Below are positions 1 through 64,000 of a DNA stretch of 64,000 nucleotides, piece by piece. The notes under the pieces are model-generated. The model did no database searches. It saw only the letters and a program-made list of their open reading frames with translations, and was not told the origin of the DNA. This DNA is from Tetraselmis striata (lineage: Eukaryota; Chlorophyta; Chlorodendrophyceae; Chlorodendrales; Chlorodendraceae): the NCBI GenBank assembly GCA_006384855.1, contig VCJN01001566.1, positions 1 to 64,000 of the forward strand, written 5' to 3'. How positions within the stretch are numbered: the first letter of the stretch is position 1; every line of letters starts with the position of its first letter. Made by a program: the position numbers and the translations under genes.

Positions 1-472
1 GATTGCGTGGGGCTTCAAGGAAGTCTTGTTACTTAAAATATCAGCTAGCATTGACGTTCTATCTCTTAGCAATGACCATGCTCCTCAGGATTGAGCTCTA
101 GACGCCGGCCGTTGCAAAGGCCATTGCTTGAACGCATTGGAAACCACAGAATGCACACGTTGGATTTTGTGGTGCCACCACATGTCTTATACCGCCATCT
201 TCATCATCACTATCATTGTCATTGTCATTGTAATATCATTGCGAATCTGCCTCTGAACTTTGTACTGACGTTGTTTCGTTGATTGTGTGCTGTCCATCGG
301 CATAGAATGCGGCTACACTGGCTTGCAACACCAATGTCTCTCGTCTCACTGGTCGAGCACGTAATTGCTCAGAAGGATAAAATTGTCGTGAGAAAATGAG
401 GTACGGGCAGCTGTAGTAAGCTAATGGCGCGGCACCGTATCCTCCCACCAACTCAATCCTAGCAGGTGTTGA

Positions 473-2101
473 TTACAAGAAGCCATTGCGCGCCCGAAAA
501 CAAGAAGAGGAGGATGACGTAGATAGATGGTTGGTCCAGTTGACAACCTGAGGAGCTTGATGCGCGGCGTTGCGATGTCGGCTGCGAATTGGCGGCAAGC
601 AATGCGGGCAAACCCACTCCTCGCCGGGATGTAATTTTGCCTTGGCGCATGCCGCATGCCACATGGACTGGCATTTGTCGCAGATGAGCCTCGTGGCGGC
701 AATGCCGTCGGTGCCACACCCCTTGCATGCTGGCATGCCGCGGCTATACCTCGCCGGGACATGGTTGGACAGATGGCACGGCGCGCAGTTGTCCATATGT
801 ACTTGGATCTCGTTGCCATCAGAACCGGCAAGTCGCAGCCATCCAGACTCCAAGACTTCCGCGACACGCAGGATGGTGCGAGTGGTCCGGACGTCCATGG
901 TGTTGAGTGGAGGTTGCGCCACGTAGACGAGGCTGCCCACCTCGAAGCGGTGGCGTCGTGGCTGCACATCGCGTTGTTGAGCTTGCAACGCCATCTCGAA
1001 GGCCTTAGACATGGCAGCCCTCAGCATATCAGCTCGTTGTGTGATGAGGTTGATGACGGCGGTGTCACTGTCTATGTGGACCGGCTCCTCCAGCAGCGCG
1101 CGAACCTGGTCTGGCGCCACATGATCACGGCCGAACAGCAGAATGTACGGGTTGTATCCGGTCATTGCATGCTTGCTGACACGATAGCCAAACTCGATCA
1201 CTGGCATCCACGAGTACCAAGAGGCGGTTCCGAGAGTTGGCACAACTTTCCGAAGTGCCACCTTCAAGACTTGAACGATGCGCTCGGCCATGCCATTGGC
1301 TTAGGGATGTCCAGGCGGAATGTCCATTGGTGGAATGCCATGGCGCTCCAACTGCTCGCGGAACGCGCCTTGGTACTCAGTGCCATTGTCTGTGACGACC
1401 TCCACGGGTGCTCCATAACGGGCCAACACGCGCTCATGGGACGCCTTGGCAGTCGTAGACGCCTCGAGATCCCGGACGGGTACCAGCTCGATCCACTTGT
1501 TGAAGTGCTCCACGATGACAATCACGTACTTGTAGCCCTCACTGCTAGTCGGCAGAGGTCCGGCTGAGTCCACGCTGAGGAAATAGAAGAGCCCAAACAG
1601 TTGCATGGGCTTGAGCCGATCGTGCTTGTGGTTGAACGATCCTTTGACGCGATCGCACGCGCGGAGTTGTTGGACCTTATTGACGTTGGCGTCCTTGTGC
1701 ATGCCCGGCCACACAAAGTGGCGGGCCAACACTTGGCAAGTGCGGTCCCGGCCAAGGTGGCCGATGCGGGCGTGTACTCGGCGAATCGCGTCTGGTCGCT
1801 CCTCATGCTTGGGCACCTCACGCGCAGTGTCTCTAGTGTGTCGCCACACCTTGTCGTTGTGCCAGCTGCACTTGGCGCAGCGGCGCACAAGTTGCTGCCA
1901 CACCTTCACTGACACGTCGGCTGGCGTGGTCTCACCTCGTAGGTAAGAGATAGCCACGGGGCTGCTCCACACGTCCCGGGTAGGCCACGGAAGCTCATGG
2001 TTAGCATAGACACCGTCCTGCCGTGAAGGCCATTGCGATAGATACCCTGTGTTGCGAACGCTGCGTACGCCGAGGGTAGCGCGGGCGTTCGAGCAAGGCA
2101 C
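473..2101 (-). other. integrase of the gypsy element with C-terminal PHD finger
   Basis: The HHCC zinc-binding head (HARIGHLGRD and QQLRACDRVK) and catalytic core (SVDSAGPLP, VVTDNGTEYQ) are at 1301-2101; the C-terminal part of the core and the basic tail follow at 473-1291. Near the end, bases about 599-727 encode a perfect C4HC3 PHD finger. Its ligands are Cys189, Cys192, Cys204, Cys207, His212, Cys215, Cys228 and Cys231 of the 272-residue segment, with the typical Trp (Trp226) two residues before the last Cys pair. PHD fingers read histone H3 tails. This position is where chromoviruses carry a chromodomain, so a role in choosing chromatin targets is likely (inference). Confidence 0.8.
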
Positions 2102-2119
2102 TTGTTGGGTGTGCAGCCC

Positions 2120-3761
2120 TCAAACATGGCCGACGGTTCTGCCATCGCGGCTGACGACCTCCGCTGAGTGGCGATTACCGTGGTGGTGTTGGCGGCGTCC
2201 GAGGTGGCCCTTACTATCACCGCTAGCTGGCATTGGGTGCAGACTGAGCAGATCCGGCACGGTGTTGTCCTTGCCGGGACGATGCTTGATACCGAAGTCG
2301 TACTCCGCAAGGACGAAGCTCAACCTAGCAAGCTTGCCTCGCAGCCTTGCTGTCGTCCGCAGCCACTCCATGGCCTTGCAGTCAGTGGTGAGCTGGAAGT
2401 GGTTGCCATACAGGTAGTAGCGGAAACGTTGAACAACCCACACGACCGCGCCGACCCCCCCCTCCCCCCTCGTAGCTAGACAGGTCTGCCTCCACCGGGG
2501 TGTACATGCCTGACGCAAAGGACACAGCATACTCCATGCCATTGTCGTCCACCTGCGAAAGGCACGCCCCTACTCCAGCTCGGGACCAATCGGTGTGCAG
2601 CACAAACGGGCGATGCCAGTCATGATGGCGCAGCACCGGCGCCGAGACCGGCATGGTCTTGGTGGCGTCGTAGGATTGCTGTTCGGCTGCGCCCCGCCCA
2701 CTTCCAAGGCGCATCCTTCTTGGTCAAAGCTGTCAAGGGTGCCTTCACAGGCGAGAAGCTCTCCAAGAAACGGCAGTGGTAGGTGGCCATCCCAAGGGGA
2801 AATGGCGCACATCACTGACATTCTTCGGCGCCGGAAGAGAGTTGATTGCCTGCACCTTGTCAGCCATAGCCTCCGCGCCTGATCCACTGACAATATGACC
2901 AAGAAAGGCCACTCGTGACAGTCCGAGACGTGTCTTGGGTAGAGAGACCTGCACTTTCCGGGCCTTGAGTCGATCAAACACAATGCGCACACGACGCATG
3001 TGCTCTTGCTCATTGACATGACTCACTGAGAATCAGCACATCGTCCGCGAAGGCGACTGCGAAGTCCAAACCAGCGAGCGCTTGATCCGCAACGCGTTGC
3101 CATGCTGCCACACAACTCTTGTGTCAGAAGGCAATGCGCTTGAAGGTTAGCAGCCGATTGCATGCGTGGAACGCGAGGCGTTGCTGTGTTGAAAATCCAT
3201 CGGAACCGGACGGCTTGTCCGACACTCGGCGCTAACGAAACGCCTTCGTGCAATCAGTTGCAGTGAACCGTGAAGCTCCCTCCATGCGCGTCATGAGCTC
3301 GTCCGCTGTCGGACACGGGTATTGATCGCGGATGGTCCGCTCGTGGAGCCCTCGATAGTCCACCGCATAACGAAGATCGGTCCATGCGCCATGCTCGTCC
3401 TTCTTCGGCGCCACGATGACTGGTGCAGCAGAAGGACTCTCGATCGCGCCAACGACGACTGCCTTCTCCGACTTCTTGACCCACTCTTGCTCTCGGTGAG
3501 CAAGATGATACTTGCGCTTGAAGACGGGGTTGTAATCGACCAACTGAAAGTCGTAGGGCTCGGGCGCGCATGTCGTCCAGTCCCCACGCATACCACTCCG
3601 GGCCTGAGTCCATCAGTACTGCGAAGCCCTCCTTGTCCTTCCAGTCCTCCGATATCGCCCAGAGGAAGATTGGGGTCCTTGGGGTTGATGAGCTTGCTCG
3701 TTACCTTCACCATTGGTGATTCCTTACCGAGATGCTTCTCGTTGGCGTATATATGCATCAT
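2120..3761 (-). other. reverse transcriptase and RNase H of the gypsy element
   Basis: The finger region is recognisable around 3240-3590 (VIVAPKKDEHG, RYAVDYRGLHE, FTATDCTKAFR). The thumb side is at 2745-3026 (LGLSRVAFLGHIVSGSG) and the RNase H at 2120-2714, with LTTDCKAMEWL and the HRPGKDNTVPDLLS tail. These are standard Ty3/gypsy motifs. The domains lie in different frames, in keeping with a decayed copy. Confidence 0.8.
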
Positions 3762-6372
3762 AGCACTTCATGAGAGCTGCATGGCTGCGTCGACTCCATC
3801 CGTCCGCTGGAGTTTGTCGTCGACGCCGTTCAAATGCGATGGTTTCCACGCAGGACGCTCTTGCGCTCCACCGAAGACATATGCCATCAGCCCAGCCTTA
3901 GCACGTGTGCCGACGCCAGCGGGGCCCAAAAGGGCTAGCCACATCAGAAGTGTCAATGCTGCGCTGACAGTCTTGCGTCCGGCAGCGGCTCTACCACGAC
4001 GAGGTCTTGGTTTGGCAGCCTTGTGATCGCCGGCAACGACTCGGGTTGTGTGGTCAGCTGCCAACACTCGGCGCCGGGCCTTGGCGACCTCCCGCTCTGT
4101 CGCTCGAGTCGCTTGGCGCTGCTCCTCCAGCCAACGGCGACCCGCCTTGGTCACTCGCGTTGCTGTGCGTGGGTTGTCAGGGTTTTTCACCTTAGTGCCT
4201 TGCTTGTGTGTAGCCATGTTGATGGCATGCTCCATCTCTGCATCCACGGCGGCAGTAGTTTAGCGGCGGAGCTCGTGCTGTGCGGCGCGCAGCTCTTGAA
4301 TTTCAACCGAATGATCTTCAAATGCTGCGCCGGCACGGGCGTCCTCAACCATCGCTAAAAGGGTTTGATCCATAAACGGTTTGCAGCATGTGTTGATGTA
4401 TGCCCTCATGCGCATAGGCGACAGCACACCGGTTCATGACCGACACCGATGTCGGCGCACAAGCATTCCCGATGGCCATCATCATCTCCTCCTCAGTCCA
4501 GTCTAGCTCCTGTCGGGTGTAGAAGCCAACATAGTCTATGTCAAGAAGACACGCCTCACGCATGGCGGCTGATGACGGACGGTATTATGGCGGGTCTATG
4601 CCAACAGCAACCTCAAATTACTGAGCCCGGCGCCCCCCCCCCCCCTTGGTCGGAGGCGTTGCGTCTGCGTGTTGAGCGTGCTGACTAACTTGGCGCATAA
4701 TTTATGCGCCGTCCGGCAACGTTGAGCCCCCCCAGCATTGTGCCTAGGCGTGTAGGCGTTGCCACTTGAGCGCGAAGCAGCCCACCGCTGCAACGCTCCG
4801 CAATCTGCGCGTGGGTCTTTCGCGGCGGCCGCTCAAACTCGTGTTGCACAGCATGGTAGTAGTGCTGAGTGAAGGTGTTGGTCCACCACAAGGCAGAGCG
4901 AAGAGAGTTGTCTCCACATTGTGGGCATGATGCGCGTTGGGCTCGAAGAAGACACGGGCCATGTAGCCGATGAACTCCTGCACCTCAGGTGTGCGTCGGC
5001 TCGGCGCCGCCGGTATCACGTTCTCGATAACGTATCCATACTGCGCGGGTGCAGCCTAGTACTCCTTGACGCCTCGTGCCTTGGCCAACACGCAATTGAG
5101 CTCGATCATCGCCTCTGCTAACGGGATTATCACGCCAGTACGCGCACCACGTAGTCCATGCAGAGTGCCCATCGATGACACGTCCTGACAGGGAGGTTGA
5201 GCGCGCAGCTCATCCAGCTCCGGAAGGTGACTCAGGATGGCCGGTGCTATGATGTGCTCCACGTCATGCTCCATCTCGTCTCTAAGAGCGAAGCACTTCT
5301 CGAACGCCTTGCGAGGGAGTTGAAGGGGTCACCGCTGATGCATCCACTCGAGATGTTGCCGCAGGCGGCGTTGATGATCCGCGCTCCGGAGCATATGATC
5401 CACGATCTGTATCAGCTCGTAGTGGTGCCCGTCGACGAGGTTGGTGAACAACACTGACAGCATGCCAGCGAACAAGAAGAGCCCTTGCTTGGCAGGCACC
5501 TTCTTACCTCCGGTCCGGTCGAGGTCGATGATGTAGGTCAGCTTCGGCGTCGTATGCGGCATGGCTTGCACGAGCGCCAAACGCTCCCGTGTATGGCCAC
5601 TCAAATGCAGACGTCCGGCAGCTTGACGCTGCCTCCGGAGCTCCGTCTAGTCCGGTGTCTCGTCCTCATGTTCCCTCAATGGCATGGGAGTGCCGTCCTC
5701 AAGCTCCTCATCGTCTGATGGGCAGTCCGGTTCCTGCGGATTGTCGGCGTTGGGGTCCTTTGCGCACAGGGCGTAACATGCCCCCGCGACCAACGGTTCG
5801 CCATAAAGCGATGCCTCGACCTCCGGCCCCGTCTGTGTGACGATGGTGTGCTCCTCATGCACATCGTCATCGTCGCTGGAGTGCTCCACCAGATCCGGCA
5901 GCTCCACATCGCCACCAGGTTCGGCGTCCATGGGGCTGGCGCGCAGGGTGAAGCATGACGCAATGACGTTGGCGACATGGTCGGGCACGTCCTCCTCAAG
6001 GCACAAAGTCAACATGGCACAAAGTCCTCCTCGTCATCTGAGTCGGCTACAAGCTCCGGCAGCACAGCTTCGCTCGCCTCAATGTCATGCTGCTCCGGCT
6101 GCATTGCAGCGTCGGCGCCCGCGTTGTCCGGTTGGGTGGTGAGGCATGTGCCCGAGGCAGGGTCGAGCTGCATCTCGATCCGGCTGTTGAAGTAGAAGGA
6201 AGACTCGAATTGGCTGCGGCATCGGGCTGCCCCCCCCCCCCCCCCCCCCCCCCCGCAACTCCTGACGGCAGTCCGGGCGGTGGGCCGCCCGGTGCCAACA
6301 CGATCTGCGCCGCGAGTGGCAGCCTGCGCGGGACTTGCAGCTTGGGCATGTTGCTGCAAACCAACGGAATAG
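3762..6372 (-). other. unassigned block between protease and RT in the gypsy element
   Basis: About 2.6 kb separates the protease from the RT, where gypsy elements normally have a short linker. On the minus strand it still looks protein-coding in patches. One patch near 5650-6010 is very acidic (runs of D/E, SSDDDDVHEE); another near 5330-5600 is mixed hydrophobic and charged; one near 3770-4250 is basic. I recognise no domain. The block may be an acquired gene, an extended gag-pol spacer, or a nested insertion. C-runs of 25 (6230-6254) and 13 (4633-4645) lie within or beside it. Confidence 0.4.
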
Positions 6373-6999
6373 CTACTTGACGGCTGAGGTCATGTGGATC
6401 GGGACTATGCGAGGCAGCATGCCCCCCACATCGATGACCATGCCAAGATGCGCCATGACGGAAGTGCACATGACGACGTCCGGCAAGTGATCGCCTTCAA
6501 GAATGGCCAACGATGGCCACTCGAATTTGCGCTCCCAATCATTGTCCGGGTTGATCGCGCAGGAGATGCGCCCCACAAGGCGCTGCAGCTCCATTTTGCC
6601 GCCAATGTCTTGCATGGACATGAACTGCAACGTGGCGTCTACCTCGCCCTGCTTCATGCGATCCACCACGCGCCGGTGCACACCGATGTAGTCGCAGCCG
6701 GTGTCCAACAAGGCCATAAGTATGCGCACGCCGCCAATGACAATAACGGTCAACTTGCAGTCCACGTAGAAAACATTGTGGCGGTCGTACTCCGGGTGGT
6801 CAGGGAATGCGCTGCGCTGCGCCTTTCGCAGCTGCCGAAGTTCCGACGATGTTGCTGACAGCCGGCGCCGAGTCTCCAGCGGCTGGACGCCATGTTGCAC
6901 CACGTCCACTGGATGAATGCTGGCTTGAGGCTCCGCATGTGACGAGGACAGTGGCGGGACATTGACGCGTGGGAGGGACAAACCATAGACACTTTGCAC
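6373..6999 (-). other. aspartic protease domain of the gypsy element
   Basis: A 208-residue open frame carries the retropepsin signature LLDTGCDYIGVH about halfway along, preceded by a beta-rich stretch and followed by a segment ending in GMVIDVGGMLPRIV, which fits the protease flap and C-terminal strand. In Ty3/gypsy elements this enzyme cuts the gag-pol polyprotein. It sits between gag and RT as expected. Confidence 0.75.
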
Positions 7000-7899
7000 G
7001 GCTGCGGGAAAGACACGCGTCTAGTCGAGGTGTGTGTAGTAAACCTATGTGAGCCGCGCCGTGGCCTCGAAGCGCCGGACGGCTTGCTGAAGCATTGTCT
7101 CCCATGCCACGGCCATGTGGTCACGAGTGTCAAGCCCTCCACGCGGTGCAGTGTCACGTGCCTCCAGCCACCTTGCAGCATGCTCGGGGGTCATGTCCGA
7201 TACCACAGCAATGGGGAGTCCGGGGAACTTGGCGTGCTGTAGCGCCGTGCGCATGTGCTGCAGAAGCTTCTGATTGCGAATGTCCAACATGTCCGGCGGG
7301 GTGATCGCTCCTCCTCCACTGCGGGCCTCGTAGGACGCATGAGCCTCTTGCTCGGCTGCCGGCTGAAAGCCTTGGGGCCGCTGCTTGGTGAGTTGCTCGC
7401 GTTGGGCGTCCCATCCGGGTTGGCGCATGCGAAGTTCATGGTTCCGCGCCGATCCCGGGGGCAGCTCCGCCAGGCGCCCTTGCTGCCTTGGTACAGTCGA
7501 CTTCGGTGTGCGGTCAGCCCCCACAGGTCGCTCACTGCCATGAGCTCCAAAGAGGACCTCAGGCAGCTCACACATGGGCAGCTCCACGCACGACGCTCCA
7601 TGTAGCAGGGTGTTGTGATCATCGGTGCCGACTCAATCCTGGAAGGGGTCCGGCACCTCGAGGGCCAAGCGCATGGCACCCGTAGCACCATGGGCAGCTT
7701 GAGACTTCTTAAGGATGCGAGAGAACATGGCCTCCAGGTCTGCCATGGTCGATGACGTCGCTGCTCTGTCGACATGGGCGTCATGTTGCCCGGTGAGCAT
7801 GCGTCCGGCCTTCCTCCCCAAGTCCATCTCCAGCTGGGACAGTTCAGTCTCCACGTCCATAGTCCATCCGCGTTGTTGTCCATTGGCAAGACGACGCTC

Positions 7900-9563
7900 T
7901 CGCTCTCGTTGGTTGCGCTTCAGCCGCGCGATGAGCGTAGGGTCAGTGATTGGCTTGTCGCACTTAGTGTAGCTGTGAGCGCCCGCGCACCCAGCGTTCC
8001 ATCATGGTCCCCGTCCGCTTCCAGGTGCACCTCCATCGCCTCGTCCGCTTCCACGACCACCTTGGCCACCGCCTCGTCCTCCGCCTCGGCCGCCTCCACG
8101 GCCGCCACCGGCGTCGTTGACGTACATGGTCGAGCCGAACTTGCTAACGTACTCCCGGTAGTTGGTGCCATGAAAGACATCACGTCTCTTTGCCGCAGTG
8201 CATGGCTCGCACAACGGGCGGATATGATGGGTGTCTCGCACGACGACCAGTTGAGCTCGCACATGGCGTCCGTTGACCATGGTATGCGTAACGTTAGGCT
8301 CCCGTGCGTTGGCGCTGTGTTGTTGTTGATGTTGTCCTCCACCGCCGGCAGCTGGCGCCCGCGATCTGGACAATTTCGCACAAGCTTGGGCAGCTGTCAT
8401 CGCCTCGGCAATCCGGATCTCATCCCGCCGCACGATGTCTTCGCAGCGCTCTTTCTCAGCAGCCAACTCGTCTAGGCGGTCTTCATGTGACTGACGTAGC
8501 ACCGCGATGTATTTGAGCTGATGAAAACCCGCGTCGAGTGAATGCTTGAGCGCTGGCACAGACCGCCACACGGCGGAAGTCATGATGTCAAAAGCCTTCT
8601 GGTTGACCTTGTCCCACACGAGGTCTGACAAATGCGCTTTGAGCTCCCGGAGAGTCATCGCCAAGCTGGCCGGCGTTTCATGGAGACCCTCGCGCGAATT
8701 AGGAGTCATACTTCGCGCACATCTTAGGCTCCTCGTTGAACTTGGTCTCGAGTAGCTCAACATACCGCATGTACCGGAACTCATGGAAATCGTTTGTCTC
8801 CGCGCGCGATGGGGTGCGCACACGCCCGGATAGCGGGTCAAAGCGGATAGCACATTGTTGGTATCGCTGGGTGTCTTTGTGCCACTGATCAATGACGGGC
8901 TTGGTGACGGCATTGACCTCCTCCACGTACTCTTGCAGGGGTTGAAGCGAGTCCATGGGGCTGAGTGCCCACTCTTCACCAATGCTCTCTTCGTCCGATG
9001 GCACAGCTCCGCCCGCCCGTGGTGCTAACCGTAACATTGCTTTTGTAGAGCATACGGCACAAGCACGTTGGCATTGAAGGATTTGAACCATTCCGGCCAA
9101 ATTGAAGTTGCGCTATCGAAGCGCTCATGGCGAGGCGTCGTCTCCTTACGCAGCCCGCCAACGATGGTCCGCGCGTCGTCCCGCTCCTCGGAGACACACT
9201 CCTCGGCTGAACTTAGGTCGCCTATGATCTGTTGTGACTTGTAGTGATGACTGCCAAATGGACGTCGTCTCGCTGGCGTCCCTGATCCTGCGGCGCCGCC
9301 ATAGTTTCCACTCGAATGCGCCATGGTGTCACGGAGCGCTTGTCGCAGGATGCGCTCCGGCTCTGACAAGGGCTCAGCCACAGGTGCTCCAGTGCCCCTC
9401 GTGGTCCATCGTACGAATTGGCGCGGGCTCCCGCCTTTTGAAATGCACCAAACTCAGTGAACACTTTCAGTTGGCGCCCAACATTGGCCAACGCTGAGAT
9501 CCGGGCGAACAGGTGGGTGAAGCGATTGCCGATGGACGCGCTCCAGGTTGAAGATTGCTCCAC
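7900..9563 (-). other. gag-like region of the gypsy element
   Basis: This is the 5' part of the gypsy element. It reads as a polar, helix-rich protein that ends in a strongly Gly/Arg-rich tract of GGGRGGG type near 8000-8100. Such RGG tracts bind RNA and take the place of a zinc knuckle in some gag proteins. A short Cys/His cluster (CEPC) lies just upstream of it. The assignment rests on position and composition, not on a recognised capsid domain. Confidence 0.5.
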
Positions 9564-10019
9564 CGTTCAGCTCGTTGCACGCGTTGTAGGTGTAGGCGAT
9601 GCCTCCTACGCGCACCTTTGTCTGTGCCGCAGGTGCACAAATGCGCAGCAGATTGGCACTTCTGAGGTTCGGGACTATGATGACTGCCTCCCTCCACTTG
9701 TGAAGACGTGGCTGACTGCATGAGGTGCGTGCATCCCCTGGACAATACGTCTAAGTGGTGGCCTTCGTGATGGGCGTTCGTGACTAGGATCACCTAGGAG
9801 TAGCCACACTCTTCGCTTTCCAAACGATCGCCTAACATACTCTTAGATAGGCAGGTGATCTTATGTACGTGTCCTGGCCTCTAAGTATCTGTCTAAGACT
9901 TGCTGACTCTTGGCCTCTGTTCCTATGAGTTCAGTAGAAGTACGTCTCACACTGCCGTCGGCCCGATTGGCCGGCACTACGCACACGTGCGAGTTGCTTG
10001 GTTACTCGGCGTGACAGAG

Positions 10020-11243
<1,224 letters not shown>

Positions 11244-11251
11244 GTAGAAAG

Positions 11252-12713
11252 CATGGTTGGGTGCATGCCACTTTCCAATACTGCAGGCTGCAGTGCAGTG
11301 TAGTAGGCTGCAGTCAACGGGCTGCAGTACTGCAGGCTGCAGTGCAGGCTGTAGTAGCACTGCATTTGCTGATTTTAGGGGAGGAAAGGGCGGGACACTG
11401 AAGAGCAAAGGGGCTGCCATGGCGGATGCAGAGGGGCAGCAATCGTGCCGGTGGAAGTTGTAATACATCATTAAATTGCCCTACTGTGTGTACATTTTTG
11501 TGTGTCCAACGATGATGTCCCAACGCATGCATAGTGAAACATGCGTAAAAAAGCATGATGGCATAAAAACCCCTCTAATCCCCCACTTCCTCATCCGCTG
11601 GCTCGGCTCCATACTGCTCCAGCATGGACTCCACCGCTTCCCATTGAATGCGGCTGGCCTCCTCCTCGCCCTCGCCATCACGGACTTGGCTGGCCAGCCA
11701 ATCCTCCCCGCATGGCTTGAGTAGATCCGCCGCCACGGCGCTGAAAGCAGCCTCCCCGTAGTACGACGCCAGTATCTCCTTGACCTTGGCATCCAAGTCC
11801 AGATTCTTCTGAATAAAGACGCAGGCTCCCATGTTATCCAGGTTCATTCTATTTCTTAAGTGCATGGTGACAAGACCAGCAAGAGAGAACACGCGCTCGC
11901 ACTCAATCTGTGAGCCTGGCACACATAAAGCAATCCTAGCTATTTCAGAGATGGGTCCTAGCACTTCAACGGGTCCTCTGTCCTCTTGGGGAGCATGTTG
12001 CAACAGCGGAAGGTGCGCAGCTCAGCCTCCGCAGCGGCCAACAGGGCGGCCTCATCGGCCTGGTTAGTGGCAACCCTCACGTCACCATCGTCATAATGCA
12101 GGGCATCTCCATCATCGTCGTCATCATAGTCTGAACTCGCAGAAACTTGCTCAGATGGACCAGCAGCAGCAGGCCTAAGAGTGGGTCATCTTCGTCGTTG
12201 TCGATGAGAATATCGTCGGCTTGCGTCCCAAGTGGTGTCTGTGTCACTCGTGCTGAGCTGTTGGCGGCAGTGCTGGCCGCTGAGGCGTCGGTGCTGTCCG
12301 CTGCCATCGCCTCGTCCGCCATCGCCGCTGCGCCTTGCTCCGCGGCAGACTGGTCTCCCTGCATGTAATTGACGAAGAGTGACGAGAGGAGGATGACAGG
12401 TAGTGGTGCCTGGGTGAGCGTGAAGTGAGGATAGGTTCGGCTGGTGTGTGTGGTCTACTGGTATGTGCCCCGATGCGGCGACGTGTCATGGTACAAGCGA
12501 GTACGGTGCTATCCGCGGCGCTCGGACCGCCGGAACTGTCGCCATATGGTTTGTTATCATTGGCGGGCGCCATCCAAGCGCTATCCAGTGAGATTTGGGG
12601 CACTTTGCGTAATTGCACTGCAGTCCCTTTTCGGGAAGTACTGCAGGCTGCAGTGTAGTAGACTAACTGCATGCTGCAGTCTGCAGTGCACTCGATACTG
12701 CATCTCAACCCTG
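11252..12713 (-). mobile_element. internally deleted hAT transposon with TIRs and target duplication
   Basis: The right end, read inward, is CAGGGTTGAGATGCAGTATC; the left end is CATGGTTGGGTGCATGCCAC. They match at about three quarters of positions if one gap is allowed, and the CAGGG start is typical of hAT. Immediately outside are gtagaaag (11244-11251) and gtagaaat (12714-12721), an 8-bp duplication matching at 7 of 8 bases, the right length for hAT. Just inside both ends are dense CTGCAG-containing subterminal repeats (11280-11365 and 12640-12690), as hAT transposases bind. At 1.46 kb it is far shorter than an autonomous hAT. Confidence 0.8.
11575..12003 (-). pseudogene. hAT transposase C-terminal (dimerisation) fragment
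   Basis: A 142-residue frame contains the hAT C-terminal dimerisation signature: PGSQIECERVFSLAGLV, then LRNRMNLDN and ACVFIQKNLDL. The catalytic RNase-H-like core is absent and the frame opens right after an in-frame stop. The upstream minus-strand sequence (12077-12364) is acidic and Ala-rich and may be N-terminal remains in another frame. Such a fragment cannot transpose by itself but could be moved by a full-length relative. Confidence 0.85.
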
Positions 12714-12721
12714 GTAGAAAT

Positions 12722-15342
12722 GTCAGTGGCAAAACTTGTGGCATGCTTGGTGATTCTCACCAGGCACCCATGATGATCATTGCATGCTCTCTGAGATGAC
12801 GGATGCAGAGGCAACTTTGGGGCTCGTCATTGATGTAAACCATCTCAAGGCGTACATGCACAGACATACCAAGGGCCAGTCCATCAGATGAGAGGGAGCT
12901 TCCACAGGATGCATGACACCTTTACTGTCCGCTTCCGGTCCGTGGCCTGCCTGTTCATGATTTCACTAATTAGCATTGTGCATGTATAAACCTAGATAAG
13001 GATTACACCATTTTACGTCCCATGCTCAATCCAACAGCGGGCTGCCTCCTCAGGTGGACCGATCATAAGATTGAAAACTGCAAGGGTATCACTCTCAACA
13101 TGTCGCGCTGGCATCTTGGGAAGCTTGAGAACGGCATCACTCGTCAGGCTGCCTACTTGTATGGATCGATCGCATGGCGCTCCCCAAAAGAGCTTCAAGC
13201 TTCAAACCACCCTCCTAGCTAGCAAGGTGTGCCCCCTTTGCTCTTTTATAGCAGAAGCAGGGTCGGGGGTGCCAACAGCAAACATGTGGCCGTATCACTT
13301 GCTCTGTCTGTTCCATGCTCCATTACCGTTGGCCGCTGTGCATGACGATGACCACCTGTGCAACCAGCATATTGACCTTGGGTCTCTATGATGCGAGAGC
13401 GAAAGCAATAAACCCCACCAGAGGGGGTGGTGAATCCTGATGCCACTGCCGTTGTTGTATGCCCCCATTTTTGGACATCTCGCCGCTGCTTGCATGGAAT
13501 GGCTTGAGGGAGTACTGAGGGGTTGACTCCGTGGCTGTTAGTTGGTCCGGCTCAAAGGACCCTTCAGGAGTTTTGCAGTGCGAGGGAGCTGGATATATGG
13601 TCATACAGCCACCCTTGCAGCAAACTATGGCTGACAGCAAAGTGGCTGGAATCTCCGAGGAGGAGGAGCTATTCCCTGACATCCGAGCATGCATAAGGCC
13701 AGGGATCACCTGTGCCGGCCGTACTGACTGTGGGGTTCTCAGCCAAGACCGCAAGGGAGTGACCAATGCACCTGAAGACTCTTTCCGCCTGTCTTGTGTG
13801 CAAGTTACCGGCAGATAAATTCCGAGCCCTCTACCCAATGCTTCCCAACGCTCCCTGTGAGGACCGGGAGAAACTGCAGGTCTGGTGAGGGACGTGAACA
13901 AATATGAGAAGTCAGCGCGGGCAGTGTCTTTTGGGTTCGCAGAGAAAGTGACCCTAGCTGCGCGGCTGTTAGGAATCCCAGGCGGCGTCTCTTCTAGGAC
14001 AACCATGCCAACAAAGTGTGCCTGGCTCGCGTCGGAGCATGAGACTGCACCGACTTGGCAGCCGCGTGATCTGAAGTTTTTACTCACAGATGCTGACCTT
14101 GAGGGCGATGCTGCCGGAGACAGCAACCAGCCACTTGATTGGCCGCAGCTATCACACCTCCTGTGCATTATGTAGGTCTGGCACTTCTTAGCTGGCTATG
14201 GGTGACAACGGCATTCTGACAACACATTCAAATAAGCAGATTGTACTGATGGAGTATTGTATATGACTGCGCTGGCAACTTATGTTCTGCTGCACCATAC
14301 TGGTAATTCGCAACCTAGTTTGAAGCACATCCAGTGGCAGCAGATCTATATATACACTATGTATATATATGAAGATCAATAATGTGTGATGCATGGTTAG
14401 CACTAGTTGCTGTGCATTGTTTGACAATTGACATACCCGTCAAGTATCCTGATGAGGCTGTGCGTGGATAGTAGGACAAGGGATGCAACCCCATTGTGCA
14501 ATCTGCTTGACGTGAAGCGGTTTACTAGCGGCGGCAGCCTCCCAATGCATCTTATGGACGGCGTCCCCTTGGCTTTCACCGCATACATGACAGGCAGCAG
14601 TCAGGGATTTGTTCCATTGGCTGCGGGAGTAGGTTGCCTTGCATGTGCATCCCGTTCACCGACGAACACGCGTAGCTTATCACATGAAGAAATCTGCTGA
14701 ACAACGTATGGAAGCGGCCGCACGCCTTGAGCCGCCACCTGCCAGGAATGAACACAATAGTTGCGGTGCTAAGGGGCATGCAGGCTGCCGTACTTACGCA
14801 GTTCAAATGAGCATTAACCCTTCCTAATGTCAGTGGAGCGCAGCCCTGCGTGGTCTCCCGGAACCTCTGGCAGTACACCGCCTGTCAGGCAAGGTCACCG
14901 CAGGAAGCAGCTTTGTCTGGCCAAGGGCAGCTGGACGCGGCAACATCAGCGCCATTCTGGAGTCAAGGAGTTTAGACACACTACACCGGCGCAATATGAT
15001 GGCATCCATGTGGGATCCAATGGGCCGCCCTATATCTGGAGAATATTCATTCCGCAGGTGTCTGTCACTTTCAAGAGCGCTGCCTGGTGACGCTCTTTGC
15101 GCAGCGCTGAGAATCGCAATCATAAAATGCCGAGATGTGGCTAAGTATTTTCCCCAGTGACCCTGGCCACATGCAGCACACCGTCTCCATTCCCCAGCCA
15201 ACGCGCCCATGAGCCAGGACACCCACGCCCCGGCTGACATTATGTGCACAATGAGTGCTAAGAGAGAGAGCGAGGCATAGAGTGTGTTTTACATGCGTTG
15301 ATGTGGCTTGCAGGTAGGTTGGGTCTTGGTTACTGGCGGGGC
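12722..15342. other. 2.6-kb intergenic stretch with coding-like patches
   Basis: No gene could be assembled. Coding-like patches occur on both strands: minus 13013-13198 (LTSDAVLKLPKMPARH), a long stop-free minus frame at 13386-14168, a plus patch at about 13763-13852 (KLPADKFRALYPMLP) followed by a good GT donor, and minus 14830-15090. They may be exons of an unrecognised gene downstream of PRA1, or old mobile-element debris. None has a motif I can name. A 14350-14375 TA-rich stretch is the only obvious simple sequence. Confidence 0.35.
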
Positions 15343-17262
15343 CTAGACTGCGCTGACTGTCTGCGTGGCCGCAGGCGCCGAGAAGATGCTAAAGAAACTG
15401 CCGTTGTTTTGCTGCAGGTGGGCAGGAAAGCGTGGGGTGGGTGGGCAGCAAGGTGGACGTCAGATAATGCGATGGGAAGAAATCCTGGACCCCTCACACT
15501 ACCTGCCCCGCCACCTACTGATAGCGCATTCGATCACAGGGTTTATCGTTCAGAGGGGGGCAGGCAGCAGGAATGGGCAGTAAAGCGCACTTCCGACTCG
15601 TCCAGGAAGAGATCATCCGGCACCCGCAGGCTTCCATGGGCACCGATTGCAGCCACGCCCAGGCCGACGGCGGAGAAGATGACACTTGCCACACTGAGAG
15701 TCGAGGGTAAGAGGCGAGGGGGTGCCAAACGAGAGGGGGGGGGGGGGGGGGGGGGGGGGGGTTCACGTTTATATTGCAAGATACACGTTTCTGACTTGAC
15801 TGACAACCCCCCCACCCTCTCTTTTCTATCCCATGCCCTAATCTACCTTGCCCTCATGCCACTGTCCAGCAGTCGGCGCCTGTGGAGCCCACCTTGTCAG
15901 GAAGAAGATGACGATGACAGACCCGGCGCTCATGCTGAGGAACTTTTCGCGGTCACTGTAACAGGTTGCAGGCCACACAGCGGGGCGGTGGGGCGGTGGT
16001 GAGGTTAATTGTGATAGCGATTTTCTGGTCTGCCGCGACATGGCACCACAGGGCACGGACAGTAGAGGAAAAGAGCAACAGACGCCCCGCCGCACCTCAG
16101 AGTGCGCTCGCCGATGGTTAGGGGTGTCGTACGAACCGCATACACGTAGGTCCAGGCGGCAGCCAGACCACCCAGCACAATCAGGGAGGAGGGGTTCATC
16201 AGCATCACTGCCAGCGTAGACAGCAGCAGGATCACAGCGTAGTTAATGCGGAAGTAGCCCACGTTGGTCCGCAGCCGGCTCATGGCCTGGACAGTAAACA
16301 CATGCCAGGTGGGCAGGCGTGAGAATGACGTGAGAATTCCCTTCACCCGCGTACCCCCCGCGAGGCACAGGTCATAGCAACGCACCAGACAGCAGATTGG
16401 TGGAGATGCCACCTACCTCGGACAGGTCCGCGGGCTTGGCGAAAGCGGTGCGGTCGAACATCTCAGCCCAAGGCTTCCTCTGCGAGCGGGGCACTCATAA
16501 GCTACAGCACCCATGCGAGGCAGCGGCCCCGAGAGCAGCCTGGAGCCGGTGAAGGCAAAGGCTTGAAAGCAGACGCCAAGTAGGACCCCGCACACTTCAG
16601 CTACGACCCTTCTCGCCCAGTCCCCGGCCCACCCAACGCCATGCTAGCGACGCTCAGGCCCACTGCAGCTTCATATTGCCGTGCTTTGCTGGCGGCACAA
16701 CGATGACGCGTCCGGGCGTCGGCCTGTGTTGGCTGTCCCCCGACCAGCCGTGGTGTCCCATGATATCTCTGGCCAAGGGGTGTAACCCCGGGTCTGGACC
16801 ACGCCGATGTGGTCGGATACCTTCAAAATATAACGAGGTTGCTCGAATTCAGCACGCAAGGCTGTGCACGTGGCTGCTCCGCCTGCCGTGAGTGCGCCGG
16901 GGAAGCGTAGCCAGGAAGCGCCCGAGGCTGCGCAGCTGACATCTAGAATCCCGTCCCCCACTCCCCCGCCCCCGCTGCCACGCCCCTCTACCAAGCGGAC
17001 GGGGATCCCCCTCCGCGCTATTGTTCCCTCAGGTATGCGTCTGGAGCTGGTGCGTGCTGCGGATCCGCACCTGTGAGTACGCGTTTGCGCCATACTCCTT
17101 CAGCCGAGAGGCGACTGCCAGCAGGACGGCCTGGTTGGCGGCCACCGCCGGCGCGGCCCCAAGCGGGACGGGGACTCCCACTGCCGGCTCGTTGACCGAG
17201 GCACCGCCCTTGCTGACGGACGAAGCGTCTCCCATTTTGCCCTCAACATCCATGGTGGCCAT
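15343..17262 (-). CDS. PRA1-family (prenylated Rab acceptor) protein, six exons
   Basis: Small membrane protein of the PRA1/YIP3 family, which binds prenylated Rab GTPases in endomembrane traffic. Exons: 17071-17262, 16417-16479, 16096-16286, 15893-15955, 15591-15693, 15343-15411. All five introns (591, 130, 140, 199 and 179 bp) are GT-AG and the phases agree, giving 226 residues, typical for the family. Family marks in order: KPWAEMFDRTAFAKP before the first membrane domain, RLRTNVGYFRINYAVI, a first hydrophobic pair (about residues 102-135), SDREKFLSMSAGSV, a second hydrophobic pair, then AHGSLRVPDDLFLDE and a polar tail. The start is the first Met of exon 1 (MATMDVEGK); the 64-residue head is poorly conserved in the family. 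Intron 4 holds a 27-base G-run (plus strand, 15735-15761). A DIRS element ends 202 bp upstream of the start codon. Confidence 0.93.
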
Positions 17263-17464
17263 ATTTGCAATGCCCCTGTTTGAGGGGTGACGTGCGGGGT
17301 TCTGTTCGGCAGTTGGGATAGTCTGGCTGGTTGGATATGGGAGAATGGTCGTGAAGTACCGCCGGAGTGAGAAGGTGCTGCTCGCAACGACTTCATCTCG
17401 GCGCGGCCGGTGGGCCCGCCGCGGCCCCACATTAGCGCGCGAATGTAGCGCGCGAATGCCGCCG

Positions 17465-17542
17465 GTTTTCCGGGCCGTGCCCGCTCGCAATTGAGCGGCA
17501 GGCACTGAGACAACACTAGTACGTAGCCTCAGTGTGCAACCG
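17465..17542. repeat. B2 terminal repeat of the DIRS-like element
   Basis: 78 bp, matching B1 at 18036-18113 in direct orientation with two differences. It marks the 3' end of the element, 202 bp from the PRA1 start codon. Confidence 0.9.
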
Positions 17543-17868
17543 GTGCAGGTCGGTGGGCACAGGGGATTCTTTATTACATAAGGGCTTTCGGTGGGCACAG
17601 GGGTGTTCGTTACAGGAAATGCAAAAGCCGGGTAACCGCGGCCTCTATGTAACCATACATCTCATCTCCAGGCCAGCGGTCGTCCAGTAGCAGCAGTGTC
17701 ACTTCAACCATAAGGCACAATACTTAGCACAGTTTGTCAGAGCAACAAATCAAATCCCATAACTAGTACCACAGTACTTGCACCACAGTGCACAAAACAC
17801 ATCGCAGAAACAAGGTACCAAAGTACGCAAAATACAATAAATGAGACTCCAAAGGGAGGGCGGGTGGG

Positions 17869-18113
17869 AAATCAGAGCGCCGGTTAGCACGACGAGAGAA
17901 TGAGCAATCATACTGACAGCCGCCGCATTATATGCGGCGGGCTACGGCACGGAAAACCGGCATTTTCAAATGCCGGTCTCCAGCTGTACTTCGCAAGCTG
18001 CGTACAGCTACATCCACGGCAATTGAAAACGCTTAGTTTTCCGAGCCGTGCCCGCTCGCAATTGAGCGGCATGCACTGAGACAACACTAGTACGTAGCCT
18101 CAGTGTGCAACCG
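17869..18113. repeat. A2 plus B1 internal repeat junction of the DIRS-like element
   Basis: A2 (17869-18033) and B1 (18036-18113) lie side by side, the internal junction expected for split direct repeats. A2 can fold into three consecutive near-perfect hairpins: one around ccgccgcat/atgcggcgg, one around accggcattt/aaatgccggt, and one around agctgtac/gtacagct. Confidence 0.9.
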
Positions 18114-18535
18114 AGTGTACGCAAGATCGGCGGAGCCAGTGTAGAGTTGTCAGTCAAACTCATGACTCATCCTCATGAGCATGCATGATATGTAACAAAT
18201 CAAGTAAAAATATTCTCTGGGCGACCGTCCACCAGCGAATTGTGCACTCGTCCGGTTCAGATTCCGGCATGGGGGCCTCGCAAGGCACGGGTGTAGTCGG
18301 CATTTCAGGAGCGACCGGCCGCTCGTCCACAACAGTGGAACCCGATGGGGCGGGCATGATTGCGTGAGATACGGAGAGCAGTCTTTCGTCACTACTCTTC
18401 ATATACCTGACTTGGCACGAAACACTACTAGAACCCATATGTTGGCCCCAATCCTCTCAGGCAATCCCGGCATTAGCAGCGGCCGAAGCACCGCCACTAC
18501 GGCAAGAGTGTGATCCGTAAGTAGCCAGGAACTCT

Positions 18536-19646
18536 TTAGCAGTAACGCCCATAATGGAGCCCATCCACTGTGACAAGTACCTTGAGTATCGGATGGGCAA
18601 ATGTAATAGTTTTGCCATCGGGAGCAGTTTCGCCTGGGGAAGCCCGGACTAATTTACCAACAAAGCCCTGAAAAATAGGACGAACGGGAGCTTGCCTACC
18701 AGTAGGCCGAGTCAAAATCATCAACCGCTGCAGCAGCCGGACATGGCAAATAGGGCCGGAAATCTCAGATATAACAACCTGTGTCCCTTGACGGTACTGA
18801 TCCGCTTTTCTTTTAACGAATGTAGTCGTCACAAATTTATCGCTCGGGGCGAAAACGACATCGGTGTGTCTCATGCCCGACGCGCAGTCGAACCGGCACA
18901 TTGCGCCAAAACACAGGACGCATAGGACTGCGACTACCAAGTGACAGTAAGGAGCACTCTCATGCGTATACGCCGACGCAAACGCGACAACATCCCGCCA
19001 AAGGAAAGGTTCTTTGCGATTGGAAACCCTGAGGCCGATAGAGCGCTTAGCCGCCTCTCTCACCATAGCGGCCCACGGAGAGAGGGTCGGTAGGTGATTG
19101 TAAAGATTCATACGTTGGTGGAACGCAATCGCAGCGGAAGCTGTTTTTATTACCGAGTACGACTCAGCCGCATTAGCAATGAACTGTAAATAGAGCCACC
19201 GTCTCATCCGACGCTGGCAGGGGGTTCCTGGGAACTGAGAGGGCGGCACACCACTTCAGGAAGCGGCGCCAAGCGTAGGCATAGCCGGAGCCAGTGCTCT
19301 CGGCGACCGTATTACGAGCCGAATTACGAAGGTCATTCAGAAGGGAACACTCGACGGGATCATCTCTATTGATACCAAACTCATTCCAAGGGATCGCCGG
19401 CATCTCAAAACCACCGGGAGGGGAAGCAGCGTGGGCAGGCGCCGTGGACGCAGCGATCCGCGAGCGGGAGAACTGGAGGGCCTGACCGTGAAAAGTCGAT
19501 CCGGATGGCCAGAATGTCCCAGGACGGCGGTCGATGTGCTTTCTGGTTGCCGCTGTTCTGGCCCGGGAGAAAAAGGGCAGGGTCCTCCATGGGGAGCCAC
19601 AGCCAGTCCATGACAACATCAATGAAGTGAGCACCGTCAAGTGCAA
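18536..19646 (-). other. tyrosine recombinase of the DIRS-like element
   Basis: The region resembles the recombinases of DIRS retroelements: an N-terminal helical DNA-binding part, then a catalytic part with ALVVAVLCVLCFGAMCR-like helices, HTDVVF and a C-terminal LKVLV segment. It follows RT/RNase H in element order, as in PAT-type elements. The enzyme inserts a circular cDNA intermediate. The assignment leans partly on context. Confidence 0.7.
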
Positions 19647-19770
19647 GGATATGCCACCAGGAGGAGGAGTCCCAAAAGGGGGTAATCAAAGTGCCCGTAG
19701 CAGCACAAGTGTGCATGTGCCTGAGCACATCACCCACCATTCTGAAAGGAGGGTTAATCCAGCAATTGAA

Positions 19771-21588
19771 CTAAGACCAGTCATGGTGCATAGAGTTGAC
19801 ACCATGAGTGCATGGGCACCAAAACTGAGAAAAGAACACACTACAGTGTGCATTTCTGCTGCTCGCAAAGAGGTCAGCATTATGAGGACCCCATCGAGCA
19901 TCCATCATCTGAAAATAATTACTGTGTAACATCCAGTCACTAGTGTCCTCATATTTGTTGATAGCGTCAGCACGGACATTCCTTTCTCTGGGAACCCAAT
20001 GTAAATCCATAGTGATATCATACTTTACACACAGAAGGTGTAATTCAATAGCCAGATCATTAATAGGGATAGATCTCCTACCTTTCCCCACAATCCATAG
20101 TAGGTTATGGTTATCAGTCTGGATGACTACCAGTGCGCCCACACAAAATGTAATAACAGACATAATGCATCTGATAACTCCTGCCAGCTCTCTGAAGGTA
20201 GAGGACTGGGCTCTCTCCCTCAGAGTAAAGAACTCATGAGCGATAAGTTGATGGGAATCTGACAAGCCATTAATCAGAAGACCACCCCAACCAACATCAC
20301 TAGCATCAGTTTCCAAATTAATCGCCACCACATGCTGACGAGGCCAGATTCTGCCCACACAGGAACTTCTATCTAATCCATCCCAGAACGACAGTTCATT
20401 TCTAGCTTCAGGTATGAGAGAAACCCAGGAGGACCAGGTACACACTGAATTTTGAACGGCATACATATGCCGGGTATAAAGCTGAGCGAGAGAGCCCAGA
20501 GCCAGCTTCATGGAGATAGCTTGGCCGATAATACTAGCCAACTTGCGGACAGACACTCTGCCTCTGCGGGCATACAACAATTCAGCGATGCCTTGCTGTA
20601 ACCTATCCCATCGGTCTTCTGGCACAGAAAAAGTACCGGTGGCAGAGTCTGCCATAAAGCCCAAATGCCTGAGCAATTGAACGGGAGCTGGGGTGCTCTT
20701 CTCTATATTAAGACACAAACCTGACTTACCAAAGTCAGAAAAAATTCTTCTGCCGAGCACTGATGCATCAACAGGTGAGGGGGCACAAAATAGAAAAAAC
20801 ATCCAGGGTAGGACACGAATACCCTCTCTGCGCCAGTATCTGACCAGCTCAGACATGGTCTTAGCAAAGGCATAAGGAGCCACTTTCAATCCAAAAGGTA
20901 AGCTATTGAACATGTAATACTTGCCCTTCCACTGGAAGGCGACATAAGGTTTCGCAAAGGAATGAAACTCGCCGTGACTGAAACCAGATTTCAAATCGAA
21001 AGCGATCATGTGATCACCTTTCATCATAATATCTTTGAGGTCTAAGAGACCCTCAAATTTGAACTTAGGGCAATCAATAGCCTCATTGACATAACGCATA
21101 TCAATGATGAGCCGGAGCTTATCAGAGCGGGGTTTAGGCACAGCGCCTATAGGACTAACCACAGTAGGTTTATCAGAAGTCTCGTAAACATGGCCCGCAG
21201 CCACCATTTCAACAACACACTCATCCACAAACTCTGAATTCTGGTGGGCCGTTCTAAGGTTGGGGAACTCAGCTGGTGCAGGGGGGGCAGTCTTCCAACG
21301 AAGAGAAAAGCCATCCTCGATCCATCGCAGGACCCATGAGCGAGGGCGGCATGTAGAACGCCAGAACGGGAGTGACCTCTTCAGAGTACCAACTCTGAAC
21401 AGGGGTGTGCCCTGCTCTATCTCAAATCTGTCTAGAGGCTCCCTGAGAGCCCAGTGAAACTCATCATTAGGATGATTAATATGAGGACCAGAAGAGGTAC
21501 CTATAACATAGCAGCCAAAAACAGACAGAATGAATAAAACTGCTGCTATTCTACTGCAAACTGGGTGAGAGAAGAATCCAAAATTCAA
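19771..21588 (-). other. reverse transcriptase and RNase H of the DIRS-like element
   Basis: A 605-residue open frame. RT marks include VVSPIGAVPKPRSDKLRLI, the A-motif region HMIAFDLKSGFSH, and SLPFGLKVAPYAFAK. The RNase H-like part shows LETDASDVGWGG and TDNHNLLWI, and the C-terminal part has WVPRERNVRADAINKYED and RWGPHNADLFAS, a combination characteristic of DIRS rather than LTR/gypsy RTs. The first residues look like leftover linker sequence. Confidence 0.88.
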
Positions 21589-22051
21589 AATCGAATTTGA
21601 AATTCAAAGACTAAAAGATATCAAAAGGAAATCTGACAAAAAATGAGCATACGAAGCTCCAAGACACATAAAAAAATATTCACAAGCACAGGTAAGCTGA
21701 AAGAATGAATCATATCAGCGATACAAATGAAAATGAGTGCAAATCAAGTAGGCATCAGAGCCAAAGGACATAGAGAAACAGTAGCGAAAAAAAAGCAAAA
21801 TGAAAGCTGAATCAGAGTCAGCCAGCCTCATAGGCATTACTTACAAACCAAATGTTGAACGGACAGCAAAGGTATATTCCACAAGCTTCAGGAAGCCATC
21901 AGCCCGAGCTGGAACCAAAAGATGAAATTACAAAGAGAGCCGCATGGACAGTCTCAAATCCCGGAGGATCAATGCACTGGTGCATTATCACAGCGAAGTA
22001 TCAAGTACAGGCTGTAGGAAGCCGTGTACACATCCGGAGATGTATATCAGA

Positions 22052-23219
22052 TCAGCCCTTCTTGGCATTCGGGCAGTGATGCTTCAAGTGGCCAAACGCG
22101 CCACAACCATGGCAAGGGCCGATAACACGACCACCAGAAGGTAAAAAGCCGGAATGGTTATTTTGTTGCGCCAATAAGTTGCCGGCCATAACTGAAGCCA
22201 TAGCAAGGGGATCGAAACCATTGTAATAACCACGACCTCCAGAACGATTACCGCCGCCGCCACCACGGCCACTACGCTTACCGCCGTAACCACGGCCACC
22301 ACCGACGCCACGACCACCTCCTCCAGTGTTGGTGGAAGCCCGATCTGCCTTACTATACGAGGGCTTCGTCAGCTTCATAGCTTTACGAGCTCTTTCTTTT
22401 GGGGGACAGAGTCATATCTGGGCCGAAGATATCATCTCCACGATACATGTCAGCAATATCGGAGGAAAACTTGTGCCGAAGGCATAGAATCATGGCTTCT
22501 TCGTATGTGGTACGAAGCAGATTCCTAAGAAAGCGAGGTACAGTCCACTCTGAAGTGGACGACTTCATCTCCTCTACTGGGACTGGGCGCTTGGCGGGAA
22601 CCTCCTTCTTCATATCGGGGTATGCTTGGATCATAGTATCATATAGCTGCCAAGTAATATGAAAAACGAGCGCCATAAACTGAAACTGCTGGATACGGAT
22701 AACGTGAGTTTTACCAATGACCTTATCCTTGAAACCTCCAGGCGGCTGGGGGAGCTCTCGAGGAAACAGCTTAGAGTCGCTGCCGAAGTCGTCGTCATCG
22801 GAGTCAGAGTCGTCGTCCTGCGCCCTGCGTCGAGCGCGTTTCGAGCGACGCGAAGAAGGAGCAGAAGGAGCCTCCGCCTTGCCTTTGGCTCCCTCCGGGA
22901 TTCCGTTGGCCTCCCCGCCTTTGAGAATGAAAGCATCGAGCTGCGCCTCCAGAGCAGTCCTTCGCGCTGTGTAGTTGTCGATGAGCATGCGGTAGTGCTC
23001 ACGAGATCTCTCTCCTTCAGTAGAGAGAAGCAGCTCCTCAGCAGATTTTATGTCGCGAGAAGCCTCCTTGATAGCGTCCTCTAATTGAGTAACGCGCTTG
23101 TCGAACGGGGACGGACCCTCCGAAGGGCCAGCCTCGTGATCATTGTTCCCAGCATAGATGCAAGGGGTTACAAGTAAGACGAAAGCTGCAAGTAGCAGCA
23201 AGCGGTGGGAGAGGGACAT
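22052..23219 (-). other. gag-like region of the DIRS-like element
   Basis: The region opens with a hydrophobic stretch resembling a signal peptide (MSLSHRLLLLAAFVLLVTP). A charged coiled-coil-like segment, a basic/acidic linker and an aromatic domain follow, and then a Gly/Arg-rich tract and one CCHC zinc knuckle (CHGCGAFGHLKHHC) near the end. The knuckle supports a nucleic-acid-binding gag role. A leading hydrophobic segment is unusual for gag. Confidence 0.7.
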
Positions 23220-23256
23220 GGTGCCCAGATTCGTGGCAGATCAGTAGAACAGACGT

Positions 23257-23421
23257 AAATCAGAGCGCCGGTTAGCACGACGAGAGAATGAGCAATCATA
23301 CTGACAGCCGCCGCATTATATGTGGCGGGCTACGGCACGGAAAACCGGCATTTTCAAATGCCGGTCTCCAGCTGTACTTCGCAAGCTGCGTACAGCTACA
23401 TCCACGGCAATTGAAAACGCT
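23257..23421. repeat. A1 terminal repeat of the DIRS-like element
   Basis: 165 bp, matching A2 at all but one base. Just outside it, 23427-23478 is a second, diverged copy of the last hairpin block (agctgtac/gtacagct), so the outer end carries a local tandem duplication. Confidence 0.9.
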
Positions 23422-23783
23422 CAGTCTTCAGCTGTACTCCGCAAGTTGCGTACAGCTCCATCCACGGTATGTGAAAACGGTATACTGTCTGATAAAAGCA
23501 TAGTAAAAAGTTCGCCCCGGGACGTCCCCGCCCCCGCACTTGACCTCTTGCGCTACTGCAGTCGTAGGTATGTCATAGCCCCTAGACCATTGCCTCATTC
23601 GAGCCCCGAAGGGCTAATGTATCAACCGGGGAAACCCAGGTCTCGCTGGGACGAAATTGCCGAAAATGCATCGGCCATGATTCGATACCAGGACCTCTCG
23701 AGTACGAGACGATCGCTCAACCGAGCGCGGGCAAGGGAAGTACCTGGCCCTGGGCTGGTATTGCACAGACAATATCAGACCAT
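23422..23783. other. host remnant between the DIRS-like element and the LINE
   Basis: About 360 bp of non-coding sequence that should belong to the original PRA1-TspO intergenic region. It starts with the degenerate hairpin copy (to 23478). Bases 23508-23583 resemble 60590-60668, a dispersed short repeat. On the minus strand 23665-23735 has tRNA-like box A and box B sequences but does not fold as a proper tRNA. Confidence 0.5.
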
Positions 23784-23802
23784 ACCAGTACCTGCCTTGT
23801 AC
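23784..23802. repeat. left target-site duplication of the LINE
   Basis: accagtacctgccttgtac; an identical 19-base copy lies at 28396-28414. The unit cctgccttgta occurs twice in tandem here, so the pre-insertion site was itself a short simple repeat. Confidence 0.85.
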
Positions 23803-26800
23803 CTGCCTTGTACCAGCCCCACCCACCCAGCGGCCCCGGAGGCGCTGCGGGGCCGTGTGTCGCCATGCCTCACCCGCCGCCCAGATCGCGTAGCTGCCCT
23901 CAACCCCCTCCCACGCGACGTCACCGTTATGCCCGGGCTGTGGCGGGTCGCTTGTATCCGGCGGGGCGCCGCGCGATGTCTGCGCCTTCCGCCGATGGTG
24001 CGGCAGAACGCGCCGTTGACCCCGGGTCGCCGCCGCCCCCCAGTACATCGTCCAGTATATCAGGCAGCCCCGGCGCATCGCGTGCGGCGGGAGCGTCGCC
24101 CGCGGCAACACCGTCCACCGGCAGTGCACCCGACGCCACCCAGCCAAGGCCGAGCCCGCCCGCGACTGACGCCCCGCCGGCTCCCACGTACGTCCAGGCG
24201 GTGAGCCGGTCGTCGAGTCCCGAGTCCGCGACGGGCGCGGCAGGTACGACCGGCGCGCGCGCTGCCTCGCCTGTGTCGTCGCCTCGCCGCAGTACTTTCA
24301 GCAGTATTTCGGGGCCCGGCGCGTCACAGCGCGATCACGATGGCGCTCCGACCGGCCAGGAAGTCTCCGAGCGGCCCCAGCCGCGGCCGCGCGGCGGCAA
24401 CCGCGGCATAGCGCTCACCGGCCTCGATGCTCTCGCCCGCCTGCATTCCAGGCTACACGACAGCGGGCCGGCGCGGCGGGGCGTAGCACCGGCAGCGGCT
24501 TGGACAGTCGCCGACGCGCTTTCAGTCGCTGGCGTCGCCGCGGGCGCCGCATGGGCGCCGAGGATTGACGCCGCAGCCAGGTCGCTCCAGCCCGCCCGCG
24601 TCAGGCACCACCCGGCCGATGTGTTGGCTTTCACCGAGGTCGCCGCCGCGTGGCTAGCCAAGGCGCGCGCCGTGTTGGCCGAGCGGCACCGCCGTCGGGG
24701 GGCGCGCCGCGCCGGTGGAGCTGGACAATCGTCGGTGCTGCCGTCGCCCGCACTGCCGTCCGTCGCTGCGTTCCGGGGCGTCGCAGCGCCCCCGGTTGTT
24801 GCCCCCACGCCGCCAGAGGTGGGTGCACCGGCCGGCCACCCCGGTAGCCAGGCCTCACGGGCTCGGTATCCGCCCCCCCCTACTCGCCCATCTCCAGCCG
24901 GCGACGGGGTGGGGTGGGGCGCGGTGGACCACCTCTCCGACGTGGACATGGTGCACATGCCGGCGGAGATGTCCATGGAGACGGCGGTGCCGATTGACTT
25001 TCAAGAAGCGTGGGCAGAGGCACAACGCTGCGTGAATGAGCGGGTGGTGGCGGCGATGGAGGCCAATGACCCCGTGGTGTTGGATAGGGCGCTTAAGTGG
25101 AAGTACCTGTTGCCGCAATTGTTGCTTAGGGCCCCGAGCCGAGGCGGACGGCGGCGGCTACAAGCCTTGGCGTGGCGCTTCCGCGCTTTCGCGGAGAGGC
25201 GCATGACCGAACTCGTGCGCTCATGGGACGACGCGCGCACTGAGGCGTTCTACGCCGGACATGCCCGCCAGCGTCGGACGGACGCCGATCTCTTTGCGGC
25301 GCTGCTCGTGGGCACCGCGGACACCGTTGTGGCGTTGGTGGAGGACGGAGAGCTCTCCCGAGCGGCGGGCCGACTATCTTCTAAGGGTATGGGCGACTTG
25401 TCCGATCCTGCTATCCTCGCCCAGCTGCGCGACAAGCACCCGTCCCGTAGCCACCCGATCCCAGACGCCGCGTATGACATTCCGGTGGACGAGGCCGCCC
25501 TGACGGTGGACATGCGCGTGCCGTACCAGCAACTCAAGCAGCACGTGGCGGCGGGGCCCTCAGGCATGCGCAACGAGTATCTCCGCTGCTTGGTGGGCGA
25601 ATACGCCCCGGCGTCCGGGCCCGCGGCAGTCCGCGCCATGTCGGAGGTTGCCTCCATGTATCTCCAAGGTCGCCTGCCCGGGTGGTTCAACCGGCTCTTC
25701 GCCTCTGCTAGGCTCGTGGCACCTGTCAAGAAGCTAGGCGAGGGGAGGGCCCCGGACGTGCGGCCTATGGCAGTCGGGGAGGCGGAGCGGCGCGCAGCGG
25801 AGCGGGCAGTGGTTGACAACATGAAGGAGGCATACGTGTCGGTGCTCGCTCCATCTCAGCTCGGCGTTGGCATTCCCGCGGGCGACTCTGTGCTCATCCA
25901 CGGCGTCCGGCTCATCGCCGAGAAGCTTGGCCCACGTGCCGTCATCGTCCACACAGACCTTCGCAACGCTTACAACGAAGCATGGCGCCGCACCATCATC
26001 CAGCGCCACATCGATTGCTCTCCACTACACCCTGTCATCCCTGCGCTCCTAGCCTCCCTCTCCACGGACTCGTATCTTGTCGTGGACGACCGGTCCGCCC
26101 CTCTGCGGTCGGAGGACGGCGTGCAACAGGGCGCACCTTTGGCCACGACTTCCTTTTGCGTCGCGATTCACCCCGAGGTGCAGCAGTGTGATACCACGTT
26201 GGAGGTCAATGACGGGGCGGCGCGCTTCAACGCCGACGATGGAATTTTGGTGGGCCTTCCGGAGCACGTTTGGCCGGCTCTTCACGCCTTCCGCACGTCC
26301 ATCAAGGCGTCCGTGGGGCTTGAGGTGCGCTTCGACAAGATGCAGGCGTACAGCGCAGACATGGAGGCGGCGCGGCGTGAGGCTCCGGCCGACATCGAGT
26401 GGCCAGAGCTAGATGGCCATCACGGCATCGCGGTCCTCAACGTGCCGCTCGGATCGCCAGAGTATGTGCAGGCGTACATGCGCGGCAAGGCGGAGGAGCT
26501 ACGAGAGGAGGTGGACGCTAGCCTGAGCAAGCTTCTGTCTGCCAAGCCCAGCCGTCGGTACACCCACGCCTTGCATCACCACGCATGGGCCCTGCTCAAG
26601 CATTGCATGCAACACAAGGCGGGGTATTGGCTCCGCAATTGTCTTCCGTCCGAGGTGGAGGCCTTTGCGGAGGCGGTGGATGCCACCATCCTCGCGGCGG
26701 TCGAACGGGTGCTAGGGGTCTCTTTTGATCCCTCCACGTACGGCACCGACACCAATCCGGTGGTCACCGATTTCTTGGCGGAGCTTTTGCACGACCCCGA

Positions 26801-28395
26801 CCCCATGGCAGCGGAGGTGGCTACCTTGAGCGAGGATGCAGTGGCCAGGGCGCGCAGCAGGCTTCACCTCCCCACTCGATTGAAGGGAGCTGGCATCCGC
26901 CGCATGGCTACCGTTCGTGATGCCGCCTTCATCGGCTGCATGAACGCCATCCTCCCAAGGTTCCTGACTAGGAACTCCGGCACCAACACCCCCACCCCTG
27001 GTTTCTTCGACCCACAGCTCGGGTCCGTACTTGGCCGAGGCAGCTTCAACGCAAATTCTTCCGCCCGCCAGTATGACCACTTCCTCAACGATGCTCATGG
27101 GTCGGACAGCTACGCCGCGGAGATGCGCGAGGCGTGGGGCCGCCTCCAAGCGGCTACTGCTGGCCATCTCGGCGACGCAGATGCACGCCAGATGGAGCGG
27201 GAAGTGGAGGCTGCGTCGGGCTCGCAAAAGGAGCTGACGGCATTTCTAGACCAGGCCAACAACTCTCGGCTTCGAAATGAGGTGTGCGCTCTCCCTGCCA
27301 CATGTAGGGAACGGATCTTGTTCAACCAGCTCGACGCGGCGTCAGGCATGTGGACAGTGGCCATCCCCACCGCGCGGACAGCCATGACTCCGCATGAGCT
27401 GCGGGAGGTCGCTGCCGGGTACTTCTTTCTGCCTAGCCCGTGCTTGGCCCCGGTGGTTGGGTGCCAGATTATTCTGCCCTCGACGGAGCACAACCCCGTC
27501 ATTGTTGATCTATACGGCGACGCGCTCATGAACCTCCCGGCGCCTGGAGACGCTCACTGGCGTGTACAGCACGACGCTATCGCAGATGCCTTCCGCGATC
27601 ACTGTGTTCACGACCTAGGTATCGCGGTACGGCGGGAGGTGGATGACTTGTTCCAGCAGGCAGTGCCTCTCGGCAACACCGTACCCCGGGATGAACTCAA
27701 GGACCTAGTGCCGGACGCAGAGCTCTCCCTTCCGGCGTTCAACGTCGTGACCGGGAGCTATGATCCCCGGAGCTTGAAGTCCACGCTGCTAGAGTTCAAG
27801 ACTATGCGGTACGGGGTCAAGTACACTTCAGTGCCCCGGGCCACAGCTGTGGATCGGTTTGAGCGCTCCCTGTTGGGCGACATACAACGGGGGTTGGCTG
27901 CGCGGGACGCGGCGTGGCACAACACAGAGCCCGGACACAAGGGTCCTCTTCGAGACATCCTGGATATGTCGGAGTACACGGGCATGGTCTTCGGCACAGT
28001 GGGTGAGGTGAGCAAGGGGGTGCACCGCACAGTGCGTGGTATCGCATGCTTGGCTGCGGACCGGGGTGCCCTCTCATCGCGGGGCACTCGGTGCATCACC
28101 CGGGCTCACCAGGAGGCCTTGCTCGCAAGAGATTTCCTCGGGGTCCTGAGCTTGGTGGCCGCTCGAGAGCGTGCTCGCTGCCTCATCAGACGGCGCAGAT
28201 TCGTCTCCCATCCCGTTGCTGAAGCTGCACAGCACGTCCGAGGATCACCCACACACACACGCGCTCGCGTGGCCCGGACTCTGAACCGTGCGCGCATCAC
28301 TCATCCATCCCGCCTTATGCGGGATGCGGGCCGCTTTTAGGCGGCTTGCTGTGTTGATTTTCTAATTCTGGGGAACTGCCCTTTTTGTAATTCAC
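23803..28395 (+). mobile_element. LINE-like non-LTR retrotransposon, apparently full ORF, 19-bp target duplication
   Basis: A 4.59-kb unit is flanked by two identical 19-bp copies of accagtacctgccttgtac (23784-23802 and 28396-28414). It contains one long ORF with a reverse transcriptase and has no LTRs or inverted ends. The 3' tail after the ORF is short and not poly(A); its last 30 bases end in gtaattcac. The same tail occurs at 61723-61751 between another target duplication. Identical target copies and an unbroken ORF indicate a recent insertion. The target is a GTACC-rich simple repeat. Confidence 0.85.
23865..28340 (+). CDS. LINE-like ORF: reverse transcriptase plus PD-(D/E)XK-like nuclease
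   Basis: An uninterrupted frame of about 1490 codons. The first 400 or so residues are Pro/Ala/Ser-rich and disordered. The reverse transcriptase shows motif A around 25940-25985 (VHTDLRNAYNEAW), motif B around 26119-26150 (GVQQGAPLATT), the catalytic motif C NADDGI near 26230, and motif D (LEVRFDKMQAY). No apurinic-type endonuclease is seen upstream. Near the C-terminus, PDAELSLP followed by LLEFKTMRYG (about 27715-27815) looks like the core of a PD-(D/E)XK nuclease, the arrangement of restriction-like-endonuclease LINEs. The start is uncertain: the first ATG is at about 23865, with another at about 23976. The product would nick its target and copy its RNA there. RT assignment is firm; the nuclease is an inference from the motif pattern. 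Confidence 0.85.
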   Translation: MPHPPPRSRSCPQPPPTRRHRYARAVAGRLYPAGRRAMSAPSADGAAERAVDPGSPPPPSTSSSISGSPGASRAAGASPAATPSTGSAPDATQPRPSPPATDAPPAPTYVQAVSRSSSPESATGAAGTTGARAASPVSSPRRSTFSSISGPGASQRDHDGAPTGQEVSERPQPRPRGGNRGIALTGLDALARLHSRLHDSGPARRGVAPAAAWTVADALSVAGVAAGAAWAPRIDAAARSLQPARVRHHPADVLAFTEVAAAWLAKARAVLAERHRRRGARRAGGAGQSSVLPSPALPSVAAFRGVAAPPVVAPTPPEVGAPAGHPGSQASRARYPPPPTRPSPAGDGVGWGAVDHLSDVDMVHMPAEMSMETAVPIDFQEAWAEAQRCVNERVVAAMEANDPVVLDRALKWKYLLPQLLLRAPSRGGRRRLQALAWRFRAFAERRMTELVRSWDDARTEAFYAGHARQRRTDADLFAALLVGTADTVVALVEDGELSRAAGRLSSKGMGDLSDPAILAQLRDKHPSRSHPIPDAAYDIPVDEAALTVDMRVPYQQLKQHVAAGPSGMRNEYLRCLVGEYAPASGPAAVRAMSEVASMYLQGRLPGWFNRLFASARLVAPVKKLGEGRAPDVRPMAVGEAERRAAERAVVDNMKEAYVSVLAPSQLGVGIPAGDSVLIHGVRLIAEKLGPRAVIVHTDLRNAYNEAWRRTIIQRHIDCSPLHPVIPALLASLSTDSYLVVDDRSAPLRSEDGVQQGAPLATTSFCVAIHPEVQQCDTTLEVNDGAARFNADDGILVGLPEHVWPALHAFRTSIKASVGLEVRFDKMQAYSADMEAARREAPADIEWPELDGHHGIAVLNVPLGSPEYVQAYMRGKAEELREEVDASLSKLLSAKPSRRYTHALHHHAWALLKHCMQHKAGYWLRNCLPSEVEAFAEAVDATILAAVERVLGVSFDPSTYGTDTNPVVTDFLAELLHDPDPMAAEVATLSEDAVARARSRLHLPTRLKGAGIRRMATVRDAAFIGCMNAILPRFLTRNSGTNTPTPGFFDPQLGSVLGRGSFNANSSARQYDHFLNDAHGSDSYAAEMREAWGRLQAATAGHLGDADARQMEREVEAASGSQKELTAFLDQANNSRLRNEVCALPATCRERILFNQLDAASGMWTVAIPTARTAMTPHELREVAAGYFFLPSPCLAPVVGCQIILPSTEHNPVIVDLYGDALMNLPAPGDAHWRVQHDAIADAFRDHCVHDLGIAVRREVDDLFQQAVPLGNTVPRDELKDLVPDAELSLPAFNVVTGSYDPRSLKSTLLEFKTMRYGVKYTSVPRATAVDRFERSLLGDIQRGLAARDAAWHNTEPGHKGPLRDILDMSEYTGMVFGTVGEVSKGVHRTVRGIACLAADRGALSSRGTRCITRAHQEALLARDFLGVLSLVAARERARCLIRRRRFVSHPVAEAAQHVRGSPTHTRARVARTLNRARITHPSRLMRDAGRF

Positions 28396-28414
28396 ACCAG
28401 TACCTGCCTTGTAC

Positions 28415-28865
28415 TGTTACGTTACCTTTAGGGCGTCCAGGGTAGTAGACGTTGAAGATGAGATGTACGACAAATATTGTAGCCGTACCAAAACGGGCCC
28501 CAAAACAAGTGAAATTCGGCGACGCGCCCGGACGAATGTTGTCTTAGTCCGCCGCCTACTGTAGTAGTGAAACAGATATTTGTCCATGTTGTCACCATCA
28601 TCTGCGACAGCGCCAGTGGCAGCGCGCGCGAGAACGACTGTCGGCTGATTGCTTATGATCGCCTGGCGGCAGGCCCGGGGATCGAGGGGGGGGGGGGGGG
28701 GGGGGGGGCGCGCAGGGCAAGTACTCGTACCTAGCGACTATGTCTGCCCCAGTCAGCTCCACCCAGCAGGAACGCTCACTATTTAGCCTGAAATCCGGTT
28801 TTCAGCTTCACAGCGTGTGCCAGTTAACCCATCCGGCAAGAGAGCAATCAGCAGCAACACGTGTC
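28415..28865. other. TspO upstream region with 23-base G-run
   Basis: Non-coding sequence between the LINE's target duplication and the TspO-like gene. It contains an uninterrupted G23 at 28686-28708, about 30 bases before the first in-frame ATG at 28740. No clear TATA box is visible. Together with 17263-17464 and 23422-23783 it appears to be what is left of a divergent intergenic region of roughly 1 kb. Confidence 0.5.
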
Positions 28866-30334
28866 ATGGCGGCCTTACTTATTGCGAGGGCGGGCGTGAC
28901 GCTATCGGCATCAACGGCACCCGACGCGCGTACCCGCCGCTTATCAGTACCCGCCAACGCACGCAGTATGCAGAAAATAACCACCCAAGTGGTCAATCCC
29001 AGTGCGTCCCGCTTATCAGCGTCGATCTCGAGCCTGGGCCGCGTCGCACCGACGCGTCGCGGACCCTTGCCTTGCGAAGCTGCGGGAGAAGCGGTCGGAG
29101 GCGCCTCTATACCAGGCGGCGATGTGCCCGACTTTGGGTTGATGCTCAAGTGGCTGGGGGCTACCGCGCTGCAGTTTGCACTCATCCAGCTTGCTTTGCG
29201 AGGGCTGCAGTATATTCTGACCTCCACACCACTCGCTGCCGGTGAGATTCCACGAGTGGTTGTGTCCTTGCTGTTTGCCTTCTTGGCCCTGAGGTCCCGC
29301 GTGTTCTCTCCGCTGGACAACAGCAGGTAGCCCCCCCTCTGGCATCTACTGACTGGATATATGCAGGATGTCGCCTGTACCATCTTGCACATTCCTTGCT
29401 ATCAGCGCCACGAAGGAGATGTGCGGGATTATAGCATACCGATGCCACCTGCAGGCCCAAGGTTGCTCAGGAAAAGGAAGATCGGCTGGCAGAGAACCGC
29501 CCATCATGGATGCCTCCGCCAAGTATGTATCCAATGACCAAATGAGCCTCTACCCTACACATTACCACCAACTATCGCGTGCACGGTTATTTTTCGTGTC
29601 TCACACACAGCCATTGTGTACAGTTGCCTTTCCAATTGTTTGGTCGACCATCTCCATCTTGAGGTAAGATGCAAGGATGTGCTCTAGTGTGACGGAAAAA
29701 TGCTGCTGACTCAACGCATGCATGGCACTAATAGCCAGATATTCCCAACTTTCTGAATTATAACGCTGCTTGTTTCTCCTCCGCTTTTCCAGGACGGTTG
29801 CATCTGTGCTGGTCTGGGAGGCTTGCGGGCGCAACCTGCTAGCGGCCCCACTGGCCTGGTTCCTCCTTCACCTGTGTATTGGAGACCTCTGGAATCATAT
29901 CAACAACATTCAGCGCCGCAAGGGGACCTCTGCAGTCTTTGTGCTATTCGTGTTGGCATCAGTGTATAATGCTGTCTGCCAATACTTGCAGGTCAGTTGT
30001 GGTGGTGGGGTGGGGCATTCCATTGTTTTGCCACCTGCACTGCCGTCTCTGTAGTGTACATACACCATTCAGAATTCATGCACTTGGCATCTGAGACATT
30101 ACAGCTGGTCAATTGTGGTGGAGCTGGATGATCTTAGTGCAGTACATGCGTCTGAGCTGCCATTGAGGAGGGCAGCAGCGAGCTGAGCTGTCCCAACGCA
30201 TGCAGGTCCTCCCAATGGCAGGATACGTGCTAGCTCCCTCCGCTGTGTGGCTCTCAATTGCAACCGTCTTGATCTGGAACATTTGGGCAATCAATGGCAA
30301 GCAGGGATTCATCCCGATGAAGACGTTGAAGTGA
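28866..30334 (+). CDS. TspO/MBR-family membrane protein with organelle-targeting head, five exons
   Basis: Membrane protein of the TspO/peripheral benzodiazepine receptor family, which binds tetrapyrroles and related ligands in organelle or bacterial membranes. Exons: 28866-29326, 29455-29522, 29624-29663, 29793-29991, 30206-30334; all introns are GT-AG with matching phases, giving 298 residues. An upstream in-frame ATG at 28740 would add 42. The family hallmark RPSWMPPP at the exon 2/3 junction is followed by FPIVWSTISILR. The C-terminal helix reads SAVWLSIATVLIWNIWAIN, matching the family's last membrane segment. Five or so hydrophobic segments follow a head rich in Ala, Ser and Arg and poor in acids (MAALLIARAGVTLSAST), which suggests a chloroplast or mitochondrial transit peptide. 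It is divergent from PRA1, with retroelements filling the space between them. Confidence 0.88.
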
Positions 30335-31307
30335 TGTCTGCAGGGAATAGTCATGGTCTATCCGCTTGTTCTCCAGGGTTTCATTTCAGGTACCGTGGGA
30401 TTCAATAGAACCGCCTGAGCCCATTTCAACTCATGGAAATCAGAGGGGTGAGAGCTACTTCGTCAATCATTAATTTGAGGATCTACCGCCTCATGACACT
30501 GACTAAGCAGCTTGTTGTTTTGCATCATGGGCTCCCATTTCGCCATGGCTGAAGTCTGCTTCAAAACACGGGCAGGATGGAAACAGCGCTTGTGGACATT
30601 ACACAGCCTTGCCAAGTGTGACTGAAGAGGACAGCATGCGGCTTGGCGCTGGGCTGCTGATACACTTATAATCTTCAAAACGTTGTTAGCGACCGCACGT
30701 GCCATAAGCCCATAATGAGTATCATGGATGTACTGATTCCTTGACCCCAGGTACCTGTTGTGATTTTATATTGCTTGTGCTGACATCGAAGTACAGTTAA
30801 TGAAGTCAAACTACACTGATGGCAATAGGTGAGTTCTCTATATAAACATGTGACGCCCAGTACACGGGCGCTGTGCTTGCATGGAGAGTAGTGGTAGCAG
30901 CAGTAAGATGAAATAACGTATGACAACAATGAAGTGACATAGATATCTTGACATTTTAAATCTATTATGTATTATTAGTTGTTTTTCGATATAATTATAC
31001 ATTTTTTACTATTTACGACTACCAGTTTACTGACGGCATTCTCGTGCTTTGCCCGATTTCTGGCACGGTCAATTGTCTGTTTTATTTCCGGGAAGCGTGC
31101 TGCGCACTACCGCTGCGATGTGTGTGTTTGTGTGTGTGTGTTTGTGTGTTTTCGGGGGGAGGGGATGGTTTTGACTGCTGGTCGTAGTAATAATACGTGG
31201 CGGCTGATCTTCAGCTGATTGTAATATATTGGTTAAGCCGCATATATACAGTTACATGAGCTAGCAGCAGAAGGCGATATCAGGAAATCACCAAAAAAAA
31301 GGAACAA
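30335..31307. other. intergenic, no gene recognised
   Basis: This is the 3' flank of the TspO-like gene and contains its untranslated region. The sequence becomes AT-rich around 30950-31020 and has a short imperfect (TG)n at 31119-31150. No coding frame is credible. Confidence 0.6.
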
Positions 31308-31682
31308 TCAGAAAGGTCCTCTACAGCGATTGCGAAATGGAAGCAGCAACATGAGAAGACGCAGAATGGGCACGAGCCCACGCATCAGACGTAGCCATAT
31401 GCACACCGGCAGAGAGAATGCCGCCCAAGGTACCATGCACGCAAGCCGAGAACCGCTGCAACAGCCCCCGCCGTGTGCGCGACAGGTGACGGCGGAACTC
31501 AGCATGTTGGCTGGCGACGAAGTTCCGAAGTGCTTGAACGGATTGACCACGAAGGAAGCATGAGGTCGGGCGGAAGGACCGCCAGGGAAGTTGCACACAG
31601 CCAACAGCACCGCGAAGATGTAGGTCACCGTCAAAGCGGACTTCCCGAGCCGCATATATCCCATGGCTAAGCCGTACTTCAC
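31308..31682 (-). CDS. hypothetical ORF, doubtful
   Basis: The minus strand has two overlapping stop-free frames. One starts MKYGLAMGYMRLGKSALT and has a hydrophobic helix; the other continues LRNFVASQHAEFRRHL and then GGILSAGVHMATSD and looks more protein-like toward its end. They could be one gene with an intron or a frameshift, or chance. I recognise no family and see no supporting neighbour. Confidence 0.2.
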   Translation of the reverse strand: MKYGLAMGYMRLGKSALTVTYIFAVLLAVCNFPGGPSARPHASFVVNPFKHFGTSSPANMLSSAVTCRAHGGGCCSGSRLACMVPWAAFSLPVCIWLRLMRGLVPILRLLMLLLPFRNRCRGPF

Positions 31683-31716
31683 CTGCTAGTTTTTATTTCA
31701 CCGCCGCCTACCCGTA

Positions 31717-31917
31717 ATGCGCATAATCGTCACGGATAGTGGTAGACACGTGATATAAATAAAACGGCCTTTCGATGACAATGCCGCGGGCATGTTGTGA
31801 AAACTAGAACGAGCTATGTATGAGGATTGGTTCAGGGGCCCGCAGCTAGACAGCCGCACCCGCATATTTAATCGCATACACGGACGATTCTCGATTATCC
31901 GTGACGATTATGCGCAT
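31717..31917. repeat. perfect 22-bp inverted repeat enclosing 157 bp, MITE-like
   Basis: 31717-31738 (atgcgcataatcgtcacgg then ata) and 31896-31917 are exact reverse complements of each other. The 201-bp size and lack of coding sequence fit a miniature inverted-repeat element or a snapback structure. No target duplication is obvious, so its family is unknown. Confidence 0.6.
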
Positions 31918-33149
31918 GTGAAGTACGAACCAGCGCGCAAGTGAGGTCGGCCGCGCCCGGAGACGATGATAATACGAGTAACAAGACTGAAGCAAGATCG
32001 ATGGGATGATGGTGGTGACATGATAAGTTACTCACTTAGTCATCGCACTAGTAATACGTACCCGCATATACAGTGACAATAATAGCGATGGATAGTCAGG
32101 TTAGTCTTAGGATGGACAACATCACTGCATGCTCCGCCCATGTATTCGTATCCAATTATATAAAATCCTTACCCGTGATAATATGATTTCGTTCACATTG
32201 TATTGCCATATTTAATCTTTGTACACTACAGGATCGCACAAAAAGTAATTGCAAATTTGCATCTAGAAATTCTTGCGTGGATACTCGGCTTGAAGCCCAA
32301 GCAATTCACCTTATTCGATTGTGGCCATGCCGTGGGGCTTTGATGCATTCCACAGTCTATACGTGCCCTCCATGCTGCCGCGATGGTGGCCGTTTCTTCT
32401 ATCTGGCTATTGTCGCACTTGGAAGAAGATTGTTTTGCAATGGCGGCATTCTCGAGCACAAGGGTAAATGCCTAAACACGTGAAAACGGGCAACGCTTAG
32501 GGGAGCAATATTTTGGTTGTTGTGATGTTGTTGGTTGCAATTATCACATAACAATATTGTCATGAATGAAAGTCACCGCCGAACGCCATTTATGAACGCT
32601 CCCGTTTTTGCGTGCGCATAGATGACGCGCGATTTATCGACAGGAAACGACCGAACCGAAATTACATCCCGCTCCCCCCAAAGATGCACGAATCTTTGTG
32701 GGCTGATATGTATCCTATGATGAAATGCGGTGGTGGTGGTGCTACACGAACCTCGTATGTATATGTACACCGTTCCACAATTAAACACGCGACATTTGCA
32801 CCGGGGGTTTATACGCAATCATCACTTGTCTTGCGCGTGGTGCAAAGTGCTGGCCTATTGCTACGGTTACATGAGTCACACAGGGACTAGGACAAGATTC
32901 GAGCGTAAACGGTACACGCAGGAGCGCTGTAAATTGTCGCGGCTTTTTGGTACAAAATACTCGTATTAAACCATGTGCATGTTATCAGGGTTTCGACCAT
33001 TTCGAGTATAATTGCATAAAAGTACATGCGAACCTGTTGGCGGCGTCTCGGGGCCGGGGCACATGTAGTCGTCGCTTTAAACTCCCCCACTACCCAGTCC
33101 AACCGATTTTGCTTCATCATGACCGACCCCAGGGAGCAGGGGAGGGGAG
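31918..33149. other. intergenic, no gene recognised
   Basis: A 1.2-kb stretch, AT-richer than its surroundings in parts, with no credible coding frame, splice-consistent exon or repeat. Confidence 0.55.
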
Positions 33150-36100
33150 CGAGGGCGGCGGGGGCAGCATGAGCATTGCCTCGCATGCTATGGACGACCT
33201 AGCCGCTGCAATGGAGCGGGCGAAGGCCGTCGTTGTCGCAAATGAGGGGACGGTTGGTAGGAAAGAGGTTGTCGCGCTGATGATGAGTCATATCGGGTAT
33301 GTGGTCGGGCGTCCGAGCTCCTCCCGTGGTGCAGCCCCATTTGACCCTACATATCTAGGAGAGTCGCGTATATACATATATATATATATAATAGAATATA
33401 TATAATAGAATATATATATATATAATAGAATATATATAATAGAATATATATATATAATATATATATATATTATATGACCCTACATATACATAGAGTCGGG
33501 CCCATGCGTCTTGTGCCGAAGCGGTGGATTCGGAAGAAGCAAGTGGGTGCCGCAGGCAACCACGGTCAGCAAGGCAGCCGCCAACTGGACCAGCGAGTCG
33601 TAACATGGGATGGGGCCCCGTGGACCACCCCGCCTAAGGGGCAGCTAGCCAGAACCACGTGAAATCGGGCAGTGGCTTTTGCCGAAGATGGCCACACTGA
33701 ATATGCCGACTACGAAGCTATCAAGGCGGCCATCTCCGGCCTCCCGACTAAATGGCGGCACTGTACTTGCATACCTCGGGGGATACTAAGGTGCGCAGCG
33801 CCCCCCCCCCCCCCCCCCCCCAAAGCCCGCCCGCCTTCTACTAACACAATTTAGCCTTCCCGCTTTGCAGTCACTGGGCTTGAAATCAACGCAAGTGTGA
33901 TTTGCATGTGTATTAGTGTCGGAAGCATGTAGCGTGCCTGGCTCGCTCGCGCGCGGCTGTCAACAATGCTACGGGCAAGTGGGAATTGCACTTCAGCAAC
34001 GATGTTCACACACTCGCGCTTCTCGACATTCGTGGTGGGGAGGGTCACTTCAGTCACTTCGAGATATACCGCGGCCGTTCCTGCTTAAGGGACTGCCGCC
34101 GAAGAAAGTGTTTAATCACGCCCCCCGCCCGACCATGCGCGCTCCCGGAGTCTTGTACGGCAGGCGGCCCCAGCTCTTGAATCAAATTAGGCGATGGGAA
34201 AGATATATCATCAAGCTCGGCAAGGGATCATTCAAGCTAATGTATTTTCACGACTTGCGCGAGTGGGCCGAGTCGAAGGTTTTGGCAATGCTTCGGATAG
34301 GGTGTCAGAAACAGAATTAGTTGTGCTCCGAGACGAAGTGGGTCATGAGTCGAGTGAAGTGGCGTTTTCTTCGCTCGAGATGTTCGGCATTATTCGCATG
34401 GCTTTGCTACCTGGGTTGCCCTTACACAGTAAATATGACGGACGGCACGCACAAGGCATCGTTCAACACAAGTGGATCCTTCCAATTGTCGGCACGACTA
34501 CGATCAGGCAGCGCCGAGTTCCCATCGAAAACTCGTCCATACGTTCTTGCCAATCACGTTTTGCTTCGCTCGGTATGAGACTACGCATGCCTTCCTCACC
34601 CTCTTCGAGGACTCGCGTCAACTTGTCGCGAGCTTCTTGGTATCGCCCTCGACCCTAGTGCGGATGTCTTCGACAAGGGCTCTAGAGTGGTTTTACCCGG
34701 ATGATGTTCCCTTCGGCCAAGGTGGCGCCCGTTATTCTCTTTTATGGCATGCTGGGGTGTCGGGGGGGACGGCGGCTGCGGCCTGAACATAGTGTGTATA
34801 TATGCAACCACAACCGCAAACCGTATCATGGTAAGACCACCTCCGAAAGATTTAAACAAGGGCACTAGGCTGAAGGAGGATGGCCGCAGCTACCGTGTCC
34901 TTACTCACGAACGTAACAAGTCCTTGTGTCTCGAGACTATCACCTTTATCTACGAAAGCAATACCCGCGAGCGAACTGAAGCCGTCGCAAAGGTATTGAT
35001 GGCTGAGTGGCGTCGTGTTGGTGAGACACGGGCGTCACGGTCGCTCGAGGACGACTACATGGGCAGCAATTTGACCTGGATCAACTGCGCCCCATGAATG
35101 AGTAGCAAGTGTTCCCCCCTCCACCAAGCCTCAAGAGACTTGGTATTGCGCTAGTAAATATGACGAACAGTTTGGCAAAACGTCGCCGGCCGACTGATAC
35201 TCTGCTCGAGGAGGGCTTCCCCGACCTATGCAAACATCAAGGCGCACAATACATGGAGGTGTATGAGAACCTTAACCCCGGAGTTTAGCAAGGATTCTCA
35301 CACTACATTCATGGCGCGAACGACTTATTGAGCCCCGATAGGCGTGGACTTAAGCTCAACATGTGGCATGACGGGTAGCTGTTCGTCAACGCCAATTGCC
35401 ACTCCGAGGACTATGTCACCCTGGCACGCATTGTCGCGTATTACAACAGCATGCGAAGCATGCTCGCCCATCAGCCGTGTCGCTCCTTGCAAGCAGTCCG
35501 GAAATTGTGCGGTCGACTGGACTGCGTCAGTGCAGACGACAATGGGGTTTCTTGCGAATGCGACAGGTTCAGAAGGTACCGGCAGTGCAGCCACTTCTAT
35601 CTTTGGCGGGCACTTCACAATATGGATGTTCGCCGCCGATTCGAGCAAAGCGCCGTAGGCATGGCGAGGCAGAACCCTCCACACCGAGCTGAGTACGGCG
35701 TTCCTGCGTTGCACGTCAAATCACCGGACGGTGCTGGCGTCAGCGTGGCAAAGGACGAGAGGTTTGGCAAGCGGGGACGCGGAAGGGCACCTGCCCGTGG
35801 CCGAGGAGCATGCCGTTCGGGCAATGCCGTGACTGCGCGTCAATCGCGTCGCCCCCCTGCCTCCGTGGCTCCGGCGACACTATTAGTTGCCACGCTCATC
35901 ACCGAGCCAATACTCGATCTCTAGAATATCCCAGAGGGGCAAGTCCGCGCGGCGGGCACAACCGCCTGCATCGGGCTGCAGCCCCGCAAGCGCGGGCGGC
36001 CTCGCAAGCATGTTGCAGTTCCGTTCGCCGTGCCCGTGAAGTCCGAGCTAGGCCTCGAACGTGACATTCCGCAGGCGGGGCATGGCAGAGGGTAGAAAAT

Positions 36101-36290
36101 TCCCATACGGGAGCGGCCCCTCACGCATGCGGGAGCTTCAGTCGCGAAGGCCGTCACCGAGCCCGGCCTCGGACTTCGGGGTGCGCAAGCGGAGCAGGGC
36201 CGCGGGCGGCAGCCCCGCAAGCGCGGCCGGCCTCCCAAAGCCAACGCTGCTCCCGTCGTGACGCGTGTCAAGGCCCCATGCGTCGTTTAA
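33150..36290 (+). pseudogene. Mutator-like (MULE) transposase remnant with SWIM finger and AT-hooks
   Basis: The parts read left to right on the plus strand but in several frames. An N-terminal segment (33171-33366, DDLAAAMERAKAV) is interrupted by a TA-rich microsatellite. The first catalytic box of MULE transposases, MTDGTHKASF, is at 34435-34464, with the core continuing near 34580-34690 (RYETTHAFLTLFEDSR). A SWIM zinc finger, CECDRFRRYRQCSH, is at about 35550-35595. Then come two AT-hooks in one frame, PRKRGRPRK (35982-36008) and PRKRGRPPK (36213-36239), with a third decayed copy near 36320. DGTH plus a CxCxnCxH finger is the MULE signature. Numerous stops and frame changes make it inactive; TIRs were not found. 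Confidence 0.75.
33361..33472. repeat. TA-rich microsatellite inside the MULE remnant
   Basis: Repeats of tatata and agaatatata. Nearly the same short sequence, gaccctacatat followed within 10 bases by gagtcg, lies on both sides (about 33343 and 33476), so the array arose inside a coding segment together with a small flank duplication. Confidence 0.9.
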
Positions 36291-37922
36291 AAAACTCGGC
36301 ACGCTGAATCGGGTAGCCGGCAGCAACCCCGCAGGCGTGCGGCCCAACCTTCCCCCGTCGAATGTGGCGCAATATGCAAGCGAGCCGGCAATTAAGCGGC
36401 GGCGATCTGGCCCTGCCAAAAAGATTGTTGCCGACGTCTCTCCGGATGCCGAGCGTCGTCGTCTTGTATGGAGGGAGTAGATGCCGAGCTTATTGTCCAA
36501 CCTACCGCACAGCGGTAGTTACGGCCACCACGAGACGTCAAGCGCGCCATGTGCTAGAGCTGCCCCCCGGCGGACAGCTCCAGGTTTTCGTGGTCCTTAT
36601 GACGACGACGTTGTATTAGGTGTCGGAGACGCGCCGGGCCGAGTCGCGCAAACGTCTCCCACTGCGACCACAACAAACGTTGTTACAGTAGCACGATTAG
36701 GGCCAGGGCAACGAGCCCTCTCAAAACACCGGCGAATGAGCGGCGCCACCCCCGTAACGGACCAATTATGCGAGTAGTTACGGAAAACCACCGCGTGTAA
36801 CGACCATTGAAGCCACAACGCCATGTTGCGAAGACGCGCGGACCGGGTTGAAGTGTCTGGGATGACAGCAAGTGGCCGCCCCCCCCCCCCCCCCCCCCCC
36901 CCCCCCGATACGGACGTCCTCCTCGTCCGTCCGCGCCGATTTGTTGCGGTAGGCGAAGTTGTCGTCGTTGAGAACCGTGACGAGCAGCGGCCATGGCGCC
37001 GAGTGCCTCCACCTCACCTAACCTCAAGGGTTGACTACTCCGAGGGGTGCTCCACTGCGGAAGGTTAGCCCCAAAGGCATGTACTGCGACTACTCGACTT
37101 CGAGTGTTGAAGTTTAACCCCCCCCCCCCCCCCCCAACGGGGACCCCCCAGCTCCAATTCCTTGCCGTGCGCATCGCTACCCGAAAACGTCCCAGCTGAA
37201 AGCCAGGGCAAACACGAAAAACGGCCTCGGAAGCACGAGCAGGAAAACCACATTCCCGAGGGGCTGTCTGTCGCTGCATCATGTTGTAACGCATGTGCAC
37301 GGCACGACGACTCACTTCCGGCTGGATGAATCTCGGTGCGGACTTGTTAAGCCTCTGTGACCCTCGCTCGCGCACACAAGTACGCGAAGCCGCTGCCGAA
37401 GGCAGCGAGCTGGAAGATGACGGACGAGCTACTGGTGGCTGTCCTAAGTAGCTTCCCGGCCGGGAGCGCGGTTACTAGGGCTCGCGAGCGATGGGGCAGC
37501 CCGTACTGAAACCCGATGGTGCCGGTTACCTAACCGGTTAAGGCCACTAACAGACCGTACGGGTCGCACTAGGACTATTAAATATGTTAGGAAACCCCAT
37601 AAACACGTTTAGATCATACCATAGTATACCAATGTCCCACAAATGGAATACCATGGTATGGCACACCTCTGAAACGTGATAATTTTTTTTTAGTGCGCAT
37701 TATCAGTAGTAATTAAGAAATCACGACTGTCAAGATAAACAAAATTTTGTATGGACAAAATGCTAGAATGTTGTATAGACAAAATGCCAGTGTATATAAC
37801 GAGCAACCAGACTTCAATATTCTGCTTCTTCATAACATACTATATATTTACAAATATCACATACAAATAAACATGTCGCATTAGAGACTATGCGACTATG
37901 TGACTGCGACCAATACGGAAAA
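36291..37922. other. intergenic with two long C-runs and possible element debris
   Basis: C28 at 36879-36906 and C18 at 37118-37135. A long minus-strand frame (36683-37375) runs through both as polyglycine and is judged spurious. A plus-strand patch near 37390-37508 (KMTDELLVAVLSSFP) resembles the start of a Myb/SANT-like DNA-binding domain of transposon proteins, but too little remains to assign. Bases 37590-37616 resemble the end of the A repeat of the element at 45290-49467 (gaaaccccataa). Confidence 0.4.
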
Positions 37923-38429
37923 AGGGCGATTATTGAGTCAAAATGGGCGCACATTTCTGGACTCAAAATTGCACCCCCCTTAACTCAATATTGTACCCCT
38001 TTTGGGGGGTGCAAATTTGAGTTACGCCTAACACTGTACGAATGTACTGTGAAACTGGCCTTTGACACATTCCTTTTCTTGCCAACACTGTACGAGGTAC
38101 TATTCAGTGAAATGAACATGCAATATGTACTACACGCCTGTCCACCGCCCTTTGACGAGATGCGTCGCTACCCTTCCATGCTAACCGTTTCTTTTGGCCT
38201 CGAATGCTACGCCGCCACTGTGCTTCCCACTCATCTACCCCTCGCAAGCTCCCTCGCGCTTGTATTCTTTGAGGCATCTTAACGCTTCTCGGTGCATAAA
38301 AGCATGAATTACCGTCCTGACAGAGCAAAACGCACATCTGCCCGCTAGCAGAGTCATGTGCGTGGCCGGGATATCTGCGGCCGCACTTGGCTTTGACCCA
38401 ACGAGCAGGGCTCTCGACACACTGCTAGT

Positions 38430-39090
38430 GACCCCCAAGATTCTCCGCAGATGCACTTGCGTTCCGGCAGGAGGGCGTCTCAGGCGCCAATACCCACGAC
38501 TCAGCCCATGAGGCCCATGCAGCCGGGCGGTGGGCAACATGGAAGCGGACAGCTATGGCCCGGGGCCGGAGATTCGCAGCCTTCGCCTCACGGCGAGCCT
38601 CAGCCTCACCCCCCAAGCCTCAAGGTGTGCCACCTTTGGACCCTCTCCCAAGAGCGACTCCAACGGTACGCGGACTCGCATCTTCGCTCGCATATCTCAT
38701 CAGGGCGCCGTGGGCTGCGTTAAGCGCACCTCGCCGTCGCGCATCTCGACATGAGTGGTGACACCCGCCCCGTTTCCCACCCGTTTCGTGTTTTCGTCCT
38801 TGTCTGCCAACGACCTCTAACACCTCATGCACGATCCGCAGTACCCGATGACCTCAGACTGCAAGGGAGGGGCAGGGACGAGAGCACGGTGAACATGCGG
38901 GCCTTCTTGGCCTCTGAAGACCACCGGCTTGTGTACAACGAGCTGCGGGGGATTTGCAACGAGTATGTCCAAGAAGCTCACCGGCAGATGCGAATCTCGT
39001 CCCCTGGAAAAATGGCCCGGCAAAAGCCCTCGTCATGGCAGACCTGGACTGCGGCTCGGGTCCTGCCAATGTCGACGGCGTGAGGGGGGG
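38430..39090 (+). pseudogene. coding fragments inside the unclassified element
   Basis: Plus-strand patches look protein-like in alternating frames: a Pro/Gln-rich stretch (about 38450-38640) and TVNMRAFLASEDHRLVYNEL (about 38888-38950), then MADLDCGSGPANVDGV (about 39032-39079). The last ends in a frame that runs into G-runs at 39084-39104. No known domain is certain. They probably belong to the same protein as the 595-bp unit downstream. Confidence 0.4.
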
Positions 39091-39185
39091 GGAGGGGGGG
39101 GGGGCTTGCTCCTCATCATCTTTCTCAATTGCTGCGCGCCACTCACTGCCGTCAGGAGGGGGCGAGATGTGACAATTGTCGACGC

Positions 39186-40470
39186 CTTGAAGTTGGTCGT
39201 CGGACGAGATTCGGCGACTTTAAGGGGGCATCTCTCGGAGCACCTCGGCAAGCAACGTGGGTTCGTGTATGCGAGACAGCGAGAACCATGGCGGCGGCTA
39301 GAGATGCGGCACTGGAACCCGGAGGCCCACATTGGGGACGACGGGTACGTCCTCGCGGACGTCAAAGCAACGGTGGCCGAGGCCACCGCTGGCACGACTG
39401 ACGAGCAAGAGATGCGGAGGGTGGAGAGAACTTAAAGGTAGAGGGTGGAATTACCCGCATCTCCGCAATGGGGGCATATGAGCGCTCGCATCTCTCGCGT
39501 ACAAACCCGTGTACTGTCGCTCCTAGCTCTTGTAACGCTGCCATGTGCAAGGATCCCTTTGTCGTTGTCACGTCGCCTTGGTTCACTCACCTGAATTTGC
39601 TCCTTCCGCTGCTGGCGACCTACAAGGCGGAAATCTGTTGCGTGCAGATTCCGAGCACCTACTTCACGCAAGGGCCCCGCCCGCAAATGAACTACCTCCA
39701 CAGTCTGTTGAAAGCGGGTCGTGTACTTTTCATCGCGTCAAAGCACCCAAGAAACCCCGACACCAACAGACGCGCGCGCCTTGTGGTTGGTCGTTGGAAG
39801 AGATTCGGCGACTTTAAGGGCGCATCTCTCGGAGCACCTCGGCAAGCAACGTGGGTTCGTGTATGCGAGACGGCGAGAACCATGACGGCGGCGAAAGAGA
39901 TGCGGCACTGGAACTCGGAGGCCCACATTGGGGACGACGGGTACGTCCTCGCGGACGTCAAAGCAGCGGTGGCTGAGGCCACCGCTGGCACGACTGACGA
40001 GCAAGAGATGCGGAGGGTGGAGAGATCGAATTGACCGTAAAGGGTGGGATTACCCGCATCTCCGCAGTGCTGGGGGCAGGTGAACGCCCGCATCTCTCGT
40101 GTACAAACCCGTGTACTGTCTCCCCTAGCTCTTGTAACGCTGCCCTAGGCAAGGATCCCTTTGTCGTTGTCACGTCGCCTTGGTTCACTCACCTGAATTT
40201 GCTCCTGTAGCTGTTGGCGGCCTCCAAGGCGGAAATCTATCGCGTGCAGATTCCAAGCACCTACTTGACGCAAGGGCCCCTCCCGCGAATGGTCTACCTC
40301 GACAGCCTGTTGACAGCGGGTCGTGTACTTTTCATCGCGTCAAAGCACCCAAGAAACCCCGAAACCAACGGACGCGCCTTGTGGTTGGTCGTCGGAAGAG
40401 ATTCGGCGACTTTAAGGGCGCATCTCTCGGAGCACCTCGGCAAGCAACGTGGGTTTGTGTATGGTCCGTG
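39186..40470 (+). repeat. 595-bp coding unit in just over two tandem copies
   Basis: Matching points at 39207, 39801 and 40399 give periods of 594 and 598 bp. Each unit encodes a segment that starts DPFVVVTSPWFTHLNLLLPL and continues to GRVLFIASKHPRNP. The last partial copy keeps one clean frame through WLVVGRDSATLRAHLSEHLG to a stop at about 40470. A TSP(P/W)-aromatic motif before a hydrophobic strand resembles motif IV of Dam-like DNA methyltransferases found in algal mobile elements; this is a weak inference. The copies differ by a few percent, so the duplication is fairly recent. Confidence 0.7.
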
Positions 40471-40629
40471 ACATGGGATTCATGCAGCTTCAAATTCGCT
40501 GCCATAGCTCCCTGGACAATACCTCATTAATCATAGTCAACGATCATAACAAATCATTCTCAACCGCAGATAAGAGTTGAATCGAATCCTGTCCGTCGAT
40601 TTCACAAACCGCACTTCCTTTGCTAGCGC

Positions 40630-40705
40630 GGCCGGGGCAGCGGGGCGCCAACGCGCGGCGGCCGGCGCATCGCGGCGCCAACGCGCGGCGGCCGGCGCAT
40701 GTTGG
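40630..40705. repeat. short GC-rich tandem repeat
   Basis: Two and a half copies of a roughly 33-bp unit containing gccaacgcgcggcggccgg, directly before the satellite array. Confidence 0.8.
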
Positions 40706-40724
40706 TGATTCATGCAGCCCCGCA

Positions 40725-42172
40725 CACTAAATGGTTTGCAGCCATCTAGGCAATCAAAGCATGCTTAAAGGCAGCATCTTCGGTGCAGCGCTGCAGCAAT
40801 CTGCGGTGTGCCGCCAGCAAATATCAAGTATTAGCCCTACTGCCTTGCAGTCCGTATAGTATCGTCAAGCAGGTGCGTGATTATATCGATCCCTTCTATG
40901 CCATGCAGTCCCGCATACTAATAAATGGTTTGCAGCCATCCAAGCAATTAAAACGTGCCTTAAGGCAGCATATGCGGTGCAACGCTGCAGCACTCTGCGG
41001 CGTGCCGCCAGCAAATATCAGATATTAGCCCTACTGCCGTGCAAACCGCATAGTATCGTCAAGCCGGTGCGTGTTCACATCCCTTACATGCCATGCAGCC
41101 CCGCATACGAAATGGTTTGCAGCCATCTAGGCAAATGGCTGCAGCAATCTGCGGCGTGCCGCCAACAAATATAAGTTATTAGCCGTACTGCCTTTCAATC
41201 TGTATAGTATCGTCAAGCCGGTGCGTGTTCACATCCCTTTAATGCCATGCAGCCCCGCATACTAAATGATTTGCAGCCATCTAGACAATTAAAGCATGCT
41301 TAAACGCAGCATCTGTTGTGCAGCGCTGCAGCGCGCTCCTGTTACACGGCGTTCTAGCAATCTGCGGTGTGCCGCCAGCAAATATCAGGTATTAGCCCTA
41401 CTGCCTTGCAAACCGCATAGTATCGTCAAGCCGGTGCGTGTTCACATCCCTTACATGCCATGCTGCCCCGCATACTAAATGGTTTGCAGCCATCTAGACA
41501 ATTAAAACATGCTTAAAGGCAGCATCTGCGGTGCAGAGCTGCAGCAATCTGCGGCATGCCGCCAGCAAATATCAGGTATTAGCCCTACTGCCTTGCAAAC
41601 CGCATAGTATCGTCAAGCCGGTGCGTGTTCACATCCCTTTCATGCCATGCAGCCCCGCAGACGAAATGGTTTGCAGCCATGTAGGCAAATGGCTGCAGCA
41701 ACCTGCGGTGTGCCGCCATCAAATATAAGGTATTAGCCCTACTGCCTTGCAATCTGTATAGTATCGTCAAGCCGGGGCGTGTTCACATCCCTTTAATGCC
41801 ATGCGGCCCCGCATACTAAATGGTTTGCAGCCATCTAGACAATTAAAACATGCTTAAAGGCAGCATCTGCGGTGCAGCGCTGCAGCAATCTGCGGCGTGC
41901 CGTTAGAAAATATCATGTATTAGCCCTACTGCCTTGCAATCTGTATAGTATCGTCAAGCAGGTGCGTGTTCACATCCCTTCTATGCCATGCAGCCCAGCA
42001 TACTAAATGGTTTGCAGCCATCTAGGCAATTAAAGCATGCCTTAAGGCAGCATCTGTGGTGCAGCGCTGCAACAATCTGCGGTGTGCCGCGAGCAAATAT
42101 CAGGCATTAGTGGTACTGCCTTGCAATCTGTATAGCATTGTAAAGCATATGGGCCATTAAATCCCCTTCTTG
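40725..42172. repeat. satellite array with higher-order structure
   Basis: Eight monomers share the anchor tttgcagccat, at about 40731, 40924, 41111, 41266, 41480, 41666, 41820 and 42007. Most are about 187 bp; those starting at 41111 and 41666 lack some 33 bp and are about 155 bp. The long-short-long series repeats with a constant period of 554-556 bp (40924 to 41480, 41111 to 41666, 41266 to 41820), a three-monomer higher-order repeat. The monomer at 41266 carries an extra 25-bp insertion. Open frames through it are chance. Confidence 0.9.
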
Positions 42173-42493
42173 TCATAAAAATCCTTATACTGGAAGGTTG
42201 CCGAGCCAGCTCTTTACCCCCCACCGTCTTGGTCGACGACCGCTACTACCATGTCGTAGCGGCGCCGCGTCAGGCTGGCGGGTCCTCTTAGCCCGCATCT
42301 CAACCACCGCCACCGGGGTCCGGCGGAGATGGCTCCCAAAACGGCGCTGCAGCAGGTCTCTTGACAGAGCTTCGAGCAACTCCGCCCCTCCCCCGAGCAG
42401 GCTTGGTCCCTCGGAGACTGACAAGCCGCCGAGTGAGCCTCAGCCTTCGAGTGCGACGAAGCGCCCGCACGGTGCGTTGAGCACGGGAGGCAA

Positions 42494-42990
42494 GAGCAGC
42501 TTGTCGCCCATTAAGCTGCGCAAGAAGCATTCCAAGAAGCGCGGGCCGAGTCCTCCTTCAAGATGGCGATAGAGTTAGAGGACGACGACCCTTCCATGCG
42601 CCTAAGCCGAAACGCGAAGCCACGTCAAGCCGTCAGGCGCCTTCGGGTGCCGCTGGTGGGAGTCGCAGGGCCACATCTTCACGTGGCGGTGCCGCATCTC
42701 CGCCTCCCCGACTCGCATCTCCGCCTATGGAGGCAAGAGCAGCAGCTTGTCGCCCATTAAGCTGCGCAAGAAGCATTCCAAGAAGCGTGGGCCGACTCCT
42801 CCTTTAAGATGGCGAAAGAGTTGGAGGACGATGACCCCTTCAAGGCGCCTAAGCCGAAACGCGAAGCCACGTCAAGCCGTCAGGCGCCTTCGGGTGCCGC
42901 TGGTGGGAGTCGCATGGCCACATCTTCACGTGGCGGTGCCGCATCTCCGCCTCCCCGACCCGCATCTCCGCCTAAGGAGCCCTCATCTCG
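42494..42990 (+). repeat. 250-bp tandem duplication in a Pro/Ser-rich coding region
   Basis: About 42494-42740 is repeated at 42746-42990 with few differences. Both copies contain PIKLRKKHSKKRGP and then a basic Ser/Arg/Pro-rich linker. The second copy keeps an open frame (MAKELEDDDPFKAPKPKRE) to a stop at 43099; the first does not. Confidence 0.8.
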
Positions 42991-43589
42991 GGACGCGAAG
43001 CCCGCACCGCCGCCTGCGCCGACATCTCGCCCCAACGCCGCGTCGCTGTCAGAGGTAGGTTCAGAGGTAGCATCTCGTTGCGACGAACACAGTCTCTGAG
43101 GTCGGCGATAGACTCCTAGGCCCGGGGCGTCTTCTCTGCGCGAGTGAGGCTCGATTTCCAGGCTTGAAACGCCAGTAGTCGCCACGCCCTCGCGTCCGCA
43201 ATCTTCCAAGGTGAGGCGGATAGTACTTTACGCGACTGAGGGCGCGAAGAGGACACGCCGATGCACCATTTTAGTACTCTCGTATAGTATTGCATTGCAC
43301 CTGAAATGTGACCGAAAAATGGGTGCATATCCCAGCCTAAGCGATCACGTGGGGGGGGGGCACATTTTTGAGTCCTGGAATTGGACCGTTTTGACTCAAA
43401 AATGTGCCCTGAACCCGAGCAACTATTGCTACTTCATCGATACTAACTTACTTTATTGGGAGGGTGGGGAAGTACGGCCAGGCAAGCACCGCCGTTTCAA
43501 GTTTTTGCCACCTACGCGCTTGTTTTAAGTTATACGGTAATTATAAGGCAGTCAGTGAGTCAGCCGCTATTATTTTATTTACTATTCCG

Positions 43590-43952
43590 TGCGCCGCCCC
43601 TCGCGAACGCGCGCGACGCGAGCTGTTTCCGGGTTGTTTCTCTCATCATGATGCACCATATCATGCAGCAACTTACGTCGATATCCGCTCTTTGGATGTT
43701 TTTTTGGGCGCCTACGGAGGCGGCGCCCTTGAGCCATACATCAAGTCCACACACACCGAGGCCGAGCGCACCGAATTCCAGAAAGCGTCGGTGTCCCAGC
43801 TTACGGGCTGGACCACCGTCAAATCTACCCGCCACATCAAGAAACAGATGTCCGCGGACCTCAGACGGTCTCATCCCGGACGCCTCGCCCAGGCCCGTAC
43901 GACTCACACCAGTCGCAACCGAGGGCTCCGGCCGCACCTCCGGCCTTGGTAG
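43590..43952 (+). CDS. hypothetical coding patch
   Basis: A plus-strand frame gives well-balanced protein sequence (YHAATYVDIRSLDVFLGAYG, then AERTEFQKASVSQLTGW) to a stop at 43952. It begins about 180 bp outside the palindromic TIR element. No family recognised. It may be one exon or frame of a gene continuing at 43946-44548. Confidence 0.35.
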   Translation, partial: CAAPRERARRELFPGCFSHHDAPYHAATYVDIRSLDVFLGAYGGGALEPYIKSTHTEAERTEFQKASVSQLTGWTTVKSTRHIKKQMSADLRRSHPGRLAQARTTHTSRNRGLRPHLRPW

Positions 43953-44548
43953 AGGTCATGGACAAGGCCGCGGCCCCTTCCCGCCACCCATCGCGTCCGA
44001 GTCCGAGGCACAACACATCCCACCTCGCGATGAGTAACCGGAAGTGGCCGTCTCCACTCGCATCCGTACCCAACCAACCCGCCCGGTCATCGCCAGAGGC
44101 ATGGCCACGTGTGGCGGCCCGTAACCCGCCCAAACTAACGGCCCCGGTCCCCGGGAGAAACGCGCGGCGCACAACACACCCTCCCCTCCGCCTAGTCCAC
44201 CCCGGTCCTGCCCTCCCCCCACTCCGGAAGCCCCCGCGGGCCAGACCCCGCCTCCCGGAAGACCTCACCACTCGAGACACCTCCCTAGAGGCTGTCCGCC
44301 GCACCGTCCTCATCCATGAAGCTGCCGACCAAATGGACCGCAACTCCCCCCGCAGACGCATCCGAATCGCAAAAAGAGTCGCCTTCCTTAGCACGGGCGG
44401 CCCGCTCCACTCCCTCACTCCATCCCCCTCACCCGCTCTCCCCGGCGATGACGAGAGGATGGCCGATGAAGAACAAGACTCAGGTGCCGAGCTCGGCGAC
44501 ATAGCCGTTGAAGACGACGATATGGACGCAGACATGGAAGGCCTCTGA
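43946..44548 (+). CDS. hypothetical protein with acidic C-terminus
   Basis: A 200-residue open frame. The N-terminal two thirds are Pro/Arg-rich and disordered, then LEAVRRTVLIHEAADQMD could form a helix, and the tail is strongly acidic (DDDMDADMEGL). An internal ATG near 44030 (MSNRKWPSPLASV) is a plausible start. The composition resembles first ORFs of retroelements or nuclear regulatory proteins, but no domain supports either. Confidence 0.35.
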   Translation: MVEVMDKAAAPSRHPSRPSPRHNTSHLAMSNRKWPSPLASVPNQPARSSPEAWPRVAARNPPKLTAPVPGRNARRTTHPPLRLVHPGPALPPLRKPPRARPRLPEDLTTRDTSLEAVRRTVLIHEAADQMDRNSPRRRIRIAKRVAFLSTGGPLHSLTPSPSPALPGDDERMADEEQDSGAELGDIAVEDDDMDADMEGL

Positions 44549-45289
44549 GCCCCCCCTGCCCACATAAAACTCCACGCGCCCCAACGATGCGCAAATCGCA
44601 AACCCCCACTTGCCTCGGGCCATATAACGTACCCCCCTAATCACAACCACCACTACCACGGGCTTGAGACGGCACCTCAATTGGTGGCGGAGACCCTTGT
44701 ACATGGCGCGGGGGGCGCCTCGGTTGCCTCAGTCCGCCTGCGCTTCCTCTGCGGGACATACCCCACCAATGGGAATGGACGGCAACACGGAACGTTTGTT
44801 CCGTCACATGTTCAAATGGCCCGCGCTGGGCAAGCCCGTTTGCACATGGCCACGACGCACGGTGGCGGGTAGACCGTTGTTCGGGCAAGCGCCAGATCGC
44901 GGTTACGACTCGGCCTTTGTACATGGAGGTGCTGGTTGGCAATGTGGCACCCGCCATTCTGCGGAAGGGTAGGAGCCATGCCGTCGCGGGAGCTGCTATC
45001 GGGCGCCGGGTACAATCGCTAATAAAACCCCTTGCGGGCAGGCGGTTCTCACTGCTCGTCCCCACAGGAACGCACCCCATCGCAGCTGCGCAATCCCCCT
45101 TTCCGGGACCGGCTCTGGCCGGCTCTGGTCGGTACTATGGCCTCAGGCAGTGTTGATGCTACCGCAATCGGAGGATGTGTCGGCCGAAGGTCGACCGGAG
45201 GTTGAGGCACGATCCGTGGGGCAGGCGCCTCGCGACGCCTTCAAACAAGACTTCGTGAGTATATGCTGCTCCCTGTACACCTTTCAAAG
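44549..45289. other. intergenic, no gene recognised
   Basis: GC-rich sequence with several weak open frames on both strands and no recognisable motif or repeat. Confidence 0.5.
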
Positions 45290-45415
45290 TTGAGTCTGGT
45301 TTTGCCAAAAAGTTCGCGCAGGCTGTTTTACACGGACAAGAGCCGAAATTGGCAAGACGGTGAAGTGAAAGCGTGGAGGGAAAGCGGAGTCAGGGGGGGG
45401 GGGCGCGCTGCGTGT

Positions 45416-46090
45416 AATGATGTTTCACTCGACTCGATGGCCGAGAAGGTTCGAGAATATAGTGCTGCCTGTTGGCAGTTCAGCTCTGAAACGGTGGCTT
45501 CCGAAAAAGCCTGTTATAGTATTTCTTCCACGACGCTCCGCATTTCTCAGGTAGCGTCGCGGCCCGGTAATCTCCAAGCTCCGGGCGAGAAAGTAGCGCC
45601 GACGAGGTGGCGCAGAATATATTATGCTTCCGCCTTATGAAAGAGCGGAGTTATGTTTCACTCGACTCGGTGGTCGAGTAGGTTCGGCTGTATCGTGCTG
45701 CCTCTTGGCAGGGTGGCTTCTGGAAAAGCCTCTTATGATTTTTCGGCGGGGTATTTGCCGACACCCGCAGTTGCCACACGACAAGCGCGAGCATTATGTG
45801 TGAAGCGCTCCGAGTGAGAAGGTAGCGCAGAGGGTGAAAGATATATTGTATGCATCCGCCTCAAGACAAGGCGGAGTTATGATAAGCTCGACTCAGTGGT
45901 CGAGAAGGTTATGGTGTATAGTGCTGCCTCTTGGCAGGGTGGCTTCTGGAACAGCTTCTTATAGTTTTTCGGCAGGGTAATTGCCGACGCCCGCAGTCGC
46001 TATGCGACAGGCGCTTATGGTATGGTTGGCAAGTGCTCGCGAGCGAGGGAGCGATCGAGTGGGTACAAGCGCCAAATGTGAGGGGATATG
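45416..46090. repeat. three tandem hairpin-rich repeats (about 230 bp each)
   Basis: Copies start at about 45416, 45648 and 45876. Each begins with up to four adjacent stem-loops on the plus strand: ctcgac/gtcgag, ctgcc/ggcag, ggctt/aagcc, and (in copies 2 and 3) tcggc/gccga. Further stems close the unit (tccgcc/ggcgga). Stems are better kept than loops between copies. They sit in the spacer of the second DIRS-like element. They could be structured RNA or DNA-level hairpins. Confidence 0.7.
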
Positions 46091-46300
46091 CGCGCAGTGG
46101 TGAAAGGCAGTGCTATTCCACTGTGGTGATGGTTGAGTATGATCTGATTACATGCCGTCAGGCGCCGTACCTGATATATCAGGCGGCGCGATGCGGCCGG
46201 CAGGGCGCGGGGGCAGCCCGTCATCTGACGGGCGCGCGCTACGCGCCTATTGTGCTATGGTGATTAGGGCTAGTGAAGGTATAGGATATATCCTCACAGG

Positions 46301-46506
46301 GACAGTTGAGTGTACATCACGGACAGTGGAACGCAGCGAATACTTGAAGATGGTTGGCTCAGTTGTTATGGCTGCTTTTATGTCTACTCGTGCTGCACTC
46401 AAAAAGGGCGCAACGTCATGTGCCTAGTTCTCGTACCATTGAGCAGCACTTGTAGCCGAAAAGCGGTTAGGGAAAGGGAGGAAACCCCATAAGCTAGTTT
46501 AGAACA
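46301..46506. repeat. A2 repeat of the second DIRS-like element
   Basis: Direct copy of 49260-49467 at about 80 percent identity by eye. Shared landmarks are cttgtagccgaaaagc and gaaaccccataagctagttt at the end. Confidence 0.85.
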
Positions 46507-47620
46507 ATTGAGTCTGGTTAGTTTTAGAAATTGAGTCTGGTTTTGCCAGTCTTGAGCGAACGGAGAGAGCAGTGGATTGACGGAGAAGGGGTAGCGCCAG
46601 GTCATGAAGGGAGCACCGGGAGGGCCACCGCTGCGGAGTCATGTTGGACTTGGAAGTGGCGGAGGGGCGCGATGTGACCGAAGAAGAACGCGCGCCAGGC
46701 GAAGGAAGGACGTTGGGGTCGATGTAGTCTAGAACGACGTCGGAGTTAGGGCCCCAGCCGCCTTGGTAGCGAATATGGGACAGTGGAGTTCCGATGGCGT
46801 TAGCGACAGACGCTGCTCCCTTCGCAGGATGTGTGAGCTGCAGGAAGTGCCGGCGGGAGGGGCAGCACCGACAAGGCGAACGGATGTGGAGAGCCAGCCC
46901 GACACTGAAGCGGCGGTCCACGACTTGGACTGCTCGCTTGGGGTGACCGCCCAGAAGTTTGTCCCTGCCAAGGCAACATGGACAAGGGGGGGCAGATAGA
47001 CTGTACGTGGTCGAGGAAGTGATGCAGGAGACGTGCAACGCGGGGGTGCTCCGATCCTGGAAGGAGCATGACGCGCATGTCGTCGGGACCCCGTCGACCA
47101 GCGCGGCCTTCCTCGCGGTAGACCTGCAGGGTGATGTCGTAATCGTCGACACGCACATCCCGCACTCGGCAGGACACCCTAGTAAGTCCCTGGCAAAGAA
47201 CATGAAGTTGACAACCGAGGCCACGAGGGCTCGGAAGGTGTACTGGTACACTGGGACGGGAGCAGACACAATCACCTCTGCCTGCTCGACGAAGATGTAA
47301 GCGATATCAACAGGCATAGTAGGGACTCGCAAAGGGGCAGCCTCTAGGCGCCGTTGCCGTAGCATCAGGCGATGCCGAGCTGCGGTAAGGTGCAGGCTGT
47401 CCTTGGCGATCGGGTCGAGGTTGTGCAGCTCGAAGAACGTGTTGATTGCATGCAGGTAGGGTTGAAGCAACTTAGCCCCAATGCGCCCCCGCTCACCAAT
47501 CCAAGCAACGTACCGGACGATAGTGGCGGTGGTCGCCTCCAGCGGGCTGATGTTCTCAGAGTCATGGCAGAACTCCGCGAATTGGGAGAGTCGGCCGGCG
47601 TATATAGCTCTTGAGTGTAT
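46499..47620 (-). other. tyrosine recombinase region of the second DIRS-like element
   Basis: An N-terminal helical domain (YLHAINTFFELHNLDPIAKD) resembles the SAM-like DNA-binding part of tyrosine recombinases. The C-terminal block GAASVANAIGTPLSHIRYQG followed by SDVVLDYIDPNV matches the end of DIRS/Crypton recombinases, up to the tyrosine of DYID. The parts lie in more than one frame. Confidence 0.75.
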
Positions 47621-48130
47621 GAGCGGTGAGGGAGCTGGAGAGTAGATCGAGCGTCCGCTGCCTCAACTCGTCTGAGCCGAACGCGTCATGCAGCCGAGAC
47701 CGGAGTGAAGCAGCCCAAGGGGCGACAGCTTCGGGCTCGTCAGTTACGTAAGTGCGGCGCTTGGCCGACAGAGTAACAGAGGGGCGGCTGATGTTAGCAA
47801 AGTACTGGGCAGCAGCGGTTAGGTTTCCGGCGGTTGGCCGGTAGTTGCTGGACTACGGGCTTCGCACCAGCACCAGTACGGGTTTGCGGGGGCTAGGTTC
47901 AGGTAAGGGGGCCGCCCCGCGCGCCGTTCGCGCTCGTAGCGCCTGTCACGCGCGTAACGTACACGCGCGAAGCTTGGTCGTTGCGAACAAGTTGCAACAC
48001 GCAATGTAGCAACCGATCGACGCAGCGGCGAGATGGTACGGGAGGCGGTTGTTGAGCCGCCATGTGCAGGTGTGCGGATGGTTGAGCCGCACTGGGCGGT
48101 AGCTGTAAGAAGCGCCGCACCGAGGAATGT

Positions 48131-49193
48131 CTAAATGAAGTATATATGTAAGGTGGGGGGGTCAGGTCCGGACACATGGCGCTCATCCCGTCGTTGAGCG
48201 GCTAGGGTTCGCCTTGCGGCGGTCACTGAACGGTGGCCTCGCAAAGCGCCAGCAGCTCCGACGAAAGGCGCCCCGCACCGCCACTCGTGCTCTCCTTCGC
48301 GGCCACGCCCGCGCCAGCCACCACGCCCACGTCCACGCCCGCGTCTTGCAGCGGCGGCCGCTACTCGAGCAGTAGCGGTTGCTTTGGCGTTGCTGGCAAC
48401 TGTCGCCTCGAAGACGCGACGCTCATAGTCCCTCATGAGGTCCCCAAAAATCGCGGAACCTAGATGCTCAAAAGCAGGCTGAAAATGTTGGGCTCGCAGC
48501 ACGTCCAAAACACCTTGATCACCGTGCACACGCTTGATCTCATTAAGCCTCCGTAGGAAGGCCAAGCGAAAGCGAAACGCCTTTCGGTGGCTTCGGCGTG
48601 ATTCCGAGCACGTGTAGGGGGTGATGTCATGACTTGCAGCAGGGACGTATAGTAGCAGCTCGTCGAGAGCTACGAAATGTGCGGCCATGTGGGCGCCGAA
48701 ACACGACATCCATAGATACTCCTCTTGGGCCGGCAGACGCCGGTCATCCTGATTGAATGAGGTACCCGTTCGTTAGGTCGGTGCTCATGGAGAAGAGTCA
48801 AGGCACTCGGCGGACCGGTCGAACGGCCTCGTAACCAGACTCTGCTCGTTGCAATAGCTCTGGCACCGCGACGTAGTCATCCTCGTCACTTACGGATTTT
48901 GCTCCGACATGGCCGCCATGGGCTAGCTCTAGCAAGTCGGGGCGCACTGCGGTTTCCCCGCTGCCTGTCGGCTTTCCCGCGATGCGCTGCCCGGAACCGG
49001 AGCCATGTGCCCCGTCTCCATCAACAACACGGTCACGAGCCGTCAGTTGAGCCAACGATGTTGCAAGCTCGCGCCGCAGTATATACTGGGCCTTCACGTC
49101 TGCTTGTAGCGATTCGAGCGTCGGCACATATACAACGACGGGTTCTTCTCCATTTAACATGGTGACGCACGGACGTGCGGATGAGAATTTCAC
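48131..49193 (-). other. gag-like region of the second DIRS-like element
   Basis: An N-terminal coiled-coil-like segment (VPTLESLQADVKAQYILR) is followed, in a further frame, by a helical domain (FLRRLNEIKRVHGDQGVLD) and a Gly/Arg-rich tract (RRGRGRGRGGWRGRGRE). The layout echoes the gag of the other DIRS-like element; no zinc knuckle is seen. Confidence 0.5.
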
Positions 49194-49259
49194 ACACGGG
49201 TGGTGAGCCGGGTGTGGTCTTGAACAACCCGGGGTGATCTTGCTCGCAACATGTTACGA

Positions 49260-49467
49260 GACAGTTTTAACATCGCTGCGTGTAACGCAGCGAAAATTGG
49301 AAGGTGGCAAGCTCAGCTGTTATTATGGCTGCTTTAATGTCTAATCGTGCTGTACCCCAAAAAGGCGCAACGACATGTGCCTAATTCCCTTGCGTACCAC
49401 TAAGCATTACTTGTAGCCGAAAAGCAGATAGGTCAAGGGTGGAAACCCCATAAGCTAGTTTAGAACA
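49260..49467. repeat. A1 repeat of the second DIRS-like element
   Basis: 5'-terminal copy in element sense; partner of 46301-46506. A fragment of its end may also be present near 37590. Confidence 0.85.
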
Positions 49468-50190
49468 TATACATCATGGGCCGTATGTCCACATGGATCT
49501 TCACATATATGTTGTCATAGCATCGCAGATTGCACTGTCCCTGTTCACATATATAATGTATAGTCCTTACATTTCACTAGCTACAACTTAACATATTTTG
49601 CTAGCTATAAATAATTGATAGCTTGCTTGTAACCATCGATAATTTGGGTTCTTATAATATAATAATGTTATTATATGGTACTTCAATATTTTTACATCAG
49701 GGCTTTCACAAATGCGCACTACAAACAGAAATAACAGCAACTATGAAAGGTTGCCAGCAAAAGATAGACATAAGCCTGAGACATAAACCAAGGTCGAGCA
49801 GGAGGCCAGGAAGCCAAGAACCAAAGAGGAGCCAAGGGAACCACGAAGTCGCCAAGCTGCTAAAACCAAAGGGACCACCGCCCCGGGGTAGTAGGCTATC
49901 AGCCGCGGCGAGGACGCTTGCAGCCAATGACCCGGGTCATAGCAACACATGCCGACGAGCGACGCGACGCAGGCGCAGGAGCACCATCACGTGCCGCGCG
50001 CGGGGCCGCGACCCCGTCAAGAACGTTGTCTGCATGTGGCATGTTGGTGAGCAAGGAGATATTATGGTTATGCCACGTAATTGCCCTATAGCTATTTTAA
50101 TTTACCATCTGTACCGACCGGAGGTACCTGTACCGACCGTACTACGTATAGCGCTATATGGCCATACCAGTACGTGGCGGGCATGTGCTA
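49468..50190. other. intergenic, no gene recognised
   Basis: AT-rich at first (49500-49700), then GC-rich. A plus-strand frame (49623-50351) runs into the TIR of the next element and has no recognisable domain. Short GTACC-containing repeats occur at 50110-50175. Confidence 0.5.
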
Positions 50191-50308
50191 TAGAGGAGTT
50201 CCACAATAAGGTGCATGTACCGAATTACGGTGTTAAGAATTCGTACCCGTATTTTCGCTACGGAGAACCGCTCCGCAGCCCAGGGCCAGCGCACCGCGCC
50301 CGCGCAGT
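50191..50308. repeat. left terminal inverted repeat of the two-gene transposon
   Basis: Pairs with 55131-55257. It starts 186 bp before the nuclease ATG, so it probably also contains that gene's promoter. Confidence 0.85.
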
Positions 50309-50376
50309 TGCATTGCTGACCGCCGTCGGCACATCGTCATTCCAACCCTAACCGCTCCGTGTTGGCCACCCACGAG

Positions 50377-52791
50377 ATGGGTATCCCATGTCTCCTTACC
50401 CTCGTTGACCCCATATGCGAGAAGACCAACTTGTATGCACTGGCCCGCGGGAGGCGTTTAGGCATTGACGGTCACGTTTGGATGCACCAGTTGGGGTACC
50501 ACCACGCGCAGTCCATCGTCTTGGACAAGGACTACGAGCCGCTCGCCAAGCACTTCCTGCAGCAAACACAGTCTGTTCTCGAGCGAGGGGTAGACCTTTT
50601 GTTTGTCTTCGATGGAGCACCCACGCCCGCGAAGCGGTCTACAGACTCCGCGCGTCAGGTTAGGCGTGCGAAAGCGTATGCCGCAGTTCAGTACGATGGC
50701 GCTAAAGCCGACCCTAAGATGCTGCGCGCCACTGTTTCCTTGGGATGGCCGGTTGTCGTGGCAGTGTTATCACAGCTCCGCCGCGCAGGGATCCCCTACA
50801 TCGTCGCGCCCTTTGAGGCAGACGCGCAGCTGTCTTTGCTTGCGCGCGACGGGAAGATATGGGCTGCAGTCACAATCGACAGCGACTTCATCATCCACGG
50901 CTTGCCCTGGGTTTTTTTAAGGTCAACTGGAGGTCAGGCCGTTGTCTTTTCTACTCCAAGGCGGTGCTGCAGGATCCTGACCGGTGGCCAGAACTGCCAT
51001 CCAAGTTTAAGCCGCCGCAGCAGCTTTTACCCATCGTGAAGGATGCTGGGCTGCCTGCTCTGTTGTGCTTCGGGCTGCTGGACGGCTGTGATTATGGTAC
51101 CAAGATAAGGGGTGTCGGTGTGGTGAAAGCCGCGGAAATCCTGGAGGATGTGGTTACGCAGCATGGTGCTGCTGCGCTCCAAGATGTCAGAGGAGCAGTG
51201 ACTCTAATGGCGCAGGAAGTTCTAAAGCACCTCAACAGGCGGGGAGGTAACCCCCCCCCCCCTCCCAAAATGGTAACTCCAGTGCCGACTTCACATTGTG
51301 GAGTGCTATTTTTTTTCTATTCTTTTTTCTTGCCAAGTGCACTTTTAACAATTCTGCATCACTATTCTGCATGCTGTGTGCTGTGCAGATTTTGATGCCG
51401 ATGCATGGATACCTACTGCACTTAACGCCATTGATGTATTTCAGCACGCGCTGGCGTATAATCCCGAAACGCGCAAAGTGGAGACTGTCGACCATATGCC
51501 AATCAACGAGGCCATCACGCGCTGGCCCTTCCTCGGCTTCAACATTAATGATTGCGATGCGGAGGGCAGGGCATTGGGCCTCATCAGCCCTGCAGGGGCA
51601 CCTCAGGAGCTACCTCTTGTGAGCAGTATTCACACTCCAGCCATTGCATGGCAGCTGATAGAAGATATGGTCCTGGGCCCAGAGCTGCAGGAGCCTTTTC
51701 CATTACCAAATGAACATGGTGAGTGGCCGGCTGACTTCAGCCCGACCGTTGCACAACTGCGGCACTGGTGCCGTACCAGAAATGGAATGCCTTTATTCTC
51801 TGGGGCATCTCGCTCCGACCTGGTGAGGCGGGTGAAGGAGCGTCAATTGGTGGAGAAAGAAATGCTGGATAAGGAAGAGCGGGTGCTGTTTCGTGACCCG
51901 CATGGCCGCAGTCTCCAGGATCATATTCTGTCCAGTCACCCTGATCAGGCATGGCATTTCGCTGAGGCTACTGATGGCGAACGAGAGGAGCTGCTGCTCA
52001 CAGAGGGCTGGGTGACTGGCATTCAACAGATTGGGCGCGATGCGCCCTCTGTGGATCAGACGCTTTTGCTGTCGCACTGGGAGCACAGATTATACCTGCT
52101 GAATGGTGGTACGCGTACAATCCTAGACGACGCCTTCTCCCGCGTTGCGGAGATGCAGCACCTGCCTCACTTTGCGTTTCACCCCAATGAGAACGCAACC
52201 ATGCCTAGCACTGGGCATGGAGGGAGTCAAAGGTCGGTCTTCTTCAAGTTTTCAGCCCCAGCCAGCCAGCGTATGGAGACAACCTACCACGTGTGGGTGG
52301 AGTGCAGCGTGTCAGCACTTCCAGGCTTGCGCCCTTTCATTTCCCGCATCCTGCGTTGTGGCTGCACATGCCCTCTGAGATCAAGTGCAGATTGTGTGCA
52401 TTTGCTCATGCTTATGGTGGTCATTCTGAACCTGCCGCGCCCATGGGGTGAGCCACCCCGCACCTCTTTGCGCTGCGCATGGCTGAATCATGGGAACGGC
52501 GACACCTACGACGTCACCACCCCCTTGCCTTTCATTCCATTCATGCACACCAGCTTCACTCCTCAGCGCCTCAGGGACGCAAGTGGGATGGCGAGGCGGG
52601 TGCTGCCCGTTTCAGACAATGCAGGGTGGCGCGACAAGTTCAACCATGTGCCACTCGCGGACCGCGATGCCGTTCAACATGGCCGCAGCACTGCAGCACG
52701 TGTGGCTGCCATGGAGGCGCTATGGGAGGAGATGCAGCGTGCCCTAAACGGAGACCGATGTGCAGCCGATGTTGCGTGGCGTGGGCTGTGA
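50377..52791 (+). CDS. FEN1/EXO1-family nuclease fused to SAP motif and SWIM zinc finger
   Basis: Predicted structure-specific 5' nuclease. Exon 1 (50377-51246) starts MGIPCLLTLVDP, the invariant Met-Gly start of the family, and keeps all acidic motifs: IDGHVWMHQ, LLFVFDGAPTPAKR, VAPFEADAQLSLLARDG, VTIDSDFI, and LLDGCDYGTKIRGVGVVKA, the last with the helix-two-turn-helix. A GT-AG intron (51247-51388, C-run right after the donor) joins LNRRG to DFDADAWIPTALNA. Exon 2 carries a SAP-like helix pair (PTVAQLRHWCRTRNG, about 51745-51860) and a SWIM finger CGCTCPLRSSADCVH (about 52355-52400), giving about 757 residues. A T-run near 50912 appears one base short: the frame shifts there from ...HGLPWVF to FKVNWRSG. 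This may be a recent inactivating change or a sequencing slip. The fusion and the surrounding TIRs argue against a host EXO1 or FEN1. Confidence 0.85.
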
Positions 52792-52948
52792 GCTTGATGT
52801 TGTGGCTGCAAACACGTACTTGTGCTGTGTGCATGCAGTGCAGGGCAGAGCAACATATGGTAGGCCACATCATAGGCCGGGTGGGACAGGGCCCCTCACC
52901 CATACCCTTCCACAGGGTGGGGGATATGTAACCATCATCCACATTTTT

Positions 52949-55080
52949 TTACGTGTGAGACGGTTCAGAAATAAATATTGCATTACATTGGAAGTCTGCC
53001 TCTGCAGCCTCTTGCTCTGCATCCACCGCACCAGTGGATGCTGAGCTGCAAAGAGGGCGCTGCAGGTTGCACAGATGTCCTACGACATTAAAGGCCTTCT
53101 CTATCATATCTACAGAGTATAGAGACAGTTTCTTACCAGAGAAGGCCCTCCAGTTCTGCACGCGGCTGAAATGCCGCTCTACATGGATGCGCAGGTTAGA
53201 CTTCTCTCCGTTGCCCTGCCTCTCATCCGCTGTGTAGTGACGCTGCCCCTGCCAACGCCGCGCTGGTGCAACAATGCGTGCACCGCGCGTAACAACCAAC
53301 GCCTCGCACTGGTCAAACCCCTTGTCTGCTGGGATGCAGACACCCCTCTGCAGGATCTGCAGCCAGTGGGAAACGCGTAATATGTATGTGTCTGAGATGC
53401 GGCCAGAATATGCTTGAGAGGTACCGCAATAGGCACCCACATGGAGGACTGCAGCCAACAGCTTGGCTGTGTGGGCTGTTTTGTAATCAGAGTAACATGT
53501 CCGAGCTGCTTTCTTGCCGCATGGCTTTTGGAGCCTGAGCTTTGTGCAGTCCAGCACAAACCGTACCAACGCGCCGTACGCCTCCCTCCACTCAGGATGC
53601 ACCCGGTCCAACATATCCGCCGTGCTGGGGACGGGGAACTCCGCTTTGAAAAACTGATCAAGGTAAGAAATCCATGTCGGGAAAATGCGGGTGAGGCACG
53701 ACACCTTGATTCCTGACCACGCACTGATGATGCGGGTCCCCTAGCCCAGTGCGTAGCTTCACCAGAGTGACCAGCAAAGCATTCTGCGTAGTGAAGGTCC
53801 GCTGTTCCGGTTTCCCGACTGACTCGCGTTGTGCATTGCCATTAGCCTCCGCCTCCATGCGCTGCATGCTCTGCTTGCCGTTCCAGTAGCGCAGCCGGTC
53901 CGCCACTCCCTCGCAGTTCACTCATTCATAGAATTTCTGCAGAGACTGGGCAGTTGGAAACCCATCAATGTGATTGATGCAAGCATTCCAGGCAGAACCT
54001 TCCTTCATCACATTCTCCCATGTGAGCCGGTCCACCAGCCAGTCCGTCGAGCATGCCGTCAATCTCCGCATTTTTCCTCTCCATCTCCTTAGCCAGGTTA
54101 GCTATCACATTGCCACCTGTGTGCTGAGCAGCGCCAAGCTGCGCCTGCACGTGCTCAAGCCGCTCCATCAGCACCTCCTTCCCCCTCGCCGCCTGCCCAA
54201 GCTTCTCCCGCAGCCTCTCCGCCTCTATTTTTGCTGTTGAGTAAAGATTCTTGTTGTCCGCCAATTGTTCCTCCAACAGCTTAATTCTCGACCGCATGTG
54301 GGAAACCACCAGCGGGTCCATCTCTGATGCACCAGACCGAGGGCGAGGAGCAGGCGGTTGCTGCATGGGCTCATTTAAACCGCCGCGTGGCAGCGGCGAG
54401 CCCCAACGAGCCGGGGCACTAGGCGGCAGCCTAGGTGAGGGGGGGTGTTCTCCGGCTCCCTAATGCTCGGAGACCTTGGCCTCACTCTAGAGAGGACAGA
54501 GGACGTAGCTGCTCGCTACTTGCTGTTTGTGCTTATGCTCCTGAGCGGTGACCGAAACCCTGCCCGCGGACCTGCCGGCGTCGACGGCTGCACACCAGTG
54601 GAGCCTACTGCGGCAGCCATGCCAGCTCCACGGGAGAGAGGGCGCTGACGCACGGGGGTAGCAGCGCTGACGGGCGGCGGCCGCGGCGCTGCCTGTCGCG
54701 CGCAGTTTTGGTCAACTGCATCCTTGAACGGCAGAGGGGTTGCACCGGGCTTCAACGCCTTACCCACCGCGCCACCTTTTCTCTTGATGTCCCTTTTGTC
54801 GCTGTCCGCGAAGTGGGAGGTGTGTACCTTGTAGCTCCTAGGGTTCTTCAGCACCTTGTCGCGGTAAGTTGGGTCATTGAAGACGAGGATGTCGACGACC
54901 TTCCGGTAGTGGTCTGGGTCACGCGCGAGCGTGTCCATGCCATGCACATTCTTGGTGACCGGTTTGCGACAGTTCGGGTGGTTGCACACGCAGTATTCCC
55001 CGCGTGCATCTTTCGGGGTGGTTAGCGGAGTGTTTTGCGTCGACATGATGTGGGTATGAGAAGTAGGAGCTGACGGTGTG
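52949..55080 (-). CDS. DDE_Tnp_4 transposase with THAP-like finger and coiled coil
   Basis: The parts in order are: a THAP-like zinc finger (54860-55040; CVCNHPNCRK, then YKVHTSHFADSDK with His-x2-His where THAP has Cys-x2-His); a Pro-rich linker; a leucine-rich coiled coil (53965-54330, IKLLEEQLADNKNLYSTAKI); an HTH region (about 53700-53830, NALLVTLVKLRTGLGD); and the catalytic domain (52949-53704). The latter shows VLDCTKLRLQKP, YSDYKTAHTAKLLA, GRISDTYIL, PADKGF and RIHVERHFSRV; the presumed triad is Asp52, Asp127 and Glu176 of the last segment. The pieces lie in different frames; introns are likely between finger and coiled coil, and a frame change occurs at the HTH/core junction near 53700. 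It should cut at the TIRs. Confidence 0.8.
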
Positions 55081-55130
55081 GTGACTGGCGACAAGATGTG
55101 AGCAATGTGGGAGCGACCGAGTCAACAATT

Positions 55131-55257
55131 CTGCGCGGGCGCGGTGCGCTGGCCCTGCTGGGCTGCGGAGAGGTTCTCCGTAGCGAAAATACGGGTACGA
55201 ATGCTTAACACCGTAATTCTGCACGGGCACTACGTTACTGTGGAATTCCCCTATCTA
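55131..55257. repeat. right terminal inverted repeat of the two-gene transposon
   Basis: Reverse complement of 50191-50308, with a 3-base insertion and a few substitutions in the core. It lies just upstream of the transposase start. Confidence 0.85.
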
Positions 55258-55797
55258 TATGCTGGCGACTGGTAGTACGTGTTAGCGACTGACAGTACCG
55301 CATGTGTTCTTTTATGTGTGTTTATTGCACGACTGGCGGCGGGCGGCTACATCAGTCCTTACCAGTTCTGGCGCCTGGCCGCCCGACACGACACGACACT
55401 ACTGCGCCGCGGCACGCTCCCGACGAATACGACGACCCTCAACAGCAGCACAGCACGATAAGTCGCCGCTAATCCTTGTACCTCAATGTATCATCGACAG
55501 AGTTAACAGCAAAGCTGATTACAGGTAGCGACTATAGGAGTCACTAGCGACATCCTAGCAAGTCTTCGTTTGTCAGGTGGCGTGCAGACCTCGCAGCACG
55601 AGACCCAGCCATATCAGCCAGCACCCCTGAGCAAAGAGCCTTTCAGTACTGTCAGGGGCGACCGTTTGTTGACAGGCAGCACATCTAACTTGTAGCTGTC
55701 GTCACCGGCGGCTGGAGCGCTTGTGCCGAAAACAGGCGACGGACTGCTGTCACCGCCCCACGCAAACCACAGCCCGCGCGAGTGACAGCCGGGAGCA
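55258..55797. other. upstream region of the COX14-like gene
   Basis: No coding sequence recognised. Short runs of gcgact, gtagc and similar motifs (55262-55300, 55525-55550) repeat loosely. It should hold the promoter of the small gene that follows; no clear TATA box is seen. Confidence 0.5.
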
Positions 55798-56154
55798 ATG
55801 TCGCGGCTAGCGGATGTTGCATTCAAGGTCACGACGAGCGCGCTGCTGGTCACCACCGCCGTTTCCGCTGGCATGCTCGGCGTGAACCTGTTCAGCGGAT
55901 TCTCCCATCACAACAAGGTGTGAGGCAGGGGGTGTCCTGCCACGTGCATGACGTAGCGGGGATTCGGGGACAGCCGCTCGTAGTGGGGGTGATCTCTTGT
56001 TGGCTGGCTCAGGTGCTGTCAGCAACACCTCCTTGAATTAGAATTGCATTGCGGCCTGGGCTGGTGCTGCTGCCGCTGGCGTCAATCTGATGCAAACGCT
56101 GTGATTGCGCAGTTACAAAAGGAGGCAATAGTCAAGGAGACTGCAGCCAAGTGA
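55798..56154 (+). CDS. small single-span membrane protein, COX14-like, two exons
   Basis: Exon 1 is 55798-55917 (40 codons) and exon 2 is 56113-56154 (14 codons with the stop). The 195-bp intron is GT-AG in phase 0. The 53-residue product starts MSRLADVAFKVTTSALL, has one hydrophobic span (about residues 13-33) and a short charged, helical tail (LQKEAIVKETAAK). Size and layout match COX14, a mitochondrial inner-membrane factor for cytochrome c oxidase subunit 1; human COX14 likewise has LAD-x3-K before its single span. The match is short, so other small mitochondrial membrane proteins remain possible. It converges on the asparagine-synthase gene. Confidence 0.55.
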
Positions 56155-56945
56155 TACATCGGGCTCAGGGTCCCTGCGCTCCCTTGAAGACGCAAGCATG
56201 GCGTAGCTGGGATTGATTCTGACACGAGCGATTAACATCATCCTGCGATGCTCTTTCAAAGTGGGGCATGCTTCTGCGTACATTTCTCATGCACTCAACG
56301 GCTGCTTGTGCGCATCGGCATTGCAGTGCCACGCCAAAGGTCTAGAGCCTGGCCACAGCTGGTGCTCCAGGTTGTGGATGTTCATGTAATGGAACTCAGG
56401 TTGTTTTCAGCTGCACCCATGCTACTTGTGCAGAATAATTTCGGCCTACAGGCATGGTACAACGCCCGGAATCGCCCGAGGTGCTCTGCCACATTCGTCA
56501 CATACAGGGCAGATATGGCAGGCACTCAGATAATTGTTTCTGGTTGCATGGCTGGTCGATGGGCGGCTTTGAAGAGGTGATAAAATGATTCCCGCGCAGT
56601 GCGTCCTCCATACATATTCACTCCCTTGCGGCCTGGACTAGTGCAGAGGGCCCTGGCTGGGTATCAGACTAAAGTCAGTCTGGCGCCGCGGCGATGCATC
56701 AAGTTGCACAAGGAGGACCGCAGGAGACAATGCATTGGGCTCAGAGCCGCTGGGCGTCGCTGGGAAAAACCAACCGGGCTTAACTGGCATGGGTTCTTAC
56801 ACAGATGGTACATCCTGATCCTGCCATGCTATATCAATTGAGGCATACCTCACCACTCTTTCCTCATTCAGCTTGCGGCTGCTTACGCATGTCTGCATCG
56901 TAGTGCCCACATGTCACGCAGAAGGTTTGAAACCTGCCCATAGCG
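56030..56945. repeat. old tandem duplication of the convergent gene ends
   Basis: 56030-56350 and 56625-56945 align with an offset of about 595 bp at roughly 65-75 percent by eye. Landmarks are ttgcggcctgg, gggctcag, and acatc...cctg...gcat. The first copy contains the true last exon of the COX14-like gene and a decayed copy of the asparagine-synthase last exon (about 56283-56350); the second contains the reverse. Confidence 0.6.
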
Positions 56946-58843
56946 CAAGCAGAACAGACTTGAAATTAAGCCCCAAGGATCCAGTGCAGGCGGGTGAGCA
57001 AGGGTGATTGGCAGATGCAGTTGTGCATTGCGAGCACCTTGGCTACGCCTGAGTCTCAACCACTCACCTACTGCTCATCTCGTAGTGGCACTTCGGGCAT
57101 GGGTCGGGGCCATAACGAGGTTTGCCAGGCACGCTTCCCCCAGAGAACACTTCCATGAACACCTGCGTCGAGATAGGCAGTGAGTTCAGGGTTTCAAGGC
57201 AACCTCAGGACTCGCCAGGGTGACCAGTTGTGATACCGCTACCTCGCCATTGGAGCATGTGTTAGCTACTGTGTTCGTGCAGGGTCGTGCCTGGAAATAC
57301 GCGAGGTGCTCGCGGTCGCGGATTTCCACGTCATATTCCTCTTTGGCCAGCACCACGTGCTTTGCGAACTCCTGGTCATCCAACCAGCAGTCAAAATGGC
57401 CCTCGCGGCCCAGCCATGGCCGGGATCCGAGCTGCGTGGAGCCACAGCCCACCTCGATGGGATCCTGCATGAGGGAGGGGTGAGGTGGGATGCTGCCACA
57501 TATGCAAGTGGTGCTGCTGTGAATGGCAAAACTGCTCAGCGGCCGGTTGGGCTTGCCTTGGTCCTCCATGCGCTTGTTGTACGTGGGAACGCATGGCGCA
57601 GTGGAATCTTCCCCAGTGGCTTGCCGTTATGTGGCTGCACGCAGTCCCTCTTACTCATTGTCATGGCGGCCTGCACCACGCGTGGCTGTGTGTAGGGCGA
57701 GGCAACCACCAACCCCAGCTCCTTGCCCATTGGCACACTGTCAAAGCTCATCACTGTTGCCATGTGGGCTGTCATAGCAAATGCAGAAAGGCGGCGGGAG
57801 AGGGGGCCAGGGGGGTCAGCTCTCCTGGAAATGCATGGGGGGCAAAGAGACTGAGACATTTCTGCATGCTACCCATGGCCCTAGTAACATTGCTGTGACA
57901 GCCTCCCGGTGCACATTCCTGGTGCATGCCAAACACATAATATTTGGACAAGCGGCGGCGGCGCTCGCCTCGATGCTCCAGCCAGCGCTCGTCCGACATG
58001 CGGTGCGTGAAGTTGTAGCCGCCCATGATCTCGTCTGCACCGTCCCCCGTTAGCGCACACGTGAAGCCGCGCCGAGCCGCCTCCCTCAGCGCTGCAGCGA
58101 TGGCGATGTTGTTGCGCAGGCTCATAGGGTCGAAACTTTGCAGCACGCTGATTGTCCAGGGCAGCTGCTTCAGGAGCTCCTGCACTCAAACAACAAAAAA
58201 GATTAAACGGAAAAGTGTATGCCACACGTCACAGCATGGCATCAGCAGGACATCAGAGAAGCAAACAGGCTGACAGAGAATACAGCATTAATGACCAGGA
58301 CCCGCACAGTATGAGTGCAAATCGGTGCAATGAGAATATGCTACATTGATCGCTGGTAGAGAAAATGCTGCACGGACGGTCGAGCAGCTGTAGTATGCAT
58401 TTGATTGTGCCAGCGAGTGTGGGCTGCGGGGGTGGGGGGGGGGGGGGGAAGGGGGGGGGGGGGGGGGGTACCTCTAGGCTGAGCTCAAGCACGATGTGCT
58501 CCAGGCCCAGCCGGGCTGCCACCGCCGCGGCGTAGGGCCTGTCGGTGGCCTCGGCGCCTGTGAGGACGGTAAAAGCGGCAGTGAGGCCCAGCGCGCCGCG
58601 CCCAATTTCCGCCGCTACGCTTGTGTCGAGGCCGCCGCTGAGGATTACGCAGCTCCGCTCCGTATCCCAGCCCGGCAAATCCGCGATGTCGGCGAGCGCA
58701 GCCTTGACCTCGCGACGCATTAGTGCGGCGAGCCTACCGCGCCGGCAGGAAACCAGCACCGCGCGCGAGGCAAGCCATACCAGCGTGCCGGAGGCTGCCA
58801 CCGCAACGGCGCAACTCACCGCGCTGGCCCTGGCAATCATCAT
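56864..58843 (-). CDS. asparagine-synthase-family protein with C-terminal zinc ribbon
   Basis: ATP-dependent amidoligase domain of the asparagine synthase family without the N-terminal glutaminase, so it would need ammonia or a partner. Exons: 58472-58843, about 57900-58179, 57557-57768 (or 57753), 57291-57464, 57068-57162, 56864-56933. Residues 8-30 form a hydrophobic N-terminal span. The PP-loop SGGLDTS is at residues 69-75. Exon 2 has FDPMSLRNNIAIA and the second ATP motif LTGDGADEIMGGY. Exon 3 has SFDSVPMGKELGLVVASPY and KPLGKIPLRHAFP; exon 4 has PIEVGCGSTQLG and IRDREHLAYF. The last two exons form a zinc ribbon, CPKCHYE...FCVTCG. The exon 3/4 intron starts AAG-gcaagc and the exon 4/5 intron CAG-gcacga: two GC-AG introns, the second less certain. 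The exon 2/3 junction is unresolved. Intron 1 has G15 and G18 runs (plus strand) beside the donor. Confidence 0.85.
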
Positions 58844-59084
58844 CGTTAATTCGTCCACCGGTACGTTTGCCGCCCGTCTTTGCGTGGGCCGTAACCCGCG
58901 ATGATAGGGCGCCAGAGAGATATAACAAAAGTATCGCCACGCAGGCTACTGTTGATGGCAACCACTTGCAGTAATGCTTGGCTGTGCAGTGGCGGCGCGA
59001 TGCGCTATAGACCGTGGTCCTCGGTTTCGCGGCAACAGTACAAAAAACCCGCCGCCCCGCGCGGGAGGGGCAATGCTGTAGTAA
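58844..59084. other. upstream region of the asparagine-synthase gene
   Basis: Presumed promoter of the minus-strand gene. No clear core motif was seen. Confidence 0.4.
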
Positions 59085-60430
59085 TAAGGCAGAAATGTAT
59101 AGCTGCTACACATAACGGCTTTCACAAAAGTATGTATAGCTTTCACAAAATGTATAGCTGCTACACATTATACCGCCTATGCAGCGACGAGCATTTCAAC
59201 GACGACTCATAGGGCAAAAGCACAGCAAAGCACCACAGGGGCGGGACGAATGGGCCGCCTGCTGCTTGAAAATTGGTCCATGATTTGTGGCGCGTTGTAC
59301 ACACACTCCCACGCGGACGACTATATATATACGGACGCGAGGCGGCGCGTGCGCGAGGCGCGCACATGTCGTCATGTAGGCCCCTCGCGCCGGCATCGCG
59401 GTAGTGAGCATCATCTCATCAGGTGATCCATTCATGCGGTAGGTATGATTTCATGCAGACAGCGGCCACCGGTCTGCGCTTGCTTGCCTAATAGCGAGTC
59501 GTATAAAATGGGCCGAGCAGAGCACATATGTGGTACGAACAGGGCGCTCTCGGGGGGGGCACTTGAAACGACAAGATAAGCAACTAGTCATGCACTAAGG
59601 ATCACCGGTGCGACAATAATCTTCAATCAACTACCAGGCAGAGAGATCCATCTACCTGGTTCATATGGGGTACGATATTTGCGCTTTCAGGCGGGGAACC
59701 CAAAACGACAATAAAGTTGTCACTAAGGATTACCGGGGCGACAATACTTCTTACATCAGGGCTTTACCGGTGCGACAATAGTCTTAATTCAACCAACTAC
59801 CAGATGGAGGGACGACAAATTCAATATAACTTTACAATAAAGCATAAGCACATCATACTCATATGCTAGTTTTAATTACAAATGTGCGAGGAGTACCATC
59901 AGCATGTAGTTTTGATGATTTCGGCACCAGTTATCTCGGAACCTTATTGGTACATGTTAGGATAGTTTCGCTGCTATACCACAGCGGTCACAAAGCGGCG
60001 CCAAGGGATCGCGCTAAGGAGGTAGACATCAATTGGACGAGGCACATTTGCTGGAGCATTGGTAGCATTGCTCGGATGAATGCACGCTTGGTGCCGTGCA
60101 AGGGATGGCCCGTAAACCGTATAGCGCACATATTAATGTTTTGTTTAGCGCATTTACATATTAAACCACACGCGCTATACCGGAGCCGTCACAAGGCGCG
60201 CCAAGGGGGACGCGCACAACATGAAGCATCTATATGACTAGGCAAACGCGCTGCATCATCGCCCGGATGAATGCTCGGTGCCGTCCGGCGGGTGGCCCAT
60301 GACCTGTATAGCGCTCATGTTGATGTTACCGGAATTACGTATTTGCATAAACGGCACGCACCCAACCGGAGCCGTCACAAAACGCGCCAAGGGGATTGTC
60401 ATATGAAGTAGCATCTATTGGACTAGGCAA
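59085..60430. repeat. cluster of short direct repeats
   Basis: Three groups occur. Gtatagctgctacacat occurs at about 59097 and 59150. Accgg(t/g)gcgacaata occurs at about 59604, 59730 and 59767. Then there are three 187-199-bp units starting near 59978, 60177 and 60364, sharing gtcacaa..gcgccaaggg and tggac(g/t)aggca landmarks. No coding capacity is visible. Confidence 0.65.
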
Positions 60431-61590
60431 ACGCACTGCAGCATCCCACGCGCCACTTCGCCATGGGACGCGGTTACCGTACCTACCTCACGGCGAGCGA
60501 GCAAAGGGAATTATTGTGGGTGCCACCACCGCAGCGCCGGCATTGAGGAATGGTGAGTGCGGCTCTAAAGTGCGGGAAAAATTGAATAAGTTCGCCCTGG
60601 GTCATCGGCCGAAGCCGCCCCAACACTTGACATCTTGCGCCAAATGCAAGCGTAGGTCTGGCATAGGGGTACTATCGTAAAGAATGGCCAGACAGTCACG
60701 AGTAGAAGCACGGCGACAAAGATGCCGTCAGTGCGATAGGTTGTGGATAGGCGACCGCCCGGATGCCAGAAAGCCGGCGATGGGTGTGTTGCAGCCTCGG
60801 CGCCGTGCGGGCAGTTGCTGCGAGTAGCAAAGGGTCGTGGCGATGACGTGCCATTGATCTACACATCAAGATATCACTAATGAAGCGTGATCTACTGATC
60901 CGTGTCAAGCAACCACCGTGCAGTTCGATGGGAAAGCCCGGCTACACGGCGCCATGACGTTGGTTTACGGACGGCGCGACGTTGTGTCTCTCTCAGGGGC
61001 AGTTTGGGACTTGGTACGCAGACGTGGAAGCATTATGGAAGGGAGTCGTGTCCGCCGAAAGGAGCAGGTCGTATCGGAGAGTATAGTTTCGAAGCAAGTA
61101 CGTTTGACAGCTCGCCTCTAATTTTACAGTCGTTTTAAAATTTCTTACAACTTAATTTCCGCTTCGTCGTTGATGCTAAACATGATGGCTGTCTTATTAC
61201 GGCCCGGCGGCACGAACCCGCATAGGGTCCACTAAATGAACAGTGCGTAGCTTGCAGCCCTTTGAAGGCTAGGTCACTGTTCTAAGAGGGATTGGTGCCG
61301 TCCTTGCCCCTCCCCCTCTCTGCCCCGCCCACCACGTCCCTTGGCCCTCCCGGCGACGCGGCGGAGGCGTTGTTCTGGCCTCGGTCCCGAGTGGCAGTTT
61401 ATCCCGGAGTAGGTTTCCATTTGTCGATGCGTTTGTTTTTGTGTCTGTGTGTGTAGTTGCGGGCCCGTAGGCGGTGCTTGATTTTGTATATATGGAATTC
61501 AAAGTAACTTGACAGTAGTTGAATCAGCGATGCGTCGATTTTCCAGAAAATTGTAAAAGAACGGGTTCTATATCACTGGCCTACAGTTCC
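60431..61590. other. intergenic, no gene recognised
   Basis: Bases 60590-60668 resemble 23508-23583 (aagttcgccc, acttgac, tcttgcgc, gtaggt), a dispersed short repeat. The rest has only weak open frames. Confidence 0.5.
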
Positions 61591-61915
61591 ATGAATTGCA
61601 TTGCCAGCGCTTTGAAGTAGCGCTACCAGCAGCGAGCATTTGCATTGCCAACGCTTTGAAGTACCAGAGTTTTTTTTCCATAACCAGCAGCGAGTAGCGA
61701 GTACCAGTACCAGTACCAGCAGTTCTGGGGAACTGCCTTTGTGTAATTCACACCAGTACCAGCAGTACCAGCAGCGAGTAGCGAGTACCAGTACCAGTAG
61801 CGAGCGTTTGCATTGCCAGCGCTTTGAAGTAGTCGCTACAGGTACCTGAGTTTCTTTCTATTATTACCAGCAGCGAGTAGCGAGCACCGGTACAAGTACC
61901 TCCCAACCGTAAGAT
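61591..61915. repeat. minisatellite region with a 29-bp LINE tail insertion
   Basis: The motif tttgcattgccagcgctttg occurs three times (about 61598, 61638, 61806) and ccagcagcgagtagcgag three times. At 61723-61751 a 29-bp copy of the LINE's last 30 bases lies between two identical 14-base copies of accagtaccagcag (61709-61722 and 61752-61765). Confidence 0.75.
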
Positions 61916-62811
61916 CGTAATCGGACGGCTGTGTAATTAAGGACCGTGGGTGGGCGGGTGGGCGGGCGGGTGGGTGGATTATAGTACTTAGTAGTACATG
62001 CCAGTAGATAAGCGCTTAAGTTATGCACCTATAGGCCCGATCCGCTGCACTATACGGGTACCCGTACGGCAATAAAGCTCACCGCCGAAAAATCGACGCT
62101 TCGCTAAATTATGTGCAGCCATGGCACCGCCGCATGGATATGCATGCACTTGAGGAGGCCAGTGACCCCTGCCGGGGTCTACTCCGGACGTTGGGTTCGA
62201 GTGGCATGGGCGCATGAGCTGCGTGAGGCCCTCGACAAGAGACGTGTGCGGGGTGCCAGTGCGGATCATGACGAGTGGGATGTATGATCTGCAACTCGCA
62301 CCCCGGCCACTGGTCGCGCAGGGCTTGCGCGAGCGGTTCAAATGTAAGTTGTGAATATGCCGTCGTGTACCATCTCCATATTGTGGTATGTGCAGAAACT
62401 GAACTTCTCTTCCACCATTTAGAAGATCTCGGCCCTTGCGAGATCTTCTAGTCCGAGTCCTCCACAAATCCCCCCTGACATGCTTGGCGGCTCGCAGTAT
62501 GTTAGACGCGCAGGTGGCGGTGAGCAAGGACACCCGCCGCATCTTGGCGGAGCGCGCCATGCCCTTCGTTCTACATTCTGCTGGAGGACGTGTCCATCAC
62601 CCAGGTGGGTGGCGGGCAGAAGCGGCGGGGGGAGCAATGCGGTGGCTGTTGTTTTGGTCGGGTGCCTCCATTATTTTATTTTGTAGTCGTAATAATTACT
62701 GGGGCGTTGATATTGGTTTGGTAGATGCATATATACGCACCCGCCGACGGAAGTACGAGCACTACATCGGAGGCTGATGCACCCATGTATATGGCCCATT
62801 CTATGTAGAAA
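61916..62811. other. intergenic with a perfect 11-bp hairpin
   Basis: A perfect stem agaagatctcg / cgagatcttct with a 7-base loop lies at about 62421-62449. A coding-like plus-strand patch follows (about 62495-62600, VSKDTRRILAERAMPF) but has no recognisable family. A 179-residue minus-strand frame across 62021-62560 is not supported by any motif. Confidence 0.45.
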
Positions 62812-63195
62812 TTATGCTACCGAAGTTTTGGGATTTTTAGAGCGGGGCGGGAGGACGGAGTCTGGTATGTGGACTGGGACCCGGATGGTGTCGCCGTCGT
62901 CCTTGCCTTCCGTGTCACCGATCCGGCGCGTTGAGCCGGCGTTCGGAGATGGAGCTCCGAGATCCATTGGGGCTGGGACTGCGAATAGCTCTTCAGTGAG
63001 AGACGACGAGGCTGAGAAGTCTTTATTGGGTTTGTCTGCTGTCGGTGTTTGCCACCGGCCTCCGTTGCCTCCGTTCGCCCTCTCCGTGGCTCTAAGCACT
63101 ATCTTCCCTAAGCGTTTGTGCCAGTCCTGCGTCAGGTCGTTCGTAAGGTCGCACGAGACCATGCATATGTCGGTTGCTTCGGAAGGGGTGGCCAA
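62812..63195 (-). CDS. hypothetical protein, possibly part of the neighbouring LINE
   Basis: A 127-residue open frame starting MATPSEATDICMVS, polar, with LTQDWHKRLGKIVLRATE as a possible helix and a disordered tail. It lies downstream of the RNase H fragment on the same strand, so it could be a C-terminal or 3' part of that LINE. No domain recognised. Confidence 0.3.
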   Translation of the reverse strand: MATPSEATDICMVSCDLTNDLTQDWHKRLGKIVLRATERANGGNGGRWQTPTADKPNKDFSASSSLTEELFAVPAPMDLGAPSPNAGSTRRIGDTEGKDDGDTIRVPVHIPDSVLPPRSKNPKTSVA

Positions 63196-63536
63196 GGCAG
63201 GCCAAGGTCAGGGCCTCCTGTTATGAGGCGGGTATTGTGCAACCCGTGAATGATCTTTAGTTTGTGGGTGTGTTGGGCTTAAGTGAGCTCCGGGTACTTC
63301 ATATGGAAGTCGAATAGTGCTCCCGTTCCGCCGAGGACTCGAGGAGGGTGAGGTGTTGCTTTGTGCTGCGGGTCTCGTCCGCTCCCACCACATTCCTCGT
63401 CATTGTCACGTCGCTTATGTGGAGCCCGATGTATATATGGGTTGAGCCGCTTCTCTCCGTGTTCGAGTGACCGTGCTTGTGGCCATGTGTACTTACCCTC
63501 CTTCCCTGGTTGGGTTTTGCAAGCCGTTAGAGTAAT

Positions 63537-63970
63537 TTACTTGGGGGCGAAGATCTTGGAGGCCACCCCGTTGGCCCCCTTGTCCGCCGTCTCGTTTCCT
63601 AAGTTTCCGATGTGTGCCTTTAGGCATGTGGCGAACTCAACCATCACTCGGGACAGAATGTGCGCGATAGCGGCGTGTATCACGTCCCTACGCGGATGGT
63701 GTTGGAGCGCATGTGGATGGCGGATGACTTTGTTGGTGAGAAAAAAGGAGCATGCACCGTCCGTGAGGAGGTGCATGATGCGCGTGCCCTCCAAGATTCC
63801 TGCATGTTCCGCCCTAATGATGGTTCTACGGGACCCCTCCGCCTCTACTTGAATGAATATTGTTTCGTCCGTGTCCGGTCGTATTGCCGCCTCGCCCAGC
63901 TTGGGTTTGCCGGCAACGAGCGAGCCGTCCGCGTAGGTTAAGTTACGCCAATCCTACGCGAGGGTTCCCG
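63537..63970 (-). mobile_element. LINE fragment: RNase H domain, cut by the window edge
   Basis: A minus-strand frame reads LTYADGSLVAG (first RNase H motif), IRAEHAGIL (the glutamate motif), MHLLTDGACSFFLTNKVI (third motif), and KAHIGNLGNETADKGAN (the His and last Asp motif), ending at a stop at 63537. This order is that of RNase H domains at the C-terminus of LINE polymerases. The reverse transcriptase should lie beyond base 64000. An in-frame stop occurs just upstream of the first motif, within 50 bases of the window edge, so the copy may be broken. Confidence 0.8.
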
Positions 63971-64000
63971 TGGTGAGGACGAGACTAGGTTTCGGCGGTG

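Follow-up and report, generated by a model that had tools for sequence, protein, structure and literature searches.

An apparently ISL2EU-like DNA transposon from the green alga Tetraselmis striata encodes an EXO1-type nuclease joined to SAP and SWIM motifs

Within the PHIS superfamily, the ISL2EU group has been surveyed by Han et al. (2015, PMC4482050). According to the accessible parts of that survey, ISL2EU elements have a mean length of ~4840 bp, carry terminal inverted repeats (TIRs) of 6-259 bp that usually, but not universally, start with GG, and duplicate the dinucleotide AT at the target site, with flanks A-AT-T. They encode a DDE transposase with THAP and HTH domains and a second, nuclease protein. 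In most autonomous elements, the second gene contains a YqaJ exonuclease domain, as a first-pass annotation of the DNA described here had stated. All 14 ISL2EU species of the survey are animals. Other sources, likewise seen in excerpt, contain a single ISL2EU-labelled stretch of 908 bp (n=1) in a Phytophthora parasitica repeat table (PMC8204020), or lump PIF/Harbinger with ISL2EU across all groups (survey PMC4438587); in PMC3164196, ISL2EU is used as an outgroup only. Accessory nucleases are also described for Kolobok elements, namely a lambda-exonuclease-like enzyme in KolobokE, a DEDDh enzyme in KolobokD and a His-Me enzyme in KolobokP. As in the comparison drawn below, a single transposase superfamily is thus accompanied by different nucleases in different lineages. 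However, Kolobok is another superfamily than that of the algal element, and the available part of the account mentions no XPG-family nuclease (PMC9587614). In the open-access literature searched, we found no report of a transposon-borne XPG nuclease.

The DNA analysed here (the window) is a stretch of 64,000 nucleotides of T. striata contig VCJN01001566.1. Comparison of termini across copies places the element at 50192-55252 of the window (Table 1), and it belongs to a DNA transposon family that is present in multiple copies in this green alga. The first-pass annotation had recognized the element, but its ends (50191-55257) were off by 1-5 bases. Its description of TIRs of ~120 bp around two convergent genes is borne out by a TIR length of ~117 bp and a layout that is repeated in subfamilies. 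In the window copy, the left and right ends match at 87%, with inverted repeats that match at 92% (50211-50283/55158-55230) and 100% (50281-50307/55131-55157). With at most 2 mismatches allowed, the window contains the terminal 15-mer twice, once per element end; in 100 shuffles, the mean was 0.19 occurrences, and two occurrences were seen in 1 shuffle. In the family, the TIRs start with AGAGG, AGATG or AGAGT. A TIR motif scan of C644, C1742, C533 and C1619 gave a single convincing end, in C644. Given the copies, the subfamilies and the gene pairing, we reject inverted repeats formed by chance and a host gene standing alone as explanations.

An AT duplication is found at two insertions (C2011 and C1398) that can be compared with empty sites (L077 and L078-L081). 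It is formally equal to insertion without duplication between A and T, in which case the element would end in TAGAG..CTCTA. The commonest insertion flanks are T-AT-A. The 3-bp TWA duplication of PIF/Harbinger elements was not found at the two sites with empty counterparts, where the duplication is AT.

Table 1. Features of the transposon copy in the window
Feature	Position	Strand	Basis
Left copy of the AT target-site duplication	50190..50191	.	comparison with two sister copies having empty sites
Left TIR, first bases AGAGGAGTTCCACAATAA	50192..50307	+	repeat search; termini aligned across copies
Accessory exon 1: XPG_N and XPG_I, EXO1-type nuclease domain	50377..51246	+	Pfam; frame broken near 50915-50920
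GT-AG intron	51247..51388	+	transcript P0001 crosses the equivalent junction of copy C2226
Accessory exon 2: linker, SAP motif, middle region, SWIM motif, TSxxCxW motif	51389..52791	+	
SAP motif (TVAQLRHWCRTRNGMPLFSGASRSDLVRRVKE)	51745..51840	+	motif; SAP piece against YqaJ proteins, hhalign probability 92%
SWIM CxC..CxH motif, then TSLRCAW	52357..52482	+	sub-threshold SWIM in relatives; hhalign probability 98.1% against the corresponding piece of YqaJ proteins
Transposase gene remnant, several frames	52949..55046	-	
DDE_Tnp_4 catalytic domain	53066..53554	-	Pfam
Candidate catalytic motifs	D 53543-53560, D 53312-53332, E 53171-53191	-	triad picked by inspection
Probable coiled coil of transposase	54133..54297	-	sub-threshold coiled-coil Pfam matches only
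THAP-fold zinc finger (C-x4-C ... H-x2-H-F)	54810..54995	-	predicted-structure comparison
Right TIR	55131..55252	-	repeat search; termini aligned across copies
Right copy of the AT target-site duplication	55253..55254	.	sequence and empty-site comparison

The transposase assignment of the first-pass annotation is confirmed by a DDE_Tnp_4 score of 85.6 bits in the window copy (cut-off 24.8), and of 85.6-97.5 bits across the sequences scanned. For HTH_Tnp_4, whose cut-off is 27, the scores of family B (34.4) and P0137 (32.6) are sufficient, those of P0132 (26.4) and P0133 (26.5) fall just short, and the family of the window copy stays below with 21.1; the domain is present in the precomputed annotation of all eight relatives. 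The THAP-like finger, also noted at first, was judged by structure, because Pfam and PDB profile searches gave no THAP match, and predicted-structure comparison supports a THAP fold with middling Z. The coiled coil is graded as probable, from Pfam coiled-coil matches below threshold.

Exon 1 of the accessory gene matches XPG_N with 43 bits (cut-off 22) and XPG_I with 42.2 bits (cut-off 24.9). Seven acidic residues (D31, D79, E147, D149, D168, D170 and D239 in the numbering of copy C2226), which we take to be the metal-binding residues of the XPG family, are invariant in all eight sequences of alignment A1. The nuclease was classified on relatives and not on the broken exon 1 of the window copy. 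By sequence and predicted fold, their domain is closer to EXO1 than to FEN1, XPG/RAD2 or GEN1, and FEN1 is rejected as the closest relative. The earlier assignment to a FEN1/EXO1-type nuclease with conserved acidic motifs is therefore upheld for the XPG family, but the FEN1 fold that had been anticipated came out as EXO1-type. The algal nuclease is 22-23% identical to human EXO1 (PDB 5v0a and others), from which it differs in being fused to SAP and SWIM and in being transposon-borne.

The fusion of the nuclease to SAP and SWIM agrees with motifs and profile comparison, on which both assignments rest; neither passes the Pfam thresholds. There is no Pfam call for SAP in the accessory relatives scanned, and SWIM scores 11.2-11.6 bits, against a cut-off of 19.6, in three of five relatives and is unlisted in the other two. 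Pfam detects no YqaJ domain in these five proteins, and XPG_N/XPG_I in its place; no Myb match is listed for the accessory relatives, the second gene being that of the nuclease. A strict scan of 20 loci detected SWIM together with TSxxCxW at 5 loci and just the second motif at another 2. Its misses, which include host-type loci, mean little, because C1742 and C533 were missed although tblastn shows the region there. A SWIM control search of the host genome gave 1 match. The transcript that supports the intron, P0001, comes from JGI and MMETSP.

With a size of ~5 kb, a TIR length inside the published range, the AT duplication, a DDE transposase with THAP and HTH, and a nuclease protein as the second product, the algal element resembles ISL2EU as described in the accessible parts of PMC4482050. 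It differs in the TIR start (AG instead of the usual GG), the flanks (mostly T-AT-A instead of A-AT-T), the host, and the nuclease, where an EXO1-type domain at the opposite end of the accessory protein takes the place of YqaJ. By the same source, PIF/Harbinger elements share the two genes and the DDE transposase with HTH, but combine the TWA duplication with a Myb/SANT second protein, in place of AT and a nuclease-SAP-SWIM protein. Animal YqaJ proteins, compared here as proteins whatever their genomic setting, can show a SAP-SWIM-YqaJ architecture (e.g. P0013 of Pinctada and P0016 of Batillaria). The order SAP, SWIM, TSxxCxW is common to both kinds of protein, but YqaJ follows the SWIM part in the animal proteins, whereas the EXO1-type domain precedes SAP in the alga. 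Judged by the AT duplication and by the SAP and SWIM-TSxxCxW parts, which are similar at the profile level, the element looks like a member of an ISL2EU-like lineage in which a related chassis has had its nuclease exchanged, a placement based on shared features. The host genome has two YqaJ matches (L068 and L069); as neither contig is in the DDE_Tnp_4 list, a YqaJ-bearing element in this genome was rejected. Both loci sit in ORF arrays of virus-like look. Among viral contigs, 38 pattern matches included no relative.

It is likely that the element is an algal ISL2EU-like cut-and-paste transposon, in which the EXO1-type domain on a YqaJ-like SAP-SWIM chassis serves transposition intermediates. 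The proposed lineage would live in green algae, namely Tetraselmis and its relative Prasinocladus. The transposase would bind the long TIRs and insert the element at AT, generating the 2-bp duplication, and the accessory protein would bring a 5' nuclease to the intermediates of its own element. YqaJ, as a lambda-type exonuclease, and EXO1 both act in the 5' to 3' direction, and we therefore infer that the accessory nuclease resects or trims 5' ends during transposition. The likeliest step would be resection of the donor break after excision, or of end intermediates, which would channel repair to homologous gap filling, so that the donor copy is kept. More tentatively, and with slightly less than an even chance, the SAP-SWIM protein of ISL2EU-type transposons may act as a targeting chassis that can take up unrelated nucleases of 5' to 3' polarity by exchange, YqaJ in animals and an EXO1-type enzyme in green algae, so that 5' resection would be a step of transposition or donor-site repair in this superfamily that is both obligatory and encoded by the element.

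Alternatively, the nuclease could remove short 5' flaps, or trim gaps, at the new insertion instead of resecting broken ends, much as has been suggested for FEN1 in retroviral integration. Flap endonucleases belong to the XPG family, structures of EXO1 with 5' flap DNA exist, and a 2-bp duplication implies short gaps in need of repair. However, the domain is nearest to EXO1 and not to FEN1, and the animal counterpart YqaJ is of the lambda-exonuclease type, which is not known chiefly for cutting flaps. We consider this role somewhat unlikely. What stands of the first-pass proposal, a flap nuclease as a new solution to the ISL2EU step, is the apparent nuclease swap, with an EXO1-type instead of a FEN1-type enzyme.

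It appears rather improbable that the transposase represents a separate PHIS/Harbinger-like lineage, with a SAP-SWIM likeness to YqaJ proteins that was assembled independently. The chassis could be convergent, because the middle region of the accessory proteins alone has no similarity to YqaJ proteins (hhalign 1.6%) and both SAP and SWIM are small domains of common occurrence. Published ISL2EU elements also differ in the TIR start and in the flanks of the target, and the ISL2EU accounts, as far as accessible, describe animal elements. On the other hand, the AT duplication, THAP fold, HTH_Tnp_4, two-gene layout and SWIM with TSxxCxW are common to both. TSxx[CLMSV]xW is found at most 80 residues after the SWIM motif in 57 of 120 YqaJ proteins among the matches listed (mean 0.175 on shuffling those residues), a count to be read with the probe in mind, which itself contained SAP, SWIM and TSxxCxW; the SWIM comparison set consisted of YqaJ proteins only.

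Both genes of the window copy contain frameshifts, which the first-pass annotation had not noted. Among the five sister copies read, there is none in which both genes are open, and no autonomous element was seen among them. One of the two genes is open in some other copies, and one copy is an exact match to a spliced transcript. The co-occurrence of nuclease and transposase, proposed as a check in the first-pass annotation, extends in identical layout to subfamilies at ~37-46% protein identity, but a transposase match is absent, within the stretch fetched, at 4 of 25 nuclease loci that are not host-type. Related proteins are present in Prasinocladus and metagenomes. dN/dS is low in both genes; for the accessory gene, omega is 0.04-0.09 at high dS near saturation, and dS was incomputable in 2 of 7 comparisons. 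The only recent pair (n=1) has an omega of 0.30 and is too small to decide whether the nuclease is a passenger. Transposable elements can capture host genes, and C1069, C2450, C2497 and C2863 are, by closest match, XPG-type loci of the host itself, but a captured nuclease of no benefit to the element is very improbable in view of the layout and catalytic residues kept across diverged subfamilies, the low omega, and the relatives in other organisms, two of which apparently lie on one contig with the transposase.

The functions of the additional PHIS genes were still unknown at the time of the 2015 survey, at least in its accessible parts (PMC4482050). If the reading as an ISL2EU-like transposon with an exchanged nuclease is correct, two unrelated nucleases of apparently equal polarity, each attached to a similar SAP-SWIM scaffold and standing beside one kind of transposase, would provide comparative evidence that a single biochemical step is shared, and killing or swapping the nuclease could put the question to the test. 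ISL2EU-like elements would then extend to green algae, and the XPG/EXO1 family would join the nucleases recruited by DNA transposons. The data suggest that resection of 5' DNA ends may genuinely be part of the movement of such elements.

The window is part of a 173-kb contig within a 224-Mb eukaryotic assembly. The first-pass annotation had placed two convergent genes between terminal inverted repeats, an arrangement that was borne out. The nuclease gene contains a frame shift near 50915-50920 and the transposase gene is divided among several frames, so that this copy, judged by its sequence, is probably not autonomous.

Coordinates of the transposon in the window and of its parts
Feature	Position	Strand	Remarks
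Transposon	50192-55252		AT on each flank; inverted repeats of about 117 bp at the ends
Accessory exon 1	50377-51246	+	XPG_N, XPG_I
Accessory intron	51247-51388	+	GT-AG
Accessory exon 2	51389-52791	+	SAP and SWIM motifs
Transposase gene	52949-55046	-	THAP-fold finger, probable coiled coil, DDE_Tnp_4 domain

The DNA search assigned 13 loci to the window's family, six of them near full length (C1267, which is the window, C2226, C1905, C1116, C751 and C2218) and the others being C2768, C1398, C747, C1445, C2470, C427 and C2631. Pieces of the 12 loci other than the window are 92-98% identical. The same search found a 144-bp fragment of the family at C1469, matches of 67-78% identity at C1508, C1590, C1293 and C2846, and short matches elsewhere. 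Subfamily B (C2683, C2011, C1259 and C418) was found at the protein level, with 41-42% identity in the transposase and 37-46% in nuclease segments. The element termini are TATAGAGGAGTTCCACAATAA in the window's family, TATAGATGATTTCCACGATAA in the second subfamily and TATAGAGTTTTTCCACAATAA in subfamily B. Remoter nuclease loci are C644, C1742, C533, C1619, C2713, C2106 and C2178. At C1619 (L075 and L030, 332800-339305), a distant member with a nuclease about 35% identical, the transposase match is confined to the N-terminal part, and TSMKCEWNQPR downstream of the nuclease resembles the YqaJ wording more closely than the window's family does.

Open frames were read in five sister copies. C1116 combines a transposase frame of 770 codons with a broken exon 2 in the accessory gene, in C2226 the accessory exons are open and the transposase is split, and in C1905, C751 and C2218 both genes are broken. 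In C2683 of subfamily B, the transposase frame spans 677 codons and the first accessory exon, the only one modelled, is open. The C1259 transposase frame is identical to protein P0139 (jgi/Tetstr1, EukProt) over 429 residues (100%), which identifies the host as Tetraselmis striata if Tetstr1 is read as that species. The left terminal repeat of C1116 is split by about 480 bp of other sequence (L041, 190267-190863), which suggests a later nested insertion. An internally deleted, MITE-like non-autonomous derivative of about 790 bp keeps both ends at C2631 (L057/L058, 43896-44685).

The genome contains 29 matches to the XPG_I profile (52 candidates scored) and at least 150 to DDE_Tnp_4 (150 of 187 candidates scored). 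Among the matches listed, a DDE_Tnp_4 match lies no more than 5 kb away at 15 of the 29 XPG_I loci, convergent in all 15 cases, versus about 0.2 such pairs expected from independent scatter by hand arithmetic. The 15 pairs are not independent events, since they fall into four lineages (8, 3, 3 and 1 loci). Transposase sequence was also detected by tblastn or DNA match at six further XPG_I loci (C1742, C533, C1445, C418 and, weakly, C1619 and C2178). At four loci no transposase was found in the stretches examined: C2106 (40214-45000), C644 (26996-33500), and C7 and C2837 (3.2 kb each). Four XPG_I loci have a host-type appearance (C1069, C2450, C2497 and C2863), only C2863 being clearly nearest to a fungal EXO1. 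The nuclease matches L036 (C2837:9880-10071) and L037 (C7:19800-19991) resemble each other, share about 26-31% identity with the transposon nucleases in the XPG domain, and had no tblastn match to the SAP-SWIM part within 3.2 kb. They may represent a separate lineage or a paralogue belonging to the host. On C2837, a partial, convergent DDE_Tnp_4 match lies 5.0 kb beyond the XPG match.

The spliced C2226 product has 757 residues, and its final 697 are identical to protein P0001 (JGI, MMETSP), therefore C2226 is transcribed and spliced as predicted. P0001 was one of 11 matches to the accessory protein; the others are P0005 (Prasinocladus, partial), seven proteins from metagenomes, and Coemansia EXO1 and Dirofilaria RAD2, which are ordinary nucleases. 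Of the seven, P0002, P0003 and P0007 unite the nuclease, SWIM and TSxxCxW, P0009 has a variant of this combination, and P0004, P0006 and P0008 are incomplete. The transposase search gave 8 matches. P0003 and P0135 each record a 5736-base contig, and P0006 and P0134 each an 8284-base contig, so that the pair probably adjoins in these organisms too. The start of P0006 (MAIESFHNN) would fit translation, in that frame, of a terminal repeat like ATAGAG..TTCCACAATAA. No relative was found among viral contigs.

Seven dN/dS comparisons were tried by the NG86 method, two of which yielded no dS. In four, at high dS (2.2-4.6), omega was 0.036 and 0.094 where the accessory gene was compared, and 0.115 and 0.125 where it was the transposase. 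One recent pair inside the second subfamily gave 0.30. As high dS values are unreliable, these sequence comparisons show constraint on both genes only in outline.

With the joined flanks of 12 insertions as queries, empty counterparts were found for two insertions among the best 40 of 4019 candidates: C2011 (a single site, on C586) and C1398 (in a repeat). The C1398 sites are the other 39 of the 40 matches, of which four sequences were examined (L078-L081, on C2405, C1399, C759 and C1288). They represent a high-copy repeat, whose matches recur about every 1,520 bases, on C612 among other contigs. One insertion reads CTCC-AT|AGAG...CTCT|AT-ACCCG occupied versus CTCC-AT-ACCCG empty, the other TTGCG-AT|AGAGG...CCTCT|AT-ACTGG versus TTGCG-AT-ACTGG. 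The simplest reading is an AT target-site duplication; insertion at A|T without duplication fits the same sequences, if the element is taken to extend by one more base on either side. Han et al. (PMC4482050) give an AT duplication for ISL2EU as well.

The accessory protein shows the order of YqaJ proteins, SAP before SWIM before the TSxxCxW motif (here TSLRCAW), and ISL2EU YqaJ proteins might have SAP and SWIM domains. A synthetic probe matched 769 proteins; the 120 listed are a biased sample, because the probe itself contained SAP, SWIM, TSxxCxW and YqaJ motifs. Among these 120, by reading of the list, Pfam SAP is present in 21 and three are named SWIM-type; 109 have CxC..CxH, and in 57 TSxx[CLMSV]xW follows in the next 80 residues (mean 0.175 with those residues shuffled). 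In a profile-profile comparison, the SAP-SWIM part of five sequences (C2226 and the metagenome proteins P0002, P0003, P0007 and P0009) matched the pre-YqaJ part of 11 proteins (7 animal-named, 4 unnamed), taken by sequence irrespective of residence in ISL2EU elements, with 98.2% probability (E 3.4e-14, 226 columns). The reversed control gave 1.2%, and none of five column shuffles exceeded 0.17%. Piecewise, SAP scored 92% and SWIM with TSxxCxW 98.1%, whereas the middle region showed no similarity (1.6%); the case for common descent thus comes from the two domains, from the way they are ordered and from the extension, and the linker does not contribute to it. The genome has two YqaJ matches, L068 (C2605:161037-161417) and L069 (C613:237838-238221). 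Both lie in similar, tightly packed ORF arrays with the look of dsDNA virus segments that have integrated, and belong to no transposon of this kind.

In the two papers describing the group, including PMC4482050, ISL2EU is characterised from animals. A repeat table in PMC8204020 labels one Phytophthora stretch ISL2EU, so that the group may be wider; the open-access text searched contained no report from green algae. The algal element reads as a variant of ISL2EU that departs from it in nuclease, host group and termini. Full membership is not claimed, since its nuclease is not of the YqaJ type and kinship is judged from domain make-up, gene layout and target site. Kolobok, a single superfamily with several different nucleases according to PMC9587614, is a precedent for such variety. 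No report of an XPG nuclease paired with a DDE transposase was found in the open-access literature searched; Repbase reports, most subscription journals and preprints fall outside this scope, and a prior description there is possible.

The algal element is a real transposon that recurs and has been maintained in evolution, with an accessory nuclease of the EXO1 type. By family knowledge, its DDE transposase with the THAP finger would bind the repeats, excise the element and join it at AT, and SAP, which binds DNA or chromatin, and the SWIM zinc finger would position the nuclease. Exonucleases of the EXO1 and lambda types work in the 5' to 3' direction, and for this reason the common need would most simply be 5' resection; the main alternative, suggested by the first-pass annotation, would be flap trimming at the new insertion site. 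Such resection could act on end intermediates, or on the donor break, where it would favour homologous repair that restores the element.
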